A DNA stretch of 40,207 nt. Origin: Hyphococcus sp. (GTDB lineage: Bacteria > Pseudomonadota > Alphaproteobacteria > Caulobacterales > Parvularculaceae). The stretch covers positions 1 to 40,207 of the forward strand of contig JANQOV010000126.1 in NCBI GenBank assembly GCA_028285645.1. Reading direction: 5' to 3'. Both the position numbers and the translations under genes were made by a program. Shown here piece after piece: positions 1 to 40,207 of this stretch; the stretch's first letter is position 1, and each line of letters starts with the position of its first letter. The notes beneath the pieces were generated by a model, which was given only the letters and a program-made list of their open reading frames with translations, made no database searches and was not told where the DNA came from.

Positions 1-26
1 CGCGCCGCCGACGCAATAGGCGCGCT

Positions 27-725
27 TTGACAGATCTTCGCCATATCGAAAGCTGGATTTTCGATCTCGACAACACCCTCTACGAGGCGGAATGCCGGCT
101 GTTCGCGCAGATCGACGCGCGGATGACAGCGTTCATCCAGAAAAAGCTCGATCGGCCCCACCAAGACGCCCGCAAACTCCAGAAAGATTATTACGTCAAA
201 TATGGCACCACCATGAGCGGGCTCATGAGCGAACATGATGTTTGTCCGGATGAGTTCTTGAGCTACGTACACGACATCGATATGTCGCCGATTAAGGAAA
301 ATCCGGCGCTCGCCGATGCGCTCGAAAGCCTGCCGGGGCAGCGGTTGATTTTCACCAATGGTTCAGTGAAACATGCTGAAAACGTCGCGACGGCCCTTGG
401 CGTTCATCACTTGTTTGACGACGTCTACGACATCAAGGCTGCGGGCTATCGGCCAAAGCCGCATCGCGAAACCTATGAAACGTTTCTGGAACGCCACGAT
501 GTCAATCCGCATCGCGCCGCAATGTTTGAAGATTTAAGCCAAAATCTCGAAGCGCCTCATGCATTGGGCATGACGACCGTGCTGGTCTGTTCAGACGCTG
601 CCTGGCTTGCTGACGAACCGCACGACAAGCGCCCCGCCCAGCCTGGCGAGGACGCGCCGCATATTGATCACGCAATCAATGATTTGACCGCGTTTCTCAA
701 AGGCGCCATTACCGGCGAAGCGTAG
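27..725 (+). CDS. HAD-family pyrimidine 5'-nucleotidase
   Basis: A 232-residue haloacid-dehalogenase phosphatase of the pyrimidine 5'-nucleotidase type, expected to dephosphorylate pyrimidine nucleoside monophosphates in the cytoplasm. HAD motif I is DLDNTLY near residue 14 (nucleophile and acid/base Asp). Motif II is the TNG near residue 110, and the last motif is FEDLSQNL near residue 168. The start is a TTG: an AGG lies 6 bases upstream and the protein then begins [10 protein letters not shown], as family members do. The frame stays open to the window edge, so a longer N-terminus cannot be excluded. It sits 49 bases before dapD in the same direction, a pairing common in alphaproteobacteria. 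Exact substrate is inferred from the family. Confidence 0.85.
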
Positions 726-774
726 GGCCAACGTTTTAGCACGGCCGCTTTCAATCCCGATACGGAGAGACTTG

Positions 775-1617
775 ATGACCGACCCGTCAACAATCGAAAA
801 AACGATCAATGACGCTTGGGAAAATCGCGGCGAAATCTCAACGGAAACGCAAGGCGAAGTGCGCGACGCCGTGAATGCAGCGCTCGCCATGCTCGACAGC
901 GGCGAAGGCCGCGTTGCGGAAAAGCATGGCGGCGAATGGCGCGTCCATCAGTGGCTCAAAAAGGCGGTGCTGTTGTCGTTTCGGCTGAACCCCAATGAAG
1001 TGATGACGGGCGGGCCTTATACTGGTGATGGCGCCGGAACCTGGTGGGACAAAGTCCCCTCAAAATTCGACGGCTGGGGCAAGGCTGAGTTTGAGCGCGC
1101 AGGCTTTCGCGCGGTGCCGCCAGCGACCGTCCGGCGCGGCGCATTTGTCGGCCGCGACGCGGTGTTGATGCCGTCATTCGTCAATATCGGCGCTTATGTG
1201 GGCGAAGGGACAATGGTGGATACCTGGGCGTCTGTCGGCTCTTGCGCACAGATCGGCGCCCATTGTCACATATCCGGCGGCGCCGGGATTGGCGGCGTGC
1301 TTGAGCCCTTACAGGCCAATCCGGTCATCATCGAAGACAATTGCTTTATAGGCGCCCGATCAGAAGTCGTTGAAGGCGTCATTGTTGGCGAAGGGTCCGT
1401 CATCGCCATGGGCGTTTTCATCACGGCGACGACAAAAATCGTCAACCGCGCAACCGGCGAGATTTCCTATGGCGAAGTCCCGCCTTATTCGGTTGTCGTT
1501 TCTGGAACGCTGCCCAGCGACAAGGGCGGTCCAAGCCTCTACTGCGCCGTCATTGTCAAACAGGTGGACGAAAAGACCCGCGCGAAAACGTCTGTAAACG
1601 ATTTATTGCGGGACTAA
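775..1617 (+). CDS. dapD: 2,3,4,5-tetrahydropyridine-2,6-dicarboxylate N-succinyltransferase
   Basis: Transfers succinyl from succinyl-CoA to tetrahydrodipicolinate in the succinylase branch of diaminopimelate/lysine synthesis, which supplies peptidoglycan and lysine. The 280 residues have the family's usual length. There is an N-terminal helical domain, then a left-handed beta-helix built of hexapeptide repeats from about residue 115 (e.g. [20 protein letters not shown] and [10 protein letters not shown]), then a short C-terminal domain. The ATG at 775 is preferred over the in-frame TTG at 772 because GGAGAG lies about 5 bases before it. The dapE gene follows downstream on the same strand, with a cupin gene on the other strand in between. 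The stop codon overlaps the convergent cupin stop by 3 bases. Confidence 0.97.
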
Positions 1618-2078
1618 TACGCCTCGCCATTCTTGTGCAACGCTCGCCAGACACCATTCTTGCCTTCCATCCGCAAATCGATCTCAGGATCGGTATAGGT
1701 TGAAACGTCTTCCGTTGCGCGGGTCCCTATCTCCAGAAAGACGGCGTCCGCGTCTGACCGGTTTACCAGCATATGACCATTGGCGACCCCGGCCTTGAAT
1801 GTTGCCGCTTCACCGGCCCGCAAGACGCTTTCTCCGTCGTCTTCCACCAGCACCGCTTCCCCTTCGAGCATATAGACAAACTCGTCCTCGTTTTTGTGCC
1901 AGTGTTTGTGGGCTGACGCCGCGCCGGGCGCGAGGCGGGTGAGATTAACGCCGAATTGATCCAGCCCGCCAAGATCGCCCAGCGCCTGTTTTGCGCGGCC
2001 GCGGCAATGTTCGTCCAATGGCGCCGGATACGCGCAAGAGGTTCTTTTCGGGGCCTTATTCACGTCAATCTTTGACAT
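1614..2078 (-). CDS. Cupin-domain protein
   Basis: A 154-residue single-domain cupin. Cupin motif 1 is visible as [17 protein letters not shown] (about residues 57–73), giving two metal-ligand histidines and the glutamate. Motif 2 is the later [10 protein letters not shown] with its histidine. These suggest a mononuclear metal site in a small beta-barrel, but the substrate is unknown. The start at 2078 is chosen because GGAGG lies 4 bases upstream. The in-frame ATG at 2081 would leave only 1 base of spacing, and a longer open frame continues upstream across dapE without support. It is divergent from dapE with 51 bases between starts. The sequence resembles uncharacterised cupins often labelled transcriptional regulators, but no HTH is present. 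Confidence 0.85.
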
Positions 2079-2129
2079 CATGCCTCCAAGAAAGATTGTT
2101 AAGTTCCGGACCTTAAAGTAACAGGCCTT

Positions 2130-3287
2130 ATGACCGCAATTGACGCCATAGAACTCACCCGCGGACTTATCCAGCGACGCTCCGTGACGCCGGCAGACGA
2201 CGGCGCGCTTGATCTCTTGTCGGGGGCGCTTGTCTATCTCGGTTTTGAGGTTACGCGTCTTAAGTTTGAAGACGTCGACAATTTGTTTGCACGGCTTGGC
2301 GACGGCCCCCCTCATTTTTGCTTTGCCGGTCACACCGATGTGGTGCCGCCGGGCGATGAGGCCGCATGGACCCTGCCGCCATTCAAAGCGGAAAAAAAAG
2401 ACGGGTACATTTGGGGGCGCGGCGCGGCGGACATGAAGAGCGCGATTGCTGCGTTTGTCGTTGCAACGGCGCGGGCGCTCGAAAAGAAAGCGATGACGGG
2501 ATCGCTCTCCTTTTTGATAACCGGCGATGAAGAGGGACCCGCCGTCAACGGCACCAGGAAAATGCTCAACTGGATGCGTGAGCAAAACCTTGCCATGGAT
2601 CATTGCCTGGTCGGCGAGCCCACAAATCCGCAAGCGATTGGCGAAATGATCAAGGTCGGCCGGCGCGGCTCCATCAATTGCTGGCTGACAGTGACGGGAA
2701 CGCAAGGGCATGTCGCTTATCCCGACCGGGCTGACAATCCGATCCCGGCGTTAATGCGTAAGCTGTTGATGCTAAGCGAGACGCCTCTTGATGATGGCTA
2801 TGAACGGTTTCAGCCGTCAAGTCTTCAGATTACGGATATTCACATCGGCAACCCGGCGCACAATGTGATACCCGACAAAGCAACCGCGCGATTCAACATC
2901 CGTTTTAATCCGACCTGGACGGGCGTTTCCATTGAAGCCTGGCTAAGGGGTAAGCTGGAGGCGCTCGCGAACGAACTCGGCGCCTCCTATGACTTAACCG
3001 CAGTCGTTTCGGGAGAGGCATTTTTAACGACGGATACAGACTATTTGCGTCTACTTGCCGACGCCGTTGAAACAAAAGCCGGCCAGCGTCCCGAATTTTC
3101 CACTTCTGGCGGCACGTCTGACGCACGATTTATCAAGGATTTTGCGCCGGTCGCAGAATTCGGGCTCGTCGGCGCGACCATGCACCAGACCGACGAGCGT
3201 GCTGCTACGTCAGACATACTTCTGTTAACCGACATCTATGAGGAAATTATCACCCGGTATTACCAACAATTTGGCGGCGCTAAATGA
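2130..3287 (+). CDS. dapE: Succinyl-diaminopimelate desuccinylase
   Basis: Zn-dependent M20-family amidohydrolase that removes succinate from N-succinyl-LL-diaminopimelate, a later step of the pathway that dapD begins. The 385 residues have the usual length. Metal-ligand motifs are visible: FAGHTDVVPPG (His, about residue 70), WGRGAADMK (Asp, about residue 103), DEEGPA (catalytic and ligand Glu, about residues 137–138) and a C-terminal MHQTDE with the last His ligand. Substrate contacts such as EPT are present. The lid/dimerisation domain lies in the middle. The stop codon overlaps the start of the next gene as ATGA, so the two are translationally coupled. Confidence 0.97.
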   Translation: MTAIDAIELTRGLIQRRSVTPADDGALDLLSGALVYLGFEVTRLKFEDVDNLFARLGDGPPHFCFAGHTDVVPPGDEAAWTLPPFKAEKKDGYIWGRGAADMKSAIAAFVVATARALEKKAMTGSLSFLITGDEEGPAVNGTRKMLNWMREQNLAMDHCLVGEPTNPQAIGEMIKVGRRGSINCWLTVTGTQGHVAYPDRADNPIPALMRKLLMLSETPLDDGYERFQPSSLQITDIHIGNPAHNVIPDKATARFNIRFNPTWTGVSIEAWLRGKLEALANELGASYDLTAVVSGEAFLTTDTDYLRLLADAVETKAGQRPEFSTSGGTSDARFIKDFAPVAEFGLVGATMHQTDERAATSDILLLTDIYEEIITRYYQQFGGAK

Positions 3288-3913
3288 TCGATTTCGATTA
3301 TGCAGCACGCAATATTCAGGGCGTATGGCGGCTTGCCGTTGAAGGGCCTGAAGCGCAATGGAGCGGCCGCAACGGCGTTGACCGTTCTGTCGAGGGCGTC
3401 TTCCGGTCTTTCTGGGCGGTCGCATTAACCGCGCCGTTTTCGCTGCTTGCATTCGTGTCGGCTCACAGAGCGGCGATGCAATCGGAGACGCTTCAACCGG
3501 TTTTGCTTGCCGAAGCGCCGATGGCGTTGCTGCTGATCGCCGAGTTGGCGGGGTTTCTGGCGGATTGGGCGCTCAGCATCGGCGCTCTTGTAGTGACGGC
3601 CCGCGCCCTTGACGCACAAAGCCGCACCGGCGACGTGATCATTTGTTTTAACTGGGCGCAGGTGATGGCGGCGATCGCCGTTTCCACACCGATATTTCTT
3701 TTTGCGCTGACAGCAAACGCAAGTCTGTTTTCGATCTTCTATCTGCCAGCCTTAGGATTCGCGATCATGTTGTTGTGGCGTGTTCTACGCGGCTGTCTTC
3801 CCCTCAGCGTCGGGATGACAATTGCATTGCTTGCGATGCTGGCGCTAATCGGCGTCATCGCCAACGCCACGGTCACCGGCGGCGCGCTCTTTCTATTTCA
3901 GCTCTTGTCGTAA
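3284..3913 (+). CDS. Multi-pass membrane protein coupled to dapE
   Basis: A 209-residue protein I do not recognise. About five hydrophobic segments can be seen, near residues 43–60, 80–105, 124–142, 146–168 and 174–195. The N-terminal 40 residues are soluble and polar (MIDFDYAARN…), so the protein is probably in the inner membrane. No catalytic motif stands out. The start overlaps the dapE stop by 4 bases (ATGA), so its expression is tied to dapE, but no role in lysine synthesis can be read from the sequence. A link to envelope or precursor metabolism is only inference from the coupling. The next 85 bases to truA hold nothing I recognise. Confidence 0.8.
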   Translation: MIDFDYAARNIQGVWRLAVEGPEAQWSGRNGVDRSVEGVFRSFWAVALTAPFSLLAFVSAHRAAMQSETLQPVLLAEAPMALLLIAELAGFLADWALSIGALVVTARALDAQSRTGDVIICFNWAQVMAAIAVSTPIFLFALTANASLFSIFYLPALGFAIMLLWRVLRGCLPLSVGMTIALLAMLALIGVIANATVTGGALFLFQLLS

Positions 3914-3998
3914 TTGGACGCTGCGCTGACATTGATCCATAAACACTCCGGAAGGCTAGCGTATTCAAAGGCCCGCCTTCACGTTGGATCGCTGGTCG

Positions 3999-4748
3999 TC
4001 AACGCAGCCCAGGATAAAGCGCCTCAACAAAATAAAGCCCGTCTGCCGGCGCAGTCGGACCGCATCGCGACCTGTCCTTAGCTTCAAGCGCGTCGGCGAC
4101 GTTGTCGATTCGCCATTTTCCTTTGCCCACTTCGACCAGCGTACCGGTAATTGCCCGTACTTGATGATGCAGGAACGATCGGGCAGCGCAGTGAATAGCG
4201 ACCGCATCGCCGGTGCGCTCAACGGTTACTTCATTCAGGGTTTTGACGGGTGATTTCGCCTGGCAGGCGGCGGCGCGAAAGGTCGTAAAGTCATGTCGGC
4301 CAACCAATGCTTGCGCCGCCTCATGCATGGCGCCGGCGTCAAGGTCGCCGACAACGCGCCAGGCGCGGTTGCGTGCTATGGTCAAAGGCGCGCGGCGATT
4401 GACGATGCGATATTCGTATCGCCGGCCGACGCAGGAAAACCGCGCATGAAAATCGTCGCCCGCCAATGATGCCTCAAGCACGGCAATCGGCGCCGGCTTT
4501 AAATGAAAATTGATCGCATCCCGCACCACGTCCGGCTTGAATTCTTTATCGAGGTCAAAATGCGCTGTCATAGCAAGCGCATGAACGCCAGCGTCGGTGC
4601 GGCCCGCCGCGTGAAGACTAATGCGCTCACCACAAAGGGCGAAAGCAGCCTCCTCTATCGCCGCCTGAACGCTTGACCCGTTGTCCTGCCGCTGCCAGCC
4701 GACAAAGGGCGCGCCGTCATATTCAAGGATGAGTTTGTAGCGCGGCAT
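3999..4748 (-). CDS. truA: tRNA pseudouridine(38–40) synthase
   Basis: Converts uridines at positions 38–40 of the tRNA anticodon arm to pseudouridine. The 249 residues match the family. The N-terminus MPRYKLILEYDGAPFVGWQRQ is typical, and the catalytic aspartate lies in RTDAGVHA (about residue 52). The motif RSFLHHQVRAI near residue 190 is also diagnostic. It is the last gene of the minus-strand block def–fmt–truA, starting 6 bases after the fmt stop. A short AAGAG lies just before the ATG. Confidence 0.96.
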   Translation of the reverse strand: MPRYKLILEYDGAPFVGWQRQDNGSSVQAAIEEAAFALCGERISLHAAGRTDAGVHALAMTAHFDLDKEFKPDVVRDAINFHLKPAPIAVLEASLAGDDFHARFSCVGRRYEYRIVNRRAPLTIARNRAWRVVGDLDAGAMHEAAQALVGRHDFTTFRAAACQAKSPVKTLNEVTVERTGDAVAIHCAARSFLHHQVRAITGTLVEVGKGKWRIDNVADALEAKDRSRCGPTAPADGLYFVEALYPGLR

Positions 4749-4754
4749 GGCTCT

Positions 4755-5678
4755 TCAGACATGCTCGCCGGCGCGCAGCGGAAATCCGCGCAGAAACGTT
4801 TTTGCATCTTGCGGTTGCTTTCCAGCCCGCTGCAGGGTTTCAAGCTGTACAGCGCCTTCGCCGCAAGCGACGATAAGCGTGTCTTCCGCTGAAAGAATTG
4901 CGCTGGGCGGCCCTTCGCCACCGGCGACCGAAGAAAACAGGGCCTTGATGCGCGCCGCATCCTTCGACGCTCGAAACCACGCCCCCGGAAAGGGCGAAAG
5001 TCCGCGTATATGACAATCAACCTCACTCGCCGGCCGCGACCAGTCAATTTCCGCCTCCTCGCTCGTAATCTTGTGTGCGTAAGTCACGCCTTCTTCTGCC
5101 TGCGGGGTTTCTGTCAAACCGTCCCGCTCAAGCGCGGCAAGCGCCCGCTGCAAAAGCTGTGCGCCAATCTGGGAAAGCCGTTCATGCAACGTCCCAGCGG
5201 TGTCCTGTGGCAAGATTTGCGTGGTTTCTGATAGCAATATCGGACCGGTGTCGAGCCCCGCTTCCATGCGCATCACCTGAACGCCGGTTACGTCGTCGCC
5301 CGCCATAATCGCCCGCTGGATGGGCGCAGCGCCGCGCCAGCGCGGCAACAAGGACGCATGCAGATTAAGGCATCCGAAGCGCGGCGCATCGAGCACGGGC
5401 TTGGGCAGGATGAGGCCATAAGCGACGACAATCGCAACATCAAGATCAAGCGCGGCAAAGCCGTCGCGCTCTTCAACGGACTTAAAGTTCGCTGGCGTGC
5501 GCACTTCAAGCCCGTGGCTTTCGGCGAATTCATGGACCGGAGATTTTTGCAGCTTATGTCCGCGCCCTTTTGGCTGCGGCGCGCGCGTATAAACAGCGGC
5601 GACCTCGTGTCCCGCTGCGAGAAGTTCACTCAGCGCCGGCGTTGAAAAATCGGGCGTCCCCATAAAGGCTAGCCGCAT
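4755..5678 (-). CDS. fmt: Methionyl-tRNA formyltransferase
   Basis: Formylates Met-tRNA(fMet) using 10-formyl-tetrahydrofolate before translation initiation. The 307 residues match the family length. The N-terminus [19 protein letters not shown] is the Rossmann-like start. The formyl-folate/catalytic motif [16 protein letters not shown] (about residues 107–122) carries the conserved Asn/His/Asp region, followed by the C-terminal OB-like tRNA-binding domain. It lies 31 bases downstream of def, the enzyme that later removes the formyl group, and 6 bases upstream of truA. AGGAG lies about 11 bases before the ATG, a rather long spacing. Confidence 0.97.
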
Positions 5679-5709
5679 TTGACGAGGAACTCCTGTTCAG
5701 CCCCCTCGC

Positions 5710-6228
5710 CTATTCCGCGGCGGCAAGGCGCTGTTCTTTTTTTAGCTTTCGCAAGATGCGATCCCGTTTGAGACGCGAGAGATGATCGATAAACAAAACA
5801 CCGTTCAAATGGTCGATCTCATGTTGAATACACGTCGCAAGCAGACCTTCCGCATCGAGAATTTGCGGATTACCATCATAGTCGAGGAACTTGACGCGGC
5901 ATTTCGCCGGTCGTTCGACCTCTTCGTAAAATTCCGGCACGGAAAGACACCCTTCTTGATAAACTGTAAGGTCTTCTGAAGGGTCCAGTATCTCGGGATT
6001 GACGAAATAGCGGGGCGCCGGCTCTTCTTCGGGGCCCGCTATATCCATGACGATAATCCGTTTGGGAACGCCGACCTGGATCGCGGCGAGCCCAATGCCC
6101 GGCGCGTCATACATGGTCTCGAGCATATCATCCATCAACGCGCGCACATCGTCATCAACGCTTTCGACGGGCGTTGAAATCTGTTTGAGGCGCGGATCGG
6201 GCGCGGTGAGGATGGGTCTGATCGCCAT
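5710..6228 (-). CDS. def: Peptide deformylase
   Basis: Metal-dependent hydrolase that removes the N-formyl group from nascent proteins. All three family motifs are visible: [10 protein letters not shown] (about residue 46), EGCLSVP with the Cys ligand (about residue 92) and QHEIDHLNG with the two His ligands and catalytic Glu (about residue 134). The ATG at 6228 is chosen because AGGTGA lies 5 bases upstream. An in-frame GTG 9 bases earlier at 6237 has no such support. It is the first gene of def–fmt–truA, divergent from the RmuC-like gene with about 146 bases between starts. Confidence 0.97.
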
Positions 6229-6334
6229 GATTGTCACCTATGGCGCGGGAGCGCCCTCGTCAAGCCGCTGAGCTGATGCTTTGAGCCTCTCCATCGGACG
6301 CTTAAACCCTCGCATTTTCGGGCTTTTTCCTTTA

Positions 6335-6340
6335 TATAAC
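6335..6340 (+). promoter_or_regulatory. Probable −10 element for the RmuC-like gene
   Basis: TATAAC, a 5-of-6 match to the −10 consensus, lies in an AT-rich patch of otherwise GC-rich sequence, 35 bases before the preferred ATG at 6375. No clear −35 hexamer is seen. A start of transcription near 6347 would leave only about 10 bases before the alternative ATG at 6357. Confidence 0.4.
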
Positions 6341-6374
6341 AGGGATCGTAAAGCGTATGTGTGGGGTATTTGCG

Positions 6375-8294
6375 ATGACAAGGTTTACGCCGCTCGCCCA
6401 GGATGGGCCTGGGGCTGCCGAAGCTTTAGCGGAAACGCCGGTTGATCCGGGGCCATTGCTGACCGGCCCGACGCCAGCGCTGTGGGTGGGATTTGGCGCC
6501 GGCGTTCTTGTTTTTTTCCTAGTATTGCTCGCTATCATCCGCAGCCGCGTCGTCAGGCCGGCGATAGCCAAGCAAATTGAACAGGATACGGATTTTTTCG
6601 AGCCGGCGGGCGCAGACGCCGACATCACCTTCGAAGATCCTAACGCCGCCTCAGAAGCCCCCCAAAAAAAGGGATGGTTCGGCCGAAAGCGAAAAAACAC
6701 TGAAGCTCAAAAACCTCGCGCTGCAACCCACCACGTTGAAGAAGTCAAAGACCCCAATGAAGCGGAAATTTCTATAGAGCGTCCGCAGCAAGAGGAGCGT
6801 GCCGAAGCGCCGGCGACGGACGCCGAGGACGAACCGGAAATATCCGAAAAAAAGAAGCCCAACCGCTCACCCTTCGCCGGATTGTTTTCGCGTCGCAAAG
6901 AAGAGGACGTTGAAGCGGCGCCGGATATCCTAGACGAAGAGACAGTATCCGATCAAAGCCAGCCTGTTACCGAGCCCGAACAAGACACAAGCGAACGTCA
7001 ATCCGTATCACAGGAAATAGCCGAGCATAATCGCCGCGCCGAAGCAGAAGCTGCGGCCGCAGCCAAACTCGCCGCCGAACAACGCGGGAACGAGGAGCAT
7101 AAAGCGCAACTTCTTCGTCAAGAAAAGCCGACGCCTGGTCAAGTTGAAGCCGAGGCGCTGAAAACAAGGACATCTGCGCTCGAGCAAAAAGTCACGAGTC
7201 TATCCGACGAGCTTGAAACCCGACTGCAGAGCGCCGCCCGAACCATTGCTTCGCGGGGCGCTGATATGGGCGCGCGCCAGGGCTCAAGCACTACCGCGCC
7301 GTCGGGCGCTGATATTCGCCTCTCAGAATTGATCGACCGGCGGTTTGCTGACATGCAAAAAGCAATCAGTCGTTCGCTCGACGAGATTAGAACTGGTGTC
7401 GACGCCATTGGCGGCGCCGAAGCAAATGCTCTTTCCCAGCAAATCTCGGAGCTTAACCGGCGCCTTGGCGAACGGTCAGCCGGCGCTACGGCTGCAAAGG
7501 TGCAGCTATCGGACCTCATTCAGAACGCCTTACCCCCCAACGCCTACGCGTTTCAAAAAAAGCTCCCCAATGGCCGTACTGCCGACTGCGCTGTTAAACT
7601 GCCTCACAAGGGCGGCGATATCGCCATTGACGCACAATTCCCAGTTGAGGCTTTTGACCGCTATATCCGAGGCCTGAAAACAATCGGAAACGAAGAGAAG
7701 GCGGAAAACGAATTCCGAAGCGCCGTATTGCAACACGTCGTTGGCGTTTCAGAAAAATATATCATACCCGGCGAAACAGCGTCCTCGGCTTTGATGTTCA
7801 TACCTTCGGAAACCATCTACGCTGAAATTCAAGCGCGGTTCCCGGATCTTGTTCAAGACAGCTACAATGCGCGTGTTTGGATGGTGGCGCCCACATCCCT
7901 AATGGCGACGTTGCATGCAATTCGAGAGTTAGTGCGAGACGTACCGGCAACGCCTGCGGCGAGCACGGACGCGGAGCTCCTCCGCGAGATCAAAGCATTG
8001 CGGTCGCGCGTCGACTCTCTTGAAGGGATGGCGGCAAAATCTCGCTATGAGGCTCACGCAAATGAAGATCTAGCGGCTGATCTTGACCGGTTTGCAATTG
8101 ATTTGAGCGCCGATGATTCGGCGGAGCAAGAAAAAGAAAAACCCGCATTGTCAGGCGGCGAAAGCGCTGGTCCCGTTTCAATGTCACGGGAGGAAGCTGC
8201 ATTTGAGCGGCTCGAACGCAACGAGGCGCTCGGTGAGACGCCCGAAGATGAACCTGCAAAACCTTTGAACAGGCCGCCCTTCCCGTTGCGGTAA
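6375..8294 (+). CDS. Membrane-anchored RmuC-like protein with altered active site
   Basis: A 639-residue protein. Residues 1–34 are soluble, one transmembrane helix spans about 35–55, and a long acidic, low-complexity stretch rich in Glu/Lys covers about 70–260. A coiled-coil follows, then an RmuC-type domain at about 370–535. Diagnostic RmuC features are the IPGETASSALMFIPSE and VWMVAPTSLMATLHAIR stretches. Family members of this branch read IDAKFP at the nuclease-like core; here it is IDAQFP (D419, Q421), so the conserved lysine is replaced. The upstream Trp-Gly-Glu block is also missing. Hence it is probably not a catalyst. ATG 6375 has GGGG 8 bases upstream; ATG 6357 is an alternative. 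It converges on a second RmuC gene 26 bases away. Confidence 0.75.
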   Translation: MTRFTPLAQDGPGAAEALAETPVDPGPLLTGPTPALWVGFGAGVLVFFLVLLAIIRSRVVRPAIAKQIEQDTDFFEPAGADADITFEDPNAASEAPQKKGWFGRKRKNTEAQKPRAATHHVEEVKDPNEAEISIERPQQEERAEAPATDAEDEPEISEKKKPNRSPFAGLFSRRKEEDVEAAPDILDEETVSDQSQPVTEPEQDTSERQSVSQEIAEHNRRAEAEAAAAAKLAAEQRGNEEHKAQLLRQEKPTPGQVEAEALKTRTSALEQKVTSLSDELETRLQSAARTIASRGADMGARQGSSTTAPSGADIRLSELIDRRFADMQKAISRSLDEIRTGVDAIGGAEANALSQQISELNRRLGERSAGATAAKVQLSDLIQNALPPNAYAFQKKLPNGRTADCAVKLPHKGGDIAIDAQFPVEAFDRYIRGLKTIGNEEKAENEFRSAVLQHVVGVSEKYIIPGETASSALMFIPSETIYAEIQARFPDLVQDSYNARVWMVAPTSLMATLHAIRELVRDVPATPAASTDAELLREIKALRSRVDSLEGMAAKSRYEAHANEDLAADLDRFAIDLSADDSAEQEKEKPALSGGESAGPVSMSREEAAFERLERNEALGETPEDEPAKPLNRPPFPLR

Positions 8295-8320
8295 CTGGCC
8301 TGCAAGCGTCACATTAAGGT

Positions 8321-9757
8321 TTAGGCGGCGTCCTCTTCAGAATCCGGCGGTTCGATAAAAAGATCACCCGCATCTCGCATTGCTCGCGGCGCTTCTTCGA
8401 TCGGAGAAAGCGGCTCAATCTCGGCGTCTATGCCCGGCAGTTCATAGTCAGCGAATTTGCGGGCGCGGGAAATCACCCTTGCCTCAAAGCCGCCAATGGT
8501 TGCGTTGTATTTCTTGACGGCGCTTTCGAGTGACTTGCCCAGACCCGACATATTACCGCTCATGGTGCGTAAACTGTCATAGAGCTCTTTCGCCATGCCG
8601 GCGACGGCTTGCGCATGTTCGGTCATTTTTTCCTGACGCCAGTTAAGCGCCGCCGATTTTAGCATGGCGATAAGAATGGTCGGCGTTGCGATCAGGATCT
8701 TGCGGTCAAACGCATCCTGATAAAGCCCTGGCCGCGCCTCCAGCGCCGCGGCATAATAATTTTCTCCGGGCACGAACATAATGACATAATCGAGAGAGTC
8801 CCGCATCGATGCTGCGTAATCTTTAGCGGAAAGGCTTTTGACATGGGTCCAAAGGTCTTCCGCATGGCGCATCAAATGCTTGGCGCGAACATCATCTGTT
8901 TCCGCTTCAACGGCATCGAGATAAGCGCCGAGCGAAACTTTTGAGTCGACGGCGACAACACGCGAGCCAGGCAGCCTGACAACCATGTCCGGCTGTTTCC
9001 TGCGGGCGTTTTCATCCGAATGCGTTTCCTGCTCTGTGAAGTCCACATAGGCCTGCATGCCGGCGATCTCGACAACATTACGCAATTGCTCTTCCCCCCA
9101 GCGGCCGCGGGTCTTGGGTCCGGCCCGGAGCGCTGTGGTCAGCTTTTGCGCTTCAAGGCGAACATCCTGTGTCGACTTTGAAAGCTGGATGATGTGATTG
9201 GAGAGCTCGCCCCGAGATTTTTGTTGCTCATGACGCAGCTCAGTCAGACCCTTTTCGTAGCGCGCTAACGTATCGCTGACGGGCTTTAACAGATCATCAA
9301 TTGCCTTACGGCGCTTGTCGCTATCGGCCTTGGCGTTTTCAGAATAGCGCTGAAATGTTTCGTGAGCGCGTTTTAGAAAACTCTCATTGGCACCCTCAAG
9401 AAGCTGCGCTGTGGTTGCCTTGAATTCGGTTTCAAGACGCGTTTTCAGTTCAGCCATGGCCCGCTCGCGCTCCGCTAATTTGGCCGCATTTGCTGCAATT
9501 TCCGCTTCGAGCCCTTCGCGGCGCAACCGTTCTTCAGCGAGCACGTCTTTTAGTCCGTCAACTTCCGCCGCTCGCGCCTCAACGCCCGCAAGAGAAATGC
9601 GCGTTCGTTCTAAATCGCCGCGAAGGCCGGCATTGCGTCTCGCCAGACGATGGGTCTGTACGACAAAAAATATTGCGGCGAGTGCAAAGAAAACGACAAG
9701 CCAGAAAGCCGCGCCATTCGGGTCAAGACCGGCGTTTTTGAGCGTTTCATGGATCAT
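8321..9757 (-). CDS. rmuC: DNA recombination protein RmuC family
   Basis: A 478-residue canonical RmuC, a family linked to limiting DNA inversions and recombination and predicted to have a PD-(D/E)XK-like nuclease fold. An N-terminal transmembrane helix (about 17–35) is followed by a long coiled-coil (about 38–210), then the conserved core: RGRWGEEQL (218–225), QPDMVV (Asp 257) and VAVDSKVSL (Asp 271, Lys 273). The motifs FVPGENYYAAAL and ILIATPTILIAMLK follow. The catalytic-type residues are therefore present here, unlike in the convergent neighbour at 6375. It starts 9 bases after the GtrA stop, so it may be transcribed from the GT2–GtrA unit. Confidence 0.92.
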   Translation of the reverse strand: MIHETLKNAGLDPNGAAFWLVVFFALAAIFFVVQTHRLARRNAGLRGDLERTRISLAGVEARAAEVDGLKDVLAEERLRREGLEAEIAANAAKLAERERAMAELKTRLETEFKATTAQLLEGANESFLKRAHETFQRYSENAKADSDKRRKAIDDLLKPVSDTLARYEKGLTELRHEQQKSRGELSNHIIQLSKSTQDVRLEAQKLTTALRAGPKTRGRWGEEQLRNVVEIAGMQAYVDFTEQETHSDENARRKQPDMVVRLPGSRVVAVDSKVSLGAYLDAVEAETDDVRAKHLMRHAEDLWTHVKSLSAKDYAASMRDSLDYVIMFVPGENYYAAALEARPGLYQDAFDRKILIATPTILIAMLKSAALNWRQEKMTEHAQAVAGMAKELYDSLRTMSGNMSGLGKSLESAVKKYNATIGGFEARVISRARKFADYELPGIDAEIEPLSPIEEAPRAMRDAGDLFIEPPDSEEDAA

Positions 9758-9766
9758 CAGCCAGAT

Positions 9767-10219
9767 TTAGGCCGATTCGGAAGACCCTGGCTTTTCAGAT
9801 TTGCGGTTGGGAAAAACTAAAAACGCGCTCGCCGTGTAATTTATGAAAAGTGTAATGACGATAGCGCCCGCTTTCGCCCGCAGGGGCCCAAGGCCATCGG
9901 CAAACATCCAGATAAACCCTGTGGAAACTGACAAGGATAGCAGATGCGCCGCCAGGAATTTTCCGTAACCGCCAAAGGAAATCGTTGCGGCTTTGGCGTC
10001 GCGGCGGAAGGTCACGCGGGAGTTCACGAAATAGCTGATCGGATTGGCGATGGCGAAGGCAAGCACATTCGCAAGCGCCGGCGTAACGCCCGCAAACACC
10101 GCGATGGTGTAGGCGATGAAGTCAATCAGCGTGTTGCCAATGCCAACCAACCCAAAGCGGAAGAGCTGGCCGGTATGGCGGCGAACGCCGTCATGCGCGC
10201 GCATCAAGCCGCCGGCCAT
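9767..10219 (-). CDS. GtrA-family membrane protein
   Basis: A 150-residue inner-membrane protein with four hydrophobic segments and the GtrA signature FRFGLVGIGNTLIDF followed by ISYFVNSRVTFRR. GtrA proteins are thought to flip polyprenyl-phosphate-linked sugars to the periplasmic face. The start is ambiguous. ATG 10219 overlaps the upstream glycosyltransferase by 16 bases. ATG 10204 (Met 6) forms TGATG with that gene's stop and would give clean coupling. Together with the GT2 gene upstream and the divergent GT87 gene, it suggests a GtrABC-like glycosylation set. The rmuC gene follows after 9 bases. Confidence 0.88.
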   Translation of the reverse strand: MAGGLMRAHDGVRRHTGQLFRFGLVGIGNTLIDFIAYTIAVFAGVTPALANVLAFAIANPISYFVNSRVTFRRDAKAATISFGGYGKFLAAHLLSLSVSTGFIWMFADGLGPLRAKAGAIVITLFINYTASAFLVFPNRKSEKPGSSESA

Positions 10220-11283
10220 GCGCGCGCCTTTCCAGCTTCGTCTGCATGAGAGACTGCACGGTCTTCGTCGAGGAACTCAGCTGCAATTTCTGCAAGCGCC
10301 ACATCATTGGCCAGATAGAGCGGACGGTTTTTCGTCTCGTTAAAGACGCGGCCAAGATATTCGCCCATAACGCCGAGCACAACGAGCTGCACGCCGCCGA
10401 GAAACAAGACCAGCGCAGCAAGCGTTGGAAAGCCCGGCGCGGGATCGCCGAACAACGCGGCTTTACCAATGATATAAGCGCCATAAACGAATGACAGCGC
10501 CGCAACGCAAAGCCCAAGATAGGTAGAAACCCGAAGCGGCGCGATCGTATGGGAAGTGATCCCCTCAATCGAAAAGTTCCAGAGCTTCCAGTAGTTCCAC
10601 TTCGTCTTGCCTGCAAAGCGCGGCTCCACATCAAACGCAACCGCTTTGGTGGGAAAGCCGACCCAGGCGAAAACGCCCTTCATGAAACGGTGATGTTCCC
10701 GCAATTTGATCACCGCATCCGCCGCCTTGCGGCTTAACAGGCGAAAGTCGCCGGCGTTTTGCGGCAACGGCGCTTCGCCGACTTTGTTCATCAGGCGATA
10801 GAAAAGATTGGCGGTGGTGCGGCGCAGCCAGCTTTCGCCTTCGCGCGTACGCCGAACGCCATAGACGACCTCATAGCCTTCTCGCCAGCCCGCAATGAGG
10901 TCGGCGATCACCGCCGGCGGATGTTGAAGGTCCGTATCCATAACGACAACAGCGTCGCCGCGGGCGTGATCGAGCCCCGCCGTCACCGCTATTTCCTTGC
11001 CGAAATTCCGGCTCAAATCGACGACCGTGATGTTGCCGTGCAAATCACGCAGGCGATGCATCAGCGCGAGTGTATCATCCGTACTACCATCATTGATGAA
11101 AACAACCTCGCAGGTCTGATCCAGCCGCCGCAGCGCTTTGGTCAACGCCTTGTGAAAAGCAACGAGGGTTTCTTCTTCATTAAACGCCGGACACACAACC
11201 GACAAAAGCGCCGGTTTATCCGCTGTCCGCTCCTTAATCTGCGGTCGATCATCAATTTCGTTAACGCTCACCTGCGTCCTCAC
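10204..11283 (-). CDS. GT2 polyprenyl-phosphate glycosyltransferase (GtrB/DPM-like)
   Basis: A 359-residue family-2 glycosyltransferase. The N-terminal GT-A domain shows NDGSTDDT (about 64–71) and the DxD-type metal site VMDTDLQHPP (about 115–122). Two C-terminal transmembrane helices lie at about 251–273 and 287–311, followed by the ETKNRPLY tail typical of GtrB/ArnC-type enzymes. It is expected to load a sugar from a nucleotide sugar onto undecaprenyl phosphate at the inner membrane; the sugar is unknown. The start is uncertain. The longest frame begins with GTG at 11283, while a second GTG at 11268 has AGGA 5 bases upstream. It is coupled to gtrA and divergent from a GT87 gene 90 bases away. 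Confidence 0.9.
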   Translation of the reverse strand: MRTQVSVNEIDDRPQIKERTADKPALLSVVCPAFNEEETLVAFHKALTKALRRLDQTCEVVFINDGSTDDTLALMHRLRDLHGNITVVDLSRNFGKEIAVTAGLDHARGDAVVVMDTDLQHPPAVIADLIAGWREGYEVVYGVRRTREGESWLRRTTANLFYRLMNKVGEAPLPQNAGDFRLLSRKAADAVIKLREHHRFMKGVFAWVGFPTKAVAFDVEPRFAGKTKWNYWKLWNFSIEGITSHTIAPLRVSTYLGLCVAALSFVYGAYIIGKAALFGDPAPGFPTLAALVLFLGGVQLVVLGVMGEYLGRVFNETKNRPLYLANDVALAEIAAEFLDEDRAVSHADEAGKARAWPAA

Positions 11284-11373
11284 CGTTATGTCGCATGTCC
11301 CAAAATAAGCTTTTCTTTATTTCCGGGTGGTAAACGCCGGGACTGGTCGCAAAGGCATGCAAACGCAGGAATT

Positions 11374-12639
11374 ATGAACAAATTCGACCAGGCCGGGCAG
11401 CTAATCGTTAATCGCTACCCGATTTTTGGGACGCTTTTTGTGGAACGCGGCCGGGAGACCATGCTGGCGGTCGCGGGCCTCTTATTGACGGCCTATCTCG
11501 CGACATTCGGCTATTCAGTGATCTCCGCGAAAGACCTCATCACCTTTGCGGACGCAATCCTCGGCGGTGACTTCATCATTTTCTGGGTGGCCGCGAAAGC
11601 AGTTTTCACTGACGGTGCTGCGGCGCTTTACGACAATCTGGTGCTCGAAAACGCACTTCGTGAGGCCGCCCCCGCCCGCGACCAGTTTCTCGTGAGCTGG
11701 CAATACCCGCCCACGATGTTTTTCATGGTTGCGCCATTTGCAGCACTGCCGTTCTTGCCGGCCTATGGCGCCTGGCTTGTGGTGCATTCGGCGCTTTTTG
11801 CTGGTGCGCTGTCGCAACTCTGGCGCAATGGAACGGCCATCTTTGTGGCGTTTGCTTCCGCTGCGACCTTGCAGGCCTGGATTACGGGGCAGACGGGTTT
11901 CCTTACCGCAGCGCTCTTGGCCATGGCCGCAGCGATGCCGACCAGGCGGCCAATCCTAGCAGGGATCGCCGCTGGGCTTTTGACCATCAAACCGCAATTT
12001 GGACTTTTGATCCCCCTCGCTTTCGCAGCTGCTGGCTGCTGGCGCGCTTTCTCGGTCGCCGCGATTACTGCAATAGCGCTGGCTGGTGCGAGCGTCATGA
12101 TATTTGGCGTTGAGGCCTGGATTGCCTTTTTCGAAGCGGTGCAAACCCATGGCGGGCGCCTACAGTCGGACGTCTTTCCGTTCAACAAGGTGATCTCGCC
12201 CTACGGCGGCCTGATGATGCTTGGTACACCAACAAATATCGCCATGGGCGTGCATGTCTTGTGCGCTGTATGCCTTGCGGCGTTTGTGTTTCTCGTCTGG
12301 CGCAAGGTCGAGGCTTGGGACTTACGGGCGATGATTTTGTGTACGGCGGCGGCGTTGGCGACGCCCTACGCGTTCTACTATGAATTACCGATCTTCATCC
12401 CGCCGCTATTATTGCTCGCGCACCGGGGCGTCAGGGACGGCTGGCTGCGCGGCGAACGCTTTGCTTTAGCAATACTCTGGGTCTTGCCTGTCTATCTCCC
12501 GGGAAGCGGCGACATCCCAGGTGTTCCCCTGGCGTTTTTGGCGGCCTTCAGCGCATTCTTGTTATGTGTAAGGCGCGTTATCCACGAAACGCATGTCAGC
12601 AGCGTGTTTGGCGGGCGCGCCGCTAGTCAAGCCGCATAG
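11374..12639 (+). CDS. GT87 (DUF2029) polytopic glycosyltransferase
   Basis: A 421-residue polytopic membrane protein with about ten hydrophobic segments. It resembles the GT87/DUF2029 family of polyprenol-phosphate-sugar-dependent transferases of the GT-C fold. Family-like stretches include GGDFIIFWVAAKAVFTDGAA (an acidic residue in the first periplasmic loop), SWQYPPTMFF, LTIKPQFGLL and TPYAFYYELPI. The frame is open much further upstream, but that part is antisense to the GT2 gene. The ATG at 11374 has AGGA just before it and starts MNKFDQAGQL. Working with the divergent GT2 and GtrA genes it could be the periplasmic transferase using the flipped lipid-linked sugar; acceptor unknown. It converges on recR with 3 bases between stops. 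Confidence 0.82.
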   Translation: MNKFDQAGQLIVNRYPIFGTLFVERGRETMLAVAGLLLTAYLATFGYSVISAKDLITFADAILGGDFIIFWVAAKAVFTDGAAALYDNLVLENALREAAPARDQFLVSWQYPPTMFFMVAPFAALPFLPAYGAWLVVHSALFAGALSQLWRNGTAIFVAFASAATLQAWITGQTGFLTAALLAMAAAMPTRRPILAGIAAGLLTIKPQFGLLIPLAFAAAGCWRAFSVAAITAIALAGASVMIFGVEAWIAFFEAVQTHGGRLQSDVFPFNKVISPYGGLMMLGTPTNIAMGVHVLCAVCLAAFVFLVWRKVEAWDLRAMILCTAAALATPYAFYYELPIFIPPLLLLAHRGVRDGWLRGERFALAILWVLPVYLPGSGDIPGVPLAFLAAFSAFLLCVRRVIHETHVSSVFGGRAASQAA

Positions 12640-12642
12640 CCC

Positions 12643-13248
12643 TCAAACCGGGCGCCGGGTTTTCATCGCCGCGGCCAACGTTCCTTCATCGAGATAATCA
12701 AGCTCGCCGCCCACCGGCACGCCTTGGCTTAGGCGGGTGACGCGAAGATCAGCACTTTCCAGATGTTCCATCAGATAATGCGCCGTGGTCTGACCATCAA
12801 CAGTAGCGGCCAGCGCAATCACAACTTCTTTGACTTCGTCCGTCTTTGTGCGCTCGATCAGCCGTCCGATAGTCAGGTCATCAGGGCCGACGCCGTCAAG
12901 GGGCGACAGGAGCCCGCCAAGGACGTGATAAAGGCCCTTGTGTGCGCCGGCGCGCTCGAGCGCCCAAAGCCCCGACACGTCCTCGACAACGCAAAGAACC
13001 GACCTGTCGCGCTCTTCGTCAACGCAGACGGCGCAAGGGTCGATCGAATCCCAATTGCCGCATTCCGAGCAACCGGTCACCTTGTCTGCCGCGTCCGACA
13101 GCGCAAAGGCGAGCGGTTGCATAACTGGTTCGCGCTTTTTGAGGAGATAAAGCGCTGCGCGCTTGGCCGAGCGCGGACCTAGCCCCGGCAGTTTTGCAAG
13201 AAGGTCAATCAAACGTTGTAACTCAGGACCAATGGGAGATGCGGGCAT
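12643..13248 (-). CDS. recR: Recombination mediator protein RecR
   Basis: Acts with RecF/RecO to load RecA at gaps in DNA. The 201 residues match the family. There is an N-terminal helix-hairpin-helix ([17 protein letters not shown], about 20–36), a four-cysteine zinc site ([16 protein letters not shown], about 60–75), then a Toprim domain ([15 protein letters not shown]) and the C-terminal motif [18 protein letters not shown]. The ATG at 13248 is used rather than the TTG one codon earlier, with AAAGAG about 6 bases upstream. In most bacteria recR follows ebfC directly; here three other genes lie between them. Confidence 0.97.
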
Positions 13249-13266
13249 CAAGAACTCTTTAAATCG

Positions 13267-14493
13267 TCATTCAGCAGCAACGGCTGCGCGCTTGAATGTT
13301 GTTTCAAAGCCGGGCTCTGGATGGCGCGGAATAAGCGATGACAATACGAACGATATCGCCGCCATGCCGGCGCCCAGAAGGAACACCAAAGACGGGCTCG
13401 CCAGCCAGATCAAGCCAAAACTTACTGGCACCAACACTGCCGCAATGTGGTTGATGGTGAAGGAAACCCCCGCGGTTCCCGCCATGTCGGCGGGATCGGC
13501 GATTTTCTGGAAGTAAGTGTTCATGGCAATCGCCAGGGCGAAAAACATGTGATCGATCACATAAAGCGCAGCAGCGGCGTATGGGTTTGACACAAAAGCA
13601 TAGGCAACGAACACGCCAAAGAGACCCACGTATTCAAGCCGCAAAGCATTCCGCTCGCCGAACCGGCCGATCAACGCGCCGATGGTCGGCGCGAACAGCA
13701 TGTTAAAGCCGGTATTGATCAGGAAAAGCAACGCTACTTCATGGACGTCATAGCCAAACTTTTCCACCATCAACAAAGCCGCAAAAACGGTGAAGATTTG
13801 CCGCCGGGCGCCGCCCATGAATCTGAGGGCGTAAAACAACCAATAGCGCTTTTTGATGATGAGCTTTTTATGCTGCTGCGTCGTTTCTCTAAACATGGGA
13901 AACGCGCGCCAGAGAAAGATCACGACAGTAAAAGAAAGCGCGCCGAACAAAAGAAACGCCGTCTCGAAATTGAGAGACAGTCCCTTCCAAACAAGAGCGA
14001 TCAATCCGAAAACCACAAGTTGCGCCGCAGCGGCGATGGCGATGAGGCGGCCCATGAGATAGGGCGCTTGATCCCGCGGCAGCCATTGCAGCTTGAGAGA
14101 CTGATTGACAGTTTCGAAATAGTGAAACCCAAGAGACATCAAGAAAGTCGTCAAGTAAAACGCCCAAACACTCGGAAAAAACCCGGTGATCGCAACGCCG
14201 ATGGCGAGCAATGCGAGTGATGCAAGCGCCAGCGTCTGCTCACGCATCACCAAAAGCACATAGACAACGAGAAAAGCGAGGAAGCCCGGAATTTCGCGGA
14301 TGGTTTCCTGCAAGCCGACTTCGGCACCGGTCATGCCGATGCCGTCCACCGCGAAATTTTTCGCCAGCGCATACCAGGCCGCAAACGCCAACTGCATGGC
14401 GACCGTCATCAACGCAAGCGCCATGAAAGGCGAGCGGTCAGCGGCCATGGTGCGGAGTTGTTGCGCGACGTTCATGGGCGCTACATTCAGCAT
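13267..14493 (-). CDS. Major facilitator superfamily transporter
   Basis: A 408-residue integral membrane protein with about twelve hydrophobic segments in two halves and a polar central loop (RETTQQHKKLIIKKR, about residues 207–221), the layout of an MFS secondary transporter. Substrate cannot be read. The start is uncertain because no good ribosome-binding site is seen; ATG 14493 is used, TTG 14499 and ATG 14475 are in-frame alternatives. It ends 18 bases before the recR start, so the two could be co-transcribed. It is part of the three-gene insertion separating ebfC from recR. Confidence 0.82.
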   Translation of the reverse strand: MLNVAPMNVAQQLRTMAADRSPFMALALMTVAMQLAFAAWYALAKNFAVDGIGMTGAEVGLQETIREIPGFLAFLVVYVLLVMREQTLALASLALLAIGVAITGFFPSVWAFYLTTFLMSLGFHYFETVNQSLKLQWLPRDQAPYLMGRLIAIAAAAQLVVFGLIALVWKGLSLNFETAFLLFGALSFTVVIFLWRAFPMFRETTQQHKKLIIKKRYWLFYALRFMGGARRQIFTVFAALLMVEKFGYDVHEVALLFLINTGFNMLFAPTIGALIGRFGERNALRLEYVGLFGVFVAYAFVSNPYAAAALYVIDHMFFALAIAMNTYFQKIADPADMAGTAGVSFTINHIAAVLVPVSFGLIWLASPSLVFLLGAGMAAISFVLSSLIPRHPEPGFETTFKRAAVAAE

Positions 14494-14584
14494 TTTCAAC
14501 GATGAAGCAAATACATGGACAGACGCCGCCTTGCAGGTGCAGATTGAAGGCTTTGTTCAACCGTGAAGGTCAGCCCGTCTATCA

Positions 14585-14848
14585 ATGACTGTCGTTTTGC
14601 TATTGATCGCCGCCATCAATGTCGCAGCGTTTGGCGCCTATGCCTACGACAAGTTCGCCGCGCAATCAGGGCGAAGGCGCATTCCAGAAAGAACGTTGCT
14701 GACATTGGCGGTATTGGGCGGCGCGGCGGGCGGTCTTTGCGCCATGTATTTGATGCGCCACAAAACGCAGACGCCGATTTTCAAGATTGGTTTGCCGGTT
14801 TTGTTGATCTTTCAGCTGGTTGGTTTGGCGTACTTCGCAAGCGGTTGA
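14585..14848 (+). CDS. DUF1294 small membrane protein
   Basis: An 87-residue protein with hydrophobic segments near residues 3–20, 40–58 and 68–86. It carries the DUF1294 signatures YDKFAAQSGRRRIPE, LGGAAGG and MRHKTQ. The function of the family is not known. It is encoded on the plus strand in the midst of minus-strand genes, 91 bases from the divergent MFS start. No strong ribosome-binding site precedes the ATG. Confidence 0.82.
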   Translation: MTVVLLLIAAINVAAFGAYAYDKFAAQSGRRRIPERTLLTLAVLGGAAGGLCAMYLMRHKTQTPIFKIGLPVLLIFQLVGLAYFASG

Positions 14849-14918
14849 CTTGCATCGCAACTGTCAGGGAAACCACCTCTACAAATCGGGCCCGATCGGA
14901 GGGCAGCGGTCATCTAGC

Positions 14919-15245
14919 TTACGCCTCTGATTTGACGCCGAACAATCCGATGAATTGCTCTTCGATCGTCGCTGCCTCCCAATGCTGATCGATTTCATCA
15001 AACTCTTTCTTATTCGCGGCGACAAGATCGGCACGGGCGTTTTTGTCTTTGAAATAGTCGATGGTGCAGAAGCGATTCGGGTCTTCTTCATCCGAGAGCA
15101 GATCAGTGCGAATGTATCCGGATGACTTTGAGAAGAACTTGTTCCAAACGCCGTTCGGACCATAGGCGTCTATAAACGTCGATCGCTCTGAAGGTTTTAC
15201 TTTGTAGGTCCAAACATAGGCGCAGACGCCATTCAAATGGCACAC
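14919..15245 (-). CDS. ABM-like (dimeric alpha/beta barrel) protein
   Basis: A 108-residue soluble protein whose beginning (VCAYVWTYKVKPSERSTFIDAYG) and length fit the antibiotic-biosynthesis-monooxygenase-like ferredoxin fold. No catalytic residue set is clear, so enzymatic activity should not be assumed. The start is GTG at 15245, supported by AAGGAG about 8 bases upstream; no in-frame ATG fits better. It lies 27 bases downstream of ebfC and may be read from the dnaX–ebfC transcript. Confidence 0.75.
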   Translation of the reverse strand: MCHLNGVCAYVWTYKVKPSERSTFIDAYGPNGVWNKFFSKSSGYIRTDLLSDEEDPNRFCTIDYFKDKNARADLVAANKKEFDEIDQHWEAATIEEQFIGLFGVKSEA

Positions 15246-15272
15246 TCACCGCTCTCCTTTTCAATTTAATAC

Positions 15273-15593
15273 CTAAAACGGCATCTTGAACCCCGGCGGC
15301 AGTGGGAGCCCCGCGGTCATCGCCTTGATCTGTTCCTGGCTGGCAGTTTCAAGTTTTGACTTGCCGTCGTTAATCGCCGCTGCAATCAAATCTTCGAGAA
15401 TTTCCGCTTCATCCTCTTTCATCAGCGCCCGGTCGATCGCAACAGCGCTCGCATAGCCTTTGCCATTGAGGACAATTTTCACCATGCCGCCGCCCGCCTC
15501 GCCGGTGACTTCAAGGTCCGCCAGCTTTTCCTGCATTTCTGACATCTTGGCCTGCATTTCGCCGGCCTGTTTCATCAGTTCACTGATATCCAT
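15273..15593 (-). CDS. ebfC: YbaB/EbfC nucleoid-associated protein
   Basis: A 106-residue DNA-binding protein that forms dimers shaped like pincers and affects nucleoid organisation. The start MDISELMKQAGEMQAKMSEMQEKL is the family's N-terminal helix. The middle VTGEAGGGMVKIVLNGKG and the end AMTAGLPLPPGFKMPF are diagnostic. It lies 31 bases after dnaX, the usual order, but recR does not follow directly. Confidence 0.96.
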   Translation of the reverse strand: MDISELMKQAGEMQAKMSEMQEKLADLEVTGEAGGGMVKIVLNGKGYASAVAIDRALMKEDEAEILEDLIAAAINDGKSKLETASQEQIKAMTAGLPLPPGFKMPF

Positions 15594-15624
15594 GAATGAG
15601 GTCCTTCAAATCCGTTACTGTTGG

Positions 15625-17457
15625 TTATTTGGGTCCAAGATCTTCAATATCAACATCAGGGTCGATGGGCGGGTCTTCCTCGCCCTCGTCCGGCGCGGGC
15701 GACGGCGCTGCGTCAGGCTCGCGGATGAGCGTTACTTCGGCGCCGGGAAAGGTTTCGAGCGCCTCCTTCACGAGCGGGTGCGCCATCACTTCCGCATGGC
15801 GAGCGCTGCGCACGGTGTCGGCGCCCGCTTCTTCCGTATTGACGGTCACCAGCCATTGCCTGCCGGTCCATTCTTTAAGACGCTGCGTAAGCCGTCCCGC
15901 AAGATCGCGCGGCGCGCCCTCGGCAAGCCGCAACTCAATGCGCTCCGGTGCAAAGCTGACAATATGCACATAGCTTTCAAGTTCCGTGCGGAATTTTGCG
16001 TCACGCCTTCGACCGGCAAGTCTTAAAACATCCTTGAATGAAGCAACCGCCGGTTCGCCCGTCCCCGCATCATCGGTCTGACGCAAGGGCGGCTCGATCT
16101 CGTACATCTGTTGTCCGGCCTGCCGCGCAGCGCTCGCGCCGGGCGGCGCCATCGCAGAAACGGGCGCGCGTTCTGTTTGTGCATTTGGCGGTTCGCTGGT
16201 CACGGATCTTGATGCTTGGTCTGCGTTCGCGGACCGGGCGGAACTATTTTTTTTTAGGGCGCGCAAAGCTTCATCAGGCGTCGGCAGGTCAGCCGCATAA
16301 CAAATCCGGATGAGCGCCATTTCCGCCGCCGCCGCAGGATCGGGCGCGAATTGCGTTTCCGACAATCCCTTCATCAAAAGCGTCCAGGCGCGGGTGAGCG
16401 CGTTCATAGGCAGCGCGTTCGCCATTTCTTTAGCGCGCTCTGCATCCGCCTCGCCAGCCGGGCCATGGGCTGAAGCCTCAGGTCCCGCCGCTTTCACCCG
16501 GGTCAACAAATGCGTCAAATCAAGCATGTCCCGAAGGATGATCGCAGGTTCGGCGCCAGCGTCATATTGCGAGCGGAAGCCTTCAAGTGCTGTTTTGGCG
16601 TCGCCCTTGAAGCAAGCGGCGAGCACGTCCCAGACGCCGGTACGGTCGGCAAGCCCAAGCATGTCGCGAACTGCATCGGCGCTTACTTCCCCATCGCCGC
16701 TTTCACTCCCCTGCGCCGTATACTGAACGATCGCCTGATCGAGAATAGACAGAGCATCGCGCACTGAACCTTCCGCCGCTCGCGCAATCATCGCAAGGCC
16801 CTCCGGGGCGATTTTGACGGCTTCTTTCTCGGCGATCGTTGCGAGGTGGTCGGCGAGCGCTTCAGGGTCGATGCGGCGAAGGTCAAACCGCTGGCAGCGG
16901 GACAGAACCGTTACCGGCAGTTTGCGGATTTCCGTGGTCGCAAAAATGAACTTCACATGGGGCGGCGGTTCTTCAAGCGTCTTCAAAAGCGCGTTGAACG
17001 CCGCCGTCGATAACATGTGCACTTCGTCGATGATGTAGACTTTGTAGCGCGCCTCAATCGGCGCATAGCGGACGCCTTCAATCAGCTCGCGAATATCGCC
17101 AACGCCAGTACGGGAAGCGGCGTCCATCTCCAGCACATCAGGATGGCGGCTTTCAGCGATAGCGCGGCAATGGCGGCCCTCGACCGGCATTTCCATCTGC
17201 GGACCTTTATCCTCCCCATCGGGCCCGACATAATTGAGCGCCCGGGCCAAAATCCGCGCGGTTGTGGTTTTCCCCACCCCGCGCACGCCGGTTAGAATGT
17301 AAGCGTGGGCGATACGATTTGAGGCAAAGGCGTTTTTGAGAGTTTTGACCATCGCCTCATGACCAATGAGATCGTCAAAGCTTTGCGGACGGTATTTCCG
17401 CGCCAGCACCTGATAGGCGGCGTCTTCTAAAGGCGGGTTTTCAGAACGATCGCTCAT
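15625..17457 (-). CDS. dnaX: DNA polymerase III subunits gamma/tau
   Basis: Clamp-loader ATPase that also ties the polymerase cores together as tau. From ATG 17457 the product is 610 residues. The AAA+ domain starts YQVLARKYRPQSFDDLIGHE, with Walker A GVRGVGKTT (about 57–65), DEVH Walker B (about 145) and sensor 1 FATTEIRKLPVTVLSRC. The zinc-module cysteines seen in E. coli are mostly missing: only one Cys (GRHCRAIAES) remains. After domain III a run of nine A residues is followed by TAG in the −1 frame, which could give a short gamma form. ATG 17466 and TTG 17502 are alternative starts; none has a strong ribosome-binding site. Confidence 0.95.
   Translation of the reverse strand: MSDRSENPPLEDAAYQVLARKYRPQSFDDLIGHEAMVKTLKNAFASNRIAHAYILTGVRGVGKTTTARILARALNYVGPDGEDKGPQMEMPVEGRHCRAIAESRHPDVLEMDAASRTGVGDIRELIEGVRYAPIEARYKVYIIDEVHMLSTAAFNALLKTLEEPPPHVKFIFATTEIRKLPVTVLSRCQRFDLRRIDPEALADHLATIAEKEAVKIAPEGLAMIARAAEGSVRDALSILDQAIVQYTAQGSESGDGEVSADAVRDMLGLADRTGVWDVLAACFKGDAKTALEGFRSQYDAGAEPAIILRDMLDLTHLLTRVKAAGPEASAHGPAGEADAERAKEMANALPMNALTRAWTLLMKGLSETQFAPDPAAAAEMALIRICYAADLPTPDEALRALKKNSSARSANADQASRSVTSEPPNAQTERAPVSAMAPPGASAARQAGQQMYEIEPPLRQTDDAGTGEPAVASFKDVLRLAGRRRDAKFRTELESYVHIVSFAPERIELRLAEGAPRDLAGRLTQRLKEWTGRQWLVTVNTEEAGADTVRSARHAEVMAHPLVKEALETFPGAEVTLIREPDAAPSPAPDEGEEDPPIDPDVDIEDLGPK
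16244..16257 (-). promoter_or_regulatory. Putative slippage site for a dnaX gamma form
   Basis: On the coding strand dnaX reads CTA AAA AAA AAT AGT, a run of nine A (16255–16247). Slipping by −1 on the ribosome, or adding one A during transcription, puts the next codon as TAG and ends the protein after about 404 residues, just past clamp-loader domain III. A short imperfect inverted repeat with GTTC/GAAC ends (16244–16225) follows. Thermus dnaX is known to use an A9 run in this way; here it is inferred. Confidence 0.5.
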
Positions 17458-17525
17458 GCAGCGCATTATGGAGATTTGAGACGGGCGAAGCAAAGGCGGC
17501 AAATCGCTTGGGGAAAATATCTCAT

Positions 17526-17771
17526 TTAGCGGCCGCGTTTTTGAAACGCTTTGTCGGCCTCAAGCTGATATTCAAAGACCTCGTTCAGGGGAACGCCGAA
17601 CACCGCGGCAATGCGAAACGCCGCTTCCAGCGTTGGCGAATATTTTCCTTTTTCGATCGCCGCAATTGTTTGGCGGGTCACGCCAATGCGTTCGGCGAGT
17701 TGACCTTGGGTCATCTCGCCATGTTGAAAGCGCAGCAATCGGATTTGATTGCGAATGGGCGTTGCAGCCAT
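17526..17771 (-). CDS. XRE-family transcriptional regulator
   Basis: An 81-residue Cro/CI-type helix-turn-helix protein. The HTH core is [20 protein letters not shown] (about residues 21–40), followed by [20 protein letters not shown]. This compact type usually represses its own operon with a membrane partner. AAGGA lies 5 bases before the ATG and overlaps the end of the upstream membrane-protein gene, 8 bases away, so the two are one transcript. The likely target is the palindrome at 18218–18236. Confidence 0.93.
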
Positions 17772-17779
17772 CGAATTCC

Positions 17780-18187
17780 TTATGAATCACGAAGATAAAG
17801 CGCTTGTTGCCAGACATTTTTGACGATTTCCGAGCCGGCCAACCCCAGGAACATAATGTTCGCCATGCGCGCATCACCGTCGATCAGCGCTATGACGAGC
17901 CCTGTAATCGCGGCGGCGCCGAGCGCATAACCGCCGGCCCGTTCGCCATAAAGTTCGATCTGCTTATCGCGCTCGTCCTCTATCTCGTCGGCGTTTTTCG
18001 GGGACAAGGACCAGACGATGATGTGGCCAATGACGACAAGCACGATGAAGGCGATTACGGAGCCGATCATCGCGTCGCCGCCAGCAATCTCAAGACTGCG
18101 CTCGCGAAAGAGCGGAAAGGCGTAGTCCAGCACCACCCAGACCATCGCGACCAACACGATCCACGAACTCACCTGTTTGAACGCCAT
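17780..18187 (-). CDS. DUF2178-like membrane protein, partner of the XRE regulator
   Basis: A 135-residue membrane protein with about four hydrophobic segments (near 7–24, 40–61, 88–105 and 111–125). The central polar stretch [20 protein letters not shown] resembles the ERDE-type motif of DUF2178 proteins, which are often encoded with small XRE regulators. The molecular function is unknown. ATG 18187 is chosen because GGAGAGG lies just upstream; a TTG at 18199 is in frame. It is the first gene of a two-gene unit behind the promoter and operator at 18214–18242. Confidence 0.8.
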
Positions 18188-18213
18188 CGTCCTCTCCAAT
18201 CCGCCTCGCCATC

Positions 18214-18242
18214 AATGTAATGTATGATGTACATTATGTCAA
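18214..18242 (-). promoter_or_regulatory. Promoter with palindromic operator for the XRE unit
   Basis: On the minus strand a perfect −35 TTGACA (18242–18237) is followed by 17 bases and TACATT (18219–18214), a weaker −10. Between them lies a perfect inverted repeat, TAATGTA and TACATTA with a 5-base spacer (18218–18236). An operator between −35 and −10 is the classic place for a repressor, most simply the XRE protein encoded downstream. Confidence 0.65.
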
Positions 18243-18321
18243 ATATTTTTAACATCGCAATCCCAAAGAGGCCGCAGCAGCGAGCGGTAAACCCGCAAAA
18301 AGCGACCAAAATTCTTGAAAA

Positions 18322-18416
18322 GTGGAAGACTGAAACGACCCGCGCAGAAACTCGTTACGGCTGCTTCCTTCCGGACCTGACCGGGTTGGCGAGAAGCGCG
18401 TCCGCCAGCCTTCCAC
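18322..18416 (-). ncRNA. ffs: Signal recognition particle RNA (4.5S, small bacterial type)
   Basis: The minus strand carries the near-invariant SRP RNA apical core GGTCAGGTCCGGAAGGAAGC (about 18382–18363), which includes the GGAAG tetraloop region and internal loops that bind Ffh M domain. The ends pair: GTGGAAG at 18416–18410 with CTTCCAC at 18328–18322, giving a single hairpin of about 95 nucleotides. A TTTT follows at 18321–18318. Ends are estimated from pairing, accurate to a few bases. It sits about 900 bases from dnaX, a frequent neighbourhood for this RNA. Confidence 0.95.
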
Positions 18417-18421
18417 GGCGG

Positions 18422-18450
18422 AATATCTGCGCTGCGCCAGCCGAATGCAA
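18422..18450 (-). promoter_or_regulatory. Possible ffs promoter
   Basis: Upstream of the SRP RNA on the minus strand, TTGCAT (18450–18445) and GATATT (18427–18422) are separated by 17 bases. The −10 hexamer ends 5 bases before the predicted RNA 5' end, which fits. Matches to consensus are only moderate. Confidence 0.4.
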
Positions 18451-18525
18451 GAGGCGATGAGCGCGTTGCCACCAACCGCTTATCATTGTTGCAGCGACGG
18501 CAGCGCGCCGCGTAGAACCTGCTCC

Positions 18526-19437
18526 ATGAAACCGGAAGACAATCCCAATTGGTTCGCAGCAAGCCCGCTGGCGCGGATCAACAACGAAAAGGACCAGGCG
18601 GGTTTTATCGACGCTCGTTTGCGCGATCCCGATAGCCTCATCATTCCGATGTGGCGCGGCGACCCGCTTGTCGCCGCTGGCGCCGCCGGTTTCCTCTCCG
18701 TCGCTGCGAGAAGCGAATTTCCCGCCGACGCTCCCATGGTTTTTTTGGGCCTCAGGGACGACAAAGCGCATTTCGCCATCGATGTTTCTGGGTCGTCGCA
18801 AACACCCGAGGGCGCGCCTTTTGCGGAGATTGGGGAATATACGCCCATACGGGCAGCGGCCGTGCAAATTTCCCGCGATGATCTCGCCACCATCGGCCAC
18901 GGGCGCTGGCTTTTTGAGTGGCACAGAAAACACCGCTTTTGTGCTGTCTGCGGCGGGGAAACGAACATCACCCAAGGCGGCGCAAAACGGCGCTGTGAGG
19001 CATGCGGGGCAGAACATTTTCCGCGGTCGGACCCGGTGGCGATCGTGCTGGCGATCCATGAAGACGCCTGTCTGTTGGGACGGGGCCCGCATTTTCCGCT
19101 GGGCTTCTTGTCGGCCCTTGCTGGCTTTGTCGAAGCGGCGGAAACGCCCGAAGAGGCTGCAAAACGAGAGATTTTTGAAGAAGCAGGCGTTACGCTGACG
19201 GATATTCGCTACCAGTTTTCTCAGCCCTGGCCTTTTCCTTCATCCCTGATGATGGGCTTCATCGCTGATGCCAAAGACCGCACTCTTAATCTTGATACGG
19301 ATGAGATTGAAGAAGCAAGATGGGTAGCACTCGACGATATTAGAGCGCTGTTGAAGGGCGAAGAACGCGACGGAATTTTCATCCCGCCGAAATTTACCAT
19401 CGCGCGGCAATTGCTTGAGCGCTGGGCTGGTCCGTGA
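18526..19437 (+). CDS. nudC: NAD(+)/NADH diphosphatase (Nudix)
   Basis: Hydrolyses NAD(H) and can remove NAD caps from RNA, as known for NudC. The 303 residues contain a four-cysteine zinc ribbon (CAVCGG … CEACG, about 140–165), the Nudix box GFVEAAETPEEAAKREIFEE beginning about residue 201, and the SQPWPFPSSLMMGF motif that marks NADH diphosphatases. ATG 18526 (MKPEDNPNWFAASPLARIN) fits the family N-terminus. In-frame ATGs at 18445 and 18457 would run into the ffs promoter. The stop overlaps the following GTG start by 4 bases. Confidence 0.94.
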   Translation: MKPEDNPNWFAASPLARINNEKDQAGFIDARLRDPDSLIIPMWRGDPLVAAGAAGFLSVAARSEFPADAPMVFLGLRDDKAHFAIDVSGSSQTPEGAPFAEIGEYTPIRAAAVQISRDDLATIGHGRWLFEWHRKHRFCAVCGGETNITQGGAKRRCEACGAEHFPRSDPVAIVLAIHEDACLLGRGPHFPLGFLSALAGFVEAAETPEEAAKREIFEEAGVTLTDIRYQFSQPWPFPSSLMMGFIADAKDRTLNLDTDEIEEARWVALDDIRALLKGEERDGIFIPPKFTIARQLLERWAGP

Positions 19438-19928
19438 CTGAAGAATTTCACATTCGAGCGTTTGGCCCAAATGATCTTCCGCACCTGCATGAAATCCGGA
19501 ACGCCGCCTTTAAGCCGGTGTTCCAGTCTTTCAGGGGCCTCCTTGGAAAGGACATCGCAGCCATCGCGCTAGCGACAGCAGAAGCGGAACAGGGCGAACA
19601 TCTAGACAGGGTTTGCAGTGATGCCGCATCAAATCGCGTCTTCGTGGCGGAATCGGACGGCGTGATTGTTGGGTTCTATTCAGTATCGCTTGATACCGCC
19701 GCCAAGGTTGGCGAAATCGATTTGAACGCCGTTCACCCAGACCATCAAGGCAAAGGTATTGGCGCTGCGATGTTCGAACATGCATTAGATATCATGCGCG
19801 AAGCCGGCATGCAGGTCGCAACGGTTGGGACCGGCGGCGATGTTAGCCATGCGCCGGCCCGCCGCGCCTACGAAAAAGCAGGTTTTAACGCTGCCCTTCC
19901 AAGCGTTTATCTTTACCGGACGCTATAA
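19434..19928 (+). CDS. GNAT-family N-acetyltransferase
   Basis: A 164-residue GCN5-related acetyltransferase. The acetyl-CoA motif is LNAVHPDHQGKGIGAAMFEH (about residues 101–120), followed by ARRAYEKAGF in the last helix. The acceptor is unknown. The GTG start at 19434 overlaps the nudC TGA (GTGA), so translation is coupled to nudC. It converges on the membrane protein pair with 3 bases between genes. Confidence 0.9.
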   Translation: MTEEFHIRAFGPNDLPHLHEIRNAAFKPVFQSFRGLLGKDIAAIALATAEAEQGEHLDRVCSDAASNRVFVAESDGVIVGFYSVSLDTAAKVGEIDLNAVHPDHQGKGIGAAMFEHALDIMREAGMQVATVGTGGDVSHAPARRAYEKAGFNAALPSVYLYRTL

Positions 19929-19931
19929 CGC

Positions 19932-20303
19932 TCATCCCGTAAAAGCGGCGTAACCGGCAATTGCAGCGGTCGGTAAAAAGAATATCCAGGAAAGATGTTT
20001 GCCCCGCGACACAACCAGCGCGGCGAACCCGCTGAGGGCGAATAAGATCGCAACCATCAAAAGAAACGCAACATCGGCATTTGTCCGCGTAAAATGAAGA
20101 TACGCAAAAACACCGGCGACGCCCCACCATGTCAGCGTTAGAAAATGCCATCCGAATCTTAGCGTTTGCCGGGTGTTCGCTTCACTGCCGAGAATGACCG
20201 GCAGTCCCTTCAGTTGCAGGATAGGTTCAATCAAGCGCTTGCCGCCGACAATGGAATGCATCAGGCCAACAGCGACTGTTAAAATTGCAGCGACGAGCAA
20301 CAT
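19932..20303 (-). CDS. Small membrane protein, paralog B of a tandem pair
   Basis: A 123-residue protein with four hydrophobic segments. It shares a pattern with the upstream gene: H…GGK near residue 20, P.L near 28, W-H-x-x-T-L near 52, and a final hydrophobic segment ending AFTG. No function is recognised. It begins 4 bases after the upstream stop, with GGAAG inside the upstream gene. The pair faces a TetR-type regulator. Confidence 0.8.
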   Translation of the reverse strand: MLLVAAILTVAVGLMHSIVGGKRLIEPILQLKGLPVILGSEANTRQTLRFGWHFLTLTWWGVAGVFAYLHFTRTNADVAFLLMVAILFALSGFAALVVSRGKHLSWIFFLPTAAIAGYAAFTG

Positions 20304-20307
20304 AGTT

Positions 20308-20682
20308 TCATCTTCCAGTCAGAAAAGCACACCAGCCGAGAATGGAGACTGCGGCGAACAATGATGTGGATGGAAAGCGCAAAGGATGAACGCCGCCCTT
20401 TGTGGCAACGCCGGCGCTCAATGCTGAAAAGGCTGCGGTCAGCAAAGACAATGCCGCGATAGCGGGGCTGTTAGGCGCGACGGCCAACCAGCAAAAAGCA
20501 ATTGCCAGAGCGACAATGACCAAGGTGGTTATGTGCCAGCAATAGTAGTTCAACCATTTTGACGCCTTTGGCAGCGCCCCGTCCGCCAAAAGCGGGCGGG
20601 CGACAAATTTACCGCCAATAAAGGTATGCACGAAAAACGTAACGCCAGCCATGGCTGCAGCCGCCCACAACAAGATTTTCAT
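20308..20682 (-). CDS. Small membrane protein, paralog A of a tandem pair
   Basis: A 124-residue protein with four hydrophobic segments. Features shared with the next gene: HTFIGGKFVARPLL (about 19–32), YCWHITTLVIVALAIAF (about 47–63), and the end CAFLTGR. AAAGG lies 7 bases before the ATG. It is first of a two-gene unit that is divergent from the TetR gene, with the shared operator at 20694–20715, so it is very likely under that regulator. Function unknown. Confidence 0.82.
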   Translation of the reverse strand: MKILLWAAAAMAGVTFFVHTFIGGKFVARPLLADGALPKASKWLNYYCWHITTLVIVALAIAFCWLAVAPNSPAIAALSLLTAAFSALSAGVATKGGVHPLRFPSTSLFAAVSILGWCAFLTGR

Positions 20683-20693
20683 GATATTGCCTT

Positions 20694-20715
20694 TACTAGA
20701 ATATTTTTTCTAGTA
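20694..20715. promoter_or_regulatory. TetR-type operator palindrome
   Basis: A perfect inverted repeat, TACTAGAA and TTCTAGTA, with a 6-base spacer, sits in the 44-base gap between the membrane pair and the TetR gene. It lies between a plus-strand TTTACT (20692–20697) and TATAAC (20714–20719) with 16-base spacing. A minus-strand TTGACA (20742–20737) with TATACT (20717–20712) also overlaps it. Binding there would block both promoters. Confidence 0.75.
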
Positions 20716-20726
20716 TAACTCTTCCA

Positions 20727-21293
20727 ATGGGACGTTTGTCAACTATTGACGACAGCAGCGTGTTCGCCGCCGTCGGCGCGAGCTTGACGACCCGCGGCGC
20801 TGTCACGCTGCAAACGATTGTTGAGGATACGGGCGTCTCCATCGGCTCGCTCTATCACCGCTATGGATCACGTGAAGAGATGATGGCGCGTGCATGGCTT
20901 GACGCAGTTAAGGCCTTTCAAAAAAACTTCCTGGAAGAACTTGAGAGCGGCGGCGAAGACGCTGGCGAGCGCGCTGCGCTGGCGACGCCGCGCTTTTGCA
21001 GGAAAGAGCGCGGCCGGGCTGTTGTCTTGTATTGCTGCCGCCCGTCTGAATTCCTCTCGAAGGAAACGCCTAAAGCGCTTACAGCAGAAATCGCGGGCGT
21101 GAACGAACAAGCAAAAAAAGCCCTTCGCCGGTTTGCACTCCGCAACGGCTATTCGCTTGAAGCTTGCCGCATGGGACTTGTCGCATTTCCCCTTGGCGCA
21201 GTCCGGCTCTACCTGCCGACCCGGCCCGTCCCCGCTCGTGTTGATGATTATGTGGCGGCGGCGTGCAGGACCGCATTGAAACTTGGCGGCTAG
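20727..21293 (+). CDS. TetR-family transcriptional regulator
   Basis: A 188-residue one-domain-plus-ligand-domain repressor. The N-terminal HTH region reads TLQTIVEDTGVSIGSLYHRY (about residues 27–46), typical of TetR. The C-terminal ligand domain has no recognisable specificity. No ribosome-binding site precedes the ATG, and the predicted −10 TATAAC lies just 7 bases upstream, so the mRNA may be leaderless. It probably represses itself and the divergent membrane pair. It converges on pheA with overlapping stop codons. Confidence 0.9.
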   Translation: MGRLSTIDDSSVFAAVGASLTTRGAVTLQTIVEDTGVSIGSLYHRYGSREEMMARAWLDAVKAFQKNFLEELESGGEDAGERAALATPRFCRKERGRAVVLYCCRPSEFLSKETPKALTAEIAGVNEQAKKALRRFALRNGYSLEACRMGLVAFPLGAVRLYLPTRPVPARVDDYVAAACRTALKLGG

Positions 21294-22132
21294 CGTTTTT
21301 TTGCGGCCTTATAGACGCCGAGAACCGTAAGTGACGAAGAAAAGAAGCTCAGCTCTTCCAATGCGAGGCGCATAGGCTCCTCGCTTGGATGCCCTTCAGC
21401 GTCCGCATAAAACATAGTCGCGCTGAAGGAGCCGTCGAGCTGATAACTCTCCAGCTTGGTCATGTTGACGCCATTGGTGGCGAAACCGCCAAGGGCCTTG
21501 TAGAGCGCGGCTGGTATATTGCGCACCTGAAAAATAAAGCTGGTCACTACCGGCCCTGCGTCAGCTGGCGCGTCGTCAGGCTCCGCGGCCATTTCTAGGA
21601 ACCGGGTCGTGTTATGGTCAGCGTCCTCGATATTGCGCCTTAGGATTTGCAAGCCGTAGAGCTCGGCGGCAAGTTCCGAGGCAACGACGGCTTCGTCCTT
21701 GGCGCCAGTTTCCGAGAGCCGCTTTGCGGCGCCCGCCGTATCGCCGGCGACCTCCGCCCGCACGCCGCTTTCTTTTAAAAATCCGCGCACCTGACCGAGC
21801 GCCATGGCGTGACTGCGAACGGTTTTCACGTCGTCAATCGTTGCGCCGGGGTTGGCGAGCAAATGGTGTTCGATGGGCAGGAAATGCTCCGCGACGATAT
21901 GCAAGCCGGCTTCAGGCAGGAGGTGGTGAATGTCGGAAACCCTGCCCGCCAGCGAGTTTTCAATGGGCAACATGGCCCGCCGGGCGCGCCCGTAAGAAAC
22001 CGCGTCAAACGCCTCTTCAAACGTCGCGCAGGCGAGCGGCTCAAGATCAGGCGCGTATTTTGCGCAGGCAAGCTGCGAATAAGCGCCAGGCTCGCCTTGA
22101 AAGGCAATTCTCAACTTTTGCTGGCCGCTCAT
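21290..22132 (-). CDS. pheA: Prephenate dehydratase
   Basis: Converts prephenate to phenylpyruvate in phenylalanine synthesis. The 280 residues hold the catalytic domain (FQGEPGAYSQLA near residue 11, MLPIENSLAGRV near 54, the TTRF motif with catalytic Thr near 175–178) and a C-terminal ACT domain for phenylalanine feedback (KALGGFATNGVNMTKLESYQ, about 212–231). ATG 22132 has GGAG 5 bases upstream; an in-frame start 39 bases earlier lacks this. It is a monofunctional enzyme with no chorismate mutase domain. The 246 bases to the divergent cytochrome gene hold nothing recognisable. Confidence 0.96.
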   Translation of the reverse strand: MSGQQKLRIAFQGEPGAYSQLACAKYAPDLEPLACATFEEAFDAVSYGRARRAMLPIENSLAGRVSDIHHLLPEAGLHIVAEHFLPIEHHLLANPGATIDDVKTVRSHAMALGQVRGFLKESGVRAEVAGDTAGAAKRLSETGAKDEAVVASELAAELYGLQILRRNIEDADHNTTRFLEMAAEPDDAPADAGPVVTSFIFQVRNIPAALYKALGGFATNGVNMTKLESYQLDGSFSATMFYADAEGHPSEEPMRLALEELSFFSSSLTVLGVYKAAKKR

Positions 22133-22378
22133 CTTTACTCCCCGTCCGCTCAACGCGCAGATCGGCTTCAAACGCGCCGCGGCTTATGCCCGCGGGGCTC
22201 AAGAATGGCAAGCAACGCCGCGTGAAAAAGCCGCGGACGCAAAACCGTACGCATCGTTGCGCCGCCCTGCCAAGCCCGCTAGAACCCCGCCGAACGGCGC
22301 TGCGAGGCGTCGAAGCAACCGTCTTCAAAAGTCCCGGTAATTGTTGAGTTCCGGGCGGAATTCTCTAGGGCGCCTCTC

Positions 22379-23176
22379 ATGAATGATCCTCTTTTCACGA
22401 ACAAGATCGCCGCCGCTGGGCTAACGGCGCTGCTTTTGATTTTTGGCATTCCGATCCTTGTCCACAATGTGCTCGGCGGCCATGGCGGACACCACGGGGA
22501 AAAGGAAGCGTGGCCGTTTCCGCACTACCCGGCGCTAGATATCGGCGCCGGAGCCGGCGGCGGGGCTGAAGAAGAGGCGCCGCTTGATCTTGGCACGCTG
22601 CTTGCCAACGCCAGCGCCGGCAGCGGCGAACGCCGATCTGCAATCTGCGCCTCCTGCCATACTTTTGACCGAGGCGGCGCTCAGGGCGCCGGCCCTAACC
22701 TCTGGGATATTGTCGGGCGCCCCGTCGCCAACGTCGCCGGCTTCAACTATTCCGGCGCGCTCAGCGGACTAGGCGGCACATGGACCTATGAACGCCTTGA
22801 CGGTTATCTCAAAGATTCACAAGCCTATCTGCCGGGCACCGCTATGGTCCAGCGCTTTCCTAGAGACAATCAGCGTGCTGATTTACTGGCTTACTTGCAA
22901 ACTCTATCCGACAACCCTGTCCCCTTCCCTGCGCCCGTCGTCGTTGAAGAAGCGCCGGTCGAAGAGGAAGCAGCAAGCGAAACTGAAGGCGTGATTGAAG
23001 AGGCCGCAGCCGCTGTCGGCGGCGCCATAGAGGACGCCGGCGCCGCTGTTGAAGATGCTGCGGAAGCGGTCGTAAACACGGTTGAGGATGCAGGCGAAGC
23101 TGTTGTCGATGCGGCGGAAGACGCGGTTGATGCGACCCAGGAAGCCATTGATCCGAATGGCGGCGACAATCAATAA
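22379..23176 (+). CDS. Membrane-anchored class I cytochrome c (CycM-like) with acidic tail
   Basis: A 265-residue cytochrome. An uncleaved signal anchor (about 10–30) is followed by a His/Gly-rich linker, then a haem domain with CASCH (90–94) and axial Met 156 in PGTAMVQRF. GPNLWDIVGRP lies between them. This matches the CycM type that passes electrons from the bc1 complex to oxidase. Unusual is the C-terminal extension from about residue 185: a short Pro/Val/Glu stretch, then about 60 residues of repeated E-D-A-x-E-A-V-like units, acidic and alanine-rich, likely a long helix. AGGG lies 8 bases before the ATG. Confidence 0.9.
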   Translation: MNDPLFTNKIAAAGLTALLLIFGIPILVHNVLGGHGGHHGEKEAWPFPHYPALDIGAGAGGGAEEEAPLDLGTLLANASAGSGERRSAICASCHTFDRGGAQGAGPNLWDIVGRPVANVAGFNYSGALSGLGGTWTYERLDGYLKDSQAYLPGTAMVQRFPRDNQRADLLAYLQTLSDNPVPFPAPVVVEEAPVEEEAASETEGVIEEAAAAVGGAIEDAGAAVEDAAEAVVNTVEDAGEAVVDAAEDAVDATQEAIDPNGGDNQ

Positions 23177-23211
23177 ACAAATCGACTTTCGGCCGGTCGA
23201 ACGGGCGGCGT

Positions 23212-23631
23212 TTAAAACAGGATAAAGCGCTTTTTACCCTTTTTGAGGGTTTCAAGCGACTTGCCGCCGTCCTCTTTCAAAAAGCCCTGATAGTCCATTT
23301 CCGTGCGCTCAACGCGAAGCGCCGTCGATTTAAGACTCTTGATCATAGGGTCATCGACGAAAGACTGCATCGCCACCGGTTCAGTATCAGCGTCTTTTGC
23401 TTTTGATTTCTTTCGGCCGCCAAATCTCTTCGCCTTGGCTTTGATCTGTTCATGGAGCGCCGCGAAGGCTGCATGGGCGGGCGCGTTGAACGCTTCCGGC
23501 AAAAACGCCTTATCCTGCGCCTGATAGTCAACGCGGTTCGGCACGATGATGTTATCAACGCCGCGACCGGTGAGATTGCGCGTGGTGGTTTCTTCAAAAC
23601 CGGACCAAATTTGTTTCAAACGCTCGGCCAT
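23212..23631 (-). CDS. Uncharacterised partner of the Ntn-hydrolase-like protein, RFILF tail
   Basis: A 139-residue soluble protein I do not recognise. Its N-terminal third (IWSGFEETTTRNLTGRGVDN, residues 8–27) looks like a conserved block. The middle is basic (KAKAKRFGGRKKSKAK). The last residues, GKKRFILF, end in a hydrophobic tail. It starts 12 bases after the stop of the proteasome-like gene, so the two are surely co-transcribed. HslU, the partner ATPase of HslV, ends in SRFIL, which inserts into HslV; the resemblance suggests a tail-docking activator or substrate adaptor, but this rests on four residues. Confidence 0.75.
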   Translation of the reverse strand: MAERLKQIWSGFEETTTRNLTGRGVDNIIVPNRVDYQAQDKAFLPEAFNAPAHAAFAALHEQIKAKAKRFGGRKKSKAKDADTEPVAMQSFVDDPMIKSLKSTALRVERTEMDYQGFLKEDGGKSLETLKKGKKRFILF

Positions 23632-23643
23632 GCCTTACCTCAC

Positions 23644-24927
23644 TTACAATGACGGCTTTTCGCGCGTCCATTCGAGCCCGCCATTGCGGGTGATCACCGC
23701 AACGTCAATCGGCCCGCCGACGGTCTCGATCGAATGCATCACTTTTTGCTGGAAGGAATTCAGCTTGATGAGCGACGCCGCCGTCTCGCCAAGCTCCTTT
23801 TTTGGAAGCGAGTTGATGGCGCGCAAAATCGGCCGCGTATGCACCGCATATTGATATTGGTCGATGGACTGAAAATAGGCGTGCAGCGCATGGCTGAGAT
23901 TGTTCTTACTGTAATCTTTGAAGATCGCGCCGCGCTGCGCATCGGAAAGGTTGGGCGTGCGCTCGACAATATCACGCACCAGGCCCGTCGAGAGCTTTAG
24001 CGTTTCTCCATACATGAACATCCGCAAATAAGGATCCATGCCGCTCAAGAAGGTGCGGATCATCCGGTCCTGCGCAAAAGGCTGGAAGACCGGCCCGCTG
24101 TCGGAATTGATCCCCGCTTCGCGGTCGCGCTTGCGCTTCAAGATGCCAAGAATAACGCTCGACGTCAGGTAAGAGCGCATGGCGGGAAATTTTTCGCGGG
24201 CCCCGAACCCGGCGAAGACAACACCCGTATAATGTTCAAAAAAGGCGTCTTTAGTGACGGCGAAGACCGCAATCTCCTGCAGCCGCGTGCGCGTCGCTTC
24301 TGAGACCGAGAGCCCCGGAAATTCATTCTTGAGCGATTGAATCAGGCTGTCGATCAGTTGACTGATTTCGTTGCCGTAGCGCCGGCGCACCTGCTCGTCC
24401 ATGCCTTGCGGATAGCAAGCAAGATTTGGCCGCGGCGACCCGTCAGGATTTTGCTGATAATCCGCATGCAATTGACCGACAATGTACTCGAAAATCGCCG
24501 ATAAATGGTCCCGGAGGGCGCCGGCGTTTGTCTGCTGGAACTTTGCGATCTGGTTGTCGAATTCCTCTGCGATCACCGTAAACACAACGGCGACGACTTT
24601 GAAGAATTCCGTGTCCTGATGGTCTGCCGGAAACAGGTCCGGATTGCCGGACAAAAACTCCATGAAATCTTCGGCGTAGGCGTCGACCGTATCAAGCGGG
24701 CGCCCGCGCGCTTGTTCGCGATATAGAGAAATCACCGTTTCCCACGGCGTCGACATGATTTCCGCGTTGTTATAAATCATCACCGCAACGGGCTGGCCAT
24801 CGACCAGGGGAAACAGCTTGTCCACCGATTGATAGGTCTTCAAATACCGGTCGCCCGAAATTGTCACGGCGCTGTCCGCCGCCATCGCCACCGCCTGGCG
24901 GTTCATCAACACAACTTCCGATGTCAT
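23644..24927 (-). CDS. Proteasome/HslV-like Ntn hydrolase with a large helical insertion
   Basis: A 427-residue protein. Its start MTSEVVLMNRQAVAMAADSA aligns with proteasome beta subunits and HslV: removing Met exposes Thr1, Asp falls at mature position 17 (AADS) and a Lys follows in VDKLFPL (mature 36; Lys33 in proteasomes). PVAVMIYNNA comes next, like an inner strand. A later TGVVFAGFG and the C-terminal PIDVAVITRNGGLEW look like further strands of the fold. Between about residues 75 and 380 there is much more helical sequence than in a 180–240-residue beta subunit. The start is firm: GAGGGG lies about 4 bases upstream. I infer a self-compartmentalising or regulated peptidase; substrate unknown. 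Confidence 0.75.
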   Translation of the reverse strand: MTSEVVLMNRQAVAMAADSAVTISGDRYLKTYQSVDKLFPLVDGQPVAVMIYNNAEIMSTPWETVISLYREQARGRPLDTVDAYAEDFMEFLSGNPDLFPADHQDTEFFKVVAVVFTVIAEEFDNQIAKFQQTNAGALRDHLSAIFEYIVGQLHADYQQNPDGSPRPNLACYPQGMDEQVRRRYGNEISQLIDSLIQSLKNEFPGLSVSEATRTRLQEIAVFAVTKDAFFEHYTGVVFAGFGAREKFPAMRSYLTSSVILGILKRKRDREAGINSDSGPVFQPFAQDRMIRTFLSGMDPYLRMFMYGETLKLSTGLVRDIVERTPNLSDAQRGAIFKDYSKNNLSHALHAYFQSIDQYQYAVHTRPILRAINSLPKKELGETAASLIKLNSFQQKVMHSIETVGGPIDVAVITRNGGLEWTREKPSL

Positions 24928-25278
24928 CGACCCCTCACCGAAAAAGACCCCTCGCCGGTTTCCCGAAACGCGCCGGATAGGCTTGTCCGCCGTGACGCCG
25001 CAACTTCACGCAGCCGCCAAAACAGGCCGGCGCCAATCCGGAAGACGCCAGTCTTGGAGCGATGTTAGCGGCAAATGCGCGCGAAGGGAACATGATGGTT
25101 AATCCGCCGGAAACCATGGTGTTTGCTCATGATTTTGGGATCATGCAGAAGCGCTGTCAGGCGGATCAATGGCTTTTATCGTTACGGCCCCGGTAACCAA
25201 CGACCCGAAAAAGTTAGGACAAAATTTCATCACTTTCGACGAAAATTTGCGCCTCGGCCAGAATGGGAGAGCTGAAAA
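24928..25278. other. Non-coding interval upstream of the Ntn-hydrolase and small membrane ORF
   Basis: About 350 bases without a supported gene. It holds an inverted repeat CATGAT/ATCATG with a 6-base spacer (25128–25145). On the minus strand at 25102–25095 is TTAACCAT, the form of a CtrA half-site. Two AAAATTT blocks (25221–25227 and 25242–25248) lie 21 bases, two helical turns, apart just ahead of the 40-residue ORF. None is proven functional; it must carry the promoters of both flanking genes. Confidence 0.4.
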
Positions 25279-25401
25279 ATGGGCGCACTGGGTATAATCG
25301 AGATTTCGATACTCGGATTTATCGGCTTCAACATGCTCGTTGCGAGCGCAAGCGTGTTGCAGTTCGGCATTTCAAAAGTCCGCAATCCGGAAGCTGAATA
25401 A
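25279..25401 (+). CDS. 40-residue single-pass membrane peptide
   Basis: A very short gene. GGGAGA lies 8 bases before the ATG. The product starts MGALGIIEIS, spans the membrane once (about residues 4–32, hydrophobic with GFIGFNMLVASAS) and ends with a short polar tail, KVRNPEAE. Function unknown. It stands alone, upstream of the convergent selO gene (16 bases between stops), behind an AT-rich promoter-like region. The good ribosome-binding site and clean hydrophobic/polar pattern argue that it is real. Confidence 0.6.
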   Translation: MGALGIIEISILGFIGFNMLVASASVLQFGISKVRNPEAE

Positions 25402-25417
25402 GCGGCGTTTCAAGGCC

Positions 25418-26854
25418 TTAATAGCGCGAGCTTTGAAAGCCGTAGGCCTCGCGCATTTCAGCAATTTCCCCAAGCTTTGTTTCCAACGGCTGCCAATCAT
25501 CGTCATCAGCGATCGGCGCCCAAAGCGCTTCCATTTCATCAATCAACATGGTGCAGGGCTTTGATCTTGCAAAATAGGAATGGGCGAGCCGTTCAGGCGA
25601 CAGCGGCTGAGCGCTGACGAGTTTTTCTTGCGCCGCCTTGAAGGATCGCTCTTCATAAAACGGCGCCGATGGACTTTTTACAGCGCGTTCTGCTGATGCT
25701 TGCCCACAAAACCAGTCGAAGAAAAATTGCTCGTAAGTAGCGTCCGTTTCTGTCAACCATTTCAATAGATCGATCACCAGGGCGAAATCCCCCTCACCCG
25801 TCCGCTGCAGTCCAAGCCGCTGGAAATACGCATCCGCCATGGCTTCTTCGTAGTGCGTGGAAAAGGTCTGCAATATCTCCGTCAATGCTTCAGGCGCAGC
25901 GACAAGCGACAAGGCGCCGCCGAATTGCGCCAGGTTCCAGGCGGCGGCCTCCGGTTGCCGGCCAAAGGCGTAAAGCCCTGTCTGGTCGAAATAGGCGGCG
26001 GTAAAATTCGGATCGGCCGTGGGCGCAAACCGCCATGGTCCGTAGTCGAAGCTTTCGCCCGTAACATTCATATTGTCGGTATTGAGCACCCCATGCACAA
26101 AGCCCGCCGCCATCCATTGCGCTGCAAGCCTGGCCGTGCGCGCGACAACACTCCCGTAAAACGCTTCGACTCTCTCAGCGCCTTCAAGCTCGGCAAGCGC
26201 AGGGTAAAAATGCGCAACGCAATAATCCACGAGCTCGTTGATGGCCGCAGCGTTTTTTTCGAACGCCAATCGCTGGAACGCGCCAAAACGCACGTGAGAA
26301 TGAGACAGTCGCACCAGCACTGCCGAGCGAGTGGGCGAGGGCTCGTCATTTCGGTAAAGCGCTTCGCCCGTCTCGATCAGGCTGAAAGTCTTGGAGGTAT
26401 AAACACCGAGCGCCTCCAGCATCTCGGTCGCGAGGATTTCGCGAACGCCGCCCTTAAGCGTTAGCCGTCCGTCGCCAAAGCGGGAATAGGGGGTCTGACC
26501 GGAGCCTTTGGTGCCGAGATCGAGCAGGCGATCTTCATCGTCGCGAAGCTGGGCGAACAAAAACCCGCGGCCATCGCCGATGTCTGGATTATAGGACCGA
26601 AATTGGTGGCCGTGATAACGAAGCGCGAGAGGCGTTTTGAGGTTATCGGGGAGGGGCTCGAACCGCCCGAAATGGTTGAGCCAACGTTCCTCCGAAAGGT
26701 CTTCCAGCCCGACCCGCGCCGCCCAGCGCTGATTGCGGTAGCGCAGAATATGCTGCGGAAACGCCGCCGCGGCGACATGGTCGAAGAAGGGACCGCCGTT
26801 CTCTTCTTGCCCTAAGCCGTCAAAAACTGGCGCCGGCTTATAATTTTCGGCCAT
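25418..26854 (-). CDS. selO: Protein adenylyltransferase SelO
   Basis: A pseudokinase-fold enzyme (YdiU/SelO, UPF0061) that transfers AMP rather than phosphate to protein hydroxyls. The 478 residues equal the length of the E. coli protein. Diagnostic stretches are RYHGHQFRSYNPDIGDGRG (about residues 80–98), GTKGSGQTPYSRFGDGRLT (about 114–132), GVREILATEML and HGVLNTDNMNVTGESFDYGP (about 243–262, metal and catalytic Asp/Asn). The C-terminus has no selenocysteine. ATG 26854 has AAAAGG 9 bases upstream; the longer open frame beyond it is antisense to ilvA. Divergent from threonine ammonia-lyase. Confidence 0.95.
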   Translation of the reverse strand: MAENYKPAPVFDGLGQEENGGPFFDHVAAAAFPQHILRYRNQRWAARVGLEDLSEERWLNHFGRFEPLPDNLKTPLALRYHGHQFRSYNPDIGDGRGFLFAQLRDDEDRLLDLGTKGSGQTPYSRFGDGRLTLKGGVREILATEMLEALGVYTSKTFSLIETGEALYRNDEPSPTRSAVLVRLSHSHVRFGAFQRLAFEKNAAAINELVDYCVAHFYPALAELEGAERVEAFYGSVVARTARLAAQWMAAGFVHGVLNTDNMNVTGESFDYGPWRFAPTADPNFTAAYFDQTGLYAFGRQPEAAAWNLAQFGGALSLVAAPEALTEILQTFSTHYEEAMADAYFQRLGLQRTGEGDFALVIDLLKWLTETDATYEQFFFDWFCGQASAERAVKSPSAPFYEERSFKAAQEKLVSAQPLSPERLAHSYFARSKPCTMLIDEMEALWAPIADDDDWQPLETKLGEIAEMREAYGFQSSRY

Positions 26855-26918
26855 AATTATAGACCTTTTTAGAAATTTGCCCCAAAAGGCGGCTCGCTGC
26901 AGTTGCGAAGTAGTTGAG

Positions 26919-28160
26919 ATGACCCGTCTTGCTGACGCTATAACAGATGATGCGCCGCTAAGCGCCGCACAAGTTGTCGCCGCCGCGGCGCGGCTCAAGG
27001 GGCGCATTATGCGCACGCCATTGGTCCGCGCTGAAAAGCTGTCAGCGCTCACTGGCGCCAATATCTGGGTGAAGCTTGAAAACCTGCAATATACCGGCGC
27101 GTTTAAGGAGCGCGGCGCCCTCAACAAACTCCTGACGCTAAGCGACGCCGAAAAAAGCCGCGGCGTCATCGCAGCCTCTGCCGGTAATCACGCGCAAGGT
27201 CTTGCCTATCATGCGCGCACCCTTGGCGTTGCCGCCGTCATCGTCATGCCGACAACGACGCCTGACGTAAAAGTACGGCAAACGCGGGAACTTGGCGCTG
27301 AGGTCGTGCTCGCCGGCGAGGACTACGATGAAGCAAACGCCGAGGCCCATGCGCTGGCGGAAAAGCGCAACCTTGTTTTCGTGCATCCTTTTGACGACGC
27401 CGACGTCATTGCAGGGCAGGGAACGATCGCTCTTGAGATGCTCGAAGACGGCCCCGATTTTGACGCGATCATCGCGCCGATCGGCGGCGGTGGATTGATT
27501 TCGGGTATGGCGCTCGCCATCAAGGACAGGGCGCCGCAAACGCAAATCGTTGGCGTTGAAGCAGAGCTCTTTCCTTCTATGTCGAACGCTCTGGACGGCG
27601 AAAACCGCGCTGCCGGCGGCTCGACCCTTGCCGAAGGCATAGCAGTGAAAGAGGCGGGGGAGATTACCCGCGAAATAGTGCGCGCCCATGTGAGCGATAT
27701 CGCGCTCGTCAGCGAACGCATGCTGGAGCGCGCCCTCAGTATACTGATGAATGAACAAAAGTTGCTGGTCGAAGGGGCGGGCGCAGCGGGTCTTGCCGCT
27801 GTGCTAGCCGATCCGGAACGCTTTCAGGGAAAAACCATCGGCCTTGTCCTTTGCGGCGGCAATATCGATGAACGGCTCTTATCCATGGTCATCATGCGCG
27901 ACCTTGCGCGCGCAGGGCGCCTGGCGCGGCTGCGCATCCAGCTTCTCGACAAACCAGGACAGCTTGTGCGGGTCGCCACGATCATCGCCCGCGAAGACGG
28001 CAATGTCATTGATGTGGGACACCACCGCACCTATTCCGATCTGCCGGCGAAAATGACTTGCATGGACGTTACCATCGACACGCAAGGCCAGGACCATCTC
28101 GACCGCATCATCGGCAAGCTCCGCGACGAAGGCTATCCGGTGGAAATCGCCGCCTATTAG
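26919..28160 (+). CDS. ilvA: Threonine ammonia-lyase
   Basis: PLP enzyme converting threonine to 2-oxobutanoate and ammonia, feeding isoleucine synthesis. The 413 residues comprise the fold-type-II catalytic domain with the PLP lysine in YTGAFKERGAL (about residue 58), ASAGNHAQGLA (about 86) and the phosphate loop PIGGGGLISG (about 188). A single ACT-type regulatory domain follows at about 335–413 (RIQLLDKPGQLVRVATII). One ACT domain and this length resemble the TdcB-like/short IlvA class rather than the long two-domain IlvA; serine may also be a substrate. ATG 26919 is used; only a weak GAAG precedes it. Confidence 0.93.
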   Translation: MTRLADAITDDAPLSAAQVVAAAARLKGRIMRTPLVRAEKLSALTGANIWVKLENLQYTGAFKERGALNKLLTLSDAEKSRGVIAASAGNHAQGLAYHARTLGVAAVIVMPTTTPDVKVRQTRELGAEVVLAGEDYDEANAEAHALAEKRNLVFVHPFDDADVIAGQGTIALEMLEDGPDFDAIIAPIGGGGLISGMALAIKDRAPQTQIVGVEAELFPSMSNALDGENRAAGGSTLAEGIAVKEAGEITREIVRAHVSDIALVSERMLERALSILMNEQKLLVEGAGAAGLAAVLADPERFQGKTIGLVLCGGNIDERLLSMVIMRDLARAGRLARLRIQLLDKPGQLVRVATIIAREDGNVIDVGHHRTYSDLPAKMTCMDVTIDTQGQDHLDRIIGKLRDEGYPVEIAAY

Positions 28161-28301
28161 AAGCGCTCTACGAACGCCTCCTAAGACGCCAAAATCAATG
28201 GAATTTCCCCCAGAAAAGGCGCCCGGCGTTTCACGTTAAGATTGATTCCCGTTTTGCCCTCATTATCTTATAAGGGTGTGTAATCTGAGGGGATCGGGCG
28301 T

Positions 28302-29879
28302 ATGAGACGACTTCCGGCTTTGGGGTTTTACGGGTTCCTTCTGGCGATCGGCGCCGCTTTGTTCGGTTACAGCGCGCTGGCGCAAAGTAGCGATGCAACA
28401 CCGTCAACCAGCCGCGAAGGCGTGATCTTAACGCTGGACGGACCGGTAACGCCGGCCTCGGCGGGCTATCTGTCGCGAGAGATCTCCGAAGCGTCGATCG
28501 CTAATAAAGAACTCGTCATCATCGAAATCGACACCCCAGGCGGACTGGTCGATTCCATGAAAACCATCATCAAATCCATTCTCGCCTCTGACACGCCGGT
28601 TGCGACTTATGTATCGCCCCAAGGCGCGCGCTCAGCCAGCGCTGGCCTTTACATCATGTATTCCGCGCACATTTCCGCGATGGCGCCGTCAACCAACACC
28701 GGCTCGGCGACGCCAGTGGAAGTGGGCGGGCCGGGCGGCGGCGACAATCCATTTGAAAATGAAGAACCGCTCGGAGAAGAAACGCCCGCTGAGGAAGAAA
28801 ATCCGGAGAGCGCCGACAGCGAAGCCGCTGCAGAAGACACTGCTGAAACAGATGAAAACGCGCCGAATATCGCCGACGCCGCCGAACAAACCCGAGACGC
28901 TATTGAAGACATCCGCCCAAGCGCCGGCCGACAGCCCGATCGAGAAGAAAGTCCGCTTTCCAACGAAGATGCGCTGCGCGCAAAAATCATCAATGACAGC
29001 GTCGCTTATATTCGCGCGCTTGCCGAGGAACGCGGCCGCAACGCTGACTGGGCGGAAGAAGCCGTGCGGGACGCAGCATCAATTACGTCGCGCGAAGCGC
29101 TTGAACTCGGCGTCATCGATATCGTCGCCGATGACATTGATGATCTCCTGCAGCAGATCAATGGGCGCACCGTCAAAGTCGCAGGCGGTGAAAAAACGTT
29201 GGTCACGGACAATCTCAAACTTGAGCGCGTTGAACCGACCACAGTTGAACGCATTCTCGGCTTTATCGCGAACCCCAATGTCGCTGTGATCCTAATGTCG
29301 CTGGCGACCACGGGCATCATCATCGAAATGTGGAACCCGGGCTCGATTTTCCCTGGCGCTATCGGGCTCCTTTGCCTCGTTCTCGGCTTTTATTCATTTC
29401 AGGTTTTACCCTTCAATTGGCTCGGCCTCGTCCTCATGGGGGTGGGCGTCATCTTCATGGTCGTAGAGGCATACACGCCGACCTTCGGGCTGGTCGGGCT
29501 TGCGGGTCTTTTGACATTCGGATTCGGGCTCTTTGTGGTGTTCCCGGAAGGCTTTCGGGTTTCCCCATCGGTGATCGGCACCATCATGGCTATTGCCGGC
29601 GGACTCTTGGGGCTTGTGCTGTTCGCGATCATCGGATCGCGCAGTCACGGGCCGTTGATAGGCGCCGACGCCATCAAGAGGCGCGAAGGCGTTGTCGATG
29701 ATTGGGACGGCAAAGAAGGCTGGGTGATCGTTGAAGGCGAGCGCTGGCGCGCACGCGCGGACAAACCCCTGCGGCCCGGCGACAAGATCCGTGTTGTTGA
29801 AGTCGACGGCCTTGTTTTGATCGTCAAACAGGCGAAGGCTGGCGGCTTCCTTGGCGGTCTGACGCCGAACGAAGCGTGA
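28302..29879 (+). CDS. NfeD-family membrane serine protease with acidic insertion
   Basis: A 525-residue NfeD (long form) protein. A signal peptide (1–28) precedes a ClpP-class domain with IDTPGG (77–81), the catalytic Ser 113 in RSASAG and the Lys 228 in ALRAKIINDS. About 80 residues of acidic, low-complexity sequence (about 140–222) are inserted between Ser and Lys. After the protease come about five transmembrane helices (about 325–450) and a C-terminal OB-fold domain ending LVLIVKQA. Such proteases are known to cleave stomatin partners, and a stomatin gene lies two genes on. GAGGGG lies 9 bases before the ATG. Ilv-side gap 28161–28301 has no gene. Confidence 0.92.
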   Translation: MRRLPALGFYGFLLAIGAALFGYSALAQSSDATPSTSREGVILTLDGPVTPASAGYLSREISEASIANKELVIIEIDTPGGLVDSMKTIIKSILASDTPVATYVSPQGARSASAGLYIMYSAHISAMAPSTNTGSATPVEVGGPGGGDNPFENEEPLGEETPAEEENPESADSEAAAEDTAETDENAPNIADAAEQTRDAIEDIRPSAGRQPDREESPLSNEDALRAKIINDSVAYIRALAEERGRNADWAEEAVRDAASITSREALELGVIDIVADDIDDLLQQINGRTVKVAGGEKTLVTDNLKLERVEPTTVERILGFIANPNVAVILMSLATTGIIIEMWNPGSIFPGAIGLLCLVLGFYSFQVLPFNWLGLVLMGVGVIFMVVEAYTPTFGLVGLAGLLTFGFGLFVVFPEGFRVSPSVIGTIMAIAGGLLGLVLFAIIGSRSHGPLIGADAIKRREGVVDDWDGKEGWVIVEGERWRARADKPLRPGDKIRVVEVDGLVLIVKQAKAGGFLGGLTPNEA

Positions 29880-29901
29880 TCCATGTTGAAGCAACGGTTC
29901 G

Positions 29902-30216
29902 ATGGTTGAGATTTTGGGCGTGACCTTCACCCCGCTCGCTTGGGCGCTTGTTACGTTGTTGTTTGGCGCCGGATTGGTTTTGCTGGCGAAAATCTACGGG
30001 CTGTTCTTCATGAACGGTCGCTCGCCGCATCGGGTTGGCGACGCCATGAATGTAGATCATGCTGAAGTGACGGAATGGTCCGGCCAGGAAGGCTATGTGA
30101 CAGCCGGCGGCGAACTTTGGCGCGCTGTTTCAAAAAGTGAATTGAAACCAGGCGACGAAGTCAGCGTATCAGCCATGAAGGGTTTGGTCCTTCAAGTCGA
30201 AAAGAAACGGGATTAG
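29902..30216 (+). CDS. Short NfeD-like (OB-fold) membrane protein
   Basis: A 104-residue protein with one or two N-terminal hydrophobic segments (about 10–36) and a C-terminal OB-like domain: GQEGYVTAGGELWRAVSKSE (about 61–80), then KPGDEVSV and GLVLQVEKK. It parallels the C-terminal domain of the preceding gene (GKEGWVIVEGERWRARA…). It probably helps the protease–stomatin complex assemble. The gene follows the long nfeD by 22 bases and precedes the stomatin gene by 33 bases. The ribosome-binding site is weak. Confidence 0.85.
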   Translation: MVEILGVTFTPLAWALVTLLFGAGLVLLAKIYGLFFMNGRSPHRVGDAMNVDHAEVTEWSGQEGYVTAGGELWRAVSKSELKPGDEVSVSAMKGLVLQVEKKRD

Positions 30217-30249
30217 CGTCCCGGCTATGAACGAACAAAGGAGAAGCTC

Positions 30250-31005
30250 ATGCCCGGCGTCGGCATTTTAGGATTTCTGGCCTTTGCGGTGATTTTCATC
30301 GCCACCAACGTCATCAAAATTCTTAAAGAGTATGAGAAAGGCGTCATCTTTACGCTTGGCCGCGTCGGCCGCAAAGCCTCCGGCCCTGGCCTTATCATCC
30401 TGATACCGATCATCCAACAAATGCGCAAAGTCGATATGCGAACGCTGGTTCATGACGTCCCAACGCAAGACGTCATCAGCCAGGACAACGTCTCGGTGAA
30501 GGTGAACGCCGTTATTTATTATCGCGTTGTCGATGCGGTGCGCGCCATTGTGCAGGTTGAAAACTATATGGCGGCGACCAGCCAGCTTGCACAGACAACG
30601 CTGCGCTCGGTGCTCGGTAAGCATGACCTTGATGAAATGCTGCAGGAACGCGACAAGCTCAACAAAGATATCCAGGAAATTCTCGACACCCAGACAGAAG
30701 CCTGGGGCATCAAGGTTTCCAACGTCGAGATCAAGCATGTGGACGTGGATCAGACCATGATCCGCGCCATCGCCAAGCAGGCCGAAGCGGAACGCGAACG
30801 GCGGTCAAAAATCATTCTCGCCGAGGGCGAACAACAGGCGGCGGCAAAGCTTGCGGAAGCGGCGGAAATTCTCGCCACTTCCGGCGGTGCCATGGAGCTG
30901 CGATATCTTAATTCACTGCAGGAAATCGCCGGCGACCGCACCAATACGATTGTCTTCCCGTTTTCCATGGAACAGGTCTCCAAAGCGATGCGCGGCGGGT
31001 TCTGA
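30250..31005 (+). CDS. Stomatin-like SPFH protein (slipin)
   Basis: A 251-residue membrane scaffold. A short N-terminal hydrophobic segment (about 2–20) is followed by the SPFH domain: EYEKGVIFTLGRVGRKASGP (about 27–46) and KVNAVIYYRVVDAVRAIVQV (about 85–104). A helical coiled-coil region rich in Ala/Glu (about 175–215) follows, then a short hydrophobic end, TIVFPFSMEQ. The family forms rings at membrane microdomains and is the known partner of NfeD proteases. AAGGAG lies 6 bases before the ATG. Last gene of the nfeD–nfeD short–stomatin unit. Confidence 0.95.
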   Translation: MPGVGILGFLAFAVIFIATNVIKILKEYEKGVIFTLGRVGRKASGPGLIILIPIIQQMRKVDMRTLVHDVPTQDVISQDNVSVKVNAVIYYRVVDAVRAIVQVENYMAATSQLAQTTLRSVLGKHDLDEMLQERDKLNKDIQEILDTQTEAWGIKVSNVEIKHVDVDQTMIRAIAKQAEAERERRSKIILAEGEQQAAAKLAEAAEILATSGGAMELRYLNSLQEIAGDRTNTIVFPFSMEQVSKAMRGGF

Positions 31006-31102
31006 TCGCGACCATTTCGCAGCCGGGCGACGCCGGTCTCACATGACCGCGGCAGCCGAATTGTCGCACCGCCAACAATCACGTTCGGGAAACATCGTTA
31101 AC

Positions 31103-31126
31103 GCCTGTTGAGTTTCAGCAACAGGC
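31103..31126. other. Hairpin downstream of stomatin
   Basis: Perfect 8-base arms GCCTGTTG / CAACAGGC with an 8-base loop. A second hairpin, TCGCCGC / GCGGCGA with a 4-base loop, follows at 31142–31159. Neither has a clear T-run, so they may stall or end the stomatin transcript or form part of the leader of the TonB-receptor gene. Confidence 0.45.
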
Positions 31127-31244
31127 GCTCTCGAATGGCAGTCGCCGCATTGGCGGCGATCATATTTTCCTCCACACTGTCACACGATAGTCAAAAAAAT
31201 TGCGGCCGGCGGGCTTAATGCTGGTCGCAGACAGGGAGAAATTT

Positions 31245-33668
31245 ATGCGTAAACACCTCGCCCTCGGGACCTCCATGTTTGCCGTCGCCGCACTTGCAGC
31301 GCCGACCGCCGCCCTCGCCCAGCTCGACCAAATTGTCGTTACCGCGCAATCGCGGGAGCAGGGCCTGCAGGACACGCCGATATCTATTTCCGCCGTGCCC
31401 GGAGAAAAGCTCGTCGATACAGCAATCCAGAAATCTCAAGACCTGCAGTTCCTGGTGCCGAACTTCACCATGACGGAAACCGGCATCGCCACCAACGTCT
31501 TCATTCGCGGCATCGGTTCAGGCATCAACCAGGCGTTCGAACAATCGGTCGGAACCTATATTGACGGCGTCCACTATCCGCGCGCGCAACAAACCCGCTC
31601 GCCCTTCCTCGACCTTGAGCGGGTTGAAGTACTGCGCGGGCCTCAGGCGATCCTATTCGGCAAGAACGCAGTCGCCGGCGCGCTCAACATCACCACCGCC
31701 AAACCGACGGACTATGCGACCGGCTATCTTTCCGGCTCCTACGAATTTCTCGACAATGAATATATCGTCGAGGGCGCCGTCTCGGGTCCGCTGACGGAAA
31801 ACATCCGCGCCAGGGTTGCCGGGCGGTACCGCGATCATGACGGCTATGTGGAAAATCTCACCCTCGACCGCACCGAGCCGCAGCGCGAGGACTGGATGAT
31901 TCGTGGGCAGATCGAAGCTGATCTTTCCTCAAGCCTGACTGTCAACCTAAAGGCGGAAGTCGGCCAGTTTGACGTCACCGGACGGAACATCGAGGTTGTG
32001 GGTGAATTGCCGTCTGTGGCGCCAGGGCCCTTTAACGGGCTGACCTATGCTCAAATTCTCGCTGGCGGCTTTAGCGCGGATCCAAGCGTCCTGAACACGA
32101 CCCAGGACGGCATGCGCAGTTCCAATGGCGACTTCTCGAACAACGAAACCCAGACTTATGTCGCCAACATTGCCTGGAACGCAGGCGATTTCGAAATCCG
32201 TTCGATCACAGCCTATCAAAAGTTTGAGTATGATGAGTTGTGCGATTGCGACTTCACCGGCGCCGTGGTGTTCGACGCGTTGCTGCAGGAGGAATACACG
32301 CAGTGGAGTTCGGAACTGCGCGTCACTTCGCCGGTTTGGGACCATTTCGATTTTGTCGGCGGCCTTTACTGGCAGACCTCTGATCACAATTACATGGACC
32401 AGATCGCGGTGCCGACGAACTCGATCCTCGTGCCGGCGATCAACGCGCTGACCTCGAGCAGCGCCGGCCTCGCTGTCGCGGGCACCCAGGCGGCGCGCGA
32501 GGCGACCACCGACTCTGATCTCTATTCGGCCTTCCTGCAGCTTAACGTCCGTCCTATGGACCGGCTCGAACTGCAGCTTGGCGGCCGGCTCACCCATGAG
32601 ACCAAAGACGGAACGCGCACACTCTCGATCACTGATCTCGCCTTTGACCCGCTGCCAATGGCTCAGATTTCCGCGCCGCTCATCTACGGCAATCTGTTCG
32701 GCATCACGTCGACTAACCTCACCACGCTCGCCGCATCGCCGGCGCCAGCGCTGTCGGTTCCGGCGACGGGGCTTCTCGCCGCCCTTGGCGAGCTGCCGGT
32801 TGCGGGCGAGCTTGAGGAAACGCGGTTCTCGCCCGATATCAAACTGGTCTGGGACGCAACCGACGACCTCCTTCTCTATGCAAGCTGGGCCCGCGGCTAT
32901 AAGTCCGGCGGCTTCGACTTCCGCGCCAACAACAGGAACTTCTTCACGACGATCGACGAATCCTTCCAGTTCGACGACGAGCAGGCGACCAACTACGAAC
33001 TCGGTGGCAAGATTTCGATCGGCTCGTCAGCGGAAATCAACTTCGCCGGTTTCTTCACCAAATTCGACGATCTGCAGATCTCGATCTTTGACGGCGTTCT
33101 CGGCTTTAATGTCGGCAACGCAGCCTCAGCCGAGATCATTGGTCTCGAAGTGGACGGCCGCTGGGCTGTCACTGACTATCTGACGCTCTCTGCTGCGGCC
33201 GCCTATACCGATTTCGAATTCACCGATTTCGAAAACGGTCAGTGCTATTTCGGACAGACGCCGGACTCGCCGTCGATTCCGGGTCTGTGCGATTATACGG
33301 GCAATTCCAACCAGCTCGTCTCAGACTTCCAGAGCACAATGACAGTGGATCTGCATTTCCCGGTGTTTGATCGCTACGAGCTCTCTTACGTCACCGACCT
33401 CTTCTACACGTCCGAATATGACGCATCGGCGACTTTTGATCCGGCGCTCGTGCAGGGCGGATATGCGACGGTAAACATGCGGATGGGGATCGGGCCGCAA
33501 GACGGGGGCTGGTCCATCGCGCTCCTCGGCAAGAACCTGACTGATCAGGAATTCCTGCAATTTGGCGGCGATCTTCCGCTTGCGGGATCGACCTTCGGCG
33601 CGAAGAGCAACTACGCCTTCTTCAGCCAAGGCCGGACCTTCTGGGTTCAGGCCAGAGTCGGCTTCTAA
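31245..33668 (+). CDS. TonB-dependent outer-membrane receptor
   Basis: An 807-residue receptor. A signal peptide (cut after about residue 26, ALA) is followed by a TonB-box-like QIVVTA, the plug domain with FIRGIGSG, VGTYIDGVHY and LERVEVLRGPQAILFGKNAV (about 122–141), and then a 22-strand-type barrel. The protein ends in Phe (VQARVGF), as barrel proteins do for BAM recognition. No extra N-terminal signalling domain is seen. The ligand is unknown; such receptors carry siderophores, cofactors or oligosaccharides. ATG 31245 has GGGAGA 6 bases upstream. It stands alone, ended by the terminator at 33705–33731. Codons look biased to C-ending ones, suggesting good expression. Confidence 0.94.
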   Translation: MRKHLALGTSMFAVAALAAPTAALAQLDQIVVTAQSREQGLQDTPISISAVPGEKLVDTAIQKSQDLQFLVPNFTMTETGIATNVFIRGIGSGINQAFEQSVGTYIDGVHYPRAQQTRSPFLDLERVEVLRGPQAILFGKNAVAGALNITTAKPTDYATGYLSGSYEFLDNEYIVEGAVSGPLTENIRARVAGRYRDHDGYVENLTLDRTEPQREDWMIRGQIEADLSSSLTVNLKAEVGQFDVTGRNIEVVGELPSVAPGPFNGLTYAQILAGGFSADPSVLNTTQDGMRSSNGDFSNNETQTYVANIAWNAGDFEIRSITAYQKFEYDELCDCDFTGAVVFDALLQEEYTQWSSELRVTSPVWDHFDFVGGLYWQTSDHNYMDQIAVPTNSILVPAINALTSSSAGLAVAGTQAAREATTDSDLYSAFLQLNVRPMDRLELQLGGRLTHETKDGTRTLSITDLAFDPLPMAQISAPLIYGNLFGITSTNLTTLAASPAPALSVPATGLLAALGELPVAGELEETRFSPDIKLVWDATDDLLLYASWARGYKSGGFDFRANNRNFFTTIDESFQFDDEQATNYELGGKISIGSSAEINFAGFFTKFDDLQISIFDGVLGFNVGNAASAEIIGLEVDGRWAVTDYLTLSAAAAYTDFEFTDFENGQCYFGQTPDSPSIPGLCDYTGNSNQLVSDFQSTMTVDLHFPVFDRYELSYVTDLFYTSEYDASATFDPALVQGGYATVNMRMGIGPQDGGWSIALLGKNLTDQEFLQFGGDLPLAGSTFGAKSNYAFFSQGRTFWVQARVGF

Positions 33669-33704
33669 ACTCCGCACACCCCCGGAGTGCTTGCACTCAT
33701 TGAG

Positions 33705-33731
33705 AAGGCCCCGCTGCAGCGAGGCCTTTTT
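33705..33731 (+). terminator. Rho-independent terminator after the TonB receptor
   Basis: AAGGCC (33705–33710) pairs with GGCCTT (33723–33728). Inside, after one mismatch, CGCT (33712–33715) pairs with AGCG (33718–33721) around a 2-base loop. A T-rich stretch follows the stem. Confidence 0.8.
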
Positions 33732-33761
33732 CTTTCTCGGCGCGCCTGCTAGGCCCCCGCC

Positions 33762-34043
33762 ATGACAAGCACCGACATTCTGGACGTCACCGGCCATCGC
33801 TGCCCGGTTCCGGTCATCAAGCTGGAAGCCAAACTGCGCCGACTTGAGCCCGGTGATCAGGTCACTGTGATCGCCGACGATCCCGTCGCGGCTGTGGATA
33901 TCCCGCATTATTGCCGGAAGGCGGGACATTTAGCCAAACGCTTGACGGAAAAGGAAAAAAACGGCGATTGCTGCGTCTTTCAGGTAACGCACAGCGCAAA
34001 ACCCGCGCCCGATGGGGCCAGCAATACCAAGAGCCTGCCTTAG
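33762..34043 (+). CDS. TusA-like sulfur-carrier protein
   Basis: A 93-residue protein with the family's active-site stretch DVTGHRCPVPVIKLEAKLR (about residues 8–26), in which Cys 14 with the CPxP motif carries persulfide sulfur. VIADDPVAAVDIPHYC follows as usual. Family members deliver sulfur for tRNA thiolation, molybdopterin or other pathways; which one here is unknown. The C-terminal about 15 residues (SAKPAPDGAS…) are an extra polar tail. Start at ATG 33762, only a weak AGG upstream. The following 139 bases to the next gene hold no supported feature. Confidence 0.88.
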   Translation: MTSTDILDVTGHRCPVPVIKLEAKLRRLEPGDQVTVIADDPVAAVDIPHYCRKAGHLAKRLTEKEKNGDCCVFQVTHSAKPAPDGASNTKSLP

Positions 34044-34182
34044 GGGCGCCATTTTCCTTTCATAGATGATAAGGTTAATATGGAGCGTAACGCCGATGCG
34101 TGCTTTAATAAGCGCGTCGCGCCCGATGTGTTTGGTCAGGCAGTTTGGTTTTGGGGCGTATGGTTGAGGGGAAGCTGGGGTT

Positions 34183-35499
34183 ATGAAGAGAGATCACATG
34201 AAATTCGTTGCTAAAGCGCGGTTTGCGCTTGGCGGTCTCGCAGCGGCGTCGACGCTCGCGATTGCCGCATTATCGCCGGCCCACGCGACCTATGAGGCCG
34301 GCCTGCAGGCTTATCAAAATGGCCAATATCAACTGGCTGTTGATCTTTGGGAACGCTATGCGGTCGCCGGCGATGTCCGGTCCATGAAAATTCTCGGGGA
34401 TGTTTATTCGGGCGATGTCATCGAAAATCTGCCGCAAGGCGAAACGCCCATCAACATCATCCAACAGCCCCGCAATGTAGATGCGCTGTACTGGTATACG
34501 CTCGCCGCCGTACACGAGTTTCCGAAACATTTGCAACAGCCAACGGCGGAAGAAGTCAGTGCACAGATTTTGGCCGATCATCGCTTGCCGCAAATCCGCG
34601 CCCGGATGAAAACAAAAGAAGTCAAAGACGCAGAAAAGCTCGTTGCACAGAAATTTGAATCCGGCAGCACCTACGACCTCTATCGTCTCGGCGATATGTA
34701 TCAGAAGGGCTCGGGCGTTGCTAAAGACAACACCAAAGCGCTGATGATGTATTCGCTTGCGATGGATCGCGGCGGCGTGCCCGAAGCAAGCGCCGCATAT
34801 GACGTGTTGGTCGAGTTACTCACCAAGAAAGAAATTAAAACCGCGCTCGATAAAGCCGAAGAATGGCAGCCGCCGCTGCCGCCGGAGCATCGCGGCAAAA
34901 CAAAACAGCAGGAAGAGCTTGAGCGCCTCAAGAAAGAGCTTGAAGAAATCAAGATGGCGGAGGCCTTGAAGGCGGTTTCCGATATCGATGTCGAGCTGAT
35001 CCAGCGCGCCTTGAACGCCCTCGGCTTCCGCGCCGGCAGCGTTGATAACAAGCTTGGCCCGGCGACCCGCGACGCCATTCGGCGTTTCCAGTATTCTACG
35101 GTCGCGCAAGACAGAGACATGAGCGACGACGACAAACGAGCCGTGCGGACCGGCGTTCTCACGCCGCGCCAGACTGTTGAGCTCTTCCGCGACGCTTCAA
35201 AAGCCGACCACCCGATGTCGCAATATGTCTACGGCATCATGCATGTCCGCGGGATTGGCGTTGAGCAGAATGGCAAAGAGGCGGTCAACTGGCTCGAAAA
35301 AGCTTCCGACCAGAACCTTGCAATCGCGCATTACGCGCTTGGGGTCATCTTCCGTGACGGAACGACCGGCCTCAACGAGGTATCGCCGGATGAGCGCAAA
35401 TCTGCGCTTCACTTGGCGCAAGCTTCCGCTCTTGGGTACAAACCGGCGAACGACGCGCTGCGCCGGCTGAGTTTCGAATATACGCGCGATATTGAGTAG
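34183..35499 (+). CDS. Exported Sel1-repeat protein with peptidoglycan-binding domain
   Basis: A 438-residue secreted protein. The signal peptide ends SPAHA (about residue 36). Sel1-like repeats come first (GDVYSGD… ; LGDMYQKGSGVAKDNTKALM, about 168–187). A charged helix follows (KQQEELERLKKELEEIK, about 241–257), then a peptidoglycan-binding type 1 domain (IQRALNALGFRAGSVDNKLG, about 272–291; ATRDAIRRFQ), then two more Sel1 repeats (YVYGIMHVRGIGVEQNGKEA and HYALGVIFRDGTTG). It is likely periplasmic and a scaffold at the cell wall. ATG 34198, with GAGAG upstream, is an alternative start. It is 13 bases from the next gene. Confidence 0.88.
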   Translation: MKRDHMKFVAKARFALGGLAAASTLAIAALSPAHATYEAGLQAYQNGQYQLAVDLWERYAVAGDVRSMKILGDVYSGDVIENLPQGETPINIIQQPRNVDALYWYTLAAVHEFPKHLQQPTAEEVSAQILADHRLPQIRARMKTKEVKDAEKLVAQKFESGSTYDLYRLGDMYQKGSGVAKDNTKALMMYSLAMDRGGVPEASAAYDVLVELLTKKEIKTALDKAEEWQPPLPPEHRGKTKQQEELERLKKELEEIKMAEALKAVSDIDVELIQRALNALGFRAGSVDNKLGPATRDAIRRFQYSTVAQDRDMSDDDKRAVRTGVLTPRQTVELFRDASKADHPMSQYVYGIMHVRGIGVEQNGKEAVNWLEKASDQNLAIAHYALGVIFRDGTTGLNEVSPDERKSALHLAQASALGYKPANDALRRLSFEYTRDIE

Positions 35500-35512
35500 T
35501 AGAGGGGTCCCG

Positions 35513-36571
35513 ATGAAACGCGTATTCAAAAAACTGACAAGCCCGGCGATCGCAGCCCTTTTCGCTGGCTCCCTGATCGCTGCTGACGCTGCGAACGCTC
35601 AATCGCTCGGCGGATTTCCGATCCGCGAGCCTGGCGCAGGAAAACCGTCTTCAGGCGGTCAATCCAGCAGCAAACGCAAGAAGGGTCCGCTCCAGATCAT
35701 TGTCGATGTGAACGGCCCAGGTCCTTACAAATCGATCTCATCAGCGATCGACGATGTCGCTGAGGGCGGTGTCGTTTATGTGATGCACGGCGATTACAAC
35801 GAGTCGATCAAGCTCAATAAATCGGTGTTCATTCAAGGCGATCGCGGGCCCGGCTCCGGCGTTCGTATTAGCGCGCCGATGAACGAGCCATGCCTTAAAT
35901 TTGCGCCCAAGCAGCCGACCTCACACGCGGTTGTGGCGAATGTTCAATTTGAAGCGAAAATCAATTCCGGCGCAGCAGCCTGCGTTGATGTTGATCAGGG
36001 GGTTTTCAGGCTTAAAGAGTCCGACGTGCTCGGTTCTGGCGTGCGGCCGGCAATCAAGATTTCGGGCGGCACGGTCTGGCTTGAAAAGAACCGCATTAGC
36101 GCGGGCTCTGAAGGCGTGTTCGTTGAACAGCCGCACTCGCTTTCGCAAACCATGATCGTGGACAATAAGATCCTTCAAAACAAAGTCGGCGTAGACATCG
36201 CCACCGGCAGCCGCGCTGACGTCATCGTGTCTGGCAATGAGATTTTCGACAATCTCGATTCAGGCGTTAAGTCTTCAGGCTATGGCTCCGCCAAGCTGAT
36301 CGGCAACAAGATCCGCAACAATAAGGGCGCCGGCATCATTCTTGACAAATACGCGAAGCTGTCCCTAGTTCGGTATAATGAAATTGTCCGCAATAGCGGC
36401 GATGGCGTCGCGATCCCCTTTGGGGTCAATGGTGTCATTGAAGACAATCAGATCGTCGGTAATGACGGTCTTTCGATTTTTGTCCGTGACGGACTTGAGC
36501 CGAAGATCACCAACAATTTTATCGACGATAATGGCGGCGATGGCGGCAAAAAGAAAAAGCGGCGCCGGTAA
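35513..36571 (+). CDS. Exported right-handed beta-helix protein
   Basis: A 352-residue secreted protein. A signal peptide (about 1–29, ending ANA) precedes a Gly/Ser/Lys-rich linker, then a parallel beta-helix of pectate-lyase-like type. It begins GPGPYKSISSAIDDVAEGGV (about 68–87) and runs as repeated N-x-I / G-I-x-V turns such as NKVGVDIATGSRADVIVSGN and NKIRNNKGAGIILDKYAKL. No catalytic residues are evident, so it may bind polysaccharide. The end is very basic (KKKKRRR). GAGGGG lies 5 bases before the ATG, overlapping the upstream gene's end region; the pair is one operon closed by the terminator at 36591. Confidence 0.86.
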   Translation: MKRVFKKLTSPAIAALFAGSLIAADAANAQSLGGFPIREPGAGKPSSGGQSSSKRKKGPLQIIVDVNGPGPYKSISSAIDDVAEGGVVYVMHGDYNESIKLNKSVFIQGDRGPGSGVRISAPMNEPCLKFAPKQPTSHAVVANVQFEAKINSGAAACVDVDQGVFRLKESDVLGSGVRPAIKISGGTVWLEKNRISAGSEGVFVEQPHSLSQTMIVDNKILQNKVGVDIATGSRADVIVSGNEIFDNLDSGVKSSGYGSAKLIGNKIRNNKGAGIILDKYAKLSLVRYNEIVRNSGDGVAIPFGVNGVIEDNQIVGNDGLSIFVRDGLEPKITNNFIDDNGGDGGKKKKRRR

Positions 36572-36590
36572 GCTGTTTTCATAGAGCTCT

Positions 36591-36617
36591 AAAAAGCCCC
36601 CGCATCGGGGGCTTTTT
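36591..36617. terminator. Strong bidirectional terminator
   Basis: A perfect stem, AAAAAGCCCCCG (36591–36602) with CGGGGGCTTTTT (36606–36617) around a 3-base loop. It has T-runs on either strand, so it can end the beta-helix operon and also transcripts coming from the tRNA on the minus strand. Confidence 0.92.
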
Positions 36618-36709
36618 GTTGCGGGGCGACAGTGGACGGCAACCCTCATTCACAACGCGACAGGCGGGCCGCTTCAGCAGGTCCAATGAGCGGAAAGAGT
36701 TAAAAGGAT

Positions 36710-36794
36710 TGGTGCCCCTGGTCCGACTCGAACGGACACGCCTTGCGGCACGTGATTTTGAATCACGCGTGTCTACCAATTCCACCACAGGGGC
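36710..36794 (-). tRNA. tRNA-Leu(CAA)
   Basis: An 85-base tRNA on the minus strand. The acceptor stem GCCCCTG pairs with CAGGGGC, then A and an encoded CCA (36712–36710). The anticodon stem CGTGA/TCACG closes a seven-base loop TTCAAAA, so the anticodon is CAA, reading UUG. A long variable arm (class II) and the T-loop GTTCGAGTC support leucine. Confidence 0.95.
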
Positions 36795-36809
36795 GTTATG
36801 CGGAGCGGC

Positions 36810-36837
36810 ATGATAGGCAGGGGCGCCCGCTGGTCAA
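36810..36837 (-). promoter_or_regulatory. Promoter of tRNA-Leu
   Basis: Minus-strand TTGACC (36837–36832) and TATCAT (36815–36810), each 5 of 6 to consensus, with a 16-base spacer. The expected start of transcription is about 9 bases before the mature tRNA. Confidence 0.7.
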
Positions 36838-36906
36838 GCGATCCTTTACGGGATTATTTACTTCCCTCTTTGAAAATGGGCCCGTCCCAAAATCGGAGCG
36901 CTGTGC

Positions 36907-37620
36907 GTGAATTTTCAGGACCCAGACATGAAGCGGGATAATGCGCCCAGCGGCAACGCCGCTCCGCGTGGCGCAACCGAAACGTTGCGGGCGATCCTTA
37001 AGGATTTGACGGCTGCCGCCGAACAGTCCGGTGCGCAGGCAAAACCAACAGGAGAAAACGCCGCCGCTGAGCCCGAGGCGCGGTTAGGGGATGTTCTGGA
37101 TCAACTGGACGAGCGGGCGTTCGGATTGCTGCTCTTATTGCTGGCGTTACCCTGTTGCCTGCCCTTCGTTTATCTTCTGCCGCAGATCGTCGCCCTGCCA
37201 ATGCTTGCGCTGGCGGGACAATTAGCAGCGGGCCGCCATCATCCATGGCTACCCAAGACGCTGCATGACCGTTCTTTTCCAATTTCCGCTTTTCAATCCG
37301 TACTAGACCGCAGCGCCAAATACATCGGTTGGATTGAGCGTTTTGCGCATCCGCGTATTCCAGCGTTGACCCAAGGATTGGGCGTCCGCATTGTCGGCGC
37401 GCTGCTTATCGTTCCAACGGCGTCCATTCTTATTCCATTGCCATCGACGAACACCATTCCGGGGATTGGCGTTGCTGTCGCCTCCGTCGGACTGATCGAA
37501 CGGGATGGCGTTCTTGTGCTCATGGGGCTCGTCATCGGGTTTATCTGGGTGTTTTTGTTGCTGTTTTTGGGGCTTGAGGCGGCAAGCCTCATCAAAGACT
37601 GGCTTTCGGCGCGGCTATAA
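36907..37620 (+). CDS. ExoD-family exopolysaccharide synthesis membrane protein
   Basis: A 237-residue membrane protein of the ExoD family, known from rhizobial exopolysaccharide work; its exact role is unclear. A soluble N-terminus (about 1–60) is followed by LGDVLDQLDERAFGLLLLLL (about 59–78), typical of the family, then hydrophobic segments, LIPLPSTNTIPGIGVAVASV (about 177–196) and a C-terminal helix. Start is uncertain: GTG 36907 has GGAG 8 bases upstream, and ATG 36928 has AGGA about 7 bases upstream. It stands alone between the tRNA and dsbB. Confidence 0.88.
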   Translation: MNFQDPDMKRDNAPSGNAAPRGATETLRAILKDLTAAAEQSGAQAKPTGENAAAEPEARLGDVLDQLDERAFGLLLLLLALPCCLPFVYLLPQIVALPMLALAGQLAAGRHHPWLPKTLHDRSFPISAFQSVLDRSAKYIGWIERFAHPRIPALTQGLGVRIVGALLIVPTASILIPLPSTNTIPGIGVAVASVGLIERDGVLVLMGLVIGFIWVFLLLFLGLEAASLIKDWLSARL

Positions 37621-37681
37621 GGCGCGCGGCTGTGACGATCCGCGCCGCGAATAGGGCCGCCTCAACGACTACACTAGCGCC

Positions 37682-38254
37682 ATGTTGCAATTCCTGAACA
37701 GGCTGACGCTGACCGAGCGGGCGCTATTGACGGCGTTTGTGGTCAGCGGCGCATTGCTGGCTGGGGCTCATTTATTCGAGCGTGTCGGCGGCCTTGCCCC
37801 GTGCGCGCTCTGCCTTGACCAAAGGGAAGCCCATTGGGCGGGTATGGGCGTAGCGGCCGCCGGACTGGGGATTGGGCTTGTGTTGCGCGCTCGGCTAGGC
37901 GCAGCGGCGGCGGTTGGCGCGGCCTCGCTGGTTTATGCAGTCAGCGCCGGGCTTGCGTTCTATCACACCGGGGTTGAATTCAAGTTCTGGCCGGGGCCCG
38001 CCACTTGCCTCGCAGACAGCGACACGATTTCATCCATCGACACTATCGCGAAATCGCTTGGCGAAAGGGCGCCGGGACCCGCCTGCGATGAAGTTTCCTG
38101 GCGGTTGTTTGGCGTCTCCATGGCCGGCTACAACCTGCTCGCTTCTGCGGGACTGTTCGCGCTCACCTTCGTTGCCGCAATCGCCGAAACAAGGCGCGCA
38201 AGAAGCATCCGCAGAATCGGATCGAGCCCCGACACGCCGGAGGTCAACACATGA
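37682..38254 (+). CDS. dsbB: Disulfide bond formation protein DsbB
   Basis: A 190-residue inner-membrane quinone reductase that reoxidises a DsbA-like thiol oxidase. Four transmembrane helices (about 14–33, 52–68, 74–93 and 152–171) surround the first redox pair in APCALCLDQR (Cys 39/Cys 42) and a second pair, C109 (ATCLAD) and C138 (PACDEV), in the larger periplasmic loop. The C-terminus is a polar cytoplasmic tail. The stop overlaps the coq7 start as ATGA, so oxidation and quinone synthesis genes are coupled here. Confidence 0.9.
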   Translation: MLQFLNRLTLTERALLTAFVVSGALLAGAHLFERVGGLAPCALCLDQREAHWAGMGVAAAGLGIGLVLRARLGAAAAVGAASLVYAVSAGLAFYHTGVEFKFWPGPATCLADSDTISSIDTIAKSLGERAPGPACDEVSWRLFGVSMAGYNLLASAGLFALTFVAAIAETRRARSIRRIGSSPDTPEVNT

Positions 38255-38826
38255 CTGTGTCAGAGCCCGACATAAACAAAACAGATCGGATGCGGCCCGG
38301 ACCGCGCCGGCGCCGGATTGACGAAATCATCCGCGTTGACCAGGCCGGCGAGTACGGGGCGGTTGCGATCTATCGCGGACAAAAAGCTGTGTTCGGCGCG
38401 CTACCGCATAAATCGCGAACAGCAGCGCTGATCGAAGAAATGGAAGCCGGCGAAGCCCATCACTTAAGCAAGTTTGATCAGTTGGTGATGGAGCGCGGCG
38501 TACGCCCGACGCTATTGGGCCCCGCCTGGAATTCCGCCGGGTTTCTTCTGGGGGCCGCAACGGCGCTGATGGGCGAAAAATCGGCCATGGCCTGCACCGC
38601 AGCGGTCGAGGATGTCATTGAAAAACACTACGCATCCCAGGCGGAAGAGTTAGCGGCTGTTGATCCCGAGCTCTGCGAAACGGTTCGCGAATTCAGAGAA
38701 GACGAACTCGAGCACAAAACCACCGCCGAAACCGAGGGCGCCGCTGATGCACCGGCAAACCGGCTGCTCAGCGCTGTCATCGGGGCAGGGTGCCGGGTTG
38801 CAATCAAACTTGCTGAGAAAATCTAA
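38251..38826 (+). CDS. coq7: Demethoxyubiquinone hydroxylase
   Basis: Diiron hydroxylase of ubiquinone synthesis (Coq7/Cat5), adding a late ring hydroxyl. The 191 residues show the ferritin-like helices: RVDQAGEYGAVAIYRGQ (first Glu ligand), EEMEAGEAHHLSKFDQL (Glu and His), VEDVIEKHYASQAEEL and REFREDELEHKTTAE (Glu, His). GGAGG lies 7 bases before the ATG. Translationally coupled to dsbB, whose oxidation cycle uses quinone. Confidence 0.95.
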   Translation: MTVSEPDINKTDRMRPGPRRRRIDEIIRVDQAGEYGAVAIYRGQKAVFGALPHKSRTAALIEEMEAGEAHHLSKFDQLVMERGVRPTLLGPAWNSAGFLLGAATALMGEKSAMACTAAVEDVIEKHYASQAEELAAVDPELCETVREFREDELEHKTTAETEGAADAPANRLLSAVIGAGCRVAIKLAEKI

Positions 38827-38911
38827 CCATTCTTTGCAGCAAACCTTCGCCTTCGCTATGGTGGGCGCAACCTCAACCGTCCTGTTTCTTCGTCCCTGAT
38901 AAGGAGATCGC

Positions 38912-40207
38912 ATGAACATGCCCACGTCGCGGCGTAAGGCCGCTCTTGCTGCTATTTCAACGCTGGCGCTTCTCGCCGCCGGTTGCGCTCAGGAGGGCGC
39001 CGACGCCGACCAGGCTGCGACCACCGCAACATCTCCTGCCGAAGCGCCGACAGATGGCGCTGAAATCGCCCAGCCGGCCGATAGCCTTGGCGAGGCCACT
39101 GTCGAAGAAGCCGCCGCCTTTATTGCAGAGGTGGAGACATTCTACCGAGAGTTTGGCGAATACGCCGCACGGATCTTTTGGGCCCAGGCCACCAACATTA
39201 CCTATGACACCGATTGGCTGGTGACCAAGGTCGATGCTGAGGGCACCGAGATGGGCGTGAAATTCGCCAATCACGCCAAGCGGTTTAACGATCTAGAATT
39301 GCCCGCTGAAATGCGCCGCAAGATCGAGATGATCAAACTTGGCCTCAACCTGCCGGCGCCGGAACGTCCGGGCGCCGCAGCACAGCTTGCCGAAATCAAC
39401 ACGCGAATGGGCTCAACCTACGCGACCGGCAAAATTGATCTCAGCGACAGCGCCGTTCCAGCGTCAGAGATTGAAGCTTCAATCCGCGCAATTCTCGATC
39501 CGCAAGGCGAGAGCCCTGATTTGGCGATCGATTTGTCAGCTGTCCCGCGTAACACGCTCGAAAGCATGATGGGCAACATCAAAAACCCCGACTTGCTGCA
39601 GGAGATTTGGACCAAGTGGCGGGAAGTGCCAGTCGCGGCAACCGACAATGGCACAACCATGAAAGAAGACTACGCTGCTATGGTGGGGATCGCCAATGAA
39701 GGCGCGCGCGAGCTTGGTTTTGACGATGTCGGAAGCATGTGGCGGGCGCGGTATGATCTTCCGCCTGCGGAATTCGCCGCCGAAACAGATCGCCTTTGGG
39801 GACAGGTGAAGCCTTTGTACGACGAGCTGCAGTGCCATGTGCGCGCCAAGCTTAATGAGCAATATGGCGATGAGATCGTACCCCTGGACCAGCCTATTCG
39901 AGCCGATCTGCTTGGTAATATGTGGGCCCAGAGCTGGGGCAACATCTATGACCTGGCGGCGCCGGGCGACGCCGATCCTGGCTATGATCTTACCCAATTG
40001 CTGATCGATAATGGCTATGACGCAAAGAAAATGGTCGAGACCGGCGAAGAATTCTTCTCGTCCTTAGGCTTTGACCCGTTGCCGGAAACTTTCTGGGAGC
40101 GATCGCAGATCACCAAGCCGCTCGACCGCGAAGTCGTATGCCATGCGTCAGCCTGGAACCTCGACGGCGCCGACGACATCCGCATCAAGATGTGCACCAA
40201 GGTCAAT
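38912..40207 (+). CDS. M2-family (ACE-like) peptidyl-dipeptidase, lipoprotein, cut by window end
   Basis: The first 432 residues of a metallopeptidase of family M2, which removes C-terminal dipeptides from peptides. The signal peptide ends in a lipobox-like LAAGC (Cys about 25), so it is probably a lipoprotein, exported and tethered. After an Ala/Glu-rich linker the M2 N-terminal helices follow. GFDDVGSMWRARYDLP and IRADLLGNMWAQSWGNIYDL are classical ACE-family stretches. REVVCHASAW and CTKVN mark the conserved disulfide. The window ends about ten residues before the HExxH zinc motif would be expected. AAGGAG lies about 5 bases before the ATG. Confidence 0.93.
   Translation, partial: MNMPTSRRKAALAAISTLALLAAGCAQEGADADQAATTATSPAEAPTDGAEIAQPADSLGEATVEEAAAFIAEVETFYREFGEYAARIFWAQATNITYDTDWLVTKVDAEGTEMGVKFANHAKRFNDLELPAEMRRKIEMIKLGLNLPAPERPGAAAQLAEINTRMGSTYATGKIDLSDSAVPASEIEASIRAILDPQGESPDLAIDLSAVPRNTLESMMGNIKNPDLLQEIWTKWREVPVAATDNGTTMKEDYAAMVGIANEGARELGFDDVGSMWRARYDLPPAEFAAETDRLWGQVKPLYDELQCHVRAKLNEQYGDEIVPLDQPIRADLLGNMWAQSWGNIYDLAAPGDADPGYDLTQLLIDNGYDAKKMVETGEEFFSSLGFDPLPETFWERSQITKPLDREVVCHASAWNLDGADDIRIKMCTKVN

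Follow-up and report, generated by a model that had tools for sequence, protein, structure and literature searches.

A putative proteasome-like hydrolase gene of Parvularculaceae with two predicted helical insertions and a conserved downstream partner gene

HslV has the Ntn fold, a Thr1/Asp17/Lys33-type active site, a length of approximately 175–190 amino acids and HslU as its partner. Proteasome-type chambers are regulated via the hydrophobic C-termini of their partners (HslU, HbYX motifs). Fuchs, Alva and Lupas (2021) described 22 new proteasome-like families (PMC8665760), one of which, PMI-4 (Proteasome homolog with Multiple Insertions 4), carries long insertions after H1/H2 and a further insertion between H3/H4. 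PMI-4 contained 501 sequences at 90% identity and was the only PMI family listed with phages or cyanobacteria (Table 1 of PMC8665760). By the published count it is the largest of these 22 uncharacterised families, and the available part of the paper reported neither a function for it nor a genomic context suggestive of one, nor co-occurrence, nor co-occurring AAA+ interactors. The same part of the paper described connectase, a monomeric proteasome relative that acts as a ligase, with a two-helix insertion between S3 and S4 and without H1/H2. Searches of open-access listings and abstracts for subsequent papers about PMI-4, or about a role of proteasome-like proteins in defence against phages, listed none on the family studied here.

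The window analysed here is the whole 40,207 nucleotide stretch of a Hyphococcus sp. genome (contig JANQOV010000126.1). One of its genes, here termed gene A (Table 1), had been put forward in an earlier note as encoding an Ntn peptidase of twice the normal size. Analysis of the translation revealed the open reading frame to start with ATG and to begin M1-T2, as had been read, and the other residues and stretches named in that note were all located in the 427 amino acid sequence. Asp18 (mature position 17) is within AADSAVT and Lys37 (mature position 36) is within VDKLF, and PVAVMIYNNA, TGVVFAGFG and PIDVAVITRNGG occupy residues 46–55, 234–242 and 406–417 respectively.

Table 1. Coordinates of gene A, gene B and their features within the window
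Feature	Position (nt)	Strand	Basis
Gene A, 427 aa, predicted proteasome-like Ntn hydrolase carrying two helical inserts	23644..24927	minus	ATG-start open reading frame, structural model, PDB matches and family profile
Thr2 codon, predicted N-terminal nucleophile after Met removal	24922..24924	minus	Of 133 homologs, 132 have Thr and one has Ser; aligns with Thr1 of Thermoplasma beta
Asp18 codon (proteasome position 17)	24874..24876	minus	133 of 133 homologs; aligns with Glu17 of Thermoplasma beta
Lys37 codon (proteasome Lys33)	24817..24819	minus	133 of 133 homologs; absent from all search patterns; aligns with Lys33 of Thermoplasma beta
Helical insertion 1, approximately residues 94–232, after the first helix pair	24232..24648	minus	Model helices 101–133, 142–158, 176–202 and 210–225; boundaries approximate, H1/H2 naming inferred
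Helical insertion 2, approximately residues 297–375, between late helices H3/H4	23803..24039	minus	Model helices 299–323 and 329–373; boundaries approximate
Gene B, 139 aa, partner	23212..23631	minus	Start 12 nt past the gene A stop; beside gene A in 45 of 51 loci
Conserved C-terminus of B (KGKKRFILF in the window copy)	23215..23241	minus	Basic and hydrophobic C-terminal residues shared by 42 of 44 B proteins

When compared alone with Pfam, NCBIfam, PADLOC and the PDB, the gene A protein showed no family match above chance, and PF00227 was not found above its cut-off either for the protein or at the place of gene A in the genome. Five of 23 gene A relatives matched PF00227 weakly (best E value 0.0063), and phrog_5990 of PHROGs, which has no function assigned, matched residues 1–424 of gene A with an E value of 8.6e-78. 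The PADLOC models gave no match to gene A, gene B or two relatives at E values up to 1. A search of PDB sequences with the gene A family profile revealed the Thermoplasma proteasome beta subunit to be the top match, with a whole-sequence E value of 0.0013; the single stretches of this match had i-Evalues of 25 (N-terminal, not significant) and 0.5 (C-terminal). The profile alignment paired VGGPIDVAVI of gene A with SGGMIDVAVI of the Thermoplasma subunit.

An AlphaFold2 model of gene A, made from a 46-row alignment, had a pLDDT of 89 and a pTM of 0.84. In this model the early strands (residues 4–8, 12–18, 20–24, 29–33, 38–40 and 47–52) are followed by helices 62–73 and 81–93 and then by a helical block at 101–225. 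The middle strands (234–240, 249–259, 262–272 and 280–284) and a helix at 288–295 come next, and the model ends with a second helical block (299–373), a helix at 376–396 and strands 407–413 and 417–422. Foldseek analysis of the model against the PDB revealed 390 matches at E ≤ 10, of which 25 were at E ≤ 0.001 (best 4.2e-5), and the matches listed (50 of the 390) were all chains of proteasome entries with 187–220 residues, which is the size of a beta subunit. TM scores normalised by target length were 0.37–0.52 and rmsd values were 12–24 Å because the structural alignments span the insertions. The top-ranking of 179 matches to viral models was a phage protein named 'Proteasome beta type-2 subunit' (E value 3.8e-4).

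The predicted structure is a beta-subunit-type alpha-beta-beta-alpha sandwich, which agreed with the sandwich that the earlier note had expected of a fold prediction, and a proteasome-type Ntn fold for gene A is supported by the model. The Thr/Asp/Lys set and the approximately 200 extra helical residues of that interpretation were also borne out. Its single inserted block was not, as the model shows two separate helical blocks, at approximately residues 94–233 and 297–375. The peptidase activity of that interpretation is putative, connectase being a relative with ligase activity (PMC8665760), and so is its cap or lid. Additionally, the larger class had been thought little described and is in fact already in print, among the 22 new proteasome homologs of PMC8665760; the gene A family is most likely PMI-4, which it matches by the description in the available part of that paper.

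Conservation of the predicted active site was examined in a non-redundant set of 133 gene A homologs (<90% identity, reduced from 216 rows). Residue 2 was Thr in 132 of these and Ser in one, a Gracilimonas-type protein, and Asn9, Asp18, Ser19 and Lys37 were each present in 133 of 133; free variation at Thr2 and Lys37, which would have spoken against the earlier interpretation, was not seen. An alignment of 15 diverse homologs with identities down to 24% also showed T2, D18, S19 and K37 to be unvaried. Most gene A loci had been retrieved with peptide patterns that included MT.E or AAD(S), i.e. parts of residues 1–20, and the expression used to find starts demanded T, S, C or A at residue 2 plus DS, with zero rows dropped. 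Lys37 is the unbiased case of conservation, because the search patterns cover parts of residues 1–20 only. In the pattern-free subset of 21 rows from profile and tblastn searches, all four residues were present in 21 of 21. Position 53, assigned by eye as the presumed oxyanion position, was Gly in 72, Asn in 49 and another residue in 12 of the 133 homologs, and all 33 Parvularculaceae rows had Asn53 at this presumed oxyanion Gly position. Balneolota-type homologs (L114, 8001–9287; L118) begin Met-Ser-Ser, the presumed nucleophile Thr being naturally replaced by Ser.

In the Parvularculaceae, gene A is inherited vertically and stably retained, and its partner is larger than elsewhere. Of 60 genomes searched, gene A was found in 36 of 36 Parvularculaceae (one in fragments only) and in three of the 24 others. 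A sample of 398 genomes from across the phylum contained it in ten, including its own genome and one of the same genus. There were 210 relatives in GTDB species genomes, and the best 80 of these included members of the Nitrospirota, Chloroflexota, Bacteroidota, Planctomycetota, Actinomycetota, Bacillota and Cyanobacteriota and a Thermococcaceae archaeon. Homologs were also present on 10 of 72,556 plasmids, in 13 of 50,697 phage records (seven of them Streptococcus satellite phages) and on 194 viral contigs, of which 80 were kept. Phylogenetic analysis of the 133 rows placed the 33 from Parvularculaceae in one group (SH-aLRT 99); this label was given at ≥65% identity to the window protein, and two of the 33 rows were titled only Alphaproteobacteria. 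Mobile, plasmid and genomic copies were intermixed, with 15 changes of the mobile label, at least four of which were forced by starred branches, in a tree made by a quick method that left 47 of 130 forks open.

Gene A belongs to a gene pair with a conserved partner, which is new here; the earlier note mentioned neither this partner nor the occurrence of homologs on phages, satellites and plasmids. In the Parvularculaceae this partner is gene B, which adjoins gene A in 45 of the 51 loci L040–L090 (phmmer, 1e-10). The remaining six comprised L073, L082 and L085, which had a B-like open reading frame by motif, and L086–L088, which were more distant. The partner is 133–160 amino acids long in this family and evolves far more rapidly than A: compared with the window copies, median identity was 49% for B vs 80% for A, and B had the lower identity in 43 of 43 comparisons. 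The C-terminal tail listed in Table 1 varies in sequence, a further example being KKKRFGIF. Gene B gave no match to Pfam, NCBIfam, PADLOC or PHROG at E values up to 1, and its structure modelled alone was poor (pLDDT 70.5, pTM 0.27). SelO, IlvA, NfeD, cytochrome c and pheA were near gene A in 20–31 of the 51 loci L040–L090, counts which are partly explained by contig ends. Eight loci with complete 8-kb flanks (L070–L072, L075–L077, L081 and L083) contained A and B and none of these five other window neighbours.

Many gene A relatives (L091–L118) end in IWIKRKHYF..ELN..FF.NY, and the Parvularculaceae A proteins seen are without it. The C-terminus of Parvularculaceae B resembles this tail of the relatives' A proteins in having a similar basic-aromatic stretch. 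Beside A–B in the window (22379–23176) is a protein, named by sequence, that combines a cytochrome-c-like region of the CxxCH type with an extended C-terminal part rich in Ala and Glu.

Downstream of A in distant relatives is a far shorter open reading frame, which often overlaps the A stop. Viral loci (<80% identity) and other loci were compared with other long genes as controls for an ATG-started frame of 40–110 codons beginning ≤60 nt from the A stop, three viral and five other loci being set aside as too near an end. Such a frame was present at 41 of 44 viral loci vs 59 of 216 control genes (p 1e-16) and at 30 of 44 non-viral loci vs 57 of 271 control genes (p 1e-9). At some of the 14 of 44 non-viral loci that failed, the frame was longer (L086–L088), had no ATG (L092) or started further off (L129). 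The small partners of the viral loci were 45–74 amino acids long and very diverse in sequence.

A profile of the small partner was made from 12 seed proteins chosen by eye. Leave-one-out analysis recovered 12 of the 12 seeds with E values of 7.5e-14 to 1.8e-6 (for L103, scoring used a longer start), and the best open reading frame elsewhere, among 3,079 in 48 loci, had an E value of 0.18; a match at 0.14 was the long-start reading of the downstream frame of L113 itself. The profile matched 17 of 48 distant loci at E < 1e-4 and six of 87 viral, plasmid and satellite loci at E < 0.05; these six included two near-copies and were all downstream of A. An aromatic...aromatic-x-Pro stretch, a motif picked after viewing the sequences, was found in 27 of 66 small partners, where shuffled sequences gave a mean of 8.5 and a maximum of 18 in 2,000 shuffles. 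Neither Pfam nor the PDB gave a match beyond chance level for the small partners (16 compared) or the B proteins (30 compared), the best E value being 0.0081 in one protein. Homology between B and the small partner was not found by hhalign (E value 0.4), which leaves replacement or loss of signal; as the two are not homologous by profile, describing them as one pair throughout rests on position. No natural fusions of A with its partner were recognised among the C-terminal tails of A homologs.

The homologs on mobile elements were found at several kinds of position. In two satellite phages that were read, the gene A homolog is in the integrase-distal half; in Javan85 it is last, after the lysin, and in Stenotrophomonas phage BUCT708 it is beside the lysis genes on the opposite strand. 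The homologs of Providencia and Porphyromonas phages are co-directional with their neighbours, one copy being inside a run of structural genes. In Escherichia coli, 22 of 5,426 genomes matched the Providencia phage copy in part (14–18% of its length among the matches listed), and three loci that were read contained full genes, encoding two distinct proteins, in prophage regions. Two of these copies are opposite to their neighbours, between an antiterminator and a methyltransferase, and the third is beside a helix-turn-helix gene near an integrase. Such prophage positions are typical of genes expressed from a lysogen. As 19 of the 41 viral copies that were not at an edge ran with both neighbours, and one copy was inside a structural-gene run, not all resemble lysogen-expressed extras. 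Both neighbours were opposite at 10 of these 41 loci vs 43 of 390 other genes (p 0.018), and opposite-strand placement of gene A in viral contigs is suggestive only. In satellite phage Javan421 (L148, 12175–12658), an annotated RelBE toxin-antitoxin pair is downstream of the gene A homolog.

Two possible associations were considered and set aside. Enrichment of defence islands near A was not shown in a PADLOC analysis of 142 near and 107 far neighbours, as the far set also had defence-like hits. Among the families listed (25 of 124 and 25 of 55), methyltransferases, type IIG restriction, PDC-S02, SoFic and mad2 were hit by 2–4 near proteins, and those listed for the far set by one protein each. 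At rhizobial plasmid loci L142 (5733–7799), L144 (11699–15210), L146 (7937–11423) and L147 (11687–15203), a ubiquitin-like cluster is present a few kb from the homolog; it encodes multiubiquitin, ThiF (E1-like), a DUF6527-like protein and, in three of the four, a ClpP-like protein. As multiubiquitin and ThiF were present in only four of 189 loci (L040–L228), a link to bacterial ubiquitin-like conjugation is not general.

We consider that A is probably a dedicated Thr-hydrolase and that the partner would be its own adaptor or regulator, the pair being mobile in other groups and domesticated in the Parvularculaceae. The initiator Met would be removed from A to leave Thr2 as a free N-terminal nucleophile, chemistry that is suggested by conservation and the predicted fold, and Asp18 and Lys37 would complete the active site. 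The two helical blocks occupy sites that serve for contacts or for lining the pore in ring-forming relatives, and A therefore probably does not form an open HslV-type barrel. The partner may dock on A via its conserved hydrophobic C-terminus in the Parvularculaceae or via the aromatic-x-Pro stretch in some others, and once docked it may select or block the substrates of A. On phages, satellites and plasmids, the A–partner pair would be an accessory module, which, judging from its distribution and position, would probably serve mobile-element conflict or host takeover; in the Parvularculaceae the pair may have been domesticated for a cellular task. More tentatively, PMI-4 and its partner could form a self-contained module for proteolysis or ligation, carried by phages, satellites and plasmids, whose small, rapidly evolving, co-encoded protein directs the enzyme against rival elements or host proteins, the Parvularculaceae having domesticated one such module. 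The conserved partner gene is the new element, and it is the concrete handle that makes the gene A family testable. If the partner does steer A, phages and their satellites would be spreading a proteasome-type targeting system that is very small and has no AAA+ motor.

The two-gene layout, with a second gene that is short and fast-evolving, and the presence of the pair on prophages and satellites would also fit a toxin-antitoxin-like or abortive-infection pair, in which A, a harmful protease, is held back by the small partner as its inhibitor (immunity protein) and freed when the partner is lost or degraded. We think this unlikely, as the putative toxin gene stands first and gene A is kept in all 36 Parvularculaceae genomes. 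It is rather improbable that A is a connectase-like protein ligase or a specific processing enzyme with the small partner as its substrate or tag: the connectase insertion is at S3/S4, where the gene A model has a loop of approximately four residues, and 39 of the 66 partners are without the aromatic-x-Pro motif, although the 27 that have it exceed the shuffled maximum (for a post hoc motif) and the monomeric relative connectase has ligase activity (PMC8665760). A role of A as a general protease of proteostasis, assembled into rings like those of HslV or the 20S proteasome and supplied by an AAA+ unfoldase, has the shared fold and catalytic set in its favour. The chances of such a role are nevertheless slim, as the insertions, placed by the model, are at sites expected to hinder rings or double rings (available part of PMC8665760), there is no AAA+ protein among the named window neighbours and a separate HslV-like gene is present elsewhere in the same genome (PF00227 E value 1.1e-24; sequence read), so that gene A is no substitute for HslV. 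Finally, although all 33 Parvularculaceae rows have Asn rather than Gly as the presumed oxyanion residue, a catalytically dead structural or binding protein is very hard to credit, since Thr/Asp/Ser/Lys are kept across many phyla at identities down to approximately 24% and the sole departure at residue 2 is Ser, itself a nucleophile.

The dedicated Thr-hydrolase that we favour can be set against the described systems. Gene A is like the 20S proteasome beta subunit (Thermoplasma 1PMA) in its predicted fold, Thr1, acidic residue 17, Lys33 and the GG-IDVAVI late strand, and unlike it in its double length, its two insertions and its lack of a propeptide. HslV differs in being about half the size of the 427 amino acid gene A protein. 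Like connectase, A is a proteasome-like relative that is probably not a barrel (available part of PMC8665760); unlike connectase, its S3/S4 loop is short in the model (between strands 20–24 and 29–33). The likeness to PMI-4, as given in the available part of the same paper, extends to insertions after H1/H2 and between H3/H4 (model compared with published text, with helix naming inferred), to the absence of a propeptide and to a distribution over many bacterial phyla, Euryarchaeota, cyanobacteria and phages. Within the gene A family, the Parvularculaceae members differ from many relatives in having a larger partner and in being without the KRKHYF...NYF-type tail. Whereas the available part of the paper gave no informative context for PMI-4, gene A has a conserved partner directly downstream.
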